This document shows, piece by piece, positions 1 to 50,883 of a DNA stretch of 50,883 nt. Source of the stretch: a virus; the IMG/VR virus record IMGVR_UViG_3300042114_000121, positions 1 through 50,883 of that record; one strand, given 5' to 3'. Each line of letters opens with the position of its first letter. Positions within the stretch are counted from its first letter, which is position 1. The notes under the pieces were generated by a model that saw nothing but the letters and a program-made list of their open reading frames with translations, had not been told where the DNA came from and did not search any database. A program made the translations under genes and the position numbers.

Positions 1-16
1 GGATTTAAAATGTTAG
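1..16 (+). CDS. 3' end of second copy of the 122-aa hypothetical gene
   Basis: The first 16 bases are the last codons (DLKC, then TAG) of a gene whose complete copy lies at 49568-49936. If the molecule is circular, the rest of this second copy lies in about 354 bases missing between the window end and base 1. Its function is unknown. Confidence 0.65.
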
Positions 17-127
17 TAACTCAAAAAAAACAATAGACGAACACGCATCAAAAAAGGTTTAAAAGTCGGATAAGGTACGAATAAAATAGAAAGAAAGTTA
101 AAAAAAGAAAGTATTTAGTAACTGTTG
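1..127. repeat. Terminal 127-bp direct repeat (copy of 49921-50047)
   Basis: Bases 1-127 match 49921-50047 exactly and the match breaks at base 128 (C versus T), after which the two copies stay similar but diverged. Together with a second exact 127-base match at the other end, this is the signature of a de Bruijn contig (k=127) that starts inside a repeated segment. Confidence 0.9.
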
Positions 128-147
128 CACTTACACTGTTTTTGTAT

Positions 148-186
148 AGTTGTGAGTGCCGTTAAATTTTAAAAAATGAAATAAAA
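148..186 (+). repeat. Start-associated repeat element, copy 1
   Basis: AGTTGT, then four variable bases, then GCC, then an A/T-rich stretch ending in ATGAAAT-type sequence just before a GGATTT ribosome site. A weaker half copy (TGTTGCACTTACACTG) lies immediately upstream at about 123-138. The element recurs before many early genes. Confidence 0.7.
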
Positions 187-197
187 AGGATTTGAAA

Positions 198-374
198 ATG
201 CAAGATAGAATTTTACAAATAGTTGATGAGCTAAACATCATTAAGGATAAAATAAGTGATATAACTAATGAAATAAAAGAACACAAAGAGTCATCTTATT
301 TTAGTTTTGGAGTTGATAAAACAGATGAGCTTATCAATCATTTACTTATTTTTCAAGATAGATTTAAAAAGTGA
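198..374 (+). CDS. Hypothetical protein, 58 aa
   Basis: This small acidic, helical protein begins MQDRILQIVDELN and looks like a short coiled coil. The ATG at 198 is preferred over a TTG six bases upstream because AAAGGATTTGAAA sits at the right distance and the same leader precedes the next genes. Its stop overlaps the GTG of the following gene, so the two are probably translated together. I do not recognise a family. Confidence 0.65.
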   Translation: MQDRILQIVDELNIIKDKISDITNEIKEHKESSYFSFGVDKTDELINHLLIFQDRFKK

Positions 375-673
375 ATAGGAATATTTTAAAAAGTTTTGTT
401 AGTAGCAAATTAAGTTTTGCTGCGACATATAAAAAGACTACTCAAACAAACGGTTATTCCTGCAGTAAAATGATTTTATTGGAGGATATAACATCATCAA
501 GTTTTGATGTGGTTATTGGTCATATATGGATTAATGATAGTCATAGGTTTAAGAGCTTAAATTTGGTTACTGGGGATAAGATAAGTTTTGATGCTACTGT
601 TGGAACTTATTTAGGTTTGAAGCTTGAAACAAAGTACAGGCTTCATAAAGTTAGAAATGTTAAAAAGTTGTAG
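371..673 (+). CDS. Hypothetical protein, 100 aa
   Basis: A GTG start overlaps the previous stop (GTGA). The protein has a beta-rich central part with a GHIWI segment and GDKISFDATVGTY near residues 69-81. This resembles small phage proteins with an OB-like fold, but I cannot name a family with confidence. It sits in the early operon before two further unknown genes and the sliding clamp. Confidence 0.65.
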   Translation: MNRNILKSFVSSKLSFAATYKKTTQTNGYSCSKMILLEDITSSSFDVVIGHIWINDSHRFKSLNLVTGDKISFDATVGTYLGLKLETKYRLHKVRNVKKL

Positions 674-711
674 TTGCATAAGCCACAAAATTTTTAAAAT
701 TGAAAATAAAA
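672..711 (+). repeat. Start-associated repeat element, copy 2
   Basis: AGTTGC, variable ATAA, GCCACAAAA and TTTTTAAAATTGAAA follow the stop of the upstream gene directly and end at the AAAGGATTT ribosome site of the next gene. Confidence 0.75.
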
Positions 712-722
712 AAGGATTTAAA

Positions 723-1181
723 ATGACAAAAAAAGAAATTATAAAAGAGCTAATGGTTGGATATGGTAGAAAATATATATCTGTTAAAGAAGATTTAGAA
801 GGTGTTTTTGTTGATACTTTTAAAAAAGATGGAGTAGAGATAACATATTCTTTAGAGCATAACGAAACTTTAGGAATTAAAGATGTTATCACTGGAGATA
901 ATATACATCTTTATTATGAGCTTATGAGTAAAAGTGAAAGAAATAAAATATCTAATATTTTAGATGGAATATTTAAAATAAGACTTAATACAATTAAAAA
1001 CTTATTAGACATTAATGTTCCAATTTTAGATGATAACTTTACTTACGAAATGAATAAAAATAATCAAGTTTCAATGACTTTATTTGGAACAAAAGACACT
1101 CTTAAACCTTTAGAAGAGTACATCAAAGATATAAAAGAAAGCGAACAATACAAAGAGTATGTGAGTAAAAAAGTAGCTTAA
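723..1181 (+). CDS. Hypothetical early protein, 152 aa
   Basis: The open frame extends upstream to 624, but the ATG at 723 follows an AAAGGATTTAAA ribosome site identical to that of the next gene, while the upstream part translates the repeated intergenic element. The product is a charged, mostly helical soluble protein with no recognisable motif. It lies directly before the sliding clamp gene, so a replication-linked role is possible but not shown. Confidence 0.7.
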   Translation: MTKKEIIKELMVGYGRKYISVKEDLEGVFVDTFKKDGVEITYSLEHNETLGIKDVITGDNIHLYYELMSKSERNKISNILDGIFKIRLNTIKNLLDINVPILDDNFTYEMNKNNQVSMTLFGTKDTLKPLEEYIKDIKESEQYKEYVSKKVA

Positions 1182-1182
1182 A

Positions 1183-1232
1183 AGTTGTAGGACGATTGTC
1201 CCACCAAAATTATAAAAATGAAAATAAAAAAG
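1183..1232 (+). repeat. Start-associated repeat element, copy 3
   Basis: This is a long variant. AGTTGT is followed by GGAC-GATT-GTCC, a perfect 4-bp hairpin, then CCACCAAAATTATAAAAATG and the AAAGGATTT site. The variable centre is larger here than in the other copies. Confidence 0.7.
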
Positions 1233-1240
1233 GATTTAAA

Positions 1241-2458
1241 ATGTTGAATAAAAAAGAGTTTATAGCTGTGTTAAAAGAAATGGTATTTGCTGGAGCAATT
1301 AAAAAAGGTGGAATTTTATCTTATATTTTTTGTGAAATAAAAGATAATATTTTGTATCTAAGAAGCACGGACGAAACTCAATCAATCGAAAAAAGATTTG
1401 ATTATGTATATTATGATTGTAGTTTTGATTTTAGTATGAGTGATATTTCACAAATTGACAAATTATCCGATAATATTACAATCAATATTATTAATGATAA
1501 GGTTTGTTTCAGTGATGATAAAAACAATATTTTAGAGCTTAATCAATGTGTTTTAGAAGATGATGCACTTTTAGCATTTTACAATCAAGATTATACGATA
1601 GTAAGTGATACTCCAATCGAGATAGAAAAAAGCATCATAAGTAGCTGCGACAAAAATAATCCAAAACTTGAACTGAATTGTATTTATTTTGATTGTAATG
1701 AGAATAATATCGTATCAACCGATACTAGAAAATTGACTATACAAAAGATTGATAATCTCATAAATTATAATTTCTTTTTACCAAAAAGTTTTTTGAAAAA
1801 GTCAAACATTATCGATAAAGTATATCAATCTGAAAAATATTTCAAATTTGAAATTGGTGGAGATAATTTTTACTTGAAAAAATCTTTTTTTGGAAGATAC
1901 CCAGATTATAAAAGGATTATTCCAAACTCTATAAATGACAAAAGAATAAAAGTTAATGGATTGGAGCTAAAAGAAATTTTGAAAGCCTGTAAAGGCACTG
2001 TAGAGCTTCAATTTAAAGAAGATAATATATTTATCAATGAAGATAGTATTTTAAGAGGTACAATAAAATCTGGAGCTTATTTTGATAAAATGTTTCCTTT
2101 GTTTGTAAATAAAAATAACCTCTTTGATGTTATATCAAACAATGAAATATCATTACAATTAAATAAATATAATAATATTCCATTTACAATATTTAATAAT
2201 AATTCATTTACTGTAATAATGCCTGTAGTTGTAATAACATCTGATACTCTAAAATATGATATTATTGATTTTAAATACAACACAGTTAAAAAAATAGCTA
2301 CTAAAAAAGTATCAAAATCTGATGCTAAAATTAAGGAACTTGAAAAAATTATTGAAGCTAAAAATAAAAAGATTTTAGAGCTTGAATCGAGATTAAGTTT
2401 TTTAAATATTGAAGCTAAAAATAAACTTTTTATGCAAAAATTTAATAAAGCTGCTTAG
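1241..2458 (+). CDS. dnaN: DNA polymerase sliding clamp (beta subunit, DnaN-like)
   Basis: A 405-aa protein with beta-clamp hallmarks: STDTRKLTIQKID in the second third, corresponding to the family's ATDGHRLA strand, and FGRYPDYKRIIP, matching the GRFPDYxRVIP loop. Clamps are rings that tether DNA polymerase to DNA. The C-terminal ~50 residues form a Lys/Glu-rich coiled coil (KIKELEKIIEAKNKKI) that bacterial clamps lack. The start is the ATG at 1241 after AAAGGATTTAAA; an upstream ATG at 1196 would translate the repeat element. Sequence divergence is high, but the clamp assignment is fairly secure. It may replace the host clamp at phage forks. Confidence 0.85.
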   Translation: MLNKKEFIAVLKEMVFAGAIKKGGILSYIFCEIKDNILYLRSTDETQSIEKRFDYVYYDCSFDFSMSDISQIDKLSDNITINIINDKVCFSDDKNNILELNQCVLEDDALLAFYNQDYTIVSDTPIEIEKSIISSCDKNNPKLELNCIYFDCNENNIVSTDTRKLTIQKIDNLINYNFFLPKSFLKKSNIIDKVYQSEKYFKFEIGGDNFYLKKSFFGRYPDYKRIIPNSINDKRIKVNGLELKEILKACKGTVELQFKEDNIFINEDSILRGTIKSGAYFDKMFPLFVNKNNLFDVISNNEISLQLNKYNNIPFTIFNNNSFTVIMPVVVITSDTLKYDIIDFKYNTVKKIATKKVSKSDAKIKELEKIIEAKNKKILELESRLSFLNIEAKNKLFMQKFNKAA

Positions 2459-2497
2459 TTGCTCCAGCCACCAAAATTATAAAAATGAAATTAAAAC
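2457..2497 (+). repeat. Start-associated repeat element, copy 4
   Basis: AGTTGC, TCCA, GCCACCAAAATTATAAAAAT and GAAATTAAAAC. It overlaps the clamp stop codon and precedes the next ribosome site. Confidence 0.75.
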
Positions 2498-2509
2498 AAG
2501 GAATATAAG

Positions 2510-2719
2510 ATGGAAAAAATAGATTTAAAAGAGCTTTTTGGTAAGAAATGCAGATACAAAAAAGATGTTGAAGTGCATAAAAGTCTAAGAGATATGGAGT
2601 TTGCTTTTTTGGGTGCTTGTAATAGTGCTGTTGCTTTAGTAGAGTGGGAAAAAAGAGGGGAATATTCTTTTGAATACTATACTAGCAATATATCGAAATT
2701 AGAATTTTTAGAAAATTAA
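2510..2719 (+). CDS. Hypothetical protein, 69 aa
   Basis: A small mixed alpha/beta protein (KELFGKKCRYKK; VALVEWEKRGEY). The start is the ATG after an AAGGAATATAAG leader. No family is recognised. It belongs to the early run of short genes separated by repeat elements. Confidence 0.6.
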   Translation: MEKIDLKELFGKKCRYKKDVEVHKSLRDMEFAFLGACNSAVALVEWEKRGEYSFEYYTSNISKLEFLEN

Positions 2720-2734
2720 AATAAGGAAGACAAG

Positions 2735-2917
2735 ATGAAAAGATACAGATTAAACTACAATATTGGAAAAGTAAAATATGCTATAAGTTATCACGATGGA
2801 GTGCAAAAACATAATGATGGAAGTGATTTTTTTGGAATAGCTACTTTTAAAAATAAAAAAGATTTTGCTAAATTTGAAAAAGAACTTTTAAAAGATGGAT
2901 ATGTTTCTCAATATTAG
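2735..2917 (+). CDS. Conserved phage hypothetical protein, 60 aa
   Basis: KYAISYHDGVQKHNDGSDFF followed by FKNKKDFAKFEKEL resembles a small protein seen in many phages (pattern K-Y-x-x-S-[FY]-H-D-G-x-K-x-H-x-DGS-x-FF). Its function is unknown. AAGGAAG lies about 7 bases before the ATG. Confidence 0.7.
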   Translation: MKRYRLNYNIGKVKYAISYHDGVQKHNDGSDFFGIATFKNKKDFAKFEKELLKDGYVSQY

Positions 2918-2927
2918 TATTTTTGTT

Positions 2928-2968
2928 AGTTGCGACTGCGACTAATCTTTAGAAAATGAAATTAAATA
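2928..2968 (+). repeat. Start-associated repeat element, copy 5
   Basis: AGTTGC-GACT-GCGACT forms a 6-bp hairpin with one G-U pair. It is followed by AATCTTTAGAAAATGAAATT. Confidence 0.75.
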
Positions 2969-2979
2969 AGGAGTTCAAA

Positions 2980-3288
2980 ATGGAGATTTGTATTTCACAA
3001 TTAAAAGAAAAAATAACACTATTAAACCCACAAAGAAAATATGTTAGGGTAGAGTTTGATTATAAAAACTTAGGTGGCTTTGGTATTTATTTAACTAAAG
3101 AACTATTAAAATTTAAAGGAGTTGCTTCAATATATGAAGATAAAATAATTTTTTCAAAAACTCCTGATAGTAGAAAATATATAGGAATACATCAAATAGA
3201 AATTAGTAACTTAAAAATTGTTAAGTTTACACACACTGATTTAAGAAAATGTTGGGAAGCAAATAATGATTTTTTTAAAAATTCATAA
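2980..3288 (+). CDS. Hypothetical protein, 102 aa
   Basis: The ATG at 2980 follows AAGGAGTTCAAA; an earlier in-frame ATG at 2956 lies inside the repeat element and lacks a ribosome site. The product is basic and mixed alpha/beta, with no recognised motif. Confidence 0.65.
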   Translation: MEICISQLKEKITLLNPQRKYVRVEFDYKNLGGFGIYLTKELLKFKGVASIYEDKIIFSKTPDSRKYIGIHQIEISNLKIVKFTHTDLRKCWEANNDFFKNS

Positions 3289-3328
3289 CTACACCAGCCA
3301 CAGATTTTGAAAAATTGAAATTAAAATA
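3287..3328 (+). repeat. Start-associated repeat element, copy 6 (divergent)
   Basis: AACTAC-ACCA-GCCACAGATTTTG followed by AAAAATTGAAATTAAAAT. The first half is degenerate. Unlike the other copies, it is followed by a separate promoter-like region rather than directly by a ribosome site. Confidence 0.65.
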
Positions 3329-3352
3329 GTAATATGTTATTTAAAATCATTA

Positions 3353-3380
3353 TTGTATTTTATATTTGATATGTTATAGT
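3353..3380 (+). promoter_or_regulatory. Putative promoter for the first Rha gene
   Basis: TTGTAT (3353-3358) and TATAGT (3375-3380) are spaced 16 bases apart in a long AT-rich leader, with AAAAGGAG and the ATG of the Rha gene just downstream. This would let the regulator be transcribed apart from the upstream operon. Confidence 0.5.
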
Positions 3381-3399
3381 TTTAAAAAAAGGAGATAAA

Positions 3400-4107
3400 A
3401 TGGAAATAGTACACATAGTTAAAAAAGAAGTTTTTACAAATAGTAAGATAATAGCTGATATGTTGGAAGTGCCTCATACAAATTTATTGAGAACTATTAA
3501 TAAAATTATTGATAGGCAAAAAAACAACCCTCTGGCTGGAGGGGTAAAATTTCCTCAAAAATTTATAAAAACTACATTTAAAAATAAAATGAGTAGAGAA
3601 TATGAAGTTTATGAGATAAATGAACAAGCATATTTAAAATTAGCTATGCAATTAAGTGGGTATGAGAAAGCTGAAATAGTGCAAGACCAAATAATCGAAG
3701 CTTTTACTATGATGAAAGAGCAAATTTTAAATAAACAAAATAACTCTTGGATTGTAAAAAGACAAGAAAATAAGCAAATAAGACAAAACGAAACTGATAC
3801 TATCAAAGATTTTATTGAGTATGCAAAAAATCAAGGAAGTGAAAGTGCTGAAAAATATTATATGAACATAACTAAGATGACAAATAAAGCCTTAGAACTA
3901 TTAATTCAAACTAACGATTATAAGCCTTTAAGAGACTTGGGAAGCATAACAGAGCTTGGTTTTATTCAAATGCTAGATTATAGGGCTACTTTAGCTATTC
4001 AAGATGGAATGAATAGAAAATTACCATACAAAGAAATTTACAGATATGCAAAAGAGGAAGTTGAAAAACTATCAGATAGCTTAGCTTTTAAAAGAATAGA
4101 AAAGTAG
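3400..4107 (+). CDS. Rha-family phage regulatory protein
   Basis: A 235-aa protein. The N-terminal ~100 residues match the Rha/pRha pattern (VFTNSKIIADMLEVPHTNLLR, then YEVYEINEQAYLKLAMQLSGYEKAE). The C-terminal half (SWIVKRQENKQIRQNETDTI) is shared with the Rha-like protein at 10017. Rha proteins are phage regulators or morons; in P22-like phages rha is toxic to hosts lacking IHF. It has its own promoter-like region and strong AAAGGAG. The DNA target is unknown. Confidence 0.8.
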   Translation: MEIVHIVKKEVFTNSKIIADMLEVPHTNLLRTINKIIDRQKNNPLAGGVKFPQKFIKTTFKNKMSREYEVYEINEQAYLKLAMQLSGYEKAEIVQDQIIEAFTMMKEQILNKQNNSWIVKRQENKQIRQNETDTIKDFIEYAKNQGSESAEKYYMNITKMTNKALELLIQTNDYKPLRDLGSITELGFIQMLDYRATLAIQDGMNRKLPYKEIYRYAKEEVEKLSDSLAFKRIEK

Positions 4108-4108
4108 T

Positions 4109-4148
4109 AGTTGCAACTCACATCAGTTTTAAGAAATTGAAATTAAAT
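4109..4148 (+). repeat. Start-associated repeat element, copy 7
   Basis: AGTTGC-AACT-CACATCAGTTTTAAG and AAATTGAAATTAAATTT directly follow the stop, before the AGGAGG of the next gene. Confidence 0.65.
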
Positions 4149-4161
4149 TTAGGAGGTATTA

Positions 4162-4560
4162 TTGTATAGCAAAGAAGAACAGTTAAGGAAAAATGGAAAA
4201 GTAAAAAAGGTTTCTACTTTTGGAAAGAAAAAATATAGCATAAATAAAAAAAGTGTTAAAAGTTTGGTTTCAAAAGAAGATAAAGAGTATCTGGAGTGGT
4301 TGCATCAAAGAGATGGTACAGTTTGCTTTGTGTGTGGTAAAAACAATTCTTTTGATGGTATTGAGTGGCATCATATTAAGTTAAGAAGTAGTGATAAAAA
4401 AGACCATACAAGATTAATACCTCTTTGTGGTAGTTTGCATCATAGAAATGGAGATTTAAGCCCTCACGGTAATGCTAAGAAGTGGAAAGATACTTTTAGT
4501 TTAGAGTTGCAGCTGAAATATGCTGAAGAAATTTATAATGAATATTTAGGAGAAAAATAG
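4162..4560 (+). CDS. HNH-type / Ref-like nuclease
   Basis: A 132-aa protein starting at a TTG six bases after AGGAGG; no ATG is available. A zinc/HNH module is visible: CFVCG, then EWHHIKLRSSDKKDHTRLIPLC, then HHRNGDLSPHG. The H-H...IPLC...HHR...HG arrangement resembles the P1 Ref (RecA-dependent nuclease) and DUF968 families. The N-terminus is very basic (KVKKVSTFGKKKYSINKK), suited to DNA binding. It ends one base before the SSB start, suggesting a joint recombination or repair role. The exact family needs a profile search. Confidence 0.7.
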   Translation: MYSKEEQLRKNGKVKKVSTFGKKKYSINKKSVKSLVSKEDKEYLEWLHQRDGTVCFVCGKNNSFDGIEWHHIKLRSSDKKDHTRLIPLCGSLHHRNGDLSPHGNAKKWKDTFSLELQLKYAEEIYNEYLGEK

Positions 4561-5037
4561 ATGTTACCAGAGATAACAGTAATAGGGAATTTAAAAAAGA
4601 TTGAAACAAAGTATATTCCAAGCGGTAAGCAAGTGACTAAGTTTCAAATTGAATGTAGTGAGAAAAATGCTAAGGGCGAGTATGAGAACTTGTATCTTAC
4701 AGGCGAAGTATGGGAAAAGGCATCGGAATTTTTAACAAAATACTTTACAGAAGGCAATAGTGCTATTGTTACTGGTAAGCTAGTTACAAAGTCTTATTCT
4801 AAAGCTGATGGTACAAAAGTATATGAAAATAAACTATTATTTCCAAATGTACATTTTGTTCCACGAGATAAGGCAAGTAAAGATATTAAACAGATGGAAC
4901 CGATGGAATATCGAGCTGGGAATAATGCTAGTGGTGGACAGTCTTATCAAGACCATATGAAACAAGACCCATCAATGAATCAAGAAGTGCCAGAGATTGA
5001 TATAGATGATGATGAAATACCTTTTAGCAGAGGTTAA
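4561..5037 (+). CDS. ssb: Single-stranded DNA-binding protein
   Basis: A 158-aa protein with an N-terminal OB-fold (ITVIGNLKKIETKYIPSGK; VTGKLVTKSYSKADG) followed by a flexible Gln/Gly region. It ends in the canonical acidic tip DIDDDEIPF, here extended by three residues (SRG). SSB coats single-stranded DNA at the fork, and its tip recruits repair and replication proteins. The ATG abuts the stop of the nuclease gene, so the two are coupled. It forms the replication set with the clamp upstream and the initiator downstream. Confidence 0.95.
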   Translation: MLPEITVIGNLKKIETKYIPSGKQVTKFQIECSEKNAKGEYENLYLTGEVWEKASEFLTKYFTEGNSAIVTGKLVTKSYSKADGTKVYENKLLFPNVHFVPRDKASKDIKQMEPMEYRAGNNASGGQSYQDHMKQDPSMNQEVPEIDIDDDEIPFSRG

Positions 5038-5088
5038 AGTATCACCTATACACAAGATACAAATCGAGAAAAAAAGAATTTTAGTCAT

Positions 5089-5155
5089 AGTTGCAAGTGC
5101 CACCAATTTTTCTAGTTGTACTTGCCACCAATTTTTTAGAAATGAAAATTAAAAA
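5089..5155 (+). repeat. Start-associated repeat elements, copies 8 and 9 in tandem
   Basis: Two close copies: AGTTGC-AAGT-GCCACCAATTTTTCT at 5089 and AGTTGT-ACTT-GCCACCAATTTTTTAG at 5114. Only the second carries the full AAATGAAAATTAAAAA tail. They are the clearest evidence that the boxes are conserved while the four middle bases vary. Confidence 0.8.
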
Positions 5156-5165
5156 ATAGTTGTAT

Positions 5166-5177
5166 TCCTATATAGGA
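5166..5177. promoter_or_regulatory. Operator-like palindrome TCCTATATAGGA
   Basis: A perfect 12-bp palindrome in the 193-bp gap between ssb and the next gene, about 55 bases before its start. It may be a binding site for a phage regulator. There is no experimental or family support. Confidence 0.35.
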
Positions 5178-5230
5178 GCAAAGTTAAATAAATCCCTATT
5201 TTATTGGCTTTAAAAATTTAAGGAGAAAAT

Positions 5231-5503
5231 ATGAAAAAGTTACTATTATTAATATCACTCGTGGTAGTTTTGAGTGCTGAAAGTGTGTGTCAATATACAC
5301 TTAAAGAGGGTAAAAAGAACTTAGATAGTGCAAGGCTACACGATGAAAGTGGAAATAGACATATGGCTTGTTACTATATGGAGATGGCAGAGTATTGGTA
5401 TATTCAGTCAAGTGTCGAGTGTGAAGAGCCAATATTACCTTATGCAAAAAAGTTTTTAGATTTAATTCCACAAGGAAAAGAAGTTTACGGATGTGAAAAA
5501 TAA
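5231..5503 (+). CDS. Small exported protein, 90 aa
   Basis: It begins with a cleavable-type signal peptide (MKKLLLLISLVVVLSAES, likely cut near residue 17-18), so the product is probably periplasmic. The mature part has four cysteines and a helical region with ACYYMEMAEYWYIQSS, which could form a small disulfide-bonded helical bundle. AAGGAG precedes the ATG and a strong terminator follows the gene. A phage-encoded periplasmic protein could act in superinfection exclusion, but the sequence does not show this. Confidence 0.7.
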   Translation: MKKLLLLISLVVVLSAESVCQYTLKEGKKNLDSARLHDESGNRHMACYYMEMAEYWYIQSSVECEEPILPYAKKFLDLIPQGKEVYGCEK

Positions 5504-5529
5504 GTTTACTTTTGATACAATTTTGCTTT

Positions 5530-5568
5530 AAACAACGATTTGACTAAAAATCATCGTTGTTTTATAAT
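5530..5568 (+). terminator. Rho-independent terminator with overlapping TATAAT
   Basis: AAACAACGAT (5530-5539) pairs perfectly with ATCGTTGTTT (5553-5562) over a 13-base loop. A TATAAT box at 5563-5568 directly abuts the stem, so a new transcript may start just past the terminator. Confidence 0.75.
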
Positions 5569-5630
5569 CCTTAAAGGATAGACTCTCCTGTCTCTTAAAG
5601 GGCTTTATGCTGTACATTAACACTTCTAAA

Positions 5631-5695
5631 AAGTAGGGACAAAACTTGACGGTCGCTCCCCTACTTCTTAGAGTTGTTATAAATGAGTGACCGTC
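5631..5695 (+). ncRNA. Candidate H-type RNA pseudoknot in initiator leader
   Basis: Stem A is AAGTAGGG (5631-5638) with CCCTACTT (5659-5666). Stem B is GACGGTCGCTC (5648-5658) with GAGTGACCGTC (5685-5695), 11 bp with one G-U pair. The arms interleave (A, B, A', B') and stem B's first arm abuts stem A's second arm, as in H-type pseudoknots. Alternatively the stems are mutually exclusive, as in an attenuator. It lies in the 253-bp gap before the replication initiator; further small inverted repeats lie at 5568-5600 and a TATAAT at 5711-5716. Confidence 0.5.
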
Positions 5696-5756
5696 ATCCT
5701 CTACAAAAATTATAATCAACTACTTCTACAGACTGACAATCAAACAAGGCTAAATA

Positions 5757-6599
5757 ATGACAGATAAATTTATATCCTTATCTCACTCAATGATAAGAAG
5801 AAAAGATTTAACTATGCAGGAGAAAATTGTTTATCTGGAGATACTGAATTTATCATCTCTTGATAAGGGTTGTATTGCATCAAATAAACACTTTGAAGTA
5901 TCTTTTGGTATTAGTAAAAAAAGTGTATCAAATACAATTTCAAGCTTAGTTTCAAAAGGATTTATAACTAGCAAATTAACTGACAGAAATAATACAAGGG
6001 TACTATCCATAAAAGATGGAGGGGTGTCCATAAAAGATGGAGGGGTGTCCATAAAAGATGGAGAGTCTAAAGAGAATAAACAAGTTAATATAAAATTTAA
6101 TAAGAAGAAAAAAGAACAAAAAGAAAATTTACCTCATCAAACCTCATCAAATACTCAGAATCATACCTCATCAGAAAATAATGATGATTATTTAGAAATT
6201 GAAGAATTTGAAGTTTTAGATGAAATCACTGATGTACAAGAAATACAACTATCAAAAACATATGACGAAGCAAAAGAAGTAGCAGATTACCTCTTAGCTA
6301 AGATTTTAAACTTCAATTCTACATTCAAGAAAGAAAACAAGTCTTGGATACGAGATATTGAGTTAGCTATTAGGCTAGATGGACGAGATAAGAAAAGTTT
6401 GATAAATTGTATTGATTGGATGTATTCGTCTGATAAGGGTCGTTTTTGGATTGCTAATGTGTTATCAGGTAAAAAGCTTAGAGATAAGTTTGATACTATG
6501 AATACTCAAGCTATGAGTTTTACTGGTACAAATGGGTTGGGTTATGATGTTAATAAATTTGTTAATGATTTATGTGGAAATAATGGAGGTGTGAAATGA
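5757..6599 (+). CDS. Replication initiator / replisome organiser protein
   Basis: A 280-aa protein. The N-terminal ~90 residues form a winged helix of the phage replication-organiser type (LTMQEKIVYLEILNLSS; FGISKKSVSNTISSLVSKGF). A linker carries three tandem SIKDGG units encoded by 21-bp DNA repeats. An acidic region follows, then a C-terminal domain (WIRDIELAIRLDGRDKKSLI; SDKGRFWIANVLSGKKL) like DnaD/O-type loaders. By analogy with lambda O it would bind the iterons in its own gene and recruit host helicase. No phage helicase or loader was recognised elsewhere. Confidence 0.8.
   Translation: MTDKFISLSHSMIRRKDLTMQEKIVYLEILNLSSLDKGCIASNKHFEVSFGISKKSVSNTISSLVSKGFITSKLTDRNNTRVLSIKDGGVSIKDGGVSIKDGESKENKQVNIKFNKKKKEQKENLPHQTSSNTQNHTSSENNDDYLEIEEFEVLDEITDVQEIQLSKTYDEAKEVADYLLAKILNFNSTFKKENKSWIRDIELAIRLDGRDKKSLINCIDWMYSSDKGRFWIANVLSGKKLRDKFDTMNTQAMSFTGTNGLGYDVNKFVNDLCGNNGGVK
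6007..6061 (+). repeat. Three 21-bp iterons: candidate replication origin
   Basis: CCATAAAAGATGG occurs at 6007, 6028 and 6049 with an exact 21-bp period. Each unit is an inverted repeat (CCAT...ATGG), and the first two continue identically with AGGGGTGT. Downstream at about 6130-6172 CCTCATCA occurs three times within an A/T-rich stretch. Iterons beside AT-rich DNA inside the initiator gene match the lambda ori plan. Confidence 0.65.
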
Positions 6600-7000
6600 A
6601 TGAGTTTACAGTATGGAATAAAAGTAGGAAAGAATTTATTGAAGAAAAATATCTAAATATGTATGCTTCTTCTGCTGATGGAAAATATTTTTTTGATTGT
6701 TCTGACCCGTATGAATACAGTGATACTTTGTATTCTGAAAATAGCTATGAAATTTTTAACTACATTGGACTTACTGACATTGATTGTAAAAAGATATATG
6801 TTGATTGTAGTATTGTTGAGTTTTTAGAAAGTGATGGAAGTGTATATGCAAAAGGGTATTTTGTTTACGATGATAAGTTGCTTTCTTATAAAGTTTTTGA
6901 TTTAGATGATAATGTTTTTTATAAATATTCAGATTTTATTGCTTTTAAAACTAAAGTTATAGATACCATTCAAGAAAATAAACTAGGATTTATAAAATGA
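6596..7000 (+). CDS. YopX-like phage protein, 134 aa
   Basis: The ATG overlaps the initiator stop (ATGA). The protein is acidic and contains FNYIGLTDIDCKKIYVDCSI, resembling the YopX signature (TGLKDKNGKEIYEGDIV), with a C-terminal KVIDTIQENK segment in the position of the family's IGNIYEN motif. YopX proteins are common in phages and have no defined function. The assignment is by eye. Confidence 0.6.
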   Translation: MNEFTVWNKSRKEFIEEKYLNMYASSADGKYFFDCSDPYEYSDTLYSENSYEIFNYIGLTDIDCKKIYVDCSIVEFLESDGSVYAKGYFVYDDKLLSYKVFDLDDNVFYKYSDFIAFKTKVIDTIQENKLGFIK

Positions 7001-7209
7001 TGTGGATTATATTTTTAATTGGTTGTTATTTGTATTTGGAGATATTGCATTTTGTTAGTAGAGGAGAGTTTCCTGTTCGTACATTATTACTTAGATTAAA
7101 TAATAAATTTAAAATACTAATTGTTTTTATTTTTATTTTATCAATTATTTGCATTTCTCCTCTTGCTTATTTATGGATTACATATCAATGGATTAGGATT
7201 GGAAAATGA
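6997..7209 (+). CDS. Small membrane protein, 70 aa
   Basis: Two hydrophobic segments (IIFLIGCYLYLEILHFV near residues 4-20 and ILIVFIFILSIICISPLAYL near residues 41-60) flank a short basic loop. ATG overlaps the previous stop and the stop overlaps the next ATG, so it is embedded in a tightly coupled operon. Function unknown. Confidence 0.65.
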   Translation: MMWIIFLIGCYLYLEILHFVSRGEFPVRTLLLRLNNKFKILIVFIFILSIICISPLAYLWITYQWIRIGK

Positions 7210-7775
7210 ACATAGAAACTTTTATGGTTGCATTAATTCAGAACTTTCGTCTTGATGCTCATGTAGTTGCTGTTGCAAAAGTTATGATTGATGAAAGTGG
7301 TGTTGTTGATTTTGGTGGACTTATGAGAGAAGTGTTAACAAGTAAGAAATTTGACTTTTTGAGTAAGTTACAAGATGGATTAGATAAATACAAAATTGTT
7401 GTTCAGTTAGATGAGATTGATGCTTGTAAAGTGTATTCGTATGCTGATAAGCTTTTTATTAAAACTACTAGTGTTTTTGATGAGATAAATTTTTTAGTAC
7501 AAACTGGTAAAGATATTAACTCTGACACTATGACTAGGTTTATATATGCTAACTTTGATGAGAAAGATAGACAAGTGTTAAAGCTTATTGGAGATAGAAA
7601 TAGACTTTTGTTTATGATTAGAAATCTTAGAGCGGCACTAAGAGAGCAAATAAAGCAAAATGTAGAGAAGTTATCACTTGAAAAGAAAAAAAGTGTTTTA
7701 GCTATACCTATGGCTCAAAGAAACAATGATATTGATAGTAGAGTGTTAAAACTTATACAAGGTGGTAAAAAATGA
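7206..7775 (+). CDS. Hypothetical protein, 189 aa
   Basis: A mostly helical soluble protein (MVALIQNFRLDAHVVAVAKV; IGDRNRLLFMIRNLRAALRE). The start overlaps the previous stop and its end overlaps the methyltransferase start. No family was recognised. Confidence 0.65.
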   Translation: MNIETFMVALIQNFRLDAHVVAVAKVMIDESGVVDFGGLMREVLTSKKFDFLSKLQDGLDKYKIVVQLDEIDACKVYSYADKLFIKTTSVFDEINFLVQTGKDINSDTMTRFIYANFDEKDRQVLKLIGDRNRLLFMIRNLRAALREQIKQNVEKLSLEKKKSVLAIPMAQRNNDIDSRVLKLIQGGKK

Positions 7776-8839
7776 ATTTTTCATATAGATGGAATTTATC
7801 TGATTTAGATAAAGTTGAAAAAAATGGTTATAAAGTTTTCAGCTGTTTTGCTGGAGGTGGTGGAAGTAGCCAAGGTTATAAAATGGCTGGATTTGATGTT
7901 ATAGGGTGTAATGAAATAGACCCACGACAAATGGAAATATATACTCATAATTTAAAGCCAAAATATAGTTATTTAGAGGACATTAGAACTTTTAGATTAA
8001 GAGATGATTTACCAAAAGAATTTTTTAAATTAGATATTTTAGATGGAAGCCCTCCTTGCACAGTTTTTAGCACTTCAAATAATTCAAAAGATGAGAAATC
8101 AAAAGAGAAAAAATTTAGAGAGGGTCAAATAAAACAAAGACTTGATGATTTGTTTTATGAATTTATAGAGTTAGCTAACAAGCTAAAGCCTAAAGTAATA
8201 GTAGCTGAAAATGTAATAGGTTTAACAAACTTAAATAACAAAGAATATATGATGAAAATTTATGAACATTTTAGAGATATAGGATATATGATTTCTCATT
8301 ATACATTTGACTTTAGTGAATTAGGACTACCTCAAAGAAGAAATAGAGTAATATTTTTTGCAGTTAGAAAAGATATTTATGTTGAAACTACTGATTTGTA
8401 TGGAGAAATGCCATACTTAAGCATAAATAAAAATTATAAAAAAATACCATATAAAGACATAGAAGAAAAAAATGCAATAATTGGAACTGTTAAAGTTTAT
8501 CCGAAAGCATTATATTGGTGGGAAAAAACAAATGCTGGAAAGTATTTTTCAAATGCGACAGAAAGAGAACTTGGAAAAAGGTCTTATATGGACTACTATA
8601 AGACAGATAGAAATAAAGTTTTACCTACAATAACAGCTCATACAGAGGGTGGTAATTGCTATAATCAAGATATACCAAGAACATTAACAAAGTTAGAACT
8701 CAAATTAGCAACATCATTTCCTTTAGATTATGACTTTTTAGAAGAAAATCCGAAATATGTATGTGGTATGAGCGTTCCACCTTTAGCTATGTATATAATA
8801 TCAAAAGAAATTAAAACTCAATGGGTAGATAAAAATTAG
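7772..8839 (+). CDS. C5-cytosine DNA methyltransferase
   Basis: A 355-aa protein with the motif series of 5-methylcytosine methyltransferases: motif I FSCFAGGGGSSQG (~residues 23-35), catalytic motif IV PPC in GSPPCTVFS, motif VI AENV, motif VIII LPQRRNRV and a C-terminal motif IX/X region (ITAHTEGG; IPRTLTKLELKLATSFP). It transfers a methyl group from S-adenosylmethionine to cytosine; the target sequence cannot be read from the protein. There is no partner restriction enzyme, so it most likely protects phage DNA from host restriction. Confidence 0.92.
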   Translation: MNFSYRWNLSDLDKVEKNGYKVFSCFAGGGGSSQGYKMAGFDVIGCNEIDPRQMEIYTHNLKPKYSYLEDIRTFRLRDDLPKEFFKLDILDGSPPCTVFSTSNNSKDEKSKEKKFREGQIKQRLDDLFYEFIELANKLKPKVIVAENVIGLTNLNNKEYMMKIYEHFRDIGYMISHYTFDFSELGLPQRRNRVIFFAVRKDIYVETTDLYGEMPYLSINKNYKKIPYKDIEEKNAIIGTVKVYPKALYWWEKTNAGKYFSNATERELGKRSYMDYYKTDRNKVLPTITAHTEGGNCYNQDIPRTLTKLELKLATSFPLDYDFLEENPKYVCGMSVPPLAMYIISKEIKTQWVDKN

Positions 8840-9018
8840 TGAAACAATCGCCCTACTTTGAAGAGCTACTTAAAAGACAAAAAAGAATGAAAAAAGTGTT
8901 TAAAAATAGTGTATGTTGTAAGTGTGCTTGTGTTGATGATTTGAAGTGGAAGGATGAAGTTAGTGATGTTATCTGTAAAAGATGTTTTGTTGAGATGATT
9001 AAAGAGGAGAAAAAATAG
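8839..9018 (+). CDS. Zinc-ribbon mini-protein, 59 aa
   Basis: The GTG start overlaps the methyltransferase stop (TAGTG). The protein has two cysteine pairs (CCKC and ICKRC) about 20 residues apart, a treble-clef or zinc-ribbon pattern, with basic flanks. It ends one base before the adenine methyltransferase start. It may be a DNA-binding accessory factor, but the function is unknown. Confidence 0.65.
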   Translation: MKQSPYFEELLKRQKRMKKVFKNSVCCKCACVDDLKWKDEVSDVICKRCFVEMIKEEKK

Positions 9019-9624
9019 ATGATAGAGTTAAATACAGTTTATAATGAAGATTGTTTGGAAACAATGAAAAGAATGGCAGATAAGAGTGTGGATTTGGTTT
9101 TGACTGACCCGCCTTATGGGATAGGAATATCATCAAATCCAATAAGACAAAAGCATACTAGAAAAGAATGGGATAATGAAATTCCTATGGATTTAATTTT
9201 TAAAGAGATTTTTAGAATTTCTAAATATCAAATAATATGGGGTGGAAATTACTTTAATCTTCCACCATCAAAAAATTTTATTATTTGGGATAAAAAACAA
9301 TCTTATGATTTTAGTTTAGCTATGTGCGAGTATGCCTATAGTAGTTTTGATTTTCCTGCAAAAATGTATTCATATTCTAATAGAGGAGATGAGGAAAAAT
9401 TCCATCCATCTCAAAAGCCAATAGAACTAATGAATTTTTGTTTGAATTTTGCACTTGAAAGAGATGAAAATATTAAAAATATTTACGACCCATTTTCTGG
9501 AAGTGGAACTACTTTGGTTGTTGCTAAAAGTAGAAAAATAGATTTTATAGGTTCAGAATTAGACAAAGATTATTACGAAATAATACAAAAGCGATTACAA
9601 ACAGTTCAAGGGAGTTTATTTTGA
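9019..9624 (+). CDS. Adenine/N4-cytosine DNA methyltransferase
   Basis: A 201-aa protein with catalytic motif IV DPPYG (~residue 31) near the N-terminus and the S-adenosylmethionine-binding motif FSGSGTT (~159) near the C-terminus: the beta-class order seen in N6-adenine and N4-cytosine methyltransferases. FHPSQKP matches the family's HPTQKP. It is short, with a small target-recognition region. It is solitary, so self-protection from host restriction is the likely role. The first ATG overlaps nothing and follows GAGGAG. Confidence 0.92.
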   Translation: MIELNTVYNEDCLETMKRMADKSVDLVLTDPPYGIGISSNPIRQKHTRKEWDNEIPMDLIFKEIFRISKYQIIWGGNYFNLPPSKNFIIWDKKQSYDFSLAMCEYAYSSFDFPAKMYSYSNRGDEEKFHPSQKPIELMNFCLNFALERDENIKNIYDPFSGSGTTLVVAKSRKIDFIGSELDKDYYEIIQKRLQTVQGSLF

Positions 9625-9827
9625 AACAATCTAAGCGACAAAGTATGTACGAAACTATCATATCAACCATGATAGGTTTTGTGGTTAGTTTGATAAGTGT
9701 TGTTGTTATCTTTCCTGTGTTTGATATACATACAAGTTTTGGTACTGATTTTATTATTACTGTTTATTTTACTGTGATTAGTATTGTAAGAGGATATTTT
9801 GTTAGGAGATATTTTAACTCAAAATAA
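9621..9827 (+). CDS. DUF7220-like membrane protein, 68 aa
   Basis: A TTG start overlaps the previous stop. KQSKRQSMYETIISTMIGF, two transmembrane helices and a terminal SIVRGYFVRRYF match a family of short phage proteins (QSRxxSxxE...FTxxSxxRSYxxRRxF) known to me as DUF7220. It is probably in the inner membrane. Function unknown. Confidence 0.75.
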   Translation: MKQSKRQSMYETIISTMIGFVVSLISVVVIFPVFDIHTSFGTDFIITVYFTVISIVRGYFVRRYFNSK

Positions 9828-9907
9828 TTTATGGTCTAAATTTTCGGCTTGAAAATTTTGGCGGAATTTCCGCTAATATGTTTGGCTACTGAAAAACAAG
9901 AAAAGAA

Positions 9908-9946
9908 TTTAATCTCCTAAAAATGTGGGGGGGAGATTAAAATTTT
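9908..9946 (+). terminator. Terminator before second Rha gene
   Basis: TTTAATCTCC (9908-9917) pairs perfectly with GGAGATTAAA (9932-9941), followed by ATTTT. The loop holds an unusual run of seven G. It closes the methyltransferase operon; a smaller GCGG/CCGC hairpin lies upstream in the same 189-bp gap. Confidence 0.75.
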
Positions 9947-9959
9947 GTATCCTATATTA

Positions 9960-9988
9960 TTGACTATTGTAATTTAATATTGTACAAT
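9960..9988 (+). promoter_or_regulatory. Sigma70-type promoter with operator palindrome
   Basis: TTGACT (9960-9965), a 17-base spacer and TACAAT (9983-9988) form a near-consensus promoter. The -10 lies in a perfect palindrome ATTGTACAAT (9979-9988), a likely repressor site. The Rha-family gene starts 29 bases downstream. Confidence 0.75.
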
Positions 9989-10016
9989 TCTAGTAAATTA
10001 TAAAAAAGGAGAATAA

Positions 10017-10697
10017 ATGAATAATTTAGTAGAAATTGAAAATAATCAAGTTTTTACTACATCTAATATTATTGGAGAAGAATTTGGGTTGATGCACAAA
10101 CATATTCTTGAAAAAATTGAAAGTTTCACGGACGAAATTTCGGCTGTGAGATTTTTAGAGATGTTTCAAGAATTTGAGTATGAAAATACACGAAAAAGAA
10201 AATATAAATCTTTTAAAATAAATAGAGATGGATATATGTTTTTAGTTATGAACATATCAAATAAAAAAGCAAATAATAAAAAGTTGATGTTTATTGATGC
10301 TTTCAATAAAATGGAAAAGATTTTATTAAATAGCAGTAGTAGTGAATGGATTACATCAAGAGAGCAAGGGAAACAAATAAGATTAAATGAAGTTGACACG
10401 ATAAAAGAATTTGTAGAATATGCGATAAAACAAGGTTCAACAGGTGCGAAATTTTATTATAAACATTTTACATCTTCAACTTATAAAGCATTATCTCTTT
10501 TGGAGCATAAAAAACCAAAAACAAGAGACACTTTAGACTTGTTACAACTACATCAGCTCTTGTTGGCAGAAGATTTAATAACTAGAACTATTAAAAATGA
10601 AATGAAAAACAATGAACACTACAAAGTTATTTTTGAAAAGTGTAAAAATGCACTTGAAAATTTTGCAAATAGTTTGTTTATAGGAATTAAAAAATGA
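10017..10697 (+). CDS. Rha-family phage regulatory protein (second copy)
   Basis: A 226-aa protein with a Rha N-terminus (VFTTSNIIGEEFGLMHKHIL; FKINRDGYMFLVMNISNKKA) and a C-terminal half homologous to that of the protein at 3400 (EWITSREQGKQIRLNEVDTI; ALSLLEH). The DNA-binding halves differ more than the C-termini, so the two probably recognise different sites. It is the first gene after a terminator and has its own strong promoter overlapped by a palindrome, suggesting self-regulation. Confidence 0.8.
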   Translation: MNNLVEIENNQVFTTSNIIGEEFGLMHKHILEKIESFTDEISAVRFLEMFQEFEYENTRKRKYKSFKINRDGYMFLVMNISNKKANNKKLMFIDAFNKMEKILLNSSSSEWITSREQGKQIRLNEVDTIKEFVEYAIKQGSTGAKFYYKHFTSSTYKALSLLEHKKPKTRDTLDLLQLHQLLLAEDLITRTIKNEMKNNEHYKVIFEKCKNALENFANSLFIGIKK

Positions 10698-10999
10698 ACA
10701 TACTAAAAAAGTTACAAAAAGTTGATAAAAACGAGTGTGTTATCAAAAGTGGTGTTGCAGTTTTATTGGATAGTCAGGAGCAGTTGAACTTGTTAGCTGA
10801 GATAAGTGGACAGTATGATATAGATAGTATTATTGTTGATGGAATATATGTTGCTTTTTCAGATGAGATAAATGCAATAAATGTAGTTCCACTTAGTGAT
10901 ATTACAGAAGATTGTGTGTTGGAAGCTTTTGAACATAAGAATTTGGTGCCAGTTGATTTCTCAAAATGGTATAAAAAAGTTAAAAGGAGTTTTGTATGA
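10694..10999 (+). CDS. Hypothetical protein, 101 aa
   Basis: ATG overlaps the Rha stop. The protein is mixed alpha/beta (SGVAVLLDSQEQLNLLAEIS; DSIIVDGIYVAFSDEINAIN) and slightly acidic. No family was recognised. Probably co-transcribed with the regulator. Confidence 0.65.
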   Translation: MNILKKLQKVDKNECVIKSGVAVLLDSQEQLNLLAEISGQYDIDSIIVDGIYVAFSDEINAINVVPLSDITEDCVLEAFEHKNLVPVDFSKWYKKVKRSFV

Positions 11000-11106
11000 T
11001 AAATATAGAATTAGCAAAAACATTATCTAAAAACGATGATTTGTTTAAAAGTTTAGATATGTTTTTAGGTATTAAGGAAATAAAAGAGTCTGGTAAAATC
11101 ATATAA
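10996..11106 (+). CDS. Small ORF, 36 aa
   Basis: An ATG overlapping the previous stop (ATGA-type), after AAAAGGAG, encodes a helical 36-residue peptide (MINIELAKTLSKNDDLFKS). A further 15-codon frame follows directly at 11107. Translational coupling supports it, but conservation is unknown. Confidence 0.5.
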   Translation: MINIELAKTLSKNDDLFKSLDMFLGIKEIKESGKII

Positions 11107-11159
11107 ATGCAAAAATTCATACAAACAGCAATTAAATTATTTAAAGGAAGGTAATAAGA

Positions 11160-11498
11160 ATGGAAAACAAAATAGATTTTGAAAATAATCCTTTGGTTGT
11201 AACATTACCAGATGGTGTAGGGTATCTTGATAATCTTATGAATCTGACATCGTTTTCAGAAGTAGTGATAAGATTTGAAGAGCTTAAAGGTGCTGAGTGC
11301 TTTACTGTTTGTGTAGATGGGTTTTTGTTTATAAACGACAAATTTAAGCTTATAGATGATGAGACAGAAAAGTGTAGATTTTATAAAGATAGCCCAAAAG
11401 TTAAGTATTCTAGTATCTTTGCTAGGGCTTTGATGGTAGTAACTGCTTTGTGTGAGGGAAAAATAAAACTTGGAGATATTGACAAAATGCAAGATTGA
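11160..11498 (+). CDS. Hypothetical protein, 112 aa
   Basis: The ATG follows AAAGGAAGG. The protein contains LVVTLPDGVGYLDNLMNLTS and FTVCVDGFLFINDKFKLIDD, a mixed fold with no recognised motif. It is the last gene before a 311-bp gap. Confidence 0.65.
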   Translation: MENKIDFENNPLVVTLPDGVGYLDNLMNLTSFSEVVIRFEELKGAECFTVCVDGFLFINDKFKLIDDETEKCRFYKDSPKVKYSSIFARALMVVTALCEGKIKLGDIDKMQD

Positions 11499-11599
11499 AA
11501 ATTCTTTTGTATTTTGACTTTGAATTAAGAAGATTTTAATATATGTACTGGTATAGTTCTTTATCTGAAACGATATGACCTTTCACAACTTACTGTTAA

Positions 11600-11668
11600 A
11601 ACAACCTAGCCAATACCCAGTGATACTGGATTTGAAAATTAATCGCTAGGCTTTGTTAAATTTTTTAT
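11600..11668 (+). terminator. Forked hairpin, probable terminator or structured RNA
   Basis: In the 311-bp gap 11499-11809, AACAA-CCTAGC (11600-11610) pairs with GCTAGG-CT-TTGTT (11645-11657), enclosing a second hairpin CCAGT-GAT-ACTGG (11617-11629), and an AT-rich run with six T follows. The stem is long for a simple terminator. The rest of the gap is AT-rich, with a strong AAGGAGG before the next gene. Confidence 0.6.
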
Positions 11669-11809
11669 TAATCAAGTGAATAATCTAAAATTTATGAAAG
11701 GAAAAAAACCTTTTATGAAGTATTTTTAAAATTAGGGAAAATAGATAATCCGTATCTGTTGGTTTTGTATATTAGCTTGATTAGTAAAAAATTTAAGGAG
11801 GTATAAATT

Positions 11810-12088
11810 TTGAAAGATTATGAAAAGTGTAAGTATTGCAAGTATGCAAGATTAAATGAAGAGTATTTGGAAAGTACAGAGGCATATCCACCAGATGAAT
11901 TAGATTATTTGGTTTGTACAAGTGTAGAGAATATTCATAGTGGTAGGAATATCAATAGTGGAAGTGCTAGATTAGTATCTATGGATACAGACATCAAAGT
12001 TCCAAGAGTATCATTTCAAGTTGATGATAATGACTGTTGTGTCGCTTTTAAATTAGATAGGAGAGTGTATCATGAGTCAAATTGTTAA
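11810..12088 (+). CDS. Cysteine-rich protein, 92 aa
   Basis: A TTG start lies 7 bases after AAGGAGG. The N-terminus has CKYCKYA, and further cysteines at ~residue 43 and DDNDCCVAF near the C-terminus complete a likely zinc site. It begins a run of three overlapping zinc-type genes. Function unknown. Confidence 0.65.
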   Translation: MKDYEKCKYCKYARLNEEYLESTEAYPPDELDYLVCTSVENIHSGRNINSGSARLVSMDTDIKVPRVSFQVDDNDCCVAFKLDRRVYHESNC

Positions 12089-12266
12089 TAAATGTTGTAA
12101 GAATTGTGAATTTTTTAATGAAAATGATGGATGTAGTTATTTAGTAAAAATACCAACTACTAGCACATCAAAATATTTTAGAATAAATCATTTTTATTGT
12201 AGTTTTTATATTGAAAGGAAAGATGTATGCCAAGAGGTGGACGAACATCAACAACAAAACCAATAA
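12072..12266 (+). CDS. Cysteine-rich protein, 64 aa
   Basis: Overlaps the previous gene by 17 bases. CCKNCEFF, then CSYL, then FYCSFYIE resemble the preceding protein's layout, so the pair may derive from duplication. The tail DEHQQQNQ is translated from the start region of the next gene in another frame. AGGAG precedes the ATG. Confidence 0.6.
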   Translation: MSQIVNKCCKNCEFFNENDGCSYLVKIPTTSTSKYFRINHFYCSFYIERKDVCQEVDEHQQQNQ

Positions 12267-12547
12267 GAGAGCCAGACTCTCTTGGTAGATTTATTTGTAA
12301 TAAATGTAAAATATTAAAATGCAAAGATGAGTTTCACAAAGATAATACAACATTTCATAAAATTCATAGCTATTGTAAGGTTTGTAATAACAAATTAAAA
12401 AAAAGAAAAACAATTTTTAATTCACAAATTATTGGATTTTATGAATTCAACTGTGATTTTTGTGGAAAGAAAAATATTACAAAAAGTGCTATTAAATATG
12501 TATGTAATGCAAAATGTAGATATGAATATTCAAAGGTAAAAAAATGA
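12227..12547 (+). CDS. Protein with two zinc ribbons, 106 aa
   Basis: Starts inside the previous gene (40-base overlap), 8 bases after GAAAGG. The first ribbon is ICNKCK...YCKVCNNK and the second is CDFCGKKN...VCNAKCRYEY, each with four cysteines. The ends are basic. DNA or RNA binding is likely; no nuclease residues are evident. Confidence 0.65.
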   Translation: MPRGGRTSTTKPIREPDSLGRFICNKCKILKCKDEFHKDNTTFHKIHSYCKVCNNKLKKRKTIFNSQIIGFYEFNCDFCGKKNITKSAIKYVCNAKCRYEYSKVKK

Positions 12548-12774
12548 TAGATATGGTTTTAGTTATAAAAAGAATTAAAGAAGTTGAAGACAAAGATGAC
12601 TTTGAAGACTTAAGGGATAAGTTTAGAATGAGTGGTGCTGATTTAGAAGATAGGCAAGAGGCTATAAGACTTTTAGAATTAGAGTTTCCCCACTACTGTA
12701 ATGTGGATAAAAGAAATGCTGATATTTTAAAAAGTATCAAAGATGGCGAGGCTGAACTGCCTCATATCGATTGA
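12544..12774 (+). CDS. Hypothetical acidic protein, 76 aa
   Basis: ATG overlaps the previous stop. Helical and acidic (EVEDKDDFEDLRDKFRMSG). It ends directly at the TGTTCC palindrome. No family recognised. Confidence 0.6.
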   Translation: MIDMVLVIKRIKEVEDKDDFEDLRDKFRMSGADLEDRQEAIRLLELEFPHYCNVDKRNADILKSIKDGEAELPHID

Positions 12775-12790
12775 TGTTCCATGTGGAACA
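12775..12790. promoter_or_regulatory. parS-like palindrome, possible operator or short terminator
   Basis: TGTTCCATGTGGAACA sits immediately after a stop codon and 20 bases before a ribbon-helix-helix gene. It matches the parS consensus TGTTTCACGTGAAACA at 13 of 16 positions. It could equally be an operator for the downstream RHH protein, or a 6-bp hairpin followed by ATTTT. Confidence 0.45.
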
Positions 12791-12809
12791 ATTTTAAAGG
12801 AGAAAATCT

Positions 12810-13079
12810 ATGAATATTAGAAAGAGCCACATAAAGGGAAGACAAGATATACCAAAAGTAAAACTTACGATATATATTGAAGAAGGTGTAAATAAAGAAT
12901 TTGAGTTATTTTGTAAAAGAAAAAACATTTCTAAAAATATGTTTGTGAACGAAGCTATGAGAGAATACTCAAAAACAGGTCATAAATTTGATATACGGAA
13001 AGATAGGGCTTTAGCTAGTACAAAGATTGACTATATTTCTCAAGCAGTGGAGTGGTGGTTAAATGAACAAGAAGACTAA
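12810..13079 (+). CDS. Ribbon-helix-helix DNA-binding protein, 89 aa
   Basis: After a basic N-terminus, VKLTIYIEEGVNKEFELFCK followed by NISKNMFVNEAMREYSK has the beta-strand/helix/helix pattern of RHH regulators (CopG/Arc type). The C-terminal ~30 residues add a helix. The palindrome at 12775-12790 directly in front is a natural candidate for its own operator. AAAGGAG precedes the ATG. Confidence 0.65.
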   Translation: MNIRKSHIKGRQDIPKVKLTIYIEEGVNKEFELFCKRKNISKNMFVNEAMREYSKTGHKFDIRKDRALASTKIDYISQAVEWWLNEQED

Positions 13080-13242
13080 GCAAAATGAAGAAGTTTTAGA
13101 CCATAATGATATTACTGGTAAGTTTGAAAGAAAAATAGTTGTTGAAGATGAGATAGAAAATACGTCTCGTCCATATACCGAAAAAGAAGAAAAAATGATA
13201 AAAGAATATCTTAAGAGGAAAGATAAAAATGACAATATATGA
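13063..13242 (+). CDS. Hypothetical charged protein, 59 aa
   Basis: Starts inside the RHH gene (17-base overlap) and overlaps the next gene by 14 bases. Very charged (MNKKTKQNEEVLDHND; YTEKEEKMIKEYLKRKDKND). No family recognised. A toxin-antitoxin-like pairing with the RHH protein is conceivable, but no toxin fold is visible. Confidence 0.55.
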   Translation: MNKKTKQNEEVLDHNDITGKFERKIVVEDEIENTSRPYTEKEEKMIKEYLKRKDKNDNI

Positions 13243-13450
13243 TAAAAACATAAATATATTCACAGACGGATGCTTAGTTGAATATTGTGGTAAAGACTAC
13301 GACCTCAGCATAAGCACTTCAGGAGTACACCTTATCAACGACTATGAAGAAAAACACATAGAAGCTAGAGATGGAGATATACTGGAAGATATAGAGATAG
13401 TTACTGTTGCTGATAAGCTTACTGGAAATTTATTTGAGATAGGAGAGTGA
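13229..13450 (+). CDS. Hypothetical protein, 73 aa
   Basis: AAGAGG precedes the ATG. A beta-rich acidic protein (IFTDGCLVEYCGKDYDLSIS). Function unknown; linked by overlap to the preceding gene. Confidence 0.6.
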   Translation: MTIYDKNINIFTDGCLVEYCGKDYDLSISTSGVHLINDYEEKHIEARDGDILEDIEIVTVADKLTGNLFEIGE

Positions 13451-13451
13451 T

Positions 13452-14603
13452 ATGAGAAATGAATGTTTACGCCTACTTGGTGATGGTGCTTTTTTGAAAG
13501 AAGATAAAGAGCTTACTTATGAAGAACATAAAAGTGGAAAGGATAAATTTACTATTGAAGAGTTAAAGAAAAAATATGAAACTGGAAATTATATTTGTGT
13601 TTTTAAAAATGAAGATATAACAGCTGGTTATTTGTATTTGTGTGAATCTACCTTTTTACAAACAAATGAGTATAAGCTTATACATAAAAAACACGAAGAT
13701 GTTTTAAAAGCTTTTCTTGATGGAAAAGAAGTATATTCACAATTTGGAAAATCTTGTAAGGGAATACTAAAGAATTTTTTAGAAGAATATAATGAAAATT
13801 TTATATACGGAATTAAAGAAACGAAGTCATATTGTGAAAGAAAGTTTAAAGTTGGAGATTTTGTAACAGGGATTAGTCCTAGCAAGTTATCTATATTTGG
13901 AAGAGCATTTGAGATTATTGATTATGACGATATTGGTAAGTTTTATATACTTGAAAATGCTTCAGGATTTAAAGAAGATGATTTAAGGTTGTTTGATACA
14001 TTTCAAATTATGAAGGAGATTGAAAATATGAGTGAAGAGAAAAGAGATGATACAGAACTTACTTGTGGAGAGCATATAGAAACTTTAAAGAGTCAATTTG
14101 GAGGTTTCTTTAAAGACATAGAAGATTATGAAGGCTTATACTATATGGATAAGGCTGGTAATGTATATTCATATGGGAACAAAAGCAACCACAATGAAGA
14201 TATAACATTATCTCCTTCTGTAGATAAAGATGGCTACAGAAAAGTAACACTTTACAAAGATGGTAAAAAGGGATATTATAGAGTTTGTAGGCTAATGGGA
14301 ATTGCGTGGTTGCCTAACCCATTAGGCTTAGATTTTATTAATCATAAGAATGAAGCAAAAGATGATGATTCACTCGATAACTTAGAATGGATTTCTCCTT
14401 ATAATAATTGGAAGCACAGTGAAGCTTCTCAAAGTAATCAAGAACTTTCCGTTATAAAGCTATCCTTAGTAGGTGATTATATATGCGAGTACAAAAGCTT
14501 AATGGATGCTGCACGAGATAATGGTATTAATCAAGGTAATATTACTAATTGTTTAGCTGGTAGATGTAAAACTGTAGGAGGTTTTAGATGGTTGAAAAAG
14601 TAA
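13452..14603 (+). CDS. Fusion of unknown domain with NUMOD4/HNH endonuclease
   Basis: A 383-aa protein. Residues ~1-210 are an unknown domain. From ~218 there is NUMOD4 (FKDIEDYEGLYYMDKAGNVY), then an HNH core (VCRLMGIAWLPNP; DFINHKNEAKDDDSLDNLEW), then a NUMOD1-like tail (YKSLMDAARDNGINQGNITN; TVGGFRW). This is a complete homing-endonuclease module of the T4 SegE/I-HmuI type. A free-standing or intron-borne enzyme usually lacks such an N-terminal domain, so it may have inserted into a resident phage gene, or been recruited. No intron boundary is seen. Confidence 0.8.
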   Translation: MRNECLRLLGDGAFLKEDKELTYEEHKSGKDKFTIEELKKKYETGNYICVFKNEDITAGYLYLCESTFLQTNEYKLIHKKHEDVLKAFLDGKEVYSQFGKSCKGILKNFLEEYNENFIYGIKETKSYCERKFKVGDFVTGISPSKLSIFGRAFEIIDYDDIGKFYILENASGFKEDDLRLFDTFQIMKEIENMSEEKRDDTELTCGEHIETLKSQFGGFFKDIEDYEGLYYMDKAGNVYSYGNKSNHNEDITLSPSVDKDGYRKVTLYKDGKKGYYRVCRLMGIAWLPNPLGLDFINHKNEAKDDDSLDNLEWISPYNNWKHSEASQSNQELSVIKLSLVGDYICEYKSLMDAARDNGINQGNITNCLAGRCKTVGGFRWLKK

Positions 14604-14815
14604 GTAAAGCTATGAGTTATCAGATTGCGGGAGGGCATTACTCTAGTATGAAAATTCAGCCTGTAGAGTATTGTATGGCTAATAATTTGAATGTTTGTGA
14701 GAGTAAAGTTATTAAGTACATTTCGCGACATAGAAGCAAAAATGGTGCTGAAGATTTAAGAAAAGCTAAACATTTTATAGATTTACTTTTGGAGCTTGAA
14801 TATGGAAACGATTAG
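14588..14815 (+). CDS. DUF3310 protein, 75 aa
   Basis: YQIAGGHYSSMKIQPVEYCM, then SKVIKYISRHRSKNGAEDLR and KAKHFIDLLLE match DUF3310, a family found in many phages and sometimes annotated as nucleotide kinase-like. GTAGGAGG before the ATG at 14588 decides the start, even though it overlaps the endonuclease gene by 16 bases; a second ATG lies at 14612. Confidence 0.85.
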   Translation: MVEKVSKAMSYQIAGGHYSSMKIQPVEYCMANNLNVCESKVIKYISRHRSKNGAEDLRKAKHFIDLLLELEYGND

Positions 14816-14921
14816 AGATTTTTACGAAGATAAAAAGAAAATGGTTTTTGGTCGAGGATATTATAATAATCTTGAAGTGATACTTTTGTATGTACTTGGG
14901 ATAATTGGATGGTACTTATGA
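14802..14921 (+). CDS. Small membrane protein, 39 aa
   Basis: An ATG inside the end of the DUF3310 gene encodes a charged N-terminus (METIRDFYEDKKK) and a C-terminal hydrophobic helix (VILLYVLGIIGWYL). GGAG lies upstream. A single-pass membrane peptide of unknown role. Confidence 0.5.
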   Translation: METIRDFYEDKKKMVFGRGYYNNLEVILLYVLGIIGWYL

Positions 14922-14922
14922 T

Positions 14923-15093
14923 ATGGAAAATGGAAAAATAATAAGACAATTGGAGACTGAAAAGCTTGAATTTGAGGGTAAAATAAAAGAGCTTATGAAG
15001 TTTATAGCAGATGAAAAGTTGAAACAAAAAAGTGCTATCGGTCATAAGGTGTTTACTATTGTAGAAGATGAAGTTGGGAGGATTTTTAAGTGA
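14923..15093 (+). CDS. Coiled-coil protein, 56 aa
   Basis: The ATG at 14923 is chosen over a TTG 18 bases upstream; the ribosome site is weak. The protein is a lysine/glutamate-rich helix (IIRQLETEKLEFEGKIKELM). The stop overlaps the next gene's GTG. Confidence 0.5.
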   Translation: MENGKIIRQLETEKLEFEGKIKELMKFIADEKLKQKSAIGHKVFTIVEDEVGRIFK

Positions 15094-15305
15094 AAAAAAT
15101 ACTTTTTATATCACTTGTAGTAAATTTTTATCTATTGTTTTATGGGTACTTTTTGAATAGTGAAGTTAAAAAGCAAGGTGTGACTATATACTCTCAAAAT
15201 AAGACTTTAGAATATCTTACCGAGAAGTATATAGGAACAAAACAAGAACAACAGCTTTTAAGAGAAGCTAATGAAATGATGGATAGGAGAAAGAAAGATG
15301 AATAA
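15090..15305 (+). CDS. Membrane-anchored helical protein, 71 aa
   Basis: GTG start overlapping the previous stop. An N-terminal transmembrane anchor (ILFISLVVNFYLLFYGYF) is followed by a charged helix (KTLEYLTEKYIGTKQEQQLL). The layout resembles an inner-membrane spanin, but it lies far from the lysis genes and a clearer spanin pair is at 20.5-20.8 kb, so another role is likely. Confidence 0.55.
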   Translation: MKKILFISLVVNFYLLFYGYFLNSEVKKQGVTIYSQNKTLEYLTEKYIGTKQEQQLLREANEMMDRRKKDE

Positions 15306-15711
15306 ACTTCACGAAGCTATGTACATGACATTAAGTGGCTATTCTAAAGAGATTGTGGATATGGATGATAATTCGCTTGATAGAGTACCTTTACGGATGG
15401 CAAACAGTATGTTGAAAGAGTTTAAGAAAAAACGAAAGATTTACTGTATGAGTGAAGCTGAAAAAGTAGTAGAGATGCTTAAAAAGTTTGATGTTGAGTT
15501 TAATGATAGAAAAACAGCTCCGTGCATATTACTTATACTCACTTTAGACTATCTTCTAAACATAGTTGAGCATCATCGTACTAAGCTTTTATTTGGTCAC
15601 TATAGGGAAGATGTGAAGAGAATGTATTTTTCTATAAATGAAAATGCTACATACTCAAAATATCTTGATGAACATTTAAAAATAATTGAAAAATTTGAAA
15701 GGATAAAATAA
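15298..15711 (+). CDS. Hypothetical helical protein, 137 aa
   Basis: Overlaps its neighbours at both ends. Mostly helical (AEKVVEMLKKFDVEFNDRKT; APCILLILTLDYLLNIVEHH). No motif recognised. Confidence 0.6.
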   Translation: MNKLHEAMYMTLSGYSKEIVDMDDNSLDRVPLRMANSMLKEFKKKRKIYCMSEAEKVVEMLKKFDVEFNDRKTAPCILLILTLDYLLNIVEHHRTKLLFGHYREDVKRMYFSINENATYSKYLDEHLKIIEKFERIK

Positions 15712-16340
15712 TGAAAATATTAGTAGCTTGTGAAGAAAGTCAAGCAGTAACAAAAGAATTAAGAGAATTAGGCTATGAAGCATATAGTGCCGATATACAA
15801 GAATGTAGTGGTGGTCATCCTGAATGGCATATACAAGGCGATGTACTTCCATTATTGAAACAGAAATGGGATATGATAATATCATTTCCTCCTTGTACTC
15901 ATTTATCCGTTAGCGGTGCTAGGCATTTTGAAAAGAAAAGGGCAGACGGACGACAAAGAGAAGCTATAGAGTTTTTTATGCAATTTATAAATGCTGATTG
16001 TGAAAGAATAGCAGTAGAAAATCCAGTTAATATTATAGGTGGAGATTATATAGCACAACATTTTCCTGATTTAATGGAAAAATATAATTTCCCAAAAAGT
16101 ACACAAAGAATACAACCTTATGAGTACGGAGATGAAGCACAAAAAACTACTTGTTTATGGTTGAAAGGATTACCCAATTTAGTTCCTACAAACATAGTAG
16201 GAAAAGGTGAAATGATAACTTTTTCAAGTGGAAAAACTATGCCAAAATGGTATTCAGAAAGTGCTGGTAAAGCAAAAATTAGAAGTAAAACATTTAAAGG
16301 AATAGCTAAAGCAATGGCTTATCAGTGGACAAAAATATGA
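15711..16340 (+). CDS. Phage C5-methyltransferase-like protein
   Basis: A 209-aa protein with MKILVACEESQAVTKELREL (SAM-binding strand-loop), DIQEC, the motif-IV-like FPPCTHLSVSG and a later AVENP matching the ENV/ENP position. This family is widespread in phages and usually annotated as DNA cytosine methyltransferase. It is much shorter than Dcm and lacks a QRRxR motif and a recognisable target domain, so its substrate could be unusual. It overlaps its neighbours by one and four bases. Confidence 0.75.
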   Translation: MKILVACEESQAVTKELRELGYEAYSADIQECSGGHPEWHIQGDVLPLLKQKWDMIISFPPCTHLSVSGARHFEKKRADGRQREAIEFFMQFINADCERIAVENPVNIIGGDYIAQHFPDLMEKYNFPKSTQRIQPYEYGDEAQKTTCLWLKGLPNLVPTNIVGKGEMITFSSGKTMPKWYSESAGKAKIRSKTFKGIAKAMAYQWTKI

Positions 16341-16567
16341 ACAATGACTACACATACTGTTTAAATAAAGATGAGACTTGTATTCATAGAAGAGGATGTA
16401 AAAGATGGGTAGGTAACTACTCAGATGATGAAGTAAGAGAGCTATATACTGAAAACAGATTTGTTTCTGAGGTTGATGAGACTAAGTGCATACCTAACTA
16501 TAAAGATGAATATTGTGAAAATAACTTTGAGTTTTTAGATAGGTTTAGGATGTCAGATGGAAAGTAA
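16337..16567 (+). CDS. Cysteine-rich hypothetical protein, 76 aa
   Basis: The ATG at 16337 overlaps the methyltransferase stop; a GTG at 16325 is possible but less likely. Cysteines in YCLNKDETCIHRRGCKRW and CIPNYKDEYCENN suggest metal binding. Function unknown. Confidence 0.6.
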   Translation: MNNDYTYCLNKDETCIHRRGCKRWVGNYSDDEVRELYTENRFVSEVDETKCIPNYKDEYCENNFEFLDRFRMSDGK

Positions 16568-16649
16568 ACAAATAAGAATACTTTTCATTGTAGGTATTGT
16601 TAGCATTTATGCTTTAGTGTGTTTTTATACAGGAGGAATGATATGTTAA
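16557..16649 (+). CDS. Single-pass membrane peptide, 30 aa
   Basis: An ATG within the end of the previous gene encodes MESKQIR and then a continuous hydrophobic helix (ILFIVGIVSIYALVCFY). The stop overlaps the next start region. Short, so conservation would be needed for certainty. Confidence 0.45.
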   Translation: MESKQIRILFIVGIVSIYALVCFYTGGMIC

Positions 16650-16882
16650 AAATTTCAAATATTGTACATATGGATAAAAATAATAAGTTTGCTATTATTG
16701 AGTCGAGTACTCAAGAAGAGCTAAAAGATGCAATTAAAGAACTTGAATCTTTAGATAATGAAGTAGTAAGTGTAATAACTGGTAAACCATATAATGGAGG
16801 TATTCTTGGAATTATGGCAAATCAATTCAAGTTAGAACAAAATGAGACTTACGAAGTAACTATAAAAAGGAAAAAGTTATGA
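16643..16882 (+). CDS. Hypothetical protein, 79 aa
   Basis: The ATG at 16643 follows AGGAGG by 6 bases, which decides it over an upstream in-frame start at 16619. Mixed alpha/beta (FAIIESSTQEELKDAIKELE). No family recognised. Confidence 0.65.
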   Translation: MLKISNIVHMDKNNKFAIIESSTQEELKDAIKELESLDNEVVSVITGKPYNGGILGIMANQFKLEQNETYEVTIKRKKL

Positions 16883-17100
16883 ATAGAGATGAAGCTAAAA
16901 ATGACTTATTTTAAAAGATAGGACTAGGTTTAATTGGTAATTGTACAAAAATATCTAATTTCATTGATAAAATCTATGATAGTTTTGAAAATAAATCTTG
17001 TGATGGTTGCATACATAAAGATGCAAAAGATAAAAATGAACTGATTGGCTATAGTTGTTTAGAGTATAGTAGACACTATGCTGATAAATTTAAAAAATAA
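16879..17100 (+). pseudogene. Small gene interrupted by an in-frame TAA
   Basis: ATG at 16879 opens MNRDEAKNDLF, then TAA at 16912-16914, then the same frame stays open for 61 codons (KIGLGLIGNCTKISNFIDKI...CDGC...KFKK). The start (RDEAK) and IDKIYDSFE resemble RDEAKDKI and IDKIYEGFE of the protein at 46983-47192, so the two parts once formed one protein. There is no good internal start after the stop. Nonsense mutation is the simplest explanation; readthrough or a sequence error are alternatives. Confidence 0.6.
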
Positions 17101-17110
17101 GGAGAAAAAG

Positions 17111-17770
17111 ATGAAAATTGAAAATTATAAAAAAATGGTAGAGCTACAACATAGCTTTAATATCTTAGCGATGGGCGAAAACTACTTAGATTTAAATCTT
17201 AATTGGAATTCGGCAATTATCGCTGAAAGTGGAGAGATGCTCGATAGCTTAGGCTATAAATGGTGGAAAAAACAAGAAGTAGATATGGATAATGCAAAAG
17301 TTGAAGCTATTGATTTGTTACATTTTGTGATAAGTGAAAGAATGCAAAGTTATAATCATAGTGAATTTGACACAATTATAGAAACATCAAGAGATTTTTC
17401 AGTATTTAATTCAAAAGTATTTAAAAATGGTTTTTTTCTTTATGGTGAAGATATAAAAAATAATATAAATACATTAAATTATGACAAAATTGATAGATTT
17501 ATGGTACTTAAAGAAATATTTAACAAACTTGAAATGTCAAACGAAGATGTTTATATAGCATACATCGTTAAAAACTGTTTGAATAAATTTAGACAAAACA
17601 ATGGATACAAAGAGGGAACTTATCAAAAGATTTGGATTGATAAAGAGGATAATGTTGTAGCTTATGAGTTAGCAAAAAATATCGGTGCAGACGAAAACCT
17701 CTTTGATTTGCTTTATGATGAATTAGAAACTACTTATAGCTACTACTTTAAAAGTGGTGTGAAAAAATGA
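17111..17770 (+). CDS. dut: Dimeric (all-alpha) dUTPase
   Basis: A 219-aa protein of the all-alpha NTP pyrophosphatase superfamily (dUTPase_2). It shows NWNSAIIAESGEMLDSLGYK with KWWK, then EAIDLLHFVISE, then LNKFRQNNGYKEGTY with KIW and EDN. These carry the acidic metal ligands (ExxE and ExxD) and the substrate segment of Campylobacter/Leishmania-type enzymes. It hydrolyses dUTP to dUMP, limiting uracil in DNA and feeding dTMP synthesis. The ATG at 17111 follows AAGGAG; an upstream ATG at 17078 lies in the preceding broken gene. Confidence 0.9.
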   Translation: MKIENYKKMVELQHSFNILAMGENYLDLNLNWNSAIIAESGEMLDSLGYKWWKKQEVDMDNAKVEAIDLLHFVISERMQSYNHSEFDTIIETSRDFSVFNSKVFKNGFFLYGEDIKNNINTLNYDKIDRFMVLKEIFNKLEMSNEDVYIAYIVKNCLNKFRQNNGYKEGTYQKIWIDKEDNVVAYELAKNIGADENLFDLLYDELETTYSYYFKSGVKK

Positions 17771-18013
17771 ATGTTTCAAAAATTATTAAAAAAATAGTTT
17801 TTTATCTTGAAAAATTAACAGGGAAAATAATACACCAAGAAGATATAGCAAATCTTTTTGGTATAGACAAAAAATACTTTGGCTACACAAAAAGCTAGAA
17901 ATTCAAAAGTGTTTTATTTCTATTTTTTAGAGTGGTGTTTTAAAAATAACCTTGACCCAAAAATGTTTATAGAAATTGGACACAACAATAAAAAAAATAG
18001 ATATTTAAAATAA
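17767..18013 (+). pseudogene. Small gene with an apparent frameshift
   Basis: The ATG overlaps the dUTPase stop. The frame encodes MNVSKIIKKIVFYLEKLTGK...EDIANLFGIDKKYFGYTKS, then TAG at 17896-17898. The +1 frame continues without a break: KARNSKVFYFYFLEWCFKNN...GHNNKKNRYLK to 18013. Removing one A from the five-A run at 17889-17893 joins them into one ~80-aa protein with a helix-turn-helix-like N-terminal half. Possible causes are a real indel, a homopolymer sequencing error or programmed slippage. Confidence 0.55.
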
Positions 18014-18031
18014 CAATCATAGGAGTAGAAA

Positions 18032-18580
18032 ATGTTTAAAATATTAGAGCCACATTGTGAACCAAAAAGAGGTACTAAATACAGTGCTTATGTTGATTTA
18101 TTTAGTCGTGAAGATGTTGTTATAGGTGCTGGAGAAACTAAGGTTATTAAATTGGGGGTTAAATTGGATACTGGGGAACTAAAAGAAAATTGGAAACAAA
18201 AAAGTGGACTAATTTTTAAGCCTGATGATGCAAAGCAATCGCTTATTGCTTTTGGATTTAATACATTTTTAAAATCCCACTACCTAGAAGTAGCACTTAG
18301 AAGCTCACTAGCAGTTAAAGGCTTAATCATAGCAAATGGTATAGGGATTATTGATTTAGATTATCCTGATGAGATAGGATTGATTGTTCATAATCCAGTA
18401 AAAGTAGTTGATATTTCACTTAAAGATTATGCACCATCTTATAGAGTAGATGGAAGAAGTTTTCATATAAACAAGGGCTACAAAGTTTGTCAATGCACAC
18501 TTAAAGAGCATAAGGGATTTCTTATTGGATATGAAAGCGATGTTGTTCGTGAGGGTGGATTTGGGAGTACAGGAAAATGA
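18032..18580 (+). CDS. dut: Trimeric (all-beta) dUTPase
   Basis: A 182-aa protein with all five trimeric dUTPase motifs in order: YSAYVDLFS (I), LRSSLAVKG (II), NGIGIIDLDYPDEIG (III), KGYKVCQCTL (IV) and the glycine-rich lid EGGFGSTGK (V) near the C-terminus. It catalyses the same dUTP to dUMP reaction as the gene 260 bases upstream but has an unrelated fold. GGAG precedes the ATG. Motif II has Ser for the usual Gly (RSSLA), a tolerated change. Insertions at ~55-75 lengthen it relative to the ~150-aa norm. Confidence 0.92.
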   Translation: MFKILEPHCEPKRGTKYSAYVDLFSREDVVIGAGETKVIKLGVKLDTGELKENWKQKSGLIFKPDDAKQSLIAFGFNTFLKSHYLEVALRSSLAVKGLIIANGIGIIDLDYPDEIGLIVHNPVKVVDISLKDYAPSYRVDGRSFHINKGYKVCQCTLKEHKGFLIGYESDVVREGGFGSTGK

Positions 18581-18879
18581 AATATAAAGAACTAAAAAAC
18601 AGATTAATTGAACTTGAACAAGATATTGAAACTGAAACTTTGAAAAATAAAAAGCTAAATGAAGCTTTAAAAAACTGTTTGCAAAATTTTAAGGATTCAG
18701 CACAAAGAGGTGCTGAACTTTCAGAAGTAAAACATATGCTTATTGAAGAAAACAATAAGCTAAAGAGCTTTAATGAAAGCAAAACTGAAAATATATCAAA
18801 TCTTATAACTGATAGTATTGCGAAAGATAAAGAGATAGCACACTTAAGGTTTATGCTGAACGAAATGAGGCACTGGTAA
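18577..18879 (+). CDS. Coiled-coil protein, 100 aa
   Basis: ATG overlaps the dUTPase stop. Almost the whole protein is heptad-rich helix (ELKNRLIELEQDIETETLKN). It is the last rightward gene; the leftward block begins 11 bases on. Function unknown. Confidence 0.65.
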   Translation: MKYKELKNRLIELEQDIETETLKNKKLNEALKNCLQNFKDSAQRGAELSEVKHMLIEENNKLKSFNESKTENISNLITDSIAKDKEIAHLRFMLNEMRHW

Positions 18880-18890
18880 GGTTACCTCAT
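18865..18890. terminator. Hairpin between convergent operons
   Basis: ATGAGG (18865-18870) and CCTCAT (18885-18890) pair, with GGTAA/TTACC complementary inside. It spans both gene ends where the two transcription blocks converge, but no U-run follows. Confidence 0.35.
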
Positions 18891-19423
18891 CATCTAACAT
18901 TTAACTCCTCTATGATTATCTGTTTTTGTAAAAAATCACAACAATAATAGCTACAGCTAAAAGTTGTATCTGTTTTTGTTTCTCCATTCTGTATAAAATG
19001 TATTCTCTTGTCAAACATCAAAAGTTGCATATCTCTTCCTGCTTCTTTAAACACCCACTTTGAATATTTGTCATTTAACCATGTATTTGTCATGAGTAAT
19101 GCAAATTGTTTTCCAAAACTTAATGCTCTTTCAAAAAACTTTCTTTTATCTTTAAACGGTGGATTTGATATTATTACATCAAAGTGTTCTGGCTCGTATT
19201 TAAAAAAATCTTCTCCATTATCTATATGGCTATATATTACAGTTACATCTTTTAGTTTACTTATTTGTTTTACATATTCACTTTGTTGTTTATCAAAAGG
19301 ACACCATACTATAGTTCCTTGTTTGATATAATTCAATATTGGCTCTACTCCATATGTAGGAGTGTAGCTTTCATCACTACCTACTTTATTGTATAAAACT
19401 TTTTTACTATCTATCTTTTTCAT
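18890..19423 (-). CDS. Adenine-type DNA methyltransferase
   Basis: A 177-aa protein with SDESYTPTYGVEPILNYI at the start, IVWCPFD (SAM site region), HIDNGEDFF, and catalytic motif IV ISNPPF (~residue 86). This pattern fits phage N6-adenine methyltransferases with an NPPF motif. It is the last gene of the leftward late block and the only methyltransferase on this strand, so it would be made late, beside lysis genes. Target unknown. Confidence 0.8.
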   Translation of the reverse strand: MKKIDSKKVLYNKVGSDESYTPTYGVEPILNYIKQGTIVWCPFDKQQSEYVKQISKLKDVTVIYSHIDNGEDFFKYEPEHFDVIISNPPFKDKRKFFERALSFGKQFALLMTNTWLNDKYSKWVFKEAGRDMQLLMFDKRIHFIQNGETKTDTTFSCSYYCCDFLQKQIIIEELNVR

Positions 19424-19623
19424 TACCTCATCAGCTCCTCTACCATCTCTTCACTAAAATCATATCTTCCTTCATAGTCTATTGACCTCTTCATTAAAAT
19501 ATCTTTTAAATCATCATCATTGTTAACTTTTGCCATCTCTATATCTTCTTTGCTTTCTTTCATTAGCTTTTCTAGTGCTATTTCCATATCGTTTATTTCG
19601 TTTGTGTATTGAGATAGTTTCAT
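19423..19623 (-). CDS. Hypothetical helical protein, 66 aa
   Basis: Abuts the methyltransferase start. Acidic and helical (EINDMEIALEKLMKESKEDI). AAGGAG-type leader before the ATG. No family recognised. Confidence 0.6.
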   Translation of the reverse strand: MKLSQYTNEINDMEIALEKLMKESKEDIEMAKVNNDDDLKDILMKRSIDYEGRYDFSEEMVEELMR

Positions 19624-19658
19624 TGCATTTTCTCCTTATTTTTACAATAAAATTGTAA

Positions 19659-19874
19659 CTAAAACCACCTAACAATACCAATAATATTAGTGATAATAAA
19701 AGCTATTTGTACCAGTAGAAGCTGTTTGTCTTTTTCTATGTATGAGTAGTATGTGAAAGTTATGCTTGATGATAGGAAAAATAAAAATCCATATTTACTA
19801 TACTCTTCTATGTTTATAGATATTAATATTGCACCTAGTATTCCTGTTAGTGTTCCCAATATCCATTTTGTCAT
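19659..19874 (-). CDS. Small membrane protein, 71 aa
   Basis: Three hydrophobic segments (WILGTLTGILGAILISI; FLFFLSSSITFTYYSYI; LLVQIAFIITNIIGIV). A likely inner-membrane protein near the lysis genes; an accessory holin or pinholin-like role is possible but unproven. Confidence 0.6.
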   Translation of the reverse strand: MTKWILGTLTGILGAILISINIEEYSKYGFLFFLSSSITFTYYSYIEKDKQLLLVQIAFIITNIIGIVRWF

Positions 19875-19895
19875 ATTTGTCCTTTATGCAAAAAA

Positions 19896-19919
19896 CCACA
19901 CTGAATTTTATCAATGTGG
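19896..19919. terminator. Bidirectional terminator downstream of endolysin
   Basis: CCACACTG (19896-19903) pairs with CAATGTGG (19912-19919) with one G-U pair, flanked by an A-run on one side and TTTTATTTT on the other, so it can end transcripts in either direction. It lies in the 164-bp gap 19875-20038, where a rightward AAGGAGG and 13-codon frame at 19963 are the only other signals. Confidence 0.65.
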
Positions 19920-20038
19920 CTTTTATTTTACTGTAAAAATTTTTGACTAAGGAGGTAGTCGAATGAAAAAATCCACACAAACTGGGAATTTTGTGCTTAT
20001 GTGAATTATATCATAAATATTTTAATATCGTCTTACGA

Positions 20039-20392
20039 TTATACCTTTCTCTCAAAGTGAGGCTTATCTACAAAGCTAGATTTTTTAGTCTCAATCAATC
20101 CCCTCCAACTTCCACCCCACCTGTTAAGTTCACTCAGTCCCTCCCAATATTTCCCTATTTCGTTTGGAGTTTCTATCAATACACCATCTTTAAAGAAATT
20201 CAAATCCACCGCACACTTTTTTAAGTGCATAGAATTACTCGTTTTTGACTTTCCTGTTTTGATATAAATATCTTGCATCTCTTGGGTTCTCAAAACTTCT
20301 CCAAAAGTCACTTCATACCCTTTAGAAAAGATATAAACCAAAAGAGTCGTTAAGTCTCTACTAAATAATTGTTGCTCTTTACTTAAGCTCAT
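20039..20392 (-). CDS. Endolysin, M15-type peptidase
   Basis: A 117-aa protein with the zinc peptidase pattern of phage L-Ala-D-Glu or D-Ala-D-Ala carboxypeptidase-like endolysins: SMHLKKCAVDLNFF (His and Asp ligands, ~residues 54-67), LNRWGGSW and KPHFE (third zinc ligand, near the end). It cleaves peptide cross-links in peptidoglycan for lysis. There is no signal peptide, so it needs the holin. It is preceded by the spanin pair and followed by a terminator. Confidence 0.88.
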   Translation of the reverse strand: MSLSKEQQLFSRDLTTLLVYIFSKGYEVTFGEVLRTQEMQDIYIKTGKSKTSNSMHLKKCAVDLNFFKDGVLIETPNEIGKYWEGLSELNRWGGSWRGLIETKKSSFVDKPHFERKV

Positions 20393-20478
20393 CGTTTATC
20401 CTTTTGTGTTTTTGTTAAGAAATCTTTTCCAATTCTTAAATTTATTCTAAACGGTTTCATTATAAAATCATAAATCAT
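20389..20478 (-). CDS. Small basic peptide, 29 aa
   Basis: A short frame (MIYDFIMKPFRINLRIGKDF...KDKR) whose ATG overlaps the lipoprotein stop (ATGA) and whose stop overlaps the endolysin start. It is very basic. It may mainly couple translation of the two genes. Confidence 0.45.
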   Translation of the reverse strand: MIYDFIMKPFRINLRIGKDFLTKTQKDKR

Positions 20479-20687
20479 TTATTTATCTCCAATTTCATTT
20501 GTAATTTTCTTAACTCTATCATCCAACTATCCACATCTTTATCGTGCAAAGATTGTATTTTTTTTCCTACTTCTTTAGTAGCTATTGGAAAAGTTGGATA
20601 AGTGCAACTATTTTGAGAACATCCCACTATCGTAAACATTATTGACAATAGTGTTATCAATTTTATCAAATTCTTTAAGTGTTTCAA
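20475..20687 (-). CDS. Outer-membrane spanin lipoprotein (Rz1-like)
   Basis: A 70-aa protein with a lipoprotein signal (LITLLSIMFTIVGC, cysteine at residue 23) and a short mature part with CTYPTFPI and DSWMIELRKLQMKLE. It starts within the upstream gene in a different frame, the typical Rz/Rz1 arrangement. The lipidated product would sit in the outer membrane and pair with the inner-membrane spanin to fuse the membranes during lysis. Confidence 0.75.
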   Translation of the reverse strand: MKHLKNLIKLITLLSIMFTIVGCSQNSCTYPTFPIATKEVGKKIQSLHDKDVDSWMIELRKLQMKLEINK

Positions 20688-20796
20688 CTTCTTCCTCCAA
20701 TTTATCTATTTTGCTATCTTGTTTTGCTATGAAAAAACCTGTAATAAATGGAACTAACTGTTTTATTAGCTCCAGTAGTTTACTTAGTGCTTCCAT
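20608..20796 (-). CDS. Inner-membrane spanin (Rz-like)
   Basis: A 62-aa protein with an N-terminal membrane helix (LVPFITGFFIA) followed by a coiled coil (DSKIDKLEEEVETLKEFDKI), the expected layout of an i-spanin though shorter than most. The lipoprotein gene begins inside it in another frame (80-base overlap), which is the main support. Confidence 0.65.
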   Translation of the reverse strand: MEALSKLLELIKQLVPFITGFFIAKQDSKIDKLEEEVETLKEFDKIDNTIVNNVYDSGMFSK

Positions 20797-20974
20797 CTAT
20801 TTTTGGACTTAATCCACTTTTTGTTTTAACAAGAAAATCTAAAAACTTTCCAACTTTATTAAACTTCTCTGCTTTTTCAGGCGGTAATATATACACTATA
20901 ATAGTTTGAACTGCACCTAATATAACTATAACAACTGTTATAAGCTCATCTACTTTAAAAATTAAATCTTCCAT
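20780..20974 (-). CDS. Holin-like membrane protein, 64 aa
   Basis: One strong transmembrane segment (LITVVIVILGAVQTIIVYIL) followed by a charged tail (PPEKAEKFNKVGKFLDFLVK). Position directly before the spanins suits a holin or antiholin. AAAGGAG precedes the ATG. Confidence 0.6.
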   Translation of the reverse strand: MEDLIFKVDELITVVIVILGAVQTIIVYILPPEKAEKFNKVGKFLDFLVKTKSGLSPKIDGSTK

Positions 20975-21107
20975 CTTGTTCTCCTTTATTTCGTTTTTTT
21001 AACTCACTTGCACATTTAGGACTACAAGTTTTAGCATTTTTAAAAACACCTCGTCAATTACATACTAGGCATCTTCTTTCAAATGTTTGTATATGTTTTA
21101 TTTCCAT
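20955..21107 (-). pseudogene. Zinc-finger mini-gene interrupted by TGA
   Basis: On the minus strand MEIKHIQTFERRCLVCN is followed by TGA (21056-21054) and the same frame continues RGVFKNAKTCSPKCASELKK. The CLVC...CSPKC spacing makes a four-cysteine zinc finger only if the frame is read through. The end overlaps the holin-like gene in a different frame. It looks like a recent nonsense mutation. Confidence 0.5.
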
Positions 21108-21111
21108 TTTT

Positions 21112-21198
21112 TTATCCTTTTACAATGTCTTTTATTACTAAGACACCAACAAATATAACTATTGTAATCATAGTTAAAAATATCATATCTGTACTCAT
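21112..21198 (-). CDS. Single-pass membrane peptide, 28 aa
   Basis: MSTDMIF followed by a hydrophobic helix (LTMITIVIFVGVLVI) and KDIVKG. It fills the gap between two membrane protein genes and ends just before the ATG of the broken zinc-finger gene. It resembles small lysis or holin-type peptides. Confidence 0.45.
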   Translation of the reverse strand: MSTDMIFLTMITIVIFVGVLVIKDIVKG

Positions 21199-21200
21199 TT

Positions 21201-21503
21201 CTACCTTATCTCCTTGTCACTATTTCTTTGCTTCCTGTTTCTAGCCATATAAATTCTAACCAATCCATATCCTAAAACAAAAAACACTATTCCATTTAGC
21301 GATACCAAGTGAAATAATACCCATTGAGTTGGTTCTATCAATTCTGAAACTCTCGTGATTAGTAAAACAAGTAAAGCTGTTACTATCCAATATCCCGCAA
21401 AACAGTAGTGCCACATCTTATACTTGGTAGCTATTAGCCACCCCATAGGCAATACAAAACTTAGTGACATAATTGCCACTTCCAAAATACTATACATTTT
21501 CAA
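21201..21503 (-). CDS. Membrane protein, 100 aa
   Basis: Three transmembrane helices (ILEVAIMSLSFVLPMGWLIA; YWIVTALLVLLIT; LVSLNGIVFFVLGYGLVRIY) and a basic tail. It overlaps the upstream holin-like gene by 14 bases. Probably a lysis accessory protein; function not shown. Confidence 0.6.
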   Translation of the reverse strand: MKMYSILEVAIMSLSFVLPMGWLIATKYKMWHYCFAGYWIVTALLVLLITRVSELIEPTQWVLFHLVSLNGIVFFVLGYGLVRIYMARNRKQRNSDKEIR

Positions 21504-21798
21504 CCTTTTTTCTTAAAAAATTCAGTGCATAAAAACTAATAGATTCGCTGAAAAAAGCACAAAATGCACTTACTCCTAGCCTTAGTTCCACTGATGTATT
21601 TGGAAGAAAATCAGTCAATCCATAAAATACAACTAAGGCAACACAAGCACCTAAAAAGCTCTTAGTTAGTATTATTGCAACCACTTTAACTCTAGTGTGT
21701 TCTTTGCATTTATTTTCTGCCAACATTTCAGCAATATGAGACACAGCACTAAGAGCAAATCCCATAAAAGCCAAACCTATAGTTTCATCTATCTTCAT
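21490..21798 (-). CDS. Putative phage holin, 102 aa
   Basis: Helices at GLAFMGFALSAVSHIAEML, VVAIILTKSFLGACVALVVF and LGVSAFCAFFSESISFYAL with a charged end resemble class I/II holins and their size. Holins form inner-membrane lesions that let the endolysin reach the wall. Which of the membrane proteins in this block is the true holin cannot be settled by sequence alone. Confidence 0.6.
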   Translation of the reverse strand: MKIDETIGLAFMGFALSAVSHIAEMLAENKCKEHTRVKVVAIILTKSFLGACVALVVFYGLTDFLPNTSVELRLGVSAFCAFFSESISFYALNFLRKKVENV

Positions 21799-22296
21799 TT
21801 AAAACTCCACTGCTTTAAACCCAAAAGTGAATATTTCAACGCTATTTGGGATATATGTATATCTCACTATAAAATTATCAAGTTCAGCACCAATAAAAGG
21901 CAGAATTATAGGGCTTACATCACTCATCCCATCTTTACACCTTAAAGTATCCCAACCTTTTGTACAATATCCTTCTTGTCTCCCAAAAGATATACCGCCA
22001 CCAATCTTTACTTTTTCATAGTTGATAGGGTGGTATTGAAGTGTTACCATGTCGAATTGAGTAGGTTTGGAATAGCTATTAATAAACTCACTATGTTCGA
22101 TAATAATATTATCATTAAACTGATACTCAACACCAATAAGTCTGTTATCTTCATTCCACTCGCCTTTTGCGATATGATTAACTTTACTTCCAGCTTTTAT
22201 ATTTATACTATCAGCCCTTACATTTAATGCAAAGACTAGTGCCATTAAGATAGGTACAATAAATAGATTGTCTTTAAAAACTTGTTTGCTGGTCAT
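21799..22296 (-). CDS. Exported beta-barrel-like protein, 165 aa
   Basis: An N-terminal signal segment (FIVPILMALVFALNVRADS) is followed by alternating beta-strands (RLIGVEYQFNDNIIIEHSEF; VKIGGGISFGRQEGYCT) and a terminal strand ending in Phe (EIFTFGFKAVEF), the outer-membrane barrel signature. Two cysteines in EGYCTKGWDTLRCKDG may form a loop disulfide. It could alter the host surface, for example blocking receptors or modifying lipid A, but no catalytic motif is evident. Confidence 0.6.
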   Translation of the reverse strand: MTSKQVFKDNLFIVPILMALVFALNVRADSINIKAGSKVNHIAKGEWNEDNRLIGVEYQFNDNIIIEHSEFINSYSKPTQFDMVTLQYHPINYEKVKIGGGISFGRQEGYCTKGWDTLRCKDGMSDVSPIILPFIGAELDNFIVRYTYIPNSVEIFTFGFKAVEF

Positions 22297-22305
22297 TCTC
22301 TTGCC

Positions 22306-22581
22306 CTAAATAACCAAAGTTTTTATCTTAGCTATTGTTTCTAGCCAATCTTCTTGAATAGCCTCGCCTCTTTGTACTTTAAAATACAACGGGTCGCTGA
22401 TTTGTTGATGCAAAAATAGTTTCACATCACTCACACCTGCAATATCATAGCCATCAGCAACATAAGAAACTTTACTTTTTTCGTCTATTTCTTCTCTTTT
22501 ATTTAAAAGCACATATCTAGCACCATTTGCACCTGTTGTTGTATCTCCTGTGAATGGAGTGTCTTGTGATATTTTTCTCAT
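22306..22581 (-). CDS. Hypothetical protein beside the DGR, 91 aa
   Basis: Begins 10 bases after the reverse transcriptase stop. Contains GANGARYVLLNKREEIDEKS and KLFLHQQISDPLYFKVQRGE. It does not look like the four-helix Avd accessory protein of known DGRs, but its position makes it the only nearby candidate for an accessory factor. Confidence 0.6.
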   Translation of the reverse strand: MRKISQDTPFTGDTTTGANGARYVLLNKREEIDEKSKVSYVADGYDIAGVSDVKLFLHQQISDPLYFKVQRGEAIQEDWLETIAKIKTLVI

Positions 22582-22590
22582 ATTTTTCCT

Positions 22591-23700
22591 TTAGTTGAAG
22601 TTAAACAAATTTGGTTGAAACTTTCCATATTCATTTATGTTTTTCTTCCTCAAAACTATCAAGTTTCTTATTGGATTCTTAATTTTTATTATATCACAAA
22701 ACTTTTTAAATTTTTGCTTTACATTTTTATTTATAGATGTTCTTAGTAGATTATAACTATCACTTGCTTTTATCCAGACATAGTATGACATAAAGCTCTG
22801 AATACTATTTAAACTTATTCTTTTTTTATCTATATCTATTGATATTTTTACAAAACTTTTCTTTATAGAGTTTCTAAGCATAGTATGTGTTCCAAAAAAT
22901 CTAAATCCTAAAAAATCTATACCTCTTATTCTTGTTGGAAATATTTGCCAATTTTCTTTTAGTTTAAGATGGAGTTCTTCATTTAGGTATTTTTCTATTT
23001 TATTTTTTATATCGTGCAAATAATATTTATCACTGTGAAATATTGCTATATCATCTGCATATCTTATGTAGTATTTTATTTTTAGTTCTTCTTTTATCCA
23101 GTGGTCAAAATAACTTAGATAATAGTTCCCAAAAGTTTGGCTTGTGTAGTTTCCTATCGGCAGACCTTTTGTACTATCAATTATCTCATCTATTAAATTA
23201 AGTGTATCTTCACATTTTATTTTCTTTCGTATAAGCTTCTTTAGTGTCTCGTTGTCTATACTAGGATAGTATTTTTTAATGTCCATCTTGAAACAGTATT
23301 TTGTATTCTCTATATCTTTTAAGAAAAACTCCATCCTATCTTTTGCTTTATGTACTCCTCTGCCTTTTATACTTTGATATGTATCTTTTATGTATGTCTG
23401 TTCCAATATTGGCTGTATTATTTGCAGTAGTGCATGATGTATTATCCTATCAGGAAAATATGGAAGCTTGTATATTGTTCTTGCTTTTCCTCTTTCGATT
23501 CGTTTATCAAGTGTGTATTCTGATGTTTTGTATGATTTATTTATAAGCATATCGTGTATTTTATTTATGTATAAATGTGGATTTTGTGATATTTTTATAA
23601 CATCTTTATATTTGCTTTTTCCTCTTTTAGAATTATTAAAAGCATTTAATATGTTTTGTCTATGAAATATTCTATTATATAAATTACTTTTTCTTTTCAT
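22591..23700 (-). CDS. Diversity-generating retroelement reverse transcriptase
   Basis: A 369-aa reverse transcriptase: KMDIKKYYPSI (first catalytic Asp, ~140), GLPIGNYTSQTF (~179-190) with the Ser-Gln typical of DGR enzymes in place of group II PQG...SP, and YIRYADDIAIF with catalytic YADD at 214-217. There is no maturase or endonuclease domain. A template repeat lies 119 bases upstream and the variable repeat gene just beyond, so a DGR function is well supported. It would copy template RNA with errors at adenines into cDNA for target replacement. Confidence 0.93.
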   Translation of the reverse strand: MKRKSNLYNRIFHRQNILNAFNNSKRGKSKYKDVIKISQNPHLYINKIHDMLINKSYKTSEYTLDKRIERGKARTIYKLPYFPDRIIHHALLQIIQPILEQTYIKDTYQSIKGRGVHKAKDRMEFFLKDIENTKYCFKMDIKKYYPSIDNETLKKLIRKKIKCEDTLNLIDEIIDSTKGLPIGNYTSQTFGNYYLSYFDHWIKEELKIKYYIRYADDIAIFHSDKYYLHDIKNKIEKYLNEELHLKLKENWQIFPTRIRGIDFLGFRFFGTHTMLRNSIKKSFVKISIDIDKKRISLNSIQSFMSYYVWIKASDSYNLLRTSINKNVKQKFKKFCDIIKIKNPIRNLIVLRKKNINEYGKFQPNLFNFN

Positions 23701-23818
23701 TCGTTTTTGTTACCTTTGAGTTTTCAATTTCTTTACTAGCACATAGTAAGGCTTTGTTATGTGTTCGACCAAGAGGTCTGGTTGTATTTGGCATAAATTT
23801 TAATATACCAACAAAAGT

Positions 23819-23921
23819 GAGCGACGATATTCCAATTCGTATCAGAAGAGGCAAGGCTGAAACCCAAACAGCCGACTCCAGCACTCGAAGAAGTATTCAA
23901 ATAGCTACCAGACTTCAACAC
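23819..23921 (-). repeat. DGR template repeat (TR)
   Basis: A 103-base segment aligned to 23984-24086 at a constant offset of 165 with six differences, all at template adenines (T on the plus strand): plus-strand 23828, 23831, 23836, 23837, 23840 and 23914. The core reads ...GATACGAATTGGAATATC, with AAT codons at two variable positions. It lies between target gene and RT, the canonical position. A GACC/GGTC hairpin near 23768-23779 lies in the TR-RT spacer. Confidence 0.92.
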
Positions 23922-23978
23922 TCGTGAGCCAAACACAACCATTAAACAAACTTTAAGTTTACTTCATTTTAAAAATTT

Positions 23979-25340
23979 TTAACGAGCGACGACATGCCAA
24001 CCCGCATCAGAAGAGGCAAGGCTGAAACCCAAACAGCCGACTCCAGCACTCGAAGAAGTATTCAAATAGCTACCAGACCTCAACACCAGCGCTCCTGAAT
24101 TATACCAATAGTAATCTGTTACTTTACTTACACTACTAGCACCTATAAGTTTAATTAAAAAGTTTGAGAATATTTTTGCCTGATACCCATTTGATGTTGG
24201 TTGTGCGATGTCTGTGCCATCGAAATCAGTAGCTCTTATGTATACTCCACTTGAGGTATCATCTGCAAAAGTATCTGTTGCTTTACATATATATGGTACT
24301 GCACTGTTTACATTTATACCATCTACCCATTGCCATAAGTGACCAAAGAAGTTTTCGATACCTCTATACGAGTTTGCTATGACTAAAACACCAGTATCTG
24401 TTCCTCCAAAATCACTAGGTTTACCAGTTATGCTTCCTGATTTGTTCCCTAAAGAAGTTGTGACACCTGTTATTACTACACTGTTTGCATATCCTCCACC
24501 ACTTGTTTTTTCTGTATATCCAGGTATTACAGATTGACTATCGTGTGTCATATACTCTATCAAGAAAAGTTGTCTAATAAGAGTGTGTTCGTGCCAAGAG
24601 TGTTGTTTGCCACCACCGTTTGCGATAAGCGTTCTTCCTTGAGCTCTTGTTATAACCGTACAAGGCTTGAATCCAACAACAGAACGAATAGCATCTGCTC
24701 CTAAGTCAAGAGTAGGAGCTGAACCTGTACCATCGACATAAGCTGTAGCACTTGCATCATATAGACTTCCCTCGAAGGCTGTAAGATAAGCATATTCAAA
24801 CTCATTTACTGAATTTGTACCGTCACCAGAATCTGCCCATCCTGATTTTCTAAATCTATCGTGAGTTGTGTATCCTGTAGCTGGTGTTTGTGACATCATA
24901 AAGTACATCAAGTTACCAACTTTATAGTTTTTCCAATAGCATTTAGGAACTTCCACAAATACTTGTCTTGAACCATACCCACCAATGTCCGCAACTGAAC
25001 TTGTACCATCTTCATATTTTGTTGAATCATTTGCATCAAGATATTTATATACACTTCCCTCCCAGTTTGGATTTCCTACACACACAACTCTTCTCATTTG
25101 TTGTTGGATAACTGGTACACTATGCCCTACTCTGTAATAAGTATCATTTACCTCATCCCAAACTATCCCATATGGTTTTGAAGTGTCATAAACCATAAGA
25201 CCATCATCTTGTATGACTTTAGCTGCATCCATAAATGCTTTAAAACCAACCCCCAATTTATCCATATTCACAGGATTTGTCATATTCGCACTAAAAGCTT
25301 CTAAAAACTTTTGCTCTATTGATGCTCTTGTTTCTGCCAT
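23979..25340 (-). CDS. DGR target: receptor-binding tail protein, C-type lectin fold
   Basis: A 453-aa protein. The C-terminal third has the formylglycine-generating-enzyme/C-type-lectin pattern of many DGR targets: SYRGIENFFGHLWQWVDGIN (~325-344), then YYWYNSGALVLRSGSYLNTS and SLASSDAGWHVVAR at the end. The last 35 residues are the variable repeat. The N-terminal part probably attaches to the tail (the first 50 residues are helical). It would recognise the host surface, with variable residues clustered on the ligand-binding face. Confidence 0.9.
   Translation of the reverse strand: MAETRASIEQKFLEAFSANMTNPVNMDKLGVGFKAFMDAAKVIQDDGLMVYDTSKPYGIVWDEVNDTYYRVGHSVPVIQQQMRRVVCVGNPNWEGSVYKYLDANDSTKYEDGTSSVADIGGYGSRQVFVEVPKCYWKNYKVGNLMYFMMSQTPATGYTTHDRFRKSGWADSGDGTNSVNEFEYAYLTAFEGSLYDASATAYVDGTGSAPTLDLGADAIRSVVGFKPCTVITRAQGRTLIANGGGKQHSWHEHTLIRQLFLIEYMTHDSQSVIPGYTEKTSGGGYANSVVITGVTTSLGNKSGSITGKPSDFGGTDTGVLVIANSYRGIENFFGHLWQWVDGINVNSAVPYICKATDTFADDTSSGVYIRATDFDGTDIAQPTSNGYQAKIFSNFLIKLIGASSVSKVTDYYWYNSGALVLRSGSYLNTSSSAGVGCLGFSLASSDAGWHVVAR
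23984..24086 (-). repeat. DGR variable repeat (VR) in target gene
   Basis: The last 103 coding bases (apart from the end of the final codon and the stop) of the tail protein gene. Relative to the template, codons 421, 446, 447, 449 and 450 are changed (K to R, T to A, N to G, N to H, I to V), by five A-to-G and one A-to-C changes. A short AT-only palindrome (23969-23982) and a small hairpin at 23948-23960 lie in the VR-TR spacer. Confidence 0.92.
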
Positions 25341-25355
25341 TTTATTTCCTTTTTG

Positions 25356-25766
25356 TTAATTTAAACCTACAAATTGTAAGTTTCTTGTTCGTGACATCAA
25401 GTCATCGACCGCCGCTATTGTGTATCCAGCTGTTCCCGTTATATCTGCATTTTCAATAAGTGTTATAGTGTTGTTATATGCTGTTTCGCTTCCGTTCTTA
25501 TATGTAAGAGATTTGTTTGCTTCGGTTTCAGCTTGACTTCTGTATGTATTTGCTTGTTGATTATATGTGAGAGTTGTATCTTTAAGTGCATTTACCTCAT
25601 CGCGCAGTGCATTAGCTTGACTTGTAAAAGCATTTACTACCACCTGAAACTGCTCTTTATGATACTGAAAAAAGTAACTCATCGCAGCATCAAACTCAGC
25701 CTGATTTGAAGTCCTTAATAAATCTCCACCTGTATATACTGGGAAAGTTGCTGTTATTTGTGACAT
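25356..25766 (-). CDS. Tail fibre connector with coiled coil, 136 aa
   Basis: After a short N-terminus (VYTGGDLLRTSNQAEFDAAM), a long coiled coil (VNAFTSQANALRDEVNALKD; TYRSQAETEANKSLTYKNGS) leads to DLMSRTRNLQFV. It fits a trimeric linker that holds the receptor-binding protein at the tail tip. The downstream neighbour is the DGR target. Confidence 0.65.
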   Translation of the reverse strand: MSQITATFPVYTGGDLLRTSNQAEFDAAMSYFFQYHKEQFQVVVNAFTSQANALRDEVNALKDTTLTYNQQANTYRSQAETEANKSLTYKNGSETAYNNTITLIENADITGTAGYTIAAVDDLMSRTRNLQFVGLN

Positions 25767-25775
25767 TTTTTATCC

Positions 25776-26951
25776 TTATGCTAAAGTAGTAATTTTCATA
25801 CTGTATTTATTTTGTGTCGAACTTGTATCAAGCTCATATGGGTGTTCGCTTATCCATCCATAATGAATAGCATTTGCATATTTTCCACTTTCATCGCCTA
25901 TTATAACAATATTTTCGTTAATTATCTTAGAAATTTGAGTTATTACACTATCATTTCTTTCTGTTGCTATATATACTGTGTATGTTATCTCATCTATTAG
26001 TGCATCTCTTGTTACTTTTGTTTTTGTCCCTGCATCGTCTATCGTTATAGTATCAAATTTTCGCTTTCTACCTTGTGGAGCATTTGCTGTTACTCCCATA
26101 TCTACCATACGAGTAAATATTGTTTCTCCTATTCGTGGAGGTACTGAGTTATTTGTGTATTCTATGGTTACTTTTATTGAAGAATATGGTGTTATTTTTG
26201 TGAAAGCATTTTCTTTAAAAGTACCCTCAACAGGAGTAAAAAACCAAGAGTAAGGTGTCATTATCCCTTGATAGTCTCTCAAATCTAAAGTATATCGTGG
26301 TACTAAAATATTATCTAGTGTATCTTTTACAGTTACTGCTATCTCTTCTAGCTTCACATTAAAGAAAAGTATTGTATCTATCATAGTGTCTATTGTGTAT
26401 GTGTTTGTGATAGTACCTACTGTGCCTAATTCTGTTTGTGAGTAGATAGTGTCATCAAGGTGTTTTTTTGAGTTTATTGTCTCTACTACTTTCCAATATA
26501 TTGAGCTATTTGATGGAGTTACATCAAGATGTCTATAGTTGTTTATCTGTTTAAATTTTGATGATGGGTCTTGTGGGTCTATTAAATTAAAATTTTCATT
26601 ACCAGTTGTTCCTATAAATTGGTAATATTTACCCACTACATTTTCTGCTCCAGCTTTCCAAGTATCTTGTACATACACTACTGTTACATCTTTTATACAA
26701 GGGATTTGTGTATTGTCTGGCATAGTATATCCATCACTTAGTCTTATTGTAGATGGAGCTACTCCAGTTGCTATATCATTCCACGAGTATGTTGCAAGAG
26801 GATAGATATTTATATATGCTTGATATATTACATCTCCGTATTTTCTAAGAGAATCTTTCATAACAAAAGAGCTATTATCAAAAAGAGTAATTGTAGGGTC
26901 AATTACATTTGTAGTAAAAGATGTTGGTTGTATTTTCTTTCCGTACTGCAT
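25776..26951 (-). CDS. Tail tip / minor tail protein, 391 aa
   Basis: A beta-rich protein following the tape measure gene directly. No recognised domain; segments such as WNDIATGVAPSTIRLSDGY and VTVKDTLDNILVPRYTLDLR suggest repeated beta domains. In place of lambda-type M/L/K/I/J genes, only this protein and the two fibre proteins follow the tape measure, so the tail tip appears compact. Confidence 0.65.
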   Translation of the reverse strand: MQYGKKIQPTSFTTNVIDPTITLFDNSSFVMKDSLRKYGDVIYQAYINIYPLATYSWNDIATGVAPSTIRLSDGYTMPDNTQIPCIKDVTVVYVQDTWKAGAENVVGKYYQFIGTTGNENFNLIDPQDPSSKFKQINNYRHLDVTPSNSSIYWKVVETINSKKHLDDTIYSQTELGTVGTITNTYTIDTMIDTILFFNVKLEEIAVTVKDTLDNILVPRYTLDLRDYQGIMTPYSWFFTPVEGTFKENAFTKITPYSSIKVTIEYTNNSVPPRIGETIFTRMVDMGVTANAPQGRKRKFDTITIDDAGTKTKVTRDALIDEITYTVYIATERNDSVITQISKIINENIVIIGDESGKYANAIHYGWISEHPYELDTSSTQNKYSMKITTLA

Positions 26952-29900
26952 CTATGCCCCTATTGCCATTCGTTCTGTGTTATCTCTTGTATCTTTGCTT
27001 AAAAGTTCAATTTTTTCCATTCTGCTGTTAAGTTTTTTGACTTCTTCTGTTTGTTTGTTTATAGCCTCAATTATACCTTTATTTTCATTTGTAGTCAAAT
27101 TATTTGCAGGAGTTTGATTTACTTTTATTCCATATTTTCTAAGTACATCTGAACTTTGTGGGTCGATTATCATTTCTCTTTCATGTGCTTGTATTACCAT
27201 ATCGCTTGGAAGGTATGGAGTTCCCTTTGCGAATGATGGGAGTTCATATCCTTCGGATTTAAGAGAGTCTTTAATAGCTGACTCAATTTTATCTATTTCT
27301 CCTTGTGCTGGAACTCCTCCGTATTTAGAATAAAACTCCTCAAGACTAGCCTCTGGTTTTAATATATTGAATAAAAATTTTTCAAATATTGTTATCCCAT
27401 CAGGCAAATATGCTTGGTAAAGGTCATAGGATAATATCTTTTTCCCAGCCTCGATATAGTCCACAATATCAGATACACTTGATGTATAGTTCTTATCAAA
27501 TGCTGATTCTTTATTTTTTTTAGTAACCTCATCATATGTAGCAAAGCCTTTCTGAAATACATCTGTATTTAAAAGCTCTGGTTTTGCTTCTTCTGCATAA
27601 CTGCTTAAGAATACTTTTGAGAAAGTGTCTTTGTCTTGAGATATGTTTTTAAAATCTTTATTAGCAAGTTTAGTAAACAATTCCAAATCTTGAAACTGTG
27701 TACCTGTAGAAAGTGAAAATTCTTTCAGGTTCTCAAATGTTATTGTATCTGTTCTTGATAAATCATCTAAATGTTTCGCTGTATCAGTTGTGCTAAGCGA
27801 TAGGTAACTTAATGAGTTTCTTAAATCTTCTAGCTCTTTGTTAAATGTTGTAAAATCTTTTGCCTCAAACGATTGTCTAAAAGCGATTTCATCTTGTGTG
27901 TCTAAAAGCCCACCTGCCTTAAAATCATCAAAGGTAAGTGTTTTGTCTATGCTTAGTTGTGATTCTATATTGCTATTATATGTTTTAAGTTGTTCAACTA
28001 AGGAACTTATAATACCAGTTTCTTCTGCTACACCTATAACATTTCCGTTTGCATCTACTATTTGAGATTTGATTATCTTATTATCAAAGTCAAGATTGTT
28101 TTTTAATCCATCAAGTTCAGATATTAGATTATTTGTGATACCTGTATTGTCTCCTATTTGAGCTGATTGTATGTTTCCTGCAAGTTGATTTATATCTCCT
28201 ACTAAGTCTTGAAGCTTTGACGACTCTGTTTCTGTTAGGTTCTCGATACCTTTTGCTCTTAATGCTTTTATCTCATCTGATTTGCCCCAAAAATCTTGAA
28301 TAAGTCTTGATTGACTTTGTCCATCTTGTGTATTCCCTATGAGATTTGCTATTGTATCTTCTATCGATTCGCCCATATTTGTAAAAGCGTCTGATAGTTT
28401 CTTGACCTTGTCTGTTGCTACTTCAATTGTTTTTGTTTGTTCCTCTGATAGTTTTCTTTGAAGCTCTGCCATATCCATTTCTACTGACATTTGAGTGTTC
28501 AGCATATCTTTAGCATTTTGTGTAGCTTCTGCAAATCCATCTGCAAGAAGCATAACCCTACCATAAAGCTCTTGACCAGATTTGGTTGTTAAGTCTATTG
28601 AACTTACTAATTGTTTAAATCCTTCATTACTTTTTGGTAAATTATATATTCCTAGTTTTTCAAACTCTTTTGTCATTTGCTCTGCGGAAAACTTATTTTG
28701 TTCAGCATCTGTTAAAAAGTTTTCAAAGTATCCGCTCATTGCATCGCTTAAAGCTCCAACTCCACCTGCACCCTCTACCATTGAGGTTGTTATTCCGTTT
28801 ATATCTTCTCCAATAAACTTAAATTGTTCTCTCAATTTGTTTAGCGAGATAACACCACCTACTACATCTTCTATAGTTCCACCAAGAACTTTTACTATTT
28901 CATCTATTCCAGTTGCTGAATTATAAAATGCTTTTTCATAGTTAAGTACAGATTGTTTAAATATTTCAATATCTACATCTCCTTGCTTATCTATAATATC
29001 TGTATGTTTTATATCTTCATACCCAGCACCCATTCGTGATATGTAGTATTCTGCTACTTCCATACCACTTGATACCCTCGTAAGTGTTTGTGATATTGTT
29101 TCTCCTGCCTTTACAAATCCATCAAGTGTTGTGGCTGTTATGTCAAGCCAAGCTGTATGTGCATCTGATTTTGCTTTGTCATAAGCATCGTTTGCTTCTT
29201 TTAACTGTTGTGTTGCTGATTTTACAACTGATGTATGTTCCTCTGTTGCAATTACACTCATACCCTCACTATCTTGTATCCATTTCTCGACACCCCACTC
29301 ATTATATAGAATATTATGAGATGTTTGAGTAATATCTTTGAAGTCTGCTATAGTCTTATTGAAAGCTTCATATGCAAAATCTTGTATAGCATAAGCTTCA
29401 GTAACCATTTCATCCATAGTCTTACCAAAAACATTCCCGAGTAGCTCTTGTATCTCTTCTCCACTTTTTCCTTTTAAAGATATTTTTCCAAGTTTAACTG
29501 CATAATCATCAAGCCTATCCATAATAGATTGACCACTTGTATCAAGCATATCTCCAGTAGATACTACAGTATCGTACATACTATCTAAAATGAGTTCAAA
29601 TTGGTTTCTTATCTCTTCACTCATAGCCTCTGTGTATGTAGTATAAGAGGTTGAAGTGCTTTTGCTAAACCAAGATTTTTTAGTCGTGGTTGTAGCTATA
29701 GTTTGGTATGCTGAACCCTCAAAATCTTCTTTCGCTTTAGTTATCAACTGTTCGCCAAATATTAACCCTGCATCTGATAAAGCTCGTGATTGTGATGTCT
29801 TACCGAATAGTCCACCAGCTATACTATTTACTGCACCACCCAAAGCTTTAGTTATAGCTCCGTCTAATAAAAGTTTATCAGCGATTAAAGCACTAGCTAC

Positions 29901-32900
29901 CCAAGGCATTGCTGCACCTGCTGTGCCTAACAAACTTGTACCACCTATTGAAGTACCAACAACCCCACCAAAAGTAGTACCAGCAGCCATATATCCAAGT
30001 CCTGCTGTTCCAATTCCTAAAGCAGCACCAGCCCCACCAATATTTGTACCAACTCCGACTTTATTATTAAACCCTGTATCATACCCACCAGTATATCCTT
30101 CTCCAAGTGCAAATCCACCTTTTTGTAGCAAGATTGATGTTACTCCACCTATTTTATTGTCGATAGATATGAGCGATTTGTTCATTTGTGCTAAAAGATT
30201 GTGTTCAGGTTTTGCTAGGTCTGATAAGATTTCAAGCGACTTAGATATAGACTCACTACCAGCTTCAGCATCGCCTAAAACTGTACCAGTTCCAGTGTTT
30301 GCTTTTATAGCACTTAGTTCATCGTATGAAGTAGATGTTTTATCTCCACCGCTTAATGCTCCACCAACAATGATACCAAACGATGCTAAAAGTGCTGCCA
30401 TAGCCATCATTCGTGGTACTGCGGTTACTGGCTCTAGTGTTCCCTGTAGTGCTACTGCAGCTGTACCAGCAGCAGTAGCTTCTGCCCCTTTTAAAGCAAC
30501 TACTGCTGTTGTTGTTGTGAGCTGTGTTGCTAGTGCTGACATTTGCATTGCCATTTGTGCCATATACATTGCTTGTTGTACTTTTTGGAAGTTTTTAGCT
30601 TGTGTTGAACCTTCTTTGTAAAACGAACCTATTGCACCAGCCATATTTCCATAAGCTCCAACTGTATCTGTTGAGTATTTTTGTTGTGCTTTTGCTCTGT
30701 CTGTATCTGACTTGCTAGTATCTGCCATTATGCTGTTGTACTCTACAAGAGAATTATTCATATCTACAAAACCATTCGTAAGGGAAGCTATAGAATTTGA
30801 TACATCATCAAAACCATTTAGTTTTATGTCTATAGTCATATCTTCTTTATATTGTTTTATCAGATTTTCATTTTTAAATCTTTCTTGTGATTTTTCAAAT
30901 ACCTCATCAAGTTTTTTCTTTTCTTCTTCTGTAATGCTTGATAATTTTGCTATTGAATCTTCAAATATTGCTTTATTTGCATCTAATCTTTCTTTTAGTC
31001 CAAGTTCATCTTCTGGCTTTTTAATAGTATATTTTCCAATAAGGCTATTTATATCAGATAATCTTTTTTGTTCTAAATCTATACCTTTTTGTTCATTGTC
31101 AAGCTTCTCTCTTGATAGTCCTAAGAGATATTCTTCTTTTTTTGTAATAGCCTCATCAAGTTTAGCTTTTGTTGTTAATATTACAACTTGTTTATTATCT
31201 CCTTCTGTCATCTTTTCTGCTATATTTAACTGTTTAAAAAGAGTATCTTGTTCGTCTTTTAGTATTTCATATTTTAGTTTTTGAATATCATCCATCTCAC
31301 TATACTGTATAGCTTTTGTTTTGGATGATGTTTCTTGTGTCATCTTTAATATTTTTTCTTGTAGTTTTGCTTCTAGCTCTAGCTTTCCAATACCGTATTC
31401 TTTCTTCTCTTCTGTATTTAGTATAGATGATGCTTTGTTTGATTCTTTTTTGTTTGCTTCTGCTAATTCTTTTTCTTTGTCTTTTTTTCTATCTTCTAAA
31501 TCTTTTATGATTTGAAGTCTTGCATTTATAGCTTTTTTATCAAGTGTTTTATCTTTTGATTCTACTGTTACTGCATTTATACTTGTTTGAAGTTTTTTAA
31601 TTTCTTCTTGTAATATTTGTGCTTGTGTAAGTGGTTTTTTTATACTCTCAAGAAGATTAAGTGCATTTTTTGTAGCACTTCCTTCTGTCATAAGGTCGCC
31701 AAATGCTTTGGCTGTTGTTTGTATTCCACTTGCCACATTTACTTGTGCTTCATATAGCTCTTTTGTTTTATACATTACATCTATTTCAGCTTGAATTGTA
31801 TCTTTTTGTGCTTGTAGTTCATCTATTTCTGATTGTTTTAGTTTTCCAAAGCTAGTTCTTTCTCCTAACATATTTAATGAACCATAGCTTCCAGCAGTTA
31901 TTTTATCACCAAGTTTTTTTCTTTCAGCCATAAGTTTTGATAAACCTACATTTAAATCTGATAATCCTACTTTTGCTTGTGCTAAAGAAAGTTTTTTAAT
32001 ATCTTCAAGTTTTAATCTCATAGCATTTCTAAGATTTTCTTCTTGTTCTAAAGTTTTACCTATTGTGTAATTATATAGTTCGTATGCTCCAATCATAGCC
32101 ATCATTGGTAGGTTATTTTTCATAATACCCATAAGTCCAGTAAATGCACCACCTACATTTGTAAGACCAACTTTTGACATATCTACTGCTGTAGTAAATC
32201 TATTTGTATTTGTTGTTGATGTAGCCATAGCTGTAGCAAAAAGTCCAGTACCTTTTACTGCATTTGATGTTTCACTTGCAAATCTTCCTGTAGCCTGTGA
32301 AGCAAATGTCATAGAAGAAGTTACTTTTCCTGTTCCTCTTACTAGATCAACTGCTCCAACTGTTAGTTTTTCTATAGTTGGTAAAAAGTTGTTCCATACT
32401 AGCATTCCGCCTTTTATAACTGCAAGATAAGTAGCAACTTGCACAAGTGGAGGTACTACTGTTGCTACTGCATTTCCTACATTTTCAAAACTTTTTGCTA
32501 TTGATTCTATTTTTTCAGGAGTAAGATAGTTTGCTACATTTGCGAAAACTTTAGTTAATCCATCAAAAATAGGTTTTGTTGTTGTTGCAGCTAAAGACTG
32601 ATAAGCATCTTTCATACGGTTAAATTGTATGTCATATGTCATAAGTCCTTCAAGAACATCAAATGGTGCTAACATTTCATCGAGAAGTTTTTTTACTCCA
32701 TCTTTACCACTTGCTTTTGCTTTTTCCATAGCTTTATTTGCTTCTGATGGACTTCCAAATAGCATAGTAGATATAATAGAATCTGTAGAGGCATTTCCGC
32801 TTAGTAAACTTCTTACCTCCTCCCTTGTACGGTCTAAAGGCTGTCCTATCGCACCACTAATATTAGCCATTCTTTTTGATAGTTGGATAGTATTATCAAT

Positions 32901-34892
32901 TATTTCTTTTATGCTACCGCCCATAGAGTTACCCATAGATAAAGTTTGTCCTGTGGCTTGTTGGAAAATCATAATCAAATCTTCAAATGTACCAGCTGTA
33001 TCAATAGCAGCTGTTTTTATTTTTTTCATTGTTTCAGCTGCTATACTTTGTGACATAGCAAATTTTTGTTGATTTGTTACTGCTTGACCTGTTGATGTTG
33101 TCATTCTTGTATTTGCTGTTATAAGTGCTGCTATACCTTGAGTATTTGACTCTATTGTTCTATTTACATTTATCCCAACTCCAATAGTAGCATCCCAAGC
33201 ACCTTTTAGCATATAGTAAGACACTATAAGAGTTTCTATTTGTCTAAGATGTCTTACTACTGCATTTGTAGAAGATTCGTAGCTACCTTTGTTTTCTTTT
33301 AGGAGTTTTCCTTCTGTTGCTAGTCCTTTATTGTATTGGTCTTGAGATATAGCACCTGATGATATCATTGAGTCTAGTCGTTTTTTTGATTCGTTGTATT
33401 TTACTTGAGCTGATGTGAGCTCATATGTGTTTTTATACTGTTCTTTAATATTTTGAAGATTTTTTTCATCTTCTGCTCTTTTTATTCTATTTATTTTTGT
33501 TTCATTAGCAAGATTTTGTATTTTCTCTTTTTGCATTGACTCTTGATATTCTCTTACATAAGAGTCTATCTTTGATTGCTTTTGTGCTGATATAGCTAGT
33601 TCTTCTGCTTCTTTTTCTCTTATTTTTCTTTTATCTTGAGTTTCTTTTGCTAAATTTTGTATTCGTTCTTTTTGTGAGTTTTCTTGAAAATCTCTAACTA
33701 AAGCATCTATTGACATTTGTTGTCTTGCTGATGCTTCTAATGCTTTTGATTCTTTAGCTCTATTATCATTCCATTCTTTATCAGATTTTGCAAGAAAATC
33801 TTTTTGCTCCTGAATAAGAATACTTTGTGATTTTCTATCAATATCCTCTATTTCATTCCATAGTGACATTCTATTTTGTAATATAGATTTACTTTCTGCT
33901 ATTGATTCTATTGAGCCTCCAGAAAGATTTATAGGTGCTTGTATTTGTCTTTGTGATAGTGGTGTAGTTTTATCTGCAAAAGTTGACATCCCAGTTCTTT
34001 TTGCAAGTTCTGCATTTGCTCTTTTTATGGCATTCATATATTCTTTTTCATTGATAATATTTTTATCCATTGCCTCTTTGAGTATGTTGATATCTGATGT
34101 ATATTTTTTTATTACCTGTTGAGTTTGTGTATATATTCCAAGTTCTTCTTTTAGATATTCAGCATTATGTGGATGTGCTTTTAGGATTTCTTTTTGTTGA
34201 TTGAGTTGTGATTTTAATTTTTCTAGTTTTTGTTGTTGTTCATCTATATCTTTTTTGTTGACTGATATTGTGTCTCTTAAACCATCTATTTTTATTTTTT
34301 GTTTTTCTGTGTATAGTTGTTTTTGTGCTTTGAGTGATTTTAATTCTTCTGCTTCGAGTTTTTTGTTTTCAGCTATATTATATGATGTTAATTTTGATAG
34401 CTCTTGATAGTCTTGACTTCTTATTACATCTGTTAGTTCTTTTCTTAATGCTCTAATTTTTGCAGTATGATTTATTAAGTCTTGCTCTGTTTTTGCATAG
34501 TCTTTTTTTTGTTTTGCATTTCCTTTTGATATATCTCCTCCTAATGGAGATAATAATGCTTGTTGTGTAGCTTGTGCTTTTTCTTTTAATTGTTCTAAAT
34601 CATTAAGTTGTTTTTTAAATGAGCTAGTCATAGCTTTCATACTTTCTTCTTGCTTACGATTATTAGAGATAGTATTATTTACTATCTCTTCATTTCTCTT
34701 TGCAAACTTTTCTCTTTCTTTGCCCTGTTCTTTTAAAGCTGATTGAATATCAGTATAATGTCCTTTTTGTAACTTGCTTTGCTCATCTATTGATGTTGTG
34801 AGAAGTTTAATCTCTTTTTCAAGGTCGTTTATATTCTTTTTAGCATCTTTAGTGTTTGCTTGTAGTGTTATTGTTATTTTGTTGCTTGACAT
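26952..34892 (-). CDS. Tail tape measure protein
   Basis: A 2646-aa protein. Residues 1-~500 are heptad-rich coiled coil (NINDLEKEIKLLTTSIDEQS). Hydrophobic segments occur around ~1490-1520 (AAALLASFGIIVGGALSG) and a Gly/Ala-rich stretch at ~1610-1690. The C-terminal YLPSDMVIQAHEREMIIDPQ is typical of tape measure proteins. It scaffolds tail tube assembly, setting tail length, and is ejected with DNA. Its size predicts a very long non-contractile tail; with no sheath gene seen, a siphovirus tail is inferred. The start overlaps the GT reading frame. Confidence 0.93.
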   Translation of the reverse strand: MSSNKITITLQANTKDAKKNINDLEKEIKLLTTSIDEQSKLQKGHYTDIQSALKEQGKEREKFAKRNEEIVNNTISNNRKQEESMKAMTSSFKKQLNDLEQLKEKAQATQQALLSPLGGDISKGNAKQKKDYAKTEQDLINHTAKIRALRKELTDVIRSQDYQELSKLTSYNIAENKKLEAEELKSLKAQKQLYTEKQKIKIDGLRDTISVNKKDIDEQQQKLEKLKSQLNQQKEILKAHPHNAEYLKEELGIYTQTQQVIKKYTSDINILKEAMDKNIINEKEYMNAIKRANAELAKRTGMSTFADKTTPLSQRQIQAPINLSGGSIESIAESKSILQNRMSLWNEIEDIDRKSQSILIQEQKDFLAKSDKEWNDNRAKESKALEASARQQMSIDALVRDFQENSQKERIQNLAKETQDKRKIREKEAEELAISAQKQSKIDSYVREYQESMQKEKIQNLANETKINRIKRAEDEKNLQNIKEQYKNTYELTSAQVKYNESKKRLDSMISSGAISQDQYNKGLATEGKLLKENKGSYESSTNAVVRHLRQIETLIVSYYMLKGAWDATIGVGINVNRTIESNTQGIAALITANTRMTTSTGQAVTNQQKFAMSQSIAAETMKKIKTAAIDTAGTFEDLIMIFQQATGQTLSMGNSMGGSIKEIIDNTIQLSKRMANISGAIGQPLDRTREEVRSLLSGNASTDSIISTMLFGSPSEANKAMEKAKASGKDGVKKLLDEMLAPFDVLEGLMTYDIQFNRMKDAYQSLAATTTKPIFDGLTKVFANVANYLTPEKIESIAKSFENVGNAVATVVPPLVQVATYLAVIKGGMLVWNNFLPTIEKLTVGAVDLVRGTGKVTSSMTFASQATGRFASETSNAVKGTGLFATAMATSTTNTNRFTTAVDMSKVGLTNVGGAFTGLMGIMKNNLPMMAMIGAYELYNYTIGKTLEQEENLRNAMRLKLEDIKKLSLAQAKVGLSDLNVGLSKLMAERKKLGDKITAGSYGSLNMLGERTSFGKLKQSEIDELQAQKDTIQAEIDVMYKTKELYEAQVNVASGIQTTAKAFGDLMTEGSATKNALNLLESIKKPLTQAQILQEEIKKLQTSINAVTVESKDKTLDKKAINARLQIIKDLEDRKKDKEKELAEANKKESNKASSILNTEEKKEYGIGKLELEAKLQEKILKMTQETSSKTKAIQYSEMDDIQKLKYEILKDEQDTLFKQLNIAEKMTEGDNKQVVILTTKAKLDEAITKKEEYLLGLSREKLDNEQKGIDLEQKRLSDINSLIGKYTIKKPEDELGLKERLDANKAIFEDSIAKLSSITEEEKKKLDEVFEKSQERFKNENLIKQYKEDMTIDIKLNGFDDVSNSIASLTNGFVDMNNSLVEYNSIMADTSKSDTDRAKAQQKYSTDTVGAYGNMAGAIGSFYKEGSTQAKNFQKVQQAMYMAQMAMQMSALATQLTTTTAVVALKGAEATAAGTAAVALQGTLEPVTAVPRMMAMAALLASFGIIVGGALSGGDKTSTSYDELSAIKANTGTGTVLGDAEAGSESISKSLEILSDLAKPEHNLLAQMNKSLISIDNKIGGVTSILLQKGGFALGEGYTGGYDTGFNNKVGVGTNIGGAGAALGIGTAGLGYMAAGTTFGGVVGTSIGGTSLLGTAGAAMPWVASALIADKLLLDGAITKALGGAVNSIAGGLFGKTSQSRALSDAGLIFGEQLITKAKEDFEGSAYQTIATTTTKKSWFSKSTSTSYTTYTEAMSEEIRNQFELILDSMYDTVVSTGDMLDTSGQSIMDRLDDYAVKLGKISLKGKSGEEIQELLGNVFGKTMDEMVTEAYAIQDFAYEAFNKTIADFKDITQTSHNILYNEWGVEKWIQDSEGMSVIATEEHTSVVKSATQQLKEANDAYDKAKSDAHTAWLDITATTLDGFVKAGETISQTLTRVSSGMEVAEYYISRMGAGYEDIKHTDIIDKQGDVDIEIFKQSVLNYEKAFYNSATGIDEIVKVLGGTIEDVVGGVISLNKLREQFKFIGEDINGITTSMVEGAGGVGALSDAMSGYFENFLTDAEQNKFSAEQMTKEFEKLGIYNLPKSNEGFKQLVSSIDLTTKSGQELYGRVMLLADGFAEATQNAKDMLNTQMSVEMDMAELQRKLSEEQTKTIEVATDKVKKLSDAFTNMGESIEDTIANLIGNTQDGQSQSRLIQDFWGKSDEIKALRAKGIENLTETESSKLQDLVGDINQLAGNIQSAQIGDNTGITNNLISELDGLKNNLDFDNKIIKSQIVDANGNVIGVAEETGIISSLVEQLKTYNSNIESQLSIDKTLTFDDFKAGGLLDTQDEIAFRQSFEAKDFTTFNKELEDLRNSLSYLSLSTTDTAKHLDDLSRTDTITFENLKEFSLSTGTQFQDLELFTKLANKDFKNISQDKDTFSKVFLSSYAEEAKPELLNTDVFQKGFATYDEVTKKNKESAFDKNYTSSVSDIVDYIEAGKKILSYDLYQAYLPDGITIFEKFLFNILKPEASLEEFYSKYGGVPAQGEIDKIESAIKDSLKSEGYELPSFAKGTPYLPSDMVIQAHEREMIIDPQSSDVLRKYGIKVNQTPANNLTTNENKGIIEAINKQTEEVKKLNSRMEKIELLSKDTRDNTERMAIGA

Positions 34893-35747
34893 TTAATGTT
34901 ATCTCCTCATATACTTCTAAAGCCCATTTTACATTTTCTAAGGTTAAGATGTCAAATATCTCGTGATACTTTGACTCTTTCTCTATATCTTCCATACTAA
35001 GGTACATAATTTCTCCCATAGGAGACCTAGTCCAAAATCTTGATACTTTATATACTGCATTTAAGTACAGTAAAGCGGTTTCAGATATAAGAGGAGGCTT
35101 ATACTGATTTTTTATATCATCGCTTATTCTCTCATTATCTTCTACTGTTTCCCATTTATCCCTATTGGTTAGACCCCAATAGACATAAGATGCTAGTTCT
35201 TTCCCGCTTGTGTACTTGAAGCTTTATTTTCATAGCAATATTGCCAAAATAACCCTTTTTCCCAATCTGATAGTCTTTCATACTCTTCTTCTAGTCCGTA
35301 GTGTTCAGCATATACTGCACCTTTTTCAGGAAGTGTTTTTAAATCAGCACTTTTTTCATTGATTAATTTTCTATCTTTGATACCAACTGGAACTACTTTT
35401 TCATTGTTTTGATAAAGTTCACAAGGTTTTAGCTCTCCAGAGTCATATTTTGTACTGAAAATTTTAACTAAAATTACAGATGCGAACTCTGCTACTTTTG
35501 CGATATAGTCTTTCACTCCATCAATTTTATCTGGTAAAACTTTTCCTTGTCTATCAAAAGCCCAAAATGCAATATCAATAGATTCATTTTCGTGTAATTC
35601 AAGTACAAATTCATCACTATCATTAAGCCCTAAAGCTCTTCTTGTCATAAACTCTGGCACTGTAGAGTCTGGTCTTGTAAGGCTAAATTTATTAGCTGCT
35701 GTTTTTAATTCGTTTGGCAATTTTGCTATTGTATCTTTTGTCTTCAT
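34849..35747 (-). CDS. Tail assembly chaperone GT (frameshift product)
   Basis: A -1 shift at GGGAAAG (35205-35199) joins the 184-aa G frame to an open frame of 119 residues (SGKELASYVYWGLTNRDKWE ... EVYEEITLNV) ending at 34849, overlapping the tape measure start by 44 bases. The frame is free of stops and has no good start of its own. This mirrors lambda G/GT, where GT binds both tape measure and tube protein during tail assembly. Confidence 0.88.
35193..35747 (-). CDS. Tail assembly chaperone G
   Basis: A 184-aa protein located between tail tube and tape measure genes, the fixed position of tail chaperones. N-terminal KTKDTIAKLPNELKTAANKF, acidic middle, C-terminal LSDWEKGLFWQYCYENKASS. 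Normal termination occurs at TAG four codons after the slip site. It does not end in the virion in related phages; it keeps tape measure soluble. Confidence 0.85.
   Translation of the reverse strand: MKTKDTIAKLPNELKTAANKFSLTRPDSTVPEFMTRRALGLNDSDEFVLELHENESIDIAFWAFDRQGKVLPDKIDGVKDYIAKVAEFASVILVKIFSTKYDSGELKPCELYQNNEKVVPVGIKDRKLINEKSADLKTLPEKGAVYAEHYGLEEEYERLSDWEKGLFWQYCYENKASSTQAGKN
35199..35205 (-). promoter_or_regulatory. Programmed -1 frameshift site GGGAAAG
   Basis: In the G frame it reads gcG-GGA-AAG-AAC-TAG, an X-XXY-YYZ slippery heptamer identical to the one in lambda G/GT. The stop lies one codon past AAG-AAC. Confidence 0.9.
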
Positions 35748-35848
35748 TTTTTTATCCTTTTGTTTGTTTTGCTATCTTTTTGATTTGTTTTATTTATTTG
35801 TGGTGGTGGCACAAAGGTCGGATAAAACCAAAAGCCACCAAATTAATA
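35748..35848 (-). terminator. Hairpin in tail tube-chaperone gap
   Basis: On the minus strand GGTGGC (35840-35835) can pair with GCCACC (35818-35813) with a partial inner stem, followed by an A-rich then T-rich stretch. It may attenuate transcription after the abundant tail tube gene. The rest of the gap is an AT-rich leader with AAAGGATAAA before the G gene. Confidence 0.4.
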
Positions 35849-37006
35849 CTAGAAATCTACTTGAGTTCCTATAACTTTATATACTAAACCTGATACTCCA
35901 TTTTTACCGTAAGCACTGTATGCAACATCAAGATTTGACACCATACCAGCTTCAAATGTTGGTGCAGCTAAAGGCATTGTTACTTGTGCCATAGTAAGCT
36001 CAATTTTTCTACCTTTTCCATCTACCCAGTTTACCGCTAAAGCAGAATCTGTATTGTTAAGCATAGCTTTGTAAATATCAATATCCCATCCACCTGTCAT
36101 ATTTCCAGTTACACTTCTAAGTCCTGTCGTGAAGTATTTTGGCATATTAATAGGTAGTTTTTCCTCTTGAGCATTGTCAGATGTAATACTAAAAGTAAAT
36201 ACAGGATATGTTGCAGATGCACCAACCGTAAATCCAAGTTGTGAATTTCTTACATCATTTGTATCATTCACAACGATTGTTTTTGCTGGTGTCATACCTG
36301 ACAATGGTACATATGATAAGTTTGTAATACTATCGCTAACAGTTGAACCATTTGTTGCTACTGTAATTTTTGGTACAGATTTTTTCTCTACACTTGTAGA
36401 GATTGAAGCTGCAGCATTTCCTAAAGTTCTAAAATATACTTTTACTCCATCACAAGTTTCAAGCTCATACTCTATAGCAAATGTTGGAAGACAAGCTTTA
36501 ATACCTGATGTTGCTTGTTTTACTCTCGATTTGTGAACTACCCATACTACACCGTTATCTGTAACCTCAGCATCTTGTGCTAAAGCTGTTGTTACTGGTG
36601 CTGTTGCTCCAGTTGTTCCACCTGTGATACAATACAAGTCATCTGTTGCTGGAGTTATACCTTTTACATAAGTACCTGCTGTTACAACCACACCTGTAGC
36701 CCATGACACTGTTGCTACTTCTGTTGTTGCTGTTGGCATACCTATTGAAACACCAGCCATAAAAGCGAACGAATCGTAGTTCATTACTGCTTCAAGGCTT
36801 GAAGATATACTTTTTACACCACTTAACACTTCTCTTGATGGCTCTACACCATTTCCAAGTTTATTTAATTTTTCACTATCTTCTGATAGTTCTAATGAAC
36901 ATTGTGTTCCGTTAAACACAAAAACAGTAGGATTTACAGGAATTGCTCCAGTATCTCCAGTTAAAACGATACTAGCTTTAGTAGCTCTCATTTGAATTGG
37001 TGGCAT
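35849..37006 (-). CDS. Major tail tube protein
   Basis: A 385-aa beta-rich protein upstream of the tail chaperones, where lambda-type phages place the tube gene. It contains SGVKSISSSLEAVMNYDSFA early and YFTTGLRSVTGNMTGGWDID late. It is longer than lambda V (246 aa); an inserted beta domain at ~100-160 (VVTAGTYVKGITPATDDLYC) looks like an added surface domain. The ATG overlaps the upstream stop. Confidence 0.75.
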   Translation of the reverse strand: MPPIQMRATKASIVLTGDTGAIPVNPTVFVFNGTQCSLELSEDSEKLNKLGNGVEPSREVLSGVKSISSSLEAVMNYDSFAFMAGVSIGMPTATTEVATVSWATGVVVTAGTYVKGITPATDDLYCITGGTTGATAPVTTALAQDAEVTDNGVVWVVHKSRVKQATSGIKACLPTFAIEYELETCDGVKVYFRTLGNAAASISTSVEKKSVPKITVATNGSTVSDSITNLSYVPLSGMTPAKTIVVNDTNDVRNSQLGFTVGASATYPVFTFSITSDNAQEEKLPINMPKYFTTGLRSVTGNMTGGWDIDIYKAMLNNTDSALAVNWVDGKGRKIELTMAQVTMPLAAPTFEAGMVSNLDVAYSAYGKNGVSGLVYKVIGTQVDF

Positions 37007-37161
37007 TATTTATCTCCTTCTTTTGATTTTTTAATTATAACATATTTTGCTTTTTTTTCATCAATAAGTTTAGTCGCTAAAAACTCATAAACTGTGATTA
37101 CTGCACCTTTTTTTTGATTCAACTCTTCGTTATCTTCCAATAGTTCGATTTGTTTTACCAT
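37006..37161 (-). CDS. Small tail-module protein, 51 aa
   Basis: MVKQIELLEDNEELNQKKGA followed by VITVYEFLATKLIDEKKAKY. The stop overlaps the tube gene start by one base (TAATG), and GGAG precedes its ATG. Phage-like by position only. Confidence 0.6.
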   Translation of the reverse strand: MVKQIELLEDNEELNQKKGAVITVYEFLATKLIDEKKAKYVIIKKSKEGDK

Positions 37162-37616
37162 TGTCTTGCTCCTGTTGTTGATTTTGTTGTAACTATTTCC
37201 AAGCTACCTCTTGCTATTTTTTGCTCTATTATCGATATATCTCTCTCATAATAATATGATGGTGTATCGGCACAAATTTTTGTTCTCATTATCTCATATA
37301 CTTCTCTAGCTATCATTTCAAGTCTTTTTGCCTCTGGTCTTGTTTTGTAACCATCTTGCACAATCAGTTTATTATCTACTTCTAATAAGATTGAAAATTC
37401 TATTTTTCTATCAATATCATTTTCCCATGATTGTTTTGAGGCATTTATAAGAACCATAGGATACTCATCATCTTCTACAGATTGATAATCTTCTCCAATT
37501 TGTATATTACAATACTGTCCTAGAAGATTAAAACAAAAAGCTTTAAAAGTAGTGTTGTTTGCTAACTCTTTAGCGATTTGTTCTTCTAGTTCGTATAAAA
37601 AATATGGTACTGCCAT
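37155..37616 (-). CDS. Tail terminator-like protein, 153 aa
   Basis: Mixed fold (YPMVLINASKQSWENDIDRK; IEFSILLEVDN; EMIAREVYEIMRTKICADTP), in the place of gpU-type tail terminator proteins between connector and tail tube genes. Those cap the tube and set its end. The call rests on position and size. Confidence 0.55.
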   Translation of the reverse strand: MAVPYFLYELEEQIAKELANNTTFKAFCFNLLGQYCNIQIGEDYQSVEDDEYPMVLINASKQSWENDIDRKIEFSILLEVDNKLIVQDGYKTRPEAKRLEMIAREVYEIMRTKICADTPSYYYERDISIIEQKIARGSLEIVTTKSTTGARQW

Positions 37617-38362
37617 TAGTTTGCTCCGATTTTTTTCATTACTGTATCAAAGTAAGCATCGTATATTTTCTTTGCCTCTGATACTGCCGTACTTTTACTC
37701 GCAAAATATGCTTCTTGTGCAAAAAGTGTTCTTTTGTAAGTTACACTTCTTATTTTTGGAAATAGCTTACCGTTGCTATCCACTCCCATAAAAGGTTTGT
37801 CCTCTATAATCTCGCCTTTTTTGTTTTTTCGATACACAACTGTATTACTAAGTAACCAAGAAGCTTTTTTTGAAAGTTTTTTCTCTCCACCCTCATTTAA
37901 TTTTTGAAAGATATTGATAATATCTCGCTCATTAGATGCTCCACCTTTTGCTGTTCCACCTACTATTTTGCCCTGGCGACCTTTTCGCTCACCGTTTACA
38001 TATTTAATAGGCACAAATGTTGGATGTCGCCCCATTATAACTACTAGATTTGCATCTTCATTTAGATAATATTTAATCATAGCTCTCATATTTTTTGGGT
38101 CAGCTTTACTTCCATCTTTTTTGATTCGTTCTCCAAATCTTTCTTTTGCACTACCTAAAGTTATTTGCTTTAGTCCTATCGTTGTTGGCTTTGTTTGATT
38201 CCACATTGATGGGATATTCGCTTTTAACTTATCTCCTGCGATTTCAGATACTCTTTTACCACCCTCTTGGATAGCGTGATTTAACAAATCGTGGCTAACT
38301 TTTCCCATTTCTACGAAAAATGGCGATATGCTTTCCTCAATTTGTAATGTTGAACCTATCAT
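37616..38362 (-). CDS. Head-tail/minor tail protein (HK97 gp10 or gpZ-like), 248 aa
   Basis: A basic alpha/beta protein with AIQEGGKRVSEIAGDKLKAN and YKRTLFAQEAYFASKSTAVS, and several Lys-rich loops. Fits the tail completion protein between stopper and terminator in lambda-like gene order. Start overlaps the upstream stop. Confidence 0.55.
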   Translation of the reverse strand: MIGSTLQIEESISPFFVEMGKVSHDLLNHAIQEGGKRVSEIAGDKLKANIPSMWNQTKPTTIGLKQITLGSAKERFGERIKKDGSKADPKNMRAMIKYYLNEDANLVVIMGRHPTFVPIKYVNGERKGRQGKIVGGTAKGGASNERDIINIFQKLNEGGEKKLSKKASWLLSNTVVYRKNKKGEIIEDKPFMGVDSNGKLFPKIRSVTYKRTLFAQEAYFASKSTAVSEAKKIYDAYFDTVMKKIGAN

Positions 38363-38742
38363 CTGAAATTTACCGATTTAGTAGTTTTTCTATATGCTGT
38401 TTTTGCACATAAAATATCTATATCTACTCCGCTTGATACTGGGGTTTCTTTTACAATCCACTCCTCGCCTTGATATAAAATGATGTCGTTTTCTTTTGGT
38501 GCTTGTTTTAAAGCATTTATGATGATTCCATCTTCTAGTCGTGGAGAAACAATAAATCTTCTAGCTACTTGAAGATACTCGCCTTTGTAGGTATGATTTT
38601 GAAGTGCTATTACTGTAGCTGTTGTGATTGTTATCTCAACTGATACAGTGTTGTCTATATGTTGATACTCGATAGCCTCTTGAACTATTCCTTTTGCATT
38701 TGCAACTGTATTTTTTATAAAAGCTAAAGCACTTGTCATCAC
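38359..38742 (-). CDS. Head closure / stopper protein, 127 aa
   Basis: VEITITTATVIALQNHTYKG and ENDIILYQGEEWIVKETPVS give a beta-rich protein typical of head-tail stoppers. It is separated by no bases from the upstream gene. Assignment by order and fold impression. Confidence 0.55.
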   Translation of the reverse strand: MMTSALAFIKNTVANAKGIVQEAIEYQHIDNTVSVEITITTATVIALQNHTYKGEYLQVARRFIVSPRLEDGIIINALKQAPKENDIILYQGEEWIVKETPVSSGVDIDILCAKTAYRKTTKSVNFR

Positions 38743-39123
38743 TTATCCTAAAGTATCTAATTTTGCTTGAATTGTAGATATTTTTGCATTAACAGATATT
38801 TCCACACCTTTTTCTTTCAGCTGATTTATAAGTGAAGTTCTATGGTTTTCTTTATCCTCAACCAAAGCTTCCAAAGCACTTTCTTCAATATCTTTAGTGA
38901 AGTTAATCTCTAAAAATGTTGCTCTTTTGATAAGTTCTTTATCTAGTGTTTTTGTTTGTTCAAACTCGCCAGAAATCAAACCTTTTTCTTTTGCATCTTT
39001 GAAAGTTTGTGTTTGAGTTACCCAGCTTGGCACTTCACTGTTCGCATATAATCTACCTGATACCATCGAAAATGAACCGCCTTGTAGATTATCAAATCCT
39101 AAATTGATTTTTGATACTAACAT
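38743..39123 (-). CDS. Head protein with C-terminal HeH/LEM motif, 126 aa
   Basis: N-terminal LGFDNLQGGSFSMVSGRLYA; the last ~35 residues (TSLINQLKEKGVEISVNAKI; STIQAKLDTL) resemble the HeH/LEM helix-extended-helix module, which occurs at the ends of phage head-fibre or adaptor proteins. Located just after the capsid gene. Probably a head-tail adaptor or head decoration. Confidence 0.6.
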   Translation of the reverse strand: MLVSKINLGFDNLQGGSFSMVSGRLYANSEVPSWVTQTQTFKDAKEKGLISGEFEQTKTLDKELIKRATFLEINFTKDIEESALEALVEDKENHRTSLINQLKEKGVEISVNAKISTIQAKLDTLG

Positions 39124-39159
39124 TTTTATCCTTTTTTATTTGTCTATCAAAGAGATGTA

Positions 39160-40143
39160 TTAAACATCTCTTGTTATGAACATTTTTGTTCTATTGATTT
39201 GTGTACCCAATGCTTTCATTGTATATGCACAACTATCCCCATTCTCTACAGAATAGAAACCTGCATCAGAACCAGTACCAAGTCTATGTGGAGCAAAAGG
39301 AACTTCTAATGTCATATAATTTTTACTAAACACACCGATTTCAATCACTTTATACCCTGCACCTTTGATAACTGGGCTAACGATTTCCATACCTGTATCT
39401 TCTACAAACTTAACATTATAACCCTCTCTTGGAGTCCACTCTTGTAGATACTCTAAAACAGTTGCATAATTTGCTTTGAAATCTGTACTTTCGTATTTTT
39501 TCTGTCTAAGAACTTGCATAATTGTTGTTGGGATTTTAACTTCAACATTCAATGCACCTACATTGATTGGTCTTTGAGTAGCATCGCTATTGATTCCGTT
39601 GAAGTAGTTTCTAACAAAAGTTTGAATATCTCCGATGATTTGCTCTGCAGTGCTGTTACCATAAGTATTAGCTAAAGCTGTTGCTGTATGCTCTACATTT
39701 GGATTTGATACGATACCGTACAAACCTTTGTTTGTGTATGTTGAAGCATTACCATAAACGATGTCGTCTAATGTATAGTACATTTTTGCCATAATAGCAT
39801 TCAAGTCTCCATCAATTTTTTCTTCAATTCTTGCATTTTCTAAAATATCAATTTGAGAAACTACAATCTTACCTTGAAAAATTCCGCCATCTTTTAAAAC
39901 AACAGACTCTTCTTTGTTCATTCCGATAACTGGAATTGTGTTGTTCATATTCAATGAAGAAAAATCAACATCTCCATAAATAGATTGAGAAACCAAAGAT
40001 TGTTTCAACTTTTGTCTCCAATCACCTGATAAATTAGCCAAAGTTGCTAACTGTGATGTTGTGTAAACATCATCAGCAGTTGATACCGCAGTTCTAACTT
40101 TATTTTCGTTTGCTTTTACATAATTTCTAAATACTGGTAACAT
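39160..40143 (-). CDS. Major capsid protein
   Basis: A 327-aa protein in the capsid position, after protease and cement genes. Features: a helical segment with ENARIEEKIDGDLNAIMAKM, the loop NTYGNSTAEQIIGDIQTFVR, KIPTTIMQVLRQKKYESTDF and YMTLEVPFAPHRLGTGSDAG. It fits the HK97-fold encapsulin-like capsids (DUF2184-like), though sequence alone does not prove it. Confidence 0.78.
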   Translation of the reverse strand: MLPVFRNYVKANENKVRTAVSTADDVYTTSQLATLANLSGDWRQKLKQSLVSQSIYGDVDFSSLNMNNTIPVIGMNKEESVVLKDGGIFQGKIVVSQIDILENARIEEKIDGDLNAIMAKMYYTLDDIVYGNASTYTNKGLYGIVSNPNVEHTATALANTYGNSTAEQIIGDIQTFVRNYFNGINSDATQRPINVGALNVEVKIPTTIMQVLRQKKYESTDFKANYATVLEYLQEWTPREGYNVKFVEDTGMEIVSPVIKGAGYKVIEIGVFSKNYMTLEVPFAPHRLGTGSDAGFYSVENGDSCAYTMKALGTQINRTKMFITRDV

Positions 40144-40155
40144 CTATGTCCTTTC

Positions 40156-40728
40156 TTAGTTAATTCTTAGTTCGATACCTACTGGCTCGAATGCACCTGC
40201 TGATTGAGAATAAACTGCACCAGTGATAGCTACCGCTCCTGCTGTATCTGCATCTTTTCTAAATCCTCCTAATACTTTTGCTGTTCCACTTGTAACAGTA
40301 TCAGCACCACCAATTCTCATAAACACTGGGTCACCTTTTACAACTGCTTGTTCAGTAATAACACCAATATCTCCAACTCTTAAAATAGATACAGTTTCAA
40401 ATTCTTTATAAAAGTCTTTTTCTCCTCTTCCTTTTGGAGTTGCTACAGTTGGTCTTGCTACTTCACCTGATAAATAAGCATCTGAAATTGGCTTTTCTCT
40501 TCCAAGAATAATACCAACAAATTTAGTATCTTCTCCAGTTGTCGCACCTGCACCAAGTACATCACTTGCATCTGGTAATCTTACTGTACCTTCATCTGTC
40601 CCAACAATTACACCAAGTCCATAAGCTGCATCACTGCCAACCAATGTCATAGATTCAACTCTTGCACCATTCCATACTTTTGTCAAAGCTCCTGCTTCCG
40701 CTTTTTTTTGTGTAATTCTTACAGCCAT
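40156..40728 (-). CDS. Capsid decoration/structural cement protein, 190 aa
   Basis: Beta-rich with AAYGLGVIVGTDEGTVRLPD, TKFVGIILGREKPISDAYLS and SILRVGDIGVITEQAVVKGD, similar to Gp24-type structural cement proteins of phage heads. It abuts the protease stop and precedes the capsid gene. Confidence 0.72.
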   Translation of the reverse strand: MAVRITQKKAEAGALTKVWNGARVESMTLVGSDAAYGLGVIVGTDEGTVRLPDASDVLGAGATTGEDTKFVGIILGREKPISDAYLSGEVARPTVATPKGRGEKDFYKEFETVSILRVGDIGVITEQAVVKGDPVFMRIGGADTVTSGTAKVLGGFRKDADTAGAVAITGAVYSQSAGAFEPVGIELRIN

Positions 40729-41141
40729 TATAGTTTACCTGCCATTTCAAGATTTTGTTTTTCATAAGGGTCTTTTTTGTTTTCGTCCCCACCTCCAGCT
40801 GGTGCTGTTGTTGCCAATGCACTTTTCAATAAAACATTTTCAAACTGAACAATATTAAAAGTACCATCATTTGATAGCTTTACAGTATCAACTGCTTGTT
40901 TGATAACTTCTGGCTTCACATTTTTAAATGTTTCACTCATAACTGTATCAAATACTGCTTTCATCGACTCGTTTGCTTTTTCAATAGCTGAATCGCTTGT
41001 ATTTGACAACTTAACCGTAAGCTCTTGTACTTGATTTGAAAGTGTTTGAACTTCCTCATCTGCACCTAAAGCTTTCTTGATTGCTAATTTATCTTCTGCT
41101 GTTGCATTTGATAAAAACTGCACTACATCTTCTAACTTCAT
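40728..41141 (-). CDS. Nested scaffold protein from internal start
   Basis: An in-frame ATG at 41141 is preceded by AAAGGAGAAGAT, the best ribosome site in the region, giving a 137-aa protein (MKLEDVVQFLSNATAEDKLA...). This repeats the lambda C/Nu3 plan, where free scaffold is made from the 3' part of the protease gene. Confidence 0.72.
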   Translation of the reverse strand: MKLEDVVQFLSNATAEDKLAIKKALGADEEVQTLSNQVQELTVKLSNTSDSAIEKANESMKAVFDTVMSETFKNVKPEVIKQAVDTVKLSNDGTFNIVQFENVLLKSALATTAPAGGGDENKKDPYEKQNLEMAGKL

Positions 41142-41681
41142 ATCTTCTCCTTTATTTTTAAGATTGATTGCATCACCTTGAGAAGTTGCATTTAATCCGA
41201 CTCTAGCATTTGGATTTGCTGGATTTCCTGTAAAACTCCCTTCAAAAGGTTGCCACTTTGTAGCCCTAACAGTATATGACCCATCCTCTTCTTGTGTAAC
41301 TGTTTTTGATAATATATCAGCTCCAACACTAAGAGTTTTAATATGACCTTTTGCTACCTTTTTAAAGATAGACATAGCAAAGGCATCTTCTCCATCAAAT
41401 ACTGCATTTGCTTTTAATTTATTGTCTTCCAGCCTGACATCTGTATATGACCCAATAGGCAAAGAATTGTCGTTGTGATTCCAATAAACTGGTAATATTT
41501 CAGCTCTTGACATATCAACCGCTTCTTCACTATGTAATAATATTAAATTGTATCTGTCTCCGTCCCAGCTTACTCTCGTAACTGGTGTCTCATCAGATAA
41601 AACAACTGGAACAGTAAATGTTTCTTCATTTACTAGCTTTTTGTTTACCAAAAGCTCTAAATTTACTTTAAATTTATCCAT
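40728..41681 (-). CDS. Prohead protease fused to scaffold
   Basis: A 317-aa protein. The N-terminal ~165 residues are a phage serine protease: LPVYWNHNDNSLPIGSYTDV (catalytic His) and HIKTLSVGAD (catalytic Ser). The C-terminal part is helical and acidic (QVQELTVKLSNTSDSAIEKA) and ends in AGGGDENKKDPYEKQNLEMA, typical of scaffolds. The protease matures the procapsid and removes scaffold. A second start inside encodes the scaffold alone. Confidence 0.85.
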   Translation of the reverse strand: MDKFKVNLELLVNKKLVNEETFTVPVVLSDETPVTRVSWDGDRYNLILLHSEEAVDMSRAEILPVYWNHNDNSLPIGSYTDVRLEDNKLKANAVFDGEDAFAMSIFKKVAKGHIKTLSVGADILSKTVTQEEDGSYTVRATKWQPFEGSFTGNPANPNARVGLNATSQGDAINLKNKGEDMKLEDVVQFLSNATAEDKLAIKKALGADEEVQTLSNQVQELTVKLSNTSDSAIEKANESMKAVFDTVMSETFKNVKPEVIKQAVDTVKLSNDGTFNIVQFENVLLKSALATTAPAGGGDENKKDPYEKQNLEMAGKL

Positions 41682-41722
41682 ATTTTTCCTTTTCGTTTAT
41701 TATATCATATTTATTAAAAAAA

Positions 41723-41845
41723 CTAAATCATACTTGCATTATATACATCTGTCTTAGTAGCCAACTTAAATAATCGTTCTCTCTCATCGGGTTTTAGTGT
41801 TTGCAAAGCATTAACCAAACCTACAATATCATCTAGCTTAGTCAT
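41723..41845 (-). CDS. Small ORF in portal-protease gap, 40 aa
   Basis: MTKLDDIVGLVNALQTLKPD then ERERLFKLATKTDVYNASMI. There is no clear ribosome site, and the frame stays open upstream to 41900 without a start (NKISEVETKVNGLSNYNDTV), so this may be the remnant of a longer gene or an extension of the portal frame. It fills most of the 222-base gap. Confidence 0.4.
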   Translation of the reverse strand: MTKLDDIVGLVNALQTLKPDERERLFKLATKTDVYNASMI

Positions 41846-41903
41846 CGAAACAGTATCATTATAATTGCTTAAACCATTTACCTTAGTCTCTACTTCGCTT
41901 ATC

Positions 41904-43514
41904 TTATTTTAGTTGTTGTTCGTAAGCTTCAAGTGTAAGTTTTTCTTTTATCTTAGCTTCTGAAACATCTTCTTCTTTTGGAACATATTTTACATCTAAA
42001 ATAATATCATTGTTTTCGTTGAGTATAAACCTCATTCCGCTTTTTTTAGCCTTTGTATTTAGCTCTTCAAGCTTACTAAGAATAAGAACTAGCTCATCAG
42101 ATTTTTTAATTAAAGCTCTTGTATTGTTCTCTTGTATTTGGTCATAGTCGTTTCCAAGTTGAGCTGCGGCTTGATATTTGTCTATAACATCTTGAGCTTT
42201 ATTGATTTTTCTTGCATTTGCTGATTTAACTTCATCAAGTTCAGTTTTTGTACCAAGTGTTACTTTAAATTTGTAAAGATACTTATATTCATCTTGATAG
42301 AAGTCTTTTACTCCCCACTTTGAAGCATTTACTCTTATAAACCAGTTTATAATATCTACTAAAAGCAAGTGAATAAGATTGTCTTGAACTATTGAAAATC
42401 TTGTCTCATTCTCTTGTTTTTGTGCTTTTATAACTGAAAATACTGCATTCCCATCGCCTTTCAGAAGTGAAAGTGCTGAAATATTGTAGTTTGAAGCGAT
42501 AACACTTTGCTCATTTTTGATAAATGATTCGTAAACTGATTGTCTATTTCCTTGAGAAAGTCTTGTAAAATCATCTTCTTTATCTATATAAACAGTTGGG
42601 CTATTTTCTTGACTTTCTAATTGAAAACTATTTATTGTAAGTTGAGATGGGTTTGCTTGTGCAAATTTTTGTTTATAGTTTGCTACTTGTTTATCCATAT
42701 ATGGCTTAATCAAAGATGTCTTATGTACATTTTGTGTTTTAGCTGTTGCTTCTGCTGCCATAAGCTCAGTTTCTTTGTACTGCATAGTTTCTTGAACTGT
42801 ACCAATAATACCACTTAGGTTTGGGATACCTCTATATTGAGATATTCTAAGATGTGGGTCAAAATAAAGCGAAAATTGACCTTTTGGAAAATATTGTGAG
42901 TTTGTTTTTACTATATCCATAAATACATATATACCTACTGGCATACCGTACTCATCTATTTCAATACCACCTATAACTGCATTTTTCTTAACTTCATTTT
43001 TTGTTTTAAAGTATTCAACTTCTCTATCTTGAGTTGTATCTATCATTGAGGCTTCGATTATTTTAAATTTGTACCCGAACTTCCATTTTTCATTAAATAA
43101 GTGAACAACTAAAACTTCTCCATCAGCACCTTTTTCAGCCTTTACTATTTGTCTTAAACAGTTTGAAAAGTGAAACATACCCCTTGCTTCACAAAACTCT
43201 GCTTGTCTCCAAAGTTCAAAGTCTGCTTCTGCCTTTTCATTTAGTGTTTTTGCTTCCTCTACTGTCGTTGATGGTAATATAAATTGAACATCGGGTTTTG
43301 CTCCAACAACTCCTGCTTCAAATGCTAACTTTACTGACTGGATGATGTTTGTATTTGCATCCATATATCTTGCTTTGTCTACAAGATTTCTTGATTCGTT
43401 TAAAATAGTGTTTATGTTTTTATCTTCTGCTCCAGCACTAAGTGCTTTTGCTCCAAGATTAGAATTTACAAGATATGAAGATGCCGCTAAACTTAAGTGG
43501 TACGGATAATTCAT
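41904..43514 (-). CDS. Portal protein, lambda family
   Basis: A 536-aa protein following gpW. NTILNESRNLVDKARYMDAN near the start matches the lambda portal's R-x-L-x-R-N...; SVKLAFEAGVVGAKPDVQF follows; later helical segments include the portal stem region. It forms the dodecameric ring at the capsid vertex through which DNA is packaged by the terminase. Start overlaps the gpW stop. Confidence 0.82.
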   Translation of the reverse strand: MNYPYHLSLAASSYLVNSNLGAKALSAGAEDKNINTILNESRNLVDKARYMDANTNIIQSVKLAFEAGVVGAKPDVQFILPSTTVEEAKTLNEKAEADFELWRQAEFCEARGMFHFSNCLRQIVKAEKGADGEVLVVHLFNEKWKFGYKFKIIEASMIDTTQDREVEYFKTKNEVKKNAVIGGIEIDEYGMPVGIYVFMDIVKTNSQYFPKGQFSLYFDPHLRISQYRGIPNLSGIIGTVQETMQYKETELMAAEATAKTQNVHKTSLIKPYMDKQVANYKQKFAQANPSQLTINSFQLESQENSPTVYIDKEDDFTRLSQGNRQSVYESFIKNEQSVIASNYNISALSLLKGDGNAVFSVIKAQKQENETRFSIVQDNLIHLLLVDIINWFIRVNASKWGVKDFYQDEYKYLYKFKVTLGTKTELDEVKSANARKINKAQDVIDKYQAAAQLGNDYDQIQENNTRALIKKSDELVLILSKLEELNTKAKKSGMRFILNENNDIILDVKYVPKEEDVSEAKIKEKLTLEAYEQQLK

Positions 43515-43711
43515 AATGTTCCCTCCATTATGGTAAGTTGATTTTCAGCTTCTTCTTTCATTCGTTTTAGCATTTGTGTACTTGCTTTTTCAACTCGTGT
43601 ACTCCCTTGCTCGAACCGTACAACTCCACCAGAAGCAATAGATTCTAAATATGCTTTCTTTAATGCCACTATTTCATCTTTTTTGTCTTGTATTTCTGTC
43701 AAAGTTGCCAT
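43511..43711 (-). CDS. gpW-family head completion protein, 66 aa
   Basis: Two helices flank a beta hairpin (IVALKKAYLESIASGGVVRF; EKASTQMLKRMKEEAENQLT), matching size and pattern of lambda gpW, which completes the head between portal and tail. It lies directly before the portal, as in lambda. Confidence 0.8.
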   Translation of the reverse strand: MATLTEIQDKKDEIVALKKAYLESIASGGVVRFEQGSTRVEKASTQMLKRMKEEAENQLTIMEGTL

Positions 43712-43744
43712 TTTACTTCTTTTATTTTTTTAAATTGCCATATT

Positions 43745-44476
43745 CTAACATATATTTGTTTTAATTCTAGCAAAATCATCTTTTATTTTTTTGTAAACAT
43801 CTTTGTAATAAATATCTTGCTCTGAATACTTTACAATCATATCAGCAACTTTATCTTCCAAATCTTCTAACCTTACTAACATTCTTTTATCTAAAACATC
43901 TCTTGGATTAGCACCTTTTGGTAAATTAATATTTAAAATATCATAAATCAAAGTAGTGTAGTGATAATAATATTTTCCGTCATTGAATTTTTTTTCAGTT
44001 TCATATCTAAAATCAGTTACATATTTTTTTATAGTATCGGTTAGTTTTGTTCTAAAAACTTTTCCTTCATCTCTAAATTTTAACCAAAGATTATCTTCTG
44101 AATTTGTTATTGCTTGAAGTTTATCTTTTTCTACTGTGTGTATAAGCTTTTCAAAAAACTCTATAAACTTCACTCTATTTAAAAATGCTTCATCTCCGCT
44201 AAATTGTAAAGCTATCTGTTGAAAACCTTTAAAAGACAATAAATATCTAGGATAAGTCTTTCCTCTTTCATCTATATATTCACTTTTTTTAAAATATTCA
44301 TGAACTAAAGTTTGGCTACTCAATTTTGAGTTACCAAATCTATCTATTTCATTTTCTATACTTCTCAAAACATTTGCATGTCTTTTATCAAATTGTTTAG
44401 CTAATTCTCTGCTATCGCAATAAACTTTCCCGTTTGTCAAACTTAGACTTAAGCCATCTTGTTTTACAATACTCAT
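43745..44476 (-). CDS. Rha-family regulatory protein (third copy)
   Basis: A 243-aa protein: KVYCDSRELAKQFDKRHANV then LRSIENEI and YLLSFKGFQQIALQFSGDEA give a Rha-type DNA-binding half. The C-terminal half (GKVFRTKLTDTIKKYVTDFR; YHYTTLIYDILNINLPKG) is different from the other two Rha proteins. It is inserted in the head genes between terminase and gpW with its own promoter, as morons are. Confidence 0.78.
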   Translation of the reverse strand: MSIVKQDGLSLSLTNGKVYCDSRELAKQFDKRHANVLRSIENEIDRFGNSKLSSQTLVHEYFKKSEYIDERGKTYPRYLLSFKGFQQIALQFSGDEAFLNRVKFIEFFEKLIHTVEKDKLQAITNSEDNLWLKFRDEGKVFRTKLTDTIKKYVTDFRYETEKKFNDGKYYYHYTTLIYDILNINLPKGANPRDVLDKRMLVRLEDLEDKVADMIVKYSEQDIYYKDVYKKIKDDFARIKTNIC

Positions 44477-44529
44477 AACATTATCCTTTGTATTAATTTA
44501 CACCATCGCTAAATGGATAATGTAATTGT

Positions 44530-44559
44530 ATCATAGTTTCTTTTAAAGTGTAATTACAA
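44530..44559 (-). promoter_or_regulatory. Promoter with inverted repeat for third Rha gene
   Basis: On the minus strand TTGTAA (44559-44554), 18 bases, TATGAT (44535-44530). Arms TGTAATT (44521-44527) and AATTACA (44552-44558) flank it, a likely operator. AATTGTATCA inside also occurs at 48916-48925 in the early promoter region. Confidence 0.55.
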
Positions 44560-44566
44560 TATCTTA

Positions 44567-46627
44567 TTAAAAATAATCTTTTCTTGCAAATCCTGAACTA
44601 TAACTTTCACTTGCATTTCTATGTTCCATCTGTCTTAGTTCTTGTGCTGTTAGTTTTCTTGGTTGTTGAGCTAAAGCACCTTTTCTCATATCCCAAACCG
44701 TAACAGATTGTACAAATGTATCCCAGTAGTCATTTCTTATTCCACTTTCTCTTTTAATCCACGATTCATAATCGTCCATTTTTCCTGTTGTCTGGTCAAT
44801 TTTGTATGTTTTTATCTCCGATGATAACATTCTTTCTAAATCTGTTCTTATTGATTTTAGTCCAGCCTCTTCTCTTTCGGTTGCTAGTCTTTGTGCTTTT
44901 TGTGTGATTGAAAGTATCTTTTCTTTATAAAACATAGCCTTTTCGTATTTGTCTTCACCAGATTCTGCTTTTGCTTTTTCTATACCTCTTATAATTAGGT
45001 TGTGAGCTTCATCTTTTGCCATAAGGTTATTCACTTTTATGACCTTGATAGTGTTGCTGTCTGTTGGGTGTCTTCCCATCGCATAAAGTGTTGACATCTT
45101 TGGTTTTACACCCGATACACCCTCTGTAGCATAAATATAATCAAGCCTTCCTTCCTCTTCAACCACTCTTATTATCCACTGGTCAACTTCTTTAGTTCGC
45201 TCTTTTATACCCATCCTGTCAACAGTAACTACATTTATATCTTTTATTTCCCCTTCCGTAGTGATAAGCATTTGTTTTCTAATAGTATCAAGCTCATCAA
45301 AACTTTCAGCTCTACCATAGTCAACAATATGAGGATTTGAGCCATATCTCCAAGCTGTGAGAGTCCAATAAAAGTGGTCTTTTTGGGTATCTATATTTAG
45401 ATACACTTCATAAGTATCATCTGGCAATTCTCTATCTTCTAGTTTATTACATAAAAGTAAAATATCATTTTTCTTTAAAACCTCTTTTGCTGTTGGCTCG
45501 TATGCTTCGTTGTAATATCCCTCCCAAAGCTTTTCTAACAGGTTTTGTCTTTCGGCTGTGTCTTTCTCAAGATTTGCTTTTAAAATAGCTCTTGCCATAG
45601 TTTTAAATGGAACGAAAAAAGATAAAAAAGAGTTTGCTGAAAATCCAACAGTTACTGGGTCAATCAACTTACCTTTTACTATCCAATCTATATTCCCACT
45701 TAAAATTTGGCTGTTTTTTTGCTCTTCTGTTATAGGAGCATCACAAGAGTTACAGGCATAATAAGCATTTTCACAAGCATAAGGCACATACTCTTCAAAT
45801 ATCTTATCTTCTGTAAAATCTTCATCAGAATACTCCATTAGCTCTTTATACTCTTTTTCAGTAGTTATTCTAAATTGAGAGTGGTGTGTTTCCACTAGTG
45901 TTCCACAATGAGGGCATACGATACCTAAATAATTTTTCTGTTCGCAAGTATTAAAACCTTGAGTGATTGTCCCATTTTTTTTCTTTTTTGTTGAAGCAAC
46001 TAAAAGTTTAGCACCAACCTTGATAAATGTTTTTGCTCTCTCCCAGAGTGGAGTAATCGCTGACATTCCAGCCATCTCATCTACTTCATCACAGATGATT
46101 ATTTTCGCCGAAAGTCCTTTTTTATCCATATCAACTTTAGAACCAATCAACTTAGTCATTGAGCCTTGATGTCTAATCTCGCCTTTTTTATCGGAGTTCC
46201 TACTTTCTTCAATTCTCGTTTCCTCTATGACTTCCGCTATCTCTGGGCTTTCTTTTACTAGTGAGTTTACTTTTTCTTGCTGATATGTAGAGATAGAGTC
46301 TTTTATTGGTATCATCCAAACACAAGATTTTGCATCAATCTTAGCATTTTTGGCAAATACGATAAATAAGAAAAGAGTTTTTGCCATTTGAGAAGCAAAC
46401 ATAAGATAAATCTCTTGAACTTTTGGATTATCAGCCATCTCCATGGGTTTAATTAAGTGTGGAGATTTTGCAAAAGAAACTAATCTTCCTGCATCAAAAG
46501 CATTATTTTTTGGAAGATGTATATATTTTTCAGCAAAATCTTTGTGTGTCATAGGACTTACCCACTTCAATAATCTTTTAAATATGGTTAGATTTTCTTT
46601 TATATCTTCTCTTCTTTGGTCTGTCAA
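44567..46627 (-). CDS. Terminase large subunit (GpA family)
   Basis: A 686-aa protein of the lambda gpA family. The N-terminal ATPase has YLMFASQMAKTLFLFIVF (Walker A region with Gln-x-x-Lys-Thr), IIICDEVDEM (Walker B) and STKKKKNGTITQGF. Zinc-type cysteines CPHCG and CNSCD occur in the middle; the C-terminal nuclease has VYLNIDTQKDHFYWTLTAWR. It packages DNA through the portal and cuts concatemers; GpA enzymes usually act at cos sites. Confidence 0.93.
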   Translation of the reverse strand: MTDQRREDIKENLTIFKRLLKWVSPMTHKDFAEKYIHLPKNNAFDAGRLVSFAKSPHLIKPMEMADNPKVQEIYLMFASQMAKTLFLFIVFAKNAKIDAKSCVWMIPIKDSISTYQQEKVNSLVKESPEIAEVIEETRIEESRNSDKKGEIRHQGSMTKLIGSKVDMDKKGLSAKIIICDEVDEMAGMSAITPLWERAKTFIKVGAKLLVASTKKKKNGTITQGFNTCEQKNYLGIVCPHCGTLVETHHSQFRITTEKEYKELMEYSDEDFTEDKIFEEYVPYACENAYYACNSCDAPITEEQKNSQILSGNIDWIVKGKLIDPVTVGFSANSFLSFFVPFKTMARAILKANLEKDTAERQNLLEKLWEGYYNEAYEPTAKEVLKKNDILLLCNKLEDRELPDDTYEVYLNIDTQKDHFYWTLTAWRYGSNPHIVDYGRAESFDELDTIRKQMLITTEGEIKDINVVTVDRMGIKERTKEVDQWIIRVVEEEGRLDYIYATEGVSGVKPKMSTLYAMGRHPTDSNTIKVIKVNNLMAKDEAHNLIIRGIEKAKAESGEDKYEKAMFYKEKILSITQKAQRLATEREEAGLKSIRTDLERMLSSEIKTYKIDQTTGKMDDYESWIKRESGIRNDYWDTFVQSVTVWDMRKGALAQQPRKLTAQELRQMEHRNASESYSSGFARKDYF

Positions 46628-46638
46628 AATTTACCTTT

Positions 46639-46998
46639 CTATATTTCTTGAAAACTTATTTCTTTTCCATAGATGGAGAGAAACCACTTAACTTTTACAG
46701 AATACACATCTGTTTTAAATCCCTTCACATCTTCAACTACAGTCTTTCCATCTTCTATATATCTAAAATCAGCTATGTATTTTACACTCTTAAAAGTCTT
46801 CCCGTTGTGTCGTATAGCTTCACTCAAGAGATACTCTGGCTGTGTCACTAGGTCAGATATTTTTCCTGAACTTAAAAGTATGTATAGATAATCAAATCGC
46901 TTAGCCTCTTTTATGCTATCAAACTCAACTATTTTTTTACCAAGCACTCGTGATACTTTTTTGTTTCCGTATTTGTTATAAATCACTTGTTCATCCAA
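46639..46998 (-). CDS. DUF1064 nuclease-like protein, 119 aa
   Basis: EFDSIKEAKRFDYLYILLSS then GKISDLVTQPEYLL, KYIADFRYIEDGKTVVEDVK and GFKTDVYSVKVKWF match DUF1064. The family has a PD-(D/E)XK-like core (Glu, Asp, Glu-x-Lys visible). Such genes are common beside terminases, where they may resolve branched DNA before packaging. Confidence 0.85.
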   Translation of the reverse strand: MDEQVIYNKYGNKKVSRVLGKKIVEFDSIKEAKRFDYLYILLSSGKISDLVTQPEYLLSEAIRHNGKTFKSVKYIADFRYIEDGKTVVEDVKGFKTDVYSVKVKWFLSIYGKEISFQEI

Positions 46999-47192
46999 CC
47001 ATTCGATTTGTTTTTTAACTGATTTTCTAAATCAACTATGTAATTTTGGGCTTTAGCTAACTTGTCCCGTAACTCACGACTATCTTTTTCAAAGCCTTCA
47101 TATATCTTGTCTATAGTTCTAAGTTGATGTGATAATGAAACTTGACCGTAACCAAATTTTATTTTGTCTTTTGCTTCATCTCTTGTTATCAC
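46983..47192 (-). CDS. Hypothetical coiled-coil protein, 69 aa
   Basis: GTG start. TRDEAKDKIKFGYGQVSLSH then TIDKIYEGFEKDSRELRDKL and KAQNYIVDLENQLKN. The N-terminal half resembles the interrupted gene at 16879. It overlaps both neighbours slightly. Confidence 0.6.
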   Translation of the reverse strand: MITRDEAKDKIKFGYGQVSLSHQLRTIDKIYEGFEKDSRELRDKLAKAQNYIVDLENQLKNKSNGWMNK

Positions 47193-47344
47193 ATATTATT
47201 CCTTATCCAAATATCAATTTCATCCTCTGTTATATCAACAAAAGTATTTTCAAGTCTTAAATCCAATATCATAGCTTCAAAATCACTAAGCTCTATATCT
47301 TTTGAATACTCAGTTAGAATATCAATAATTTCTTCTAGTCTCAT
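47189..47344 (-). CDS. Hypothetical acidic protein, 51 aa
   Basis: MRLEEIIDILTEYSKDIELS... ending DITEDEIDIWIRNNM. Its stop overlaps the next GTG and its ATG overlaps the previous stop (TAATG), so translation is coupled. Function unknown. Confidence 0.6.
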   Translation of the reverse strand: MRLEEIIDILTEYSKDIELSDFEAMILDLRLENTFVDITEDEIDIWIRNNM

Positions 47345-47496
47345 TACTTTTCTCCTCTATGAATTAAAACTCCAATATACCATCCACTCATAGGATGTAT
47401 CAAAAACTTATCTAACAAAAATCCTTCTTCCACATGGTTGTTTAGCTTTTCAGTAAAATCTTGTGCATCTATTGCTGTTATCGTTTTGTATCTCAT
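47344..47496 (-). CDS. DUF1737-like protein, 50 aa
   Basis: MRYKTITAIDAQDFTEKLNN then HVEEGFLLDKFLIHP: a short protein like DUF1737 (K-Y-x-V...L-N...GW). AAGGAATATTATG provides the start. Function unknown. Confidence 0.6.
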   Translation of the reverse strand: MRYKTITAIDAQDFTEKLNNHVEEGFLLDKFLIHPMSGWYIGVLIHRGEK

Positions 47497-47505
47497 AATA
47501 TTCCT

Positions 47506-48228
47506 TTAAATTGATTTTTCTACTTTTTGAATAAGCTCTTTTAAAAAACTTATTGCATCTTTTTTATTTTTTGATGTTCTTTTTAGCATTGTTTTTTCTA
47601 TATCATCATACATTTCTAAGAACTCATCATCTGCTGAATCTAAAAGTATTTTCTGTATTTTTTCTTTATCTTCTTTATTACAAAAATCTAATTCTACAAG
47701 CTTATCTGCTTGATAAATTGGAAGCTGGTCTCTTATCGCTATTAGTTTGTTTTTTATTTGTGACATAACTTCTGACAATAAAATATCTAACTCCCTTGTT
47801 TCCACCCATTGTCTTTTTTTAACTGCTAGTTCGTGTTTCTTTTTTGATACATCCTCGGCTGATTTTAAAATATCTAAAAATCTTTCTCCCATTGGGTGGA
47901 AAGTAAGCATTTCTAAATCTTCTGGGTTCTCTATATTTAGTTGCGATAAATTTCTCCCATCTGGCAATGTTATGTCGTCTGCAGTTTCACTATCATTTTT
48001 GTTCGTTGTGTGTTTGTTTTTGCTATGTTTTTCATTTAGGTGTATTTTTTTTAAATGTATTGTCTCAATTAAATCATAATATTTTTTCTTTTCATTTGGA
48101 ACTACAACTTCATTAAGCCAGTTTTTTGTCCACCCTGTAATTGTTGGTGGCTTTACATTAAAAAACTCACATAGTCCTGATGTTGAGATTAATAACTTGC
48201 TATTGAGTATTACTGCTTCGTGCTTCAT
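47506..48228 (-). CDS. Terminase small subunit (Nu1-like)
   Basis: A 240-aa protein with an N-terminal winged helix (ISTSGLCEFFNVKPPTITGW), a charged linker, and a C-terminal helical domain (ELAVKKRQWVETRELDILLS; IAIRDQLPIYQADKLVELDF) as in phage Nu1-type small terminases. It recognises the packaging start site and recruits the large subunit. The long linker (KHSKNKHTTNKNDSETADDI) is unlike lambda Nu1. Confidence 0.85.
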   Translation of the reverse strand: MKHEAVILNSKLLISTSGLCEFFNVKPPTITGWTKNWLNEVVVPNEKKKYYDLIETIHLKKIHLNEKHSKNKHTTNKNDSETADDITLPDGRNLSQLNIENPEDLEMLTFHPMGERFLDILKSAEDVSKKKHELAVKKRQWVETRELDILLSEVMSQIKNKLIAIRDQLPIYQADKLVELDFCNKEDKEKIQKILLDSADDEFLEMYDDIEKTMLKRTSKNKKDAISFLKELIQKVEKSI

Positions 48229-48464
48229 TTATTTTTTATTGCCTTTATTGGCTCAATTATTGATATTAACTCATCAATTGATAATTTGCTTCTTTTTATA
48301 TAAATTCCAATTAATAATATCTCGTACCATAGCTTATTCCTTGGCTTCCTCCAAGTTTCGTAAATCGTAGATTGTTTTCTTTCTAGCTCGTTTGCTATTT
48401 CACTCGGCTTTAATCGTAACTTTGATTCAAGTTCTTTAAAATCATTATTTGACATCGAAGTCAC
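48225..48464 (-). CDS. Small helix-turn-helix protein, 79 aa
   Basis: LRLKPSEIANELERKQSTIY then ETWRKPRNKLWYEILLIGIY shows an HTH. It is the first gene of the leftward late block, next to the divergent control region, and its stop overlaps the terminase small subunit start. It may regulate late transcription or act with the terminase. Confidence 0.65.
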   Translation of the reverse strand: MTSMSNNDFKELESKLRLKPSEIANELERKQSTIYETWRKPRNKLWYEILLIGIYIKRSKLSIDELISIIEPIKAIKNK

Positions 48465-48976
48465 TCCTTGTTTTTAGAATAAAATTATCGCTTTATTTTT
48501 ATTAAAATAACATTAAATTTTACGATATATCGAACCATTGTATAACTAGCTTTAAAATACACATTTTTTTATCATATATTGGCATTCCAATATGTCGTAT
48601 TTTTTTTATAATTTGTTATTTCGATGTTGTAAAAAAAATCTATTCACAAAAAACTCACAGGGGACTCCACACCCCTTAAGCAAATACAGTTTTATAGAGT
48701 ACCTTGAAGCCCCACCGTTAAGCCATTCTAAAAATAATTTCATAATAAATAGTTATATCTTACATAATATGATTATGATAACCGTTATTAATATAATATT
48801 TGTATAAAAGGCTCCACAAATGCTTATAAATAGTGCTCCAGCGATAAAATTCTATTTCACAAATTAATTTCATTTCGACTTAATTTTAATAATTGTTTAA
48901 GTTTGTTTTGTATACAATTGTATCACTTAAAAGGTATTTAAAGCATCTTTTAAAAAATAAAAACAAAAGGATAAAA
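48465..48976. promoter_or_regulatory. Divergent control region with operators and possible cos site
   Basis: A 512-bp gap without convincing genes. It has palindromes CGATATATCG (48523-48532) and ATATTGG-CATT-CCAATAT (48576-48593), a locally GC-rich stretch with AGGGGACTCCACACCCCT (48658-48675), and overlapping palindromes TTGTATACAA and ATACAATTGTAT (48909-48923) near a likely rightward promoter. The 71-codon frame at 48592 has no ribosome site or protein-like composition. The GC-rich island upstream of the terminase genes is where a lambda-type cos would lie. Confidence 0.6.
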
Positions 48977-49309
48977 ATGAAAAAGTTTAAAACTTTATCA
49001 AAAATTGTAAAAGAAATTGAAACGGCTAGTTTGTTTGAGATTGAACAGTCTTTAAACAGTGAAGAGATACTTAATGTGTGTAAAGAGTATAAATTTCCTA
49101 TGTGTACCAGTATTTATAATCGTACTCTATTAGATAGAGATGCTACAACATTTGGGACGATAGCTAACAATAAATCTATTTTTTGGTATGAAAACAGAGA
49201 CGGCGGGGTAAAAATCTACTGTATTAATGATGGGATTTTGGAGTCAAAAAGTATTAAATTAGTTGATACCTATAAAAGAATGTTAAAACTTTTTAACAAT
49301 CTTAAATAA
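48977..49309 (+). CDS. First rightward early gene, 110 aa
   Basis: ATG at 48977 follows AAAAGGATAAAA; an in-frame ATG at 48893 lies in the promoter region. The protein has FKTLSKIVKEIETASLFEIE and GTIANNKSIFWYENRDGGVK. No family recognised. As the first gene of the early operon it may act on the host at once after entry. Confidence 0.65.
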   Translation: MKKFKTLSKIVKEIETASLFEIEQSLNSEEILNVCKEYKFPMCTSIYNRTLLDRDATTFGTIANNKSIFWYENRDGGVKIYCINDGILESKSIKLVDTYKRMLKLFNNLK

Positions 49310-49342
49310 ATCACTACTAAAAAAACAAAAAGGGAAAGAAAT

Positions 49343-49367
49343 GGAAGTAGATATCTTTATCTATTCC
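49343..49367 (+). ncRNA. Conserved leader hairpin, copy 1
   Basis: GGAAGTAGATA pairs with TATCTATTCC (one bulge). A related hairpin with compensating changes lies at 50661-50684; both are followed by a similar ~65-base leader with two smaller conserved hairpins before the 48-aa gene. Confidence 0.5.
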
Positions 49368-49431
49368 ATAAAGTAATCGTTAAAGGTTACTTAGACTCTT
49401 TGAAGTCGTACAAAAAAATAAGGGGCGTACA

Positions 49432-49578
49432 ATGTATAAATTAAAATATAGAGATACAAATAATGGTATCAATAGGGCGGTCTTTAGTGACTTGATAGAA
49501 ATGAATATATTTTTATTGATCAATCAAATAACTATTTTTATAGCTGTTAAAATAAAGGGGATAGATAATGAAAAATAA
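49432..49578 (+). CDS. Small protein, 48 aa
   Basis: MYKLKYRDTNNGINRAVFSD then a hydrophobic second half (LIEMNIFLLINQITIFIAV) suggesting a membrane or amphipathic helix. AAGGGG precedes the ATG. It overlaps the next gene by 11 bases. A near-identical copy starts at 50749. Confidence 0.55.
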   Translation: MYKLKYRDTNNGINRAVFSDLIEMNIFLLINQITIFIAVKIKGIDNEK

Positions 49579-50047
49579 AGTTTTATTTGTTGGTGGTTAT
49601 CCGTCTCCATTATTAAACGGATTACAGTGTGCTAATTGTGGAAGTCATCACCTGTTGAATGGCAAATATTATGAGGTAATGGGAAAAAATATATCTGGAC
49701 ACTTAAAAAACATAGTTTCTCTTTATTTTGTTGAAGATTTTATAAAAAAAGAGTTGTCAATATGGAAAAATGATAGAAATAATTTTTGTTTTGGTGTTGC
49801 ATTTTATAAAACTAATTTAGATAGTCAAAGTTATAGATATTACAATTTACAAAATAAAAATATATCTAAATATGATAAACATAAAGCCCATTTAATAGAG
49901 GCTTATAACACTATATTTAAGGATTTAAAATGTTAGTAACTCAAAAAAAACAATAGACGAACACGCATCAAAAAAGGTTTAAAAGTCGGATAAGGTACGA
50001 ATAAAATAGAAAGAAAGTTAAAAAAAGAAAGTATTTAGTAACTGTTG
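49440..50047. repeat. 608-bp segment predicted to occur twice in the genome
   Basis: Its first 127 bases equal the window's last 127 and its last 127 equal the window's first 127. A second full copy would span the ends. It contains most of the 48-aa gene and the whole 122-aa gene. Flanking sequence on both sides is similar but diverged between copies, so the period of the duplication is 1317 bp. Confidence 0.8.
49568..49936 (+). CDS. Hypothetical duplicated protein, 122 aa
   Basis: KVLFVGGYPSPLLNGLQCAN then CGSHHLLNGKYY: CANCG plus His residues may form a small metal site near the N-terminus. The rest is helical with aromatic residues. GGGGATAGATA lies before the ATG. The end of a second copy is seen at bases 1-16. 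Function unknown. Confidence 0.65.
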   Translation: MKNKVLFVGGYPSPLLNGLQCANCGSHHLLNGKYYEVMGKNISGHLKNIVSLYFVEDFIKKELSIWKNDRNNFCFGVAFYKTNLDSQSYRYYNLQNKNISKYDKHKAHLIEAYNTIFKDLKC

Positions 50048-50067
50048 TACTTACACTGTTTTAGTAT

Positions 50068-50107
50068 AGTTGTGAGTGCCATTAAATTTAGAAAATTGAA
50101 AAATAAA
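50068..50107 (+). repeat. Start-associated repeat element, copy 10
   Basis: AGTTGT-GAGT-GCCATTAAATTTAG then AAAATTGAAAAATAAAA. It is the counterpart of copy 1 (148-186) in the duplicated unit and shares its GAGT centre; small substitutions distinguish the two. Confidence 0.75.
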
Positions 50108-50123
50108 AAACAAGGTGGAAAAA

Positions 50124-50375
50124 ATGCAAGTAATAAAGAGTAACAAAATAAGAGTAAATGGTCAAGATGTAGCATATTTCAAAATTGACAATGATTACAA
50201 TGGTAATCCTCGGTATGTCATACACTTTTTGGAAATTGACAATGATTATAATAAAGCTATAAATAAAGCACGAGAAATAGGTGGTAAAGTTTACAAGGCT
50301 AAATGGTTTGGCGGCGGTATAGTTATTCAATCATATAGTTTAGAAACAGATTTGGAGCATATTATAAGCAAATAA
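50124..50375 (+). CDS. Hypothetical protein, 83 aa
   Basis: ATG at 50124 follows AAGGTGG; a GTG at 50115 overlaps the ribosome site. Contains VAYFKIDNDYNGNPRYVIHF and GKVYKAKWFGGGIVIQSY. It occupies the same place in its repeat unit as the unrelated 58-aa gene at 198. Function unknown. Confidence 0.65.
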   Translation: MQVIKSNKIRVNGQDVAYFKIDNDYNGNPRYVIHFLEIDNDYNKAINKAREIGGKVYKAKWFGGGIVIQSYSLETDLEHIISK

Positions 50376-50381
50376 ATTTTT

Positions 50382-50432
50382 AGGATACATTTAAAAAGTG
50401 TATCTTATAAAGTTTATTACTTTTTTGTAATA
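50382..50432 (+). terminator. Hairpins after the 83-aa gene
   Basis: GGATACA (50382-50388) pairs with TGTATCTT-side bases near 50398-50405, and ATTAC-TTTTTT-GTAAT follows at about 50416-50431. Together they may terminate or attenuate transcription. Confidence 0.4.
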
Positions 50433-50463
50433 GCTTAAGAAAAAAAGACTAAAGGGAATTAAA

Positions 50464-50643
50464 ATGAGTACTTATGGAGTAAATACAATGAATGGCGGTT
50501 ATGTCGATGTATCAAAAACATTAAGAGGGGCTAAACGATACGCGACCATAAACGGGTTTAAAGAGGTTTATATTAGATTTAATGGCGGTTATAATATTTC
50601 TTTAGTAGCCAAAAGAATTGCTAATAAGTGGATAGATAACTAG
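50464..50643 (+). CDS. Hypothetical protein, 59 aa
   Basis: MSTYGVNTMNGGYVDVSKTL then RGAKRYATINGFKEVYIRFN. Strong AAGGGAATTAAAATG-type start. Small, basic, mixed fold. No family recognised. Confidence 0.6.
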   Translation: MSTYGVNTMNGGYVDVSKTLRGAKRYATINGFKEVYIRFNGGYNISLVAKRIANKWIDN

Positions 50644-50660
50644 ATTATAGATTATTTTTT

Positions 50661-50684
50661 GAGTAGATAATTTTCTATCTACTC
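50661..50684 (+). ncRNA. Conserved leader hairpin, copy 2
   Basis: GAGTAGATA pairs perfectly with TATCTACTC over a six-base loop. Compared with copy 1 the stem bases differ on both arms in a compensating way, so the structure rather than the sequence is kept. Confidence 0.5.
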
Positions 50685-50748
50685 TATAAAGTAATCATTA
50701 AAAGTTACTCAGGCACTTGATGTCGTACAAAAAAATAAGGTGTGTACA

Positions 50749-50883
50749 ATGTATAGATTAAAATATAGAGATACAAATAATGGTATCAATAGGGCGGTCT
50801 TTAGTGACTTGATAGAAATGAATATATTTTTATTGATCAATCAAATAACTATTTTTATAGCTGTTAAAATAAAGGGGATAGAT
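50749..50883 (+). CDS. Second copy of the 48-aa protein (runs off the window)
   Basis: MYRLKYRDTNNGIN..., differing from the copy at 49432 only at codon 3 (K to R) in the visible part. From 50757 it is identical to 49440 onward and stops with the window. It would be followed by a second copy of the 122-aa gene. Confidence 0.55.
   Translation, partial: MYRLKYRDTNNGINRAVFSDLIEMNIFLLINQITIFIAVKIKGID
50757..50883. repeat. Terminal 127-bp direct repeat (copy of 49440-49566)
   Basis: The last 127 bases match 49440-49566 exactly; the base before (50756 G versus 49439 A) differs. Companion of the repeat at 1-127. Confidence 0.9.

Follow-up and report, generated by a model that had tools for sequence, protein, structure and literature searches.

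Is the template repeat (TR) of a diversity-generating retroelement (DGR) a fixed master copy, or can it be rewritten by the diversified sequence that it helps to make? The TR has been described as invariant, with no TR substitutions among hankyphages (PMC6199706). The locus studied here raises the question in the form of a reverse transcriptase (RT), a TR and a variable repeat (VR) at the tail-gene end of a tailed phage, in a 50,883-base IMG/VR virus record (IMGVR_UViG_3300042114_000121), which we analysed at its full length and refer to as the window. The cassette comprises the following features:

23979–25340, minus strand: target gene, a 453-aa phage tail protein of receptor-binding type (phrog_5302 tail, E 3.8e-55), with the VR at its C-terminus
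23984–24086, minus strand: VR, in frame from codon 419 of 453, 94% identical to the TR
23819–23921, minus strand: TR, 103 nt with 17 adenines, between the target gene and the RT, its position and spacing conserved in relatives
23701–23818, minus strand: TR–RT spacer, 118 nt, of a length comparable with that in relatives
22591–23700, minus strand: DGR-type RT, 369 aa, intact (phrog_1423, E 1.1e-106)
23137–23166, minus strand: GLPIGNYTSQ motif in the translation, RT residues 179–188, PIGNY and SQ being invariant in 8 aligned RTs
23050–23061, minus strand: YADD catalytic motif in the translation, RT residues 214–217, Tyr-214, Asp-216 and Asp-217 being invariant in the 8 aligned RTs

Our re-scan returned the repeat pair exactly as given in a preliminary description of this DNA (23819–23921 and 23984–24086, length 103, offset 165), and no third copy was found in the entire record. 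On the minus (coding) strand there are six mismatches along the 103 nt, all of them among the 17 template adenines and none among the 86 other positions (hypergeometric p 8.7e-6), which bears out the adenine-only pattern claimed there. The mismatches lie at TR positions 8, 82, 85, 86, 91 and 94, with five adenines changed to G and one to C. Translation of the 453-aa reading frame gives the changes K421R, T446A, N447G, N449H and I450V from TR to VR, the same five residues (421, 446, 447, 449 and 450) that had been listed as varied. The VR is contained in the 3' end of the target gene, its repeat end falling 5 nt short of the end of the reading frame, and the TR lies outside, between target and RT. 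An AT palindrome follows the VR (23969–23982) and folds no better than shuffled sequences (z 0.4); hairpins downstream of the VR are important in BPP-1 (PMC3240598). The spacer probably belongs to the template RNA. Its predicted fold is not clearly better than that of shuffles (z -1.9), the spacers of the related loci L003–L005 are likewise not clearly above shuffles, and an Rfam scan of the whole window gave no match. An IMG/VR search for sister phages with an exact 27-base TR pattern returned no other contig.

The RT with YADD and GLPIGNYTSQ segments that had been noted at the outset is indeed present, both motifs lying in one intact 369-aa reading frame. Ranked against PDB entries, it matches BPP-1 Brt best with 184 bits (8ub7, the matched fragment of which we verified as part of BPP-1 brt), compared with at most 91 bits for group II enzymes and at most 45 for defence RTs (DRT). 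In a maximum-likelihood tree it is found on the DGR side together with BPP-1 Brt, split from the group II enzymes with 100/100 support, and forms a small clade with L003, L004 and L005, to which it is 60–66% identical. The nearest RTs in a phage collection, from crAss-like and other gut phages, share 48% identity. The suggested comparison with DGR and group II enzymes thus places the RT among the former. NCBIfam and PADLOC do report group II and Drt3a matches, the NCBIfam ones far under their curated cut-offs, and one could argue from these that the enzyme belongs to a group II intron, a retron or a defence (UG/DRT) system and that the repeats arose by chance or by duplication. A Brt score twice that of any group II RT, the 100/100 separation in the tree and the TR/VR pairs found beside nearly all RT relatives refute this explanation, to which we attach a negligible probability.

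Among these relatives, adenine-biased TR/VR pairs were located beside the RT at 72 of 80 loci in the first set, at 92 of 101 (including L195, which is a false call in low-complexity sequence) and at 32 of 36 further loci; several of the loci without a pair lie at contig ends. Comparison with related genomes, which had been proposed as a check, hence reveals the same cassette in nearly all of them. The scanner used tolerates mismatches at TR adenines and so favours them by design; over 114 distinct pairs it recorded 1692 mismatches, of which 1656 fall on adenines. Its bias is bounded by a control on 21 loci, in which C, T or G as the permitted base gave 0, 1 and 6 pairs, respectively, compared with 32 for A; the six G pairs are presumably reciprocal readings of the A pairs. 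Comparisons of one TR with another, as used below, are independent of the adenine bias of the scanner.

The target protein has no match in PDB, Pfam or NCBIfam at the sequence level, and querying IMG/VR with it returned no confirmed relative. Its PHROG match supports the tail protein assignment made in the preliminary description, and all 48 homologues that we used belong to phrog_5302. One target homologue is found in the archaeal Methanosarcina virus MetMV (MK170447, 43296–44624; 33% identity over 78%). An earlier model built from 20 sequences was discarded (pLDDT 61, below 50 in the VR region), and its fold matches are meaningless. The AF2 model from a 49-sequence alignment (pLDDT 87) has its best fold match in TaqVP from Thermus aquaticus (PDB ID 5vf4; probability 1.00, E 1.7e-8), at 12% sequence identity over the fold and a TM-score of only 0.43–0.50, and matches Mtd (E 0.026) and formylglycine-generating enzyme (FGE) more weakly, as well as models of crAss-like tail fibres. 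TaqVP, Mtd and the formylglycine-generating enzymes all belong to the C-type-lectin class. The model thus supports a C-type-lectin-type fold carrying the VR; the 'lectin-fold' label used earlier went beyond what sequence alone could show and gains support from the TaqVP match and, weakly, from Mtd. Tail family and predicted fold together suggest that the protein may serve in receptor binding, and that its variation may change tropism and track changes of the host surface.

The adenine-only TR/VR pattern, the grouping of the RT, the fold match and the presence of the same cassette in relatives leave us with hardly any doubt that the cassette is a DGR, as had been proposed. The BPP-1 DGR, to which it had been likened, has the order mtd-avd-TR-brt. 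The two share adenine-specific mismatches, a DGR-type RT and a lectin-fold tail protein with a variable C-terminus, and to this extent the analogy stands. It is a loose one because the window lacks an avd between VR and TR and has the architecture of crAss-like DGRs; in addition, no supported hairpin follows the VR, and the target is closer to TaqVP than to Mtd. Only the TR sits between target and RT, and the neighbouring reading frames gave no avd match; a PF05635 search for avd was uninformative, as no control matched either. We classify the cassette as a DGR that lacks avd and is arranged target/VR-TR-RT, as in crAss-like phages, and this gene order without avd fits lineage 3 of Wu et al. 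as cited in PMC7290462. In crAssphage LMMB and related crAss-like phages the order is likewise target-VR-TR-RT without avd, the target being a tail (collar fibre) protein with the VR at its 3' end (PMC7290462). Near RTs and tail fibre models add to this likeness, whereas the window phage differs from crAss-like phages in its size and head genes, and its cassette differs by a loss of TR adenines: the 103 nt contain 17, of which just 6 are changed in the VR.

This loss becomes apparent when TRs are compared with each other. We aligned 39 TRs of large targets and defined a conserved adenine column as one in which 60% or more of the others have A. The window keeps 12 of 22 such adenines, L004 12 of 24 and L099 16 of 24, whereas the remaining 36 TRs keep 83–100%. 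Other conserved bases are kept at an ordinary rate (32 of 46 in the window, 37 of 49 in L004). In a pairwise measure over 102 distinct TRs, the worst adenine keepers are L218, the window and L004, in that order. In the preliminary description the TR counted as an unaltered master, whereas the comparison shows that about half of the adenines conserved in relatives are gone. All the losses map to one tract:

23842–23913, minus strand: adenine-depleted tract, TR positions 9–80, containing all 10 lost adenine columns of 22 and identical to the VR

None of the 9 remaining adenines in positions 9–80 differs between TR and VR, compared with 6 of 8 outside (Fisher p 0.0023). In the first set of relatives, the median fraction of template adenines changed in the VR is 0.67, and at this rate 0 of 9 has a probability of 5e-5. 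The window has the lowest fraction of that set (6 of 17), followed by L004 (7 of 18), and the TR comparison attributes the low value in the window to lost template adenines. The TR of L005 translates to VLKSGGNLNNSSNAGVSYLNGNNSSSNVNWNICC and that of the window to VLKSGSYLNTSSSAGVGCLGFSLASSDTNWNIVA. Asn AAT codons have become TAT, ACT, AGT, GGT, CTT and GAT in the window TR, which are the products expected in a VR; most of the lost AAT codons still end in T, and the 3' end of the TR, AATTGGAATATC, is intact. The lost codons resemble VR codons that have become frozen. Because of the lost adenines the cassette is now less variable than its architecture suggests: the protein repertoire calculated for the window TR is 10^9.5, compared with 10^13.1 for L003 and 10^14.3 for L005. 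We infer that an overwritten template shrank the repertoire from about 10^13–10^14 to 10^9.5.

Template changes of the same type are seen between close relatives. L099 is found in a strain genome of Pumilibacter muris and L167 in a virus contig. Over 7.1 kb the two loci share 98.0% identity, yet 11 of 40 adenines differ between their TRs, compared with 0 of 102 other positions (p 2.9e-7). The TRs of L252 and L167 differ at 7 of 40 adenines and again at 0 of 102 other positions (p 9e-5). The three sister loci are 96–98% identical, with TR differences at adenines only and in separate tracts. Of the altered sites, 10 of the 11 in L099 and all 7 in L252 are A in the outgroup L253, so A is the ancestral state and was lost in L099 (TR positions 26–96) and in L252 (positions 96–123). 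A more distant pair, L117 and L218 (about 77% identity over 1.5 kb), has 8 TR differences, all of them A in L117. Most of 91 sister pairs, which are not mutually independent, have 0–2 TR adenine differences, even where 6–8 other TR positions have changed. In L075/L078 and L017/L029, the 6–7 TR differences include none at A, and template adenines are thus better conserved than the rest of the TR. The altered TR bases of L252 (TR 1445–1586, VR 1251–1392) match its own VR at 4 of 7 sites. This locus also has four non-A mismatches (103, 107, 108 and 115), VR bases that cannot be derived from the present TR, as if the TR had changed after the VR was written.

How did the window template lose its adenines? 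An ordinary DGR with an ordinary template could have arrived at a low adenine count by slow point mutation and selection, nothing having been overwritten. The window RT has diverged by 34–40% from its nearest relatives and backbone bases of the TR have changed too, as this explanation would have it, but adenines are normally the best-kept TR sites, as the sister pairs just described illustrate. The window losses are moreover confined to a single tract in which TR equals VR and lost AAT codons mostly retain their T, and point mutation does not produce TRs that change only at A between loci 96–98% identical; we consider slow mutation unlikely. The other explanation, that the true TR is rich in adenines and that the assembler put VR sequence into it, has to be taken seriously for an IMG/VR contig in which TR and VR are near-identical and 62 nt apart and the altered tract exactly equals the VR, since VR reads placed in the TR by short-read assembly would mimic such a tract. 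Chimerism, however, requires k-mers that are shared at each of the two junctions, and the signature is seen independently, with different bases, in the window and in L004. It also occurs in the sequenced strain genome of L099, where TR and VR differ from each other at 21 of 30 adenines, so that this TR is not a VR copy placed by an assembler. For the window, we consider an assembly artefact unlikely.

An avd-less DGR whose template has been partly rewritten by diversified sequence is thus the reading that we favour and hold to be reasonably probable, for a window that is known from an assembled virus contig and offers six TR/VR differences in total. By homology with known DGRs, reverse transcription of the TR RNA would introduce errors at adenines, and the resulting cDNA would replace the VR at the 3' end of the C-type-lectin tail gene, varying residues near the C-terminus. 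Unlike in most relatives, the middle of the window TR would then have been overwritten by diversified sequence, freezing formerly variable residues and leaving present changes only at 421 and 446–450. The source of the overwritten tract would most likely be a VR, by recombination, which explains both the TR=VR tract and the intact ends in the window; alternatively, mutated cDNA may have homed into the TR. In L252, simple copying from the present VR does not account for the altered TR bases, which match that VR at only 4 of 7 sites. A broader reading, to which we give an even chance, is that DGR templates are not fixed: diversified tracts would occasionally be written back, making favoured residues hereditary while the repertoire shrinks. 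About 100 distinct templates would then include four or more separate cases (the window, L004, L099 and L252, possibly also L218), the window phage representing a late stage.

Looking for papers on gene conversion, mutation or variation of TRs, we found none that describes adenine-specific rewriting of a TR, in a search that covered few subscription papers and is weak evidence of absence. TR variants have been reported in T. denticola, without a reading as adenine-specific rewriting (PMC4891356). As a DGR, the cassette adds one more uncultured tailed phage to a well-populated class, and the template observation matters more than this membership. If TRs can indeed be rewritten by diversified sequence, DGRs would gain a route to a permanent, selected binding site and would also have a built-in route to decay. 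Worn cassettes of this kind would be undercounted, because the six A-to-B changes in the window are below the DiGReF default of 7 (PMC3521204).

The genome around the cassette has several further features. Just downstream of the DGR lies a gene of the PagP family (21799–22296, minus strand; phrog_3600, E 3.9e-10). Phage-borne members of this family are linked to lipid A acylation and resistance to antimicrobial peptides, and the gene suggests a Gram-negative host. Head and terminase proteins match scattered phages at 22–32% identity (Nitratiruptor, Thiohalocapsa, Roseobacter and others), and for this reason we name no host. A tape measure protein of 2646 aa, very long for a 51-kb contig, is encoded at 26952–34892 (minus strand), and a 391-aa phrog_6278 protein is encoded between its gene and the DGR. 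Two dUTPases, one from the dUTPase_2 and the other from the dUTPase family, are located near each other at 17078–17770 and 18032–18580 (both plus strand), and a C5-cytosine DNA methylase is found at 7772–8839 (plus strand; PF00145, E 2.2e-46).
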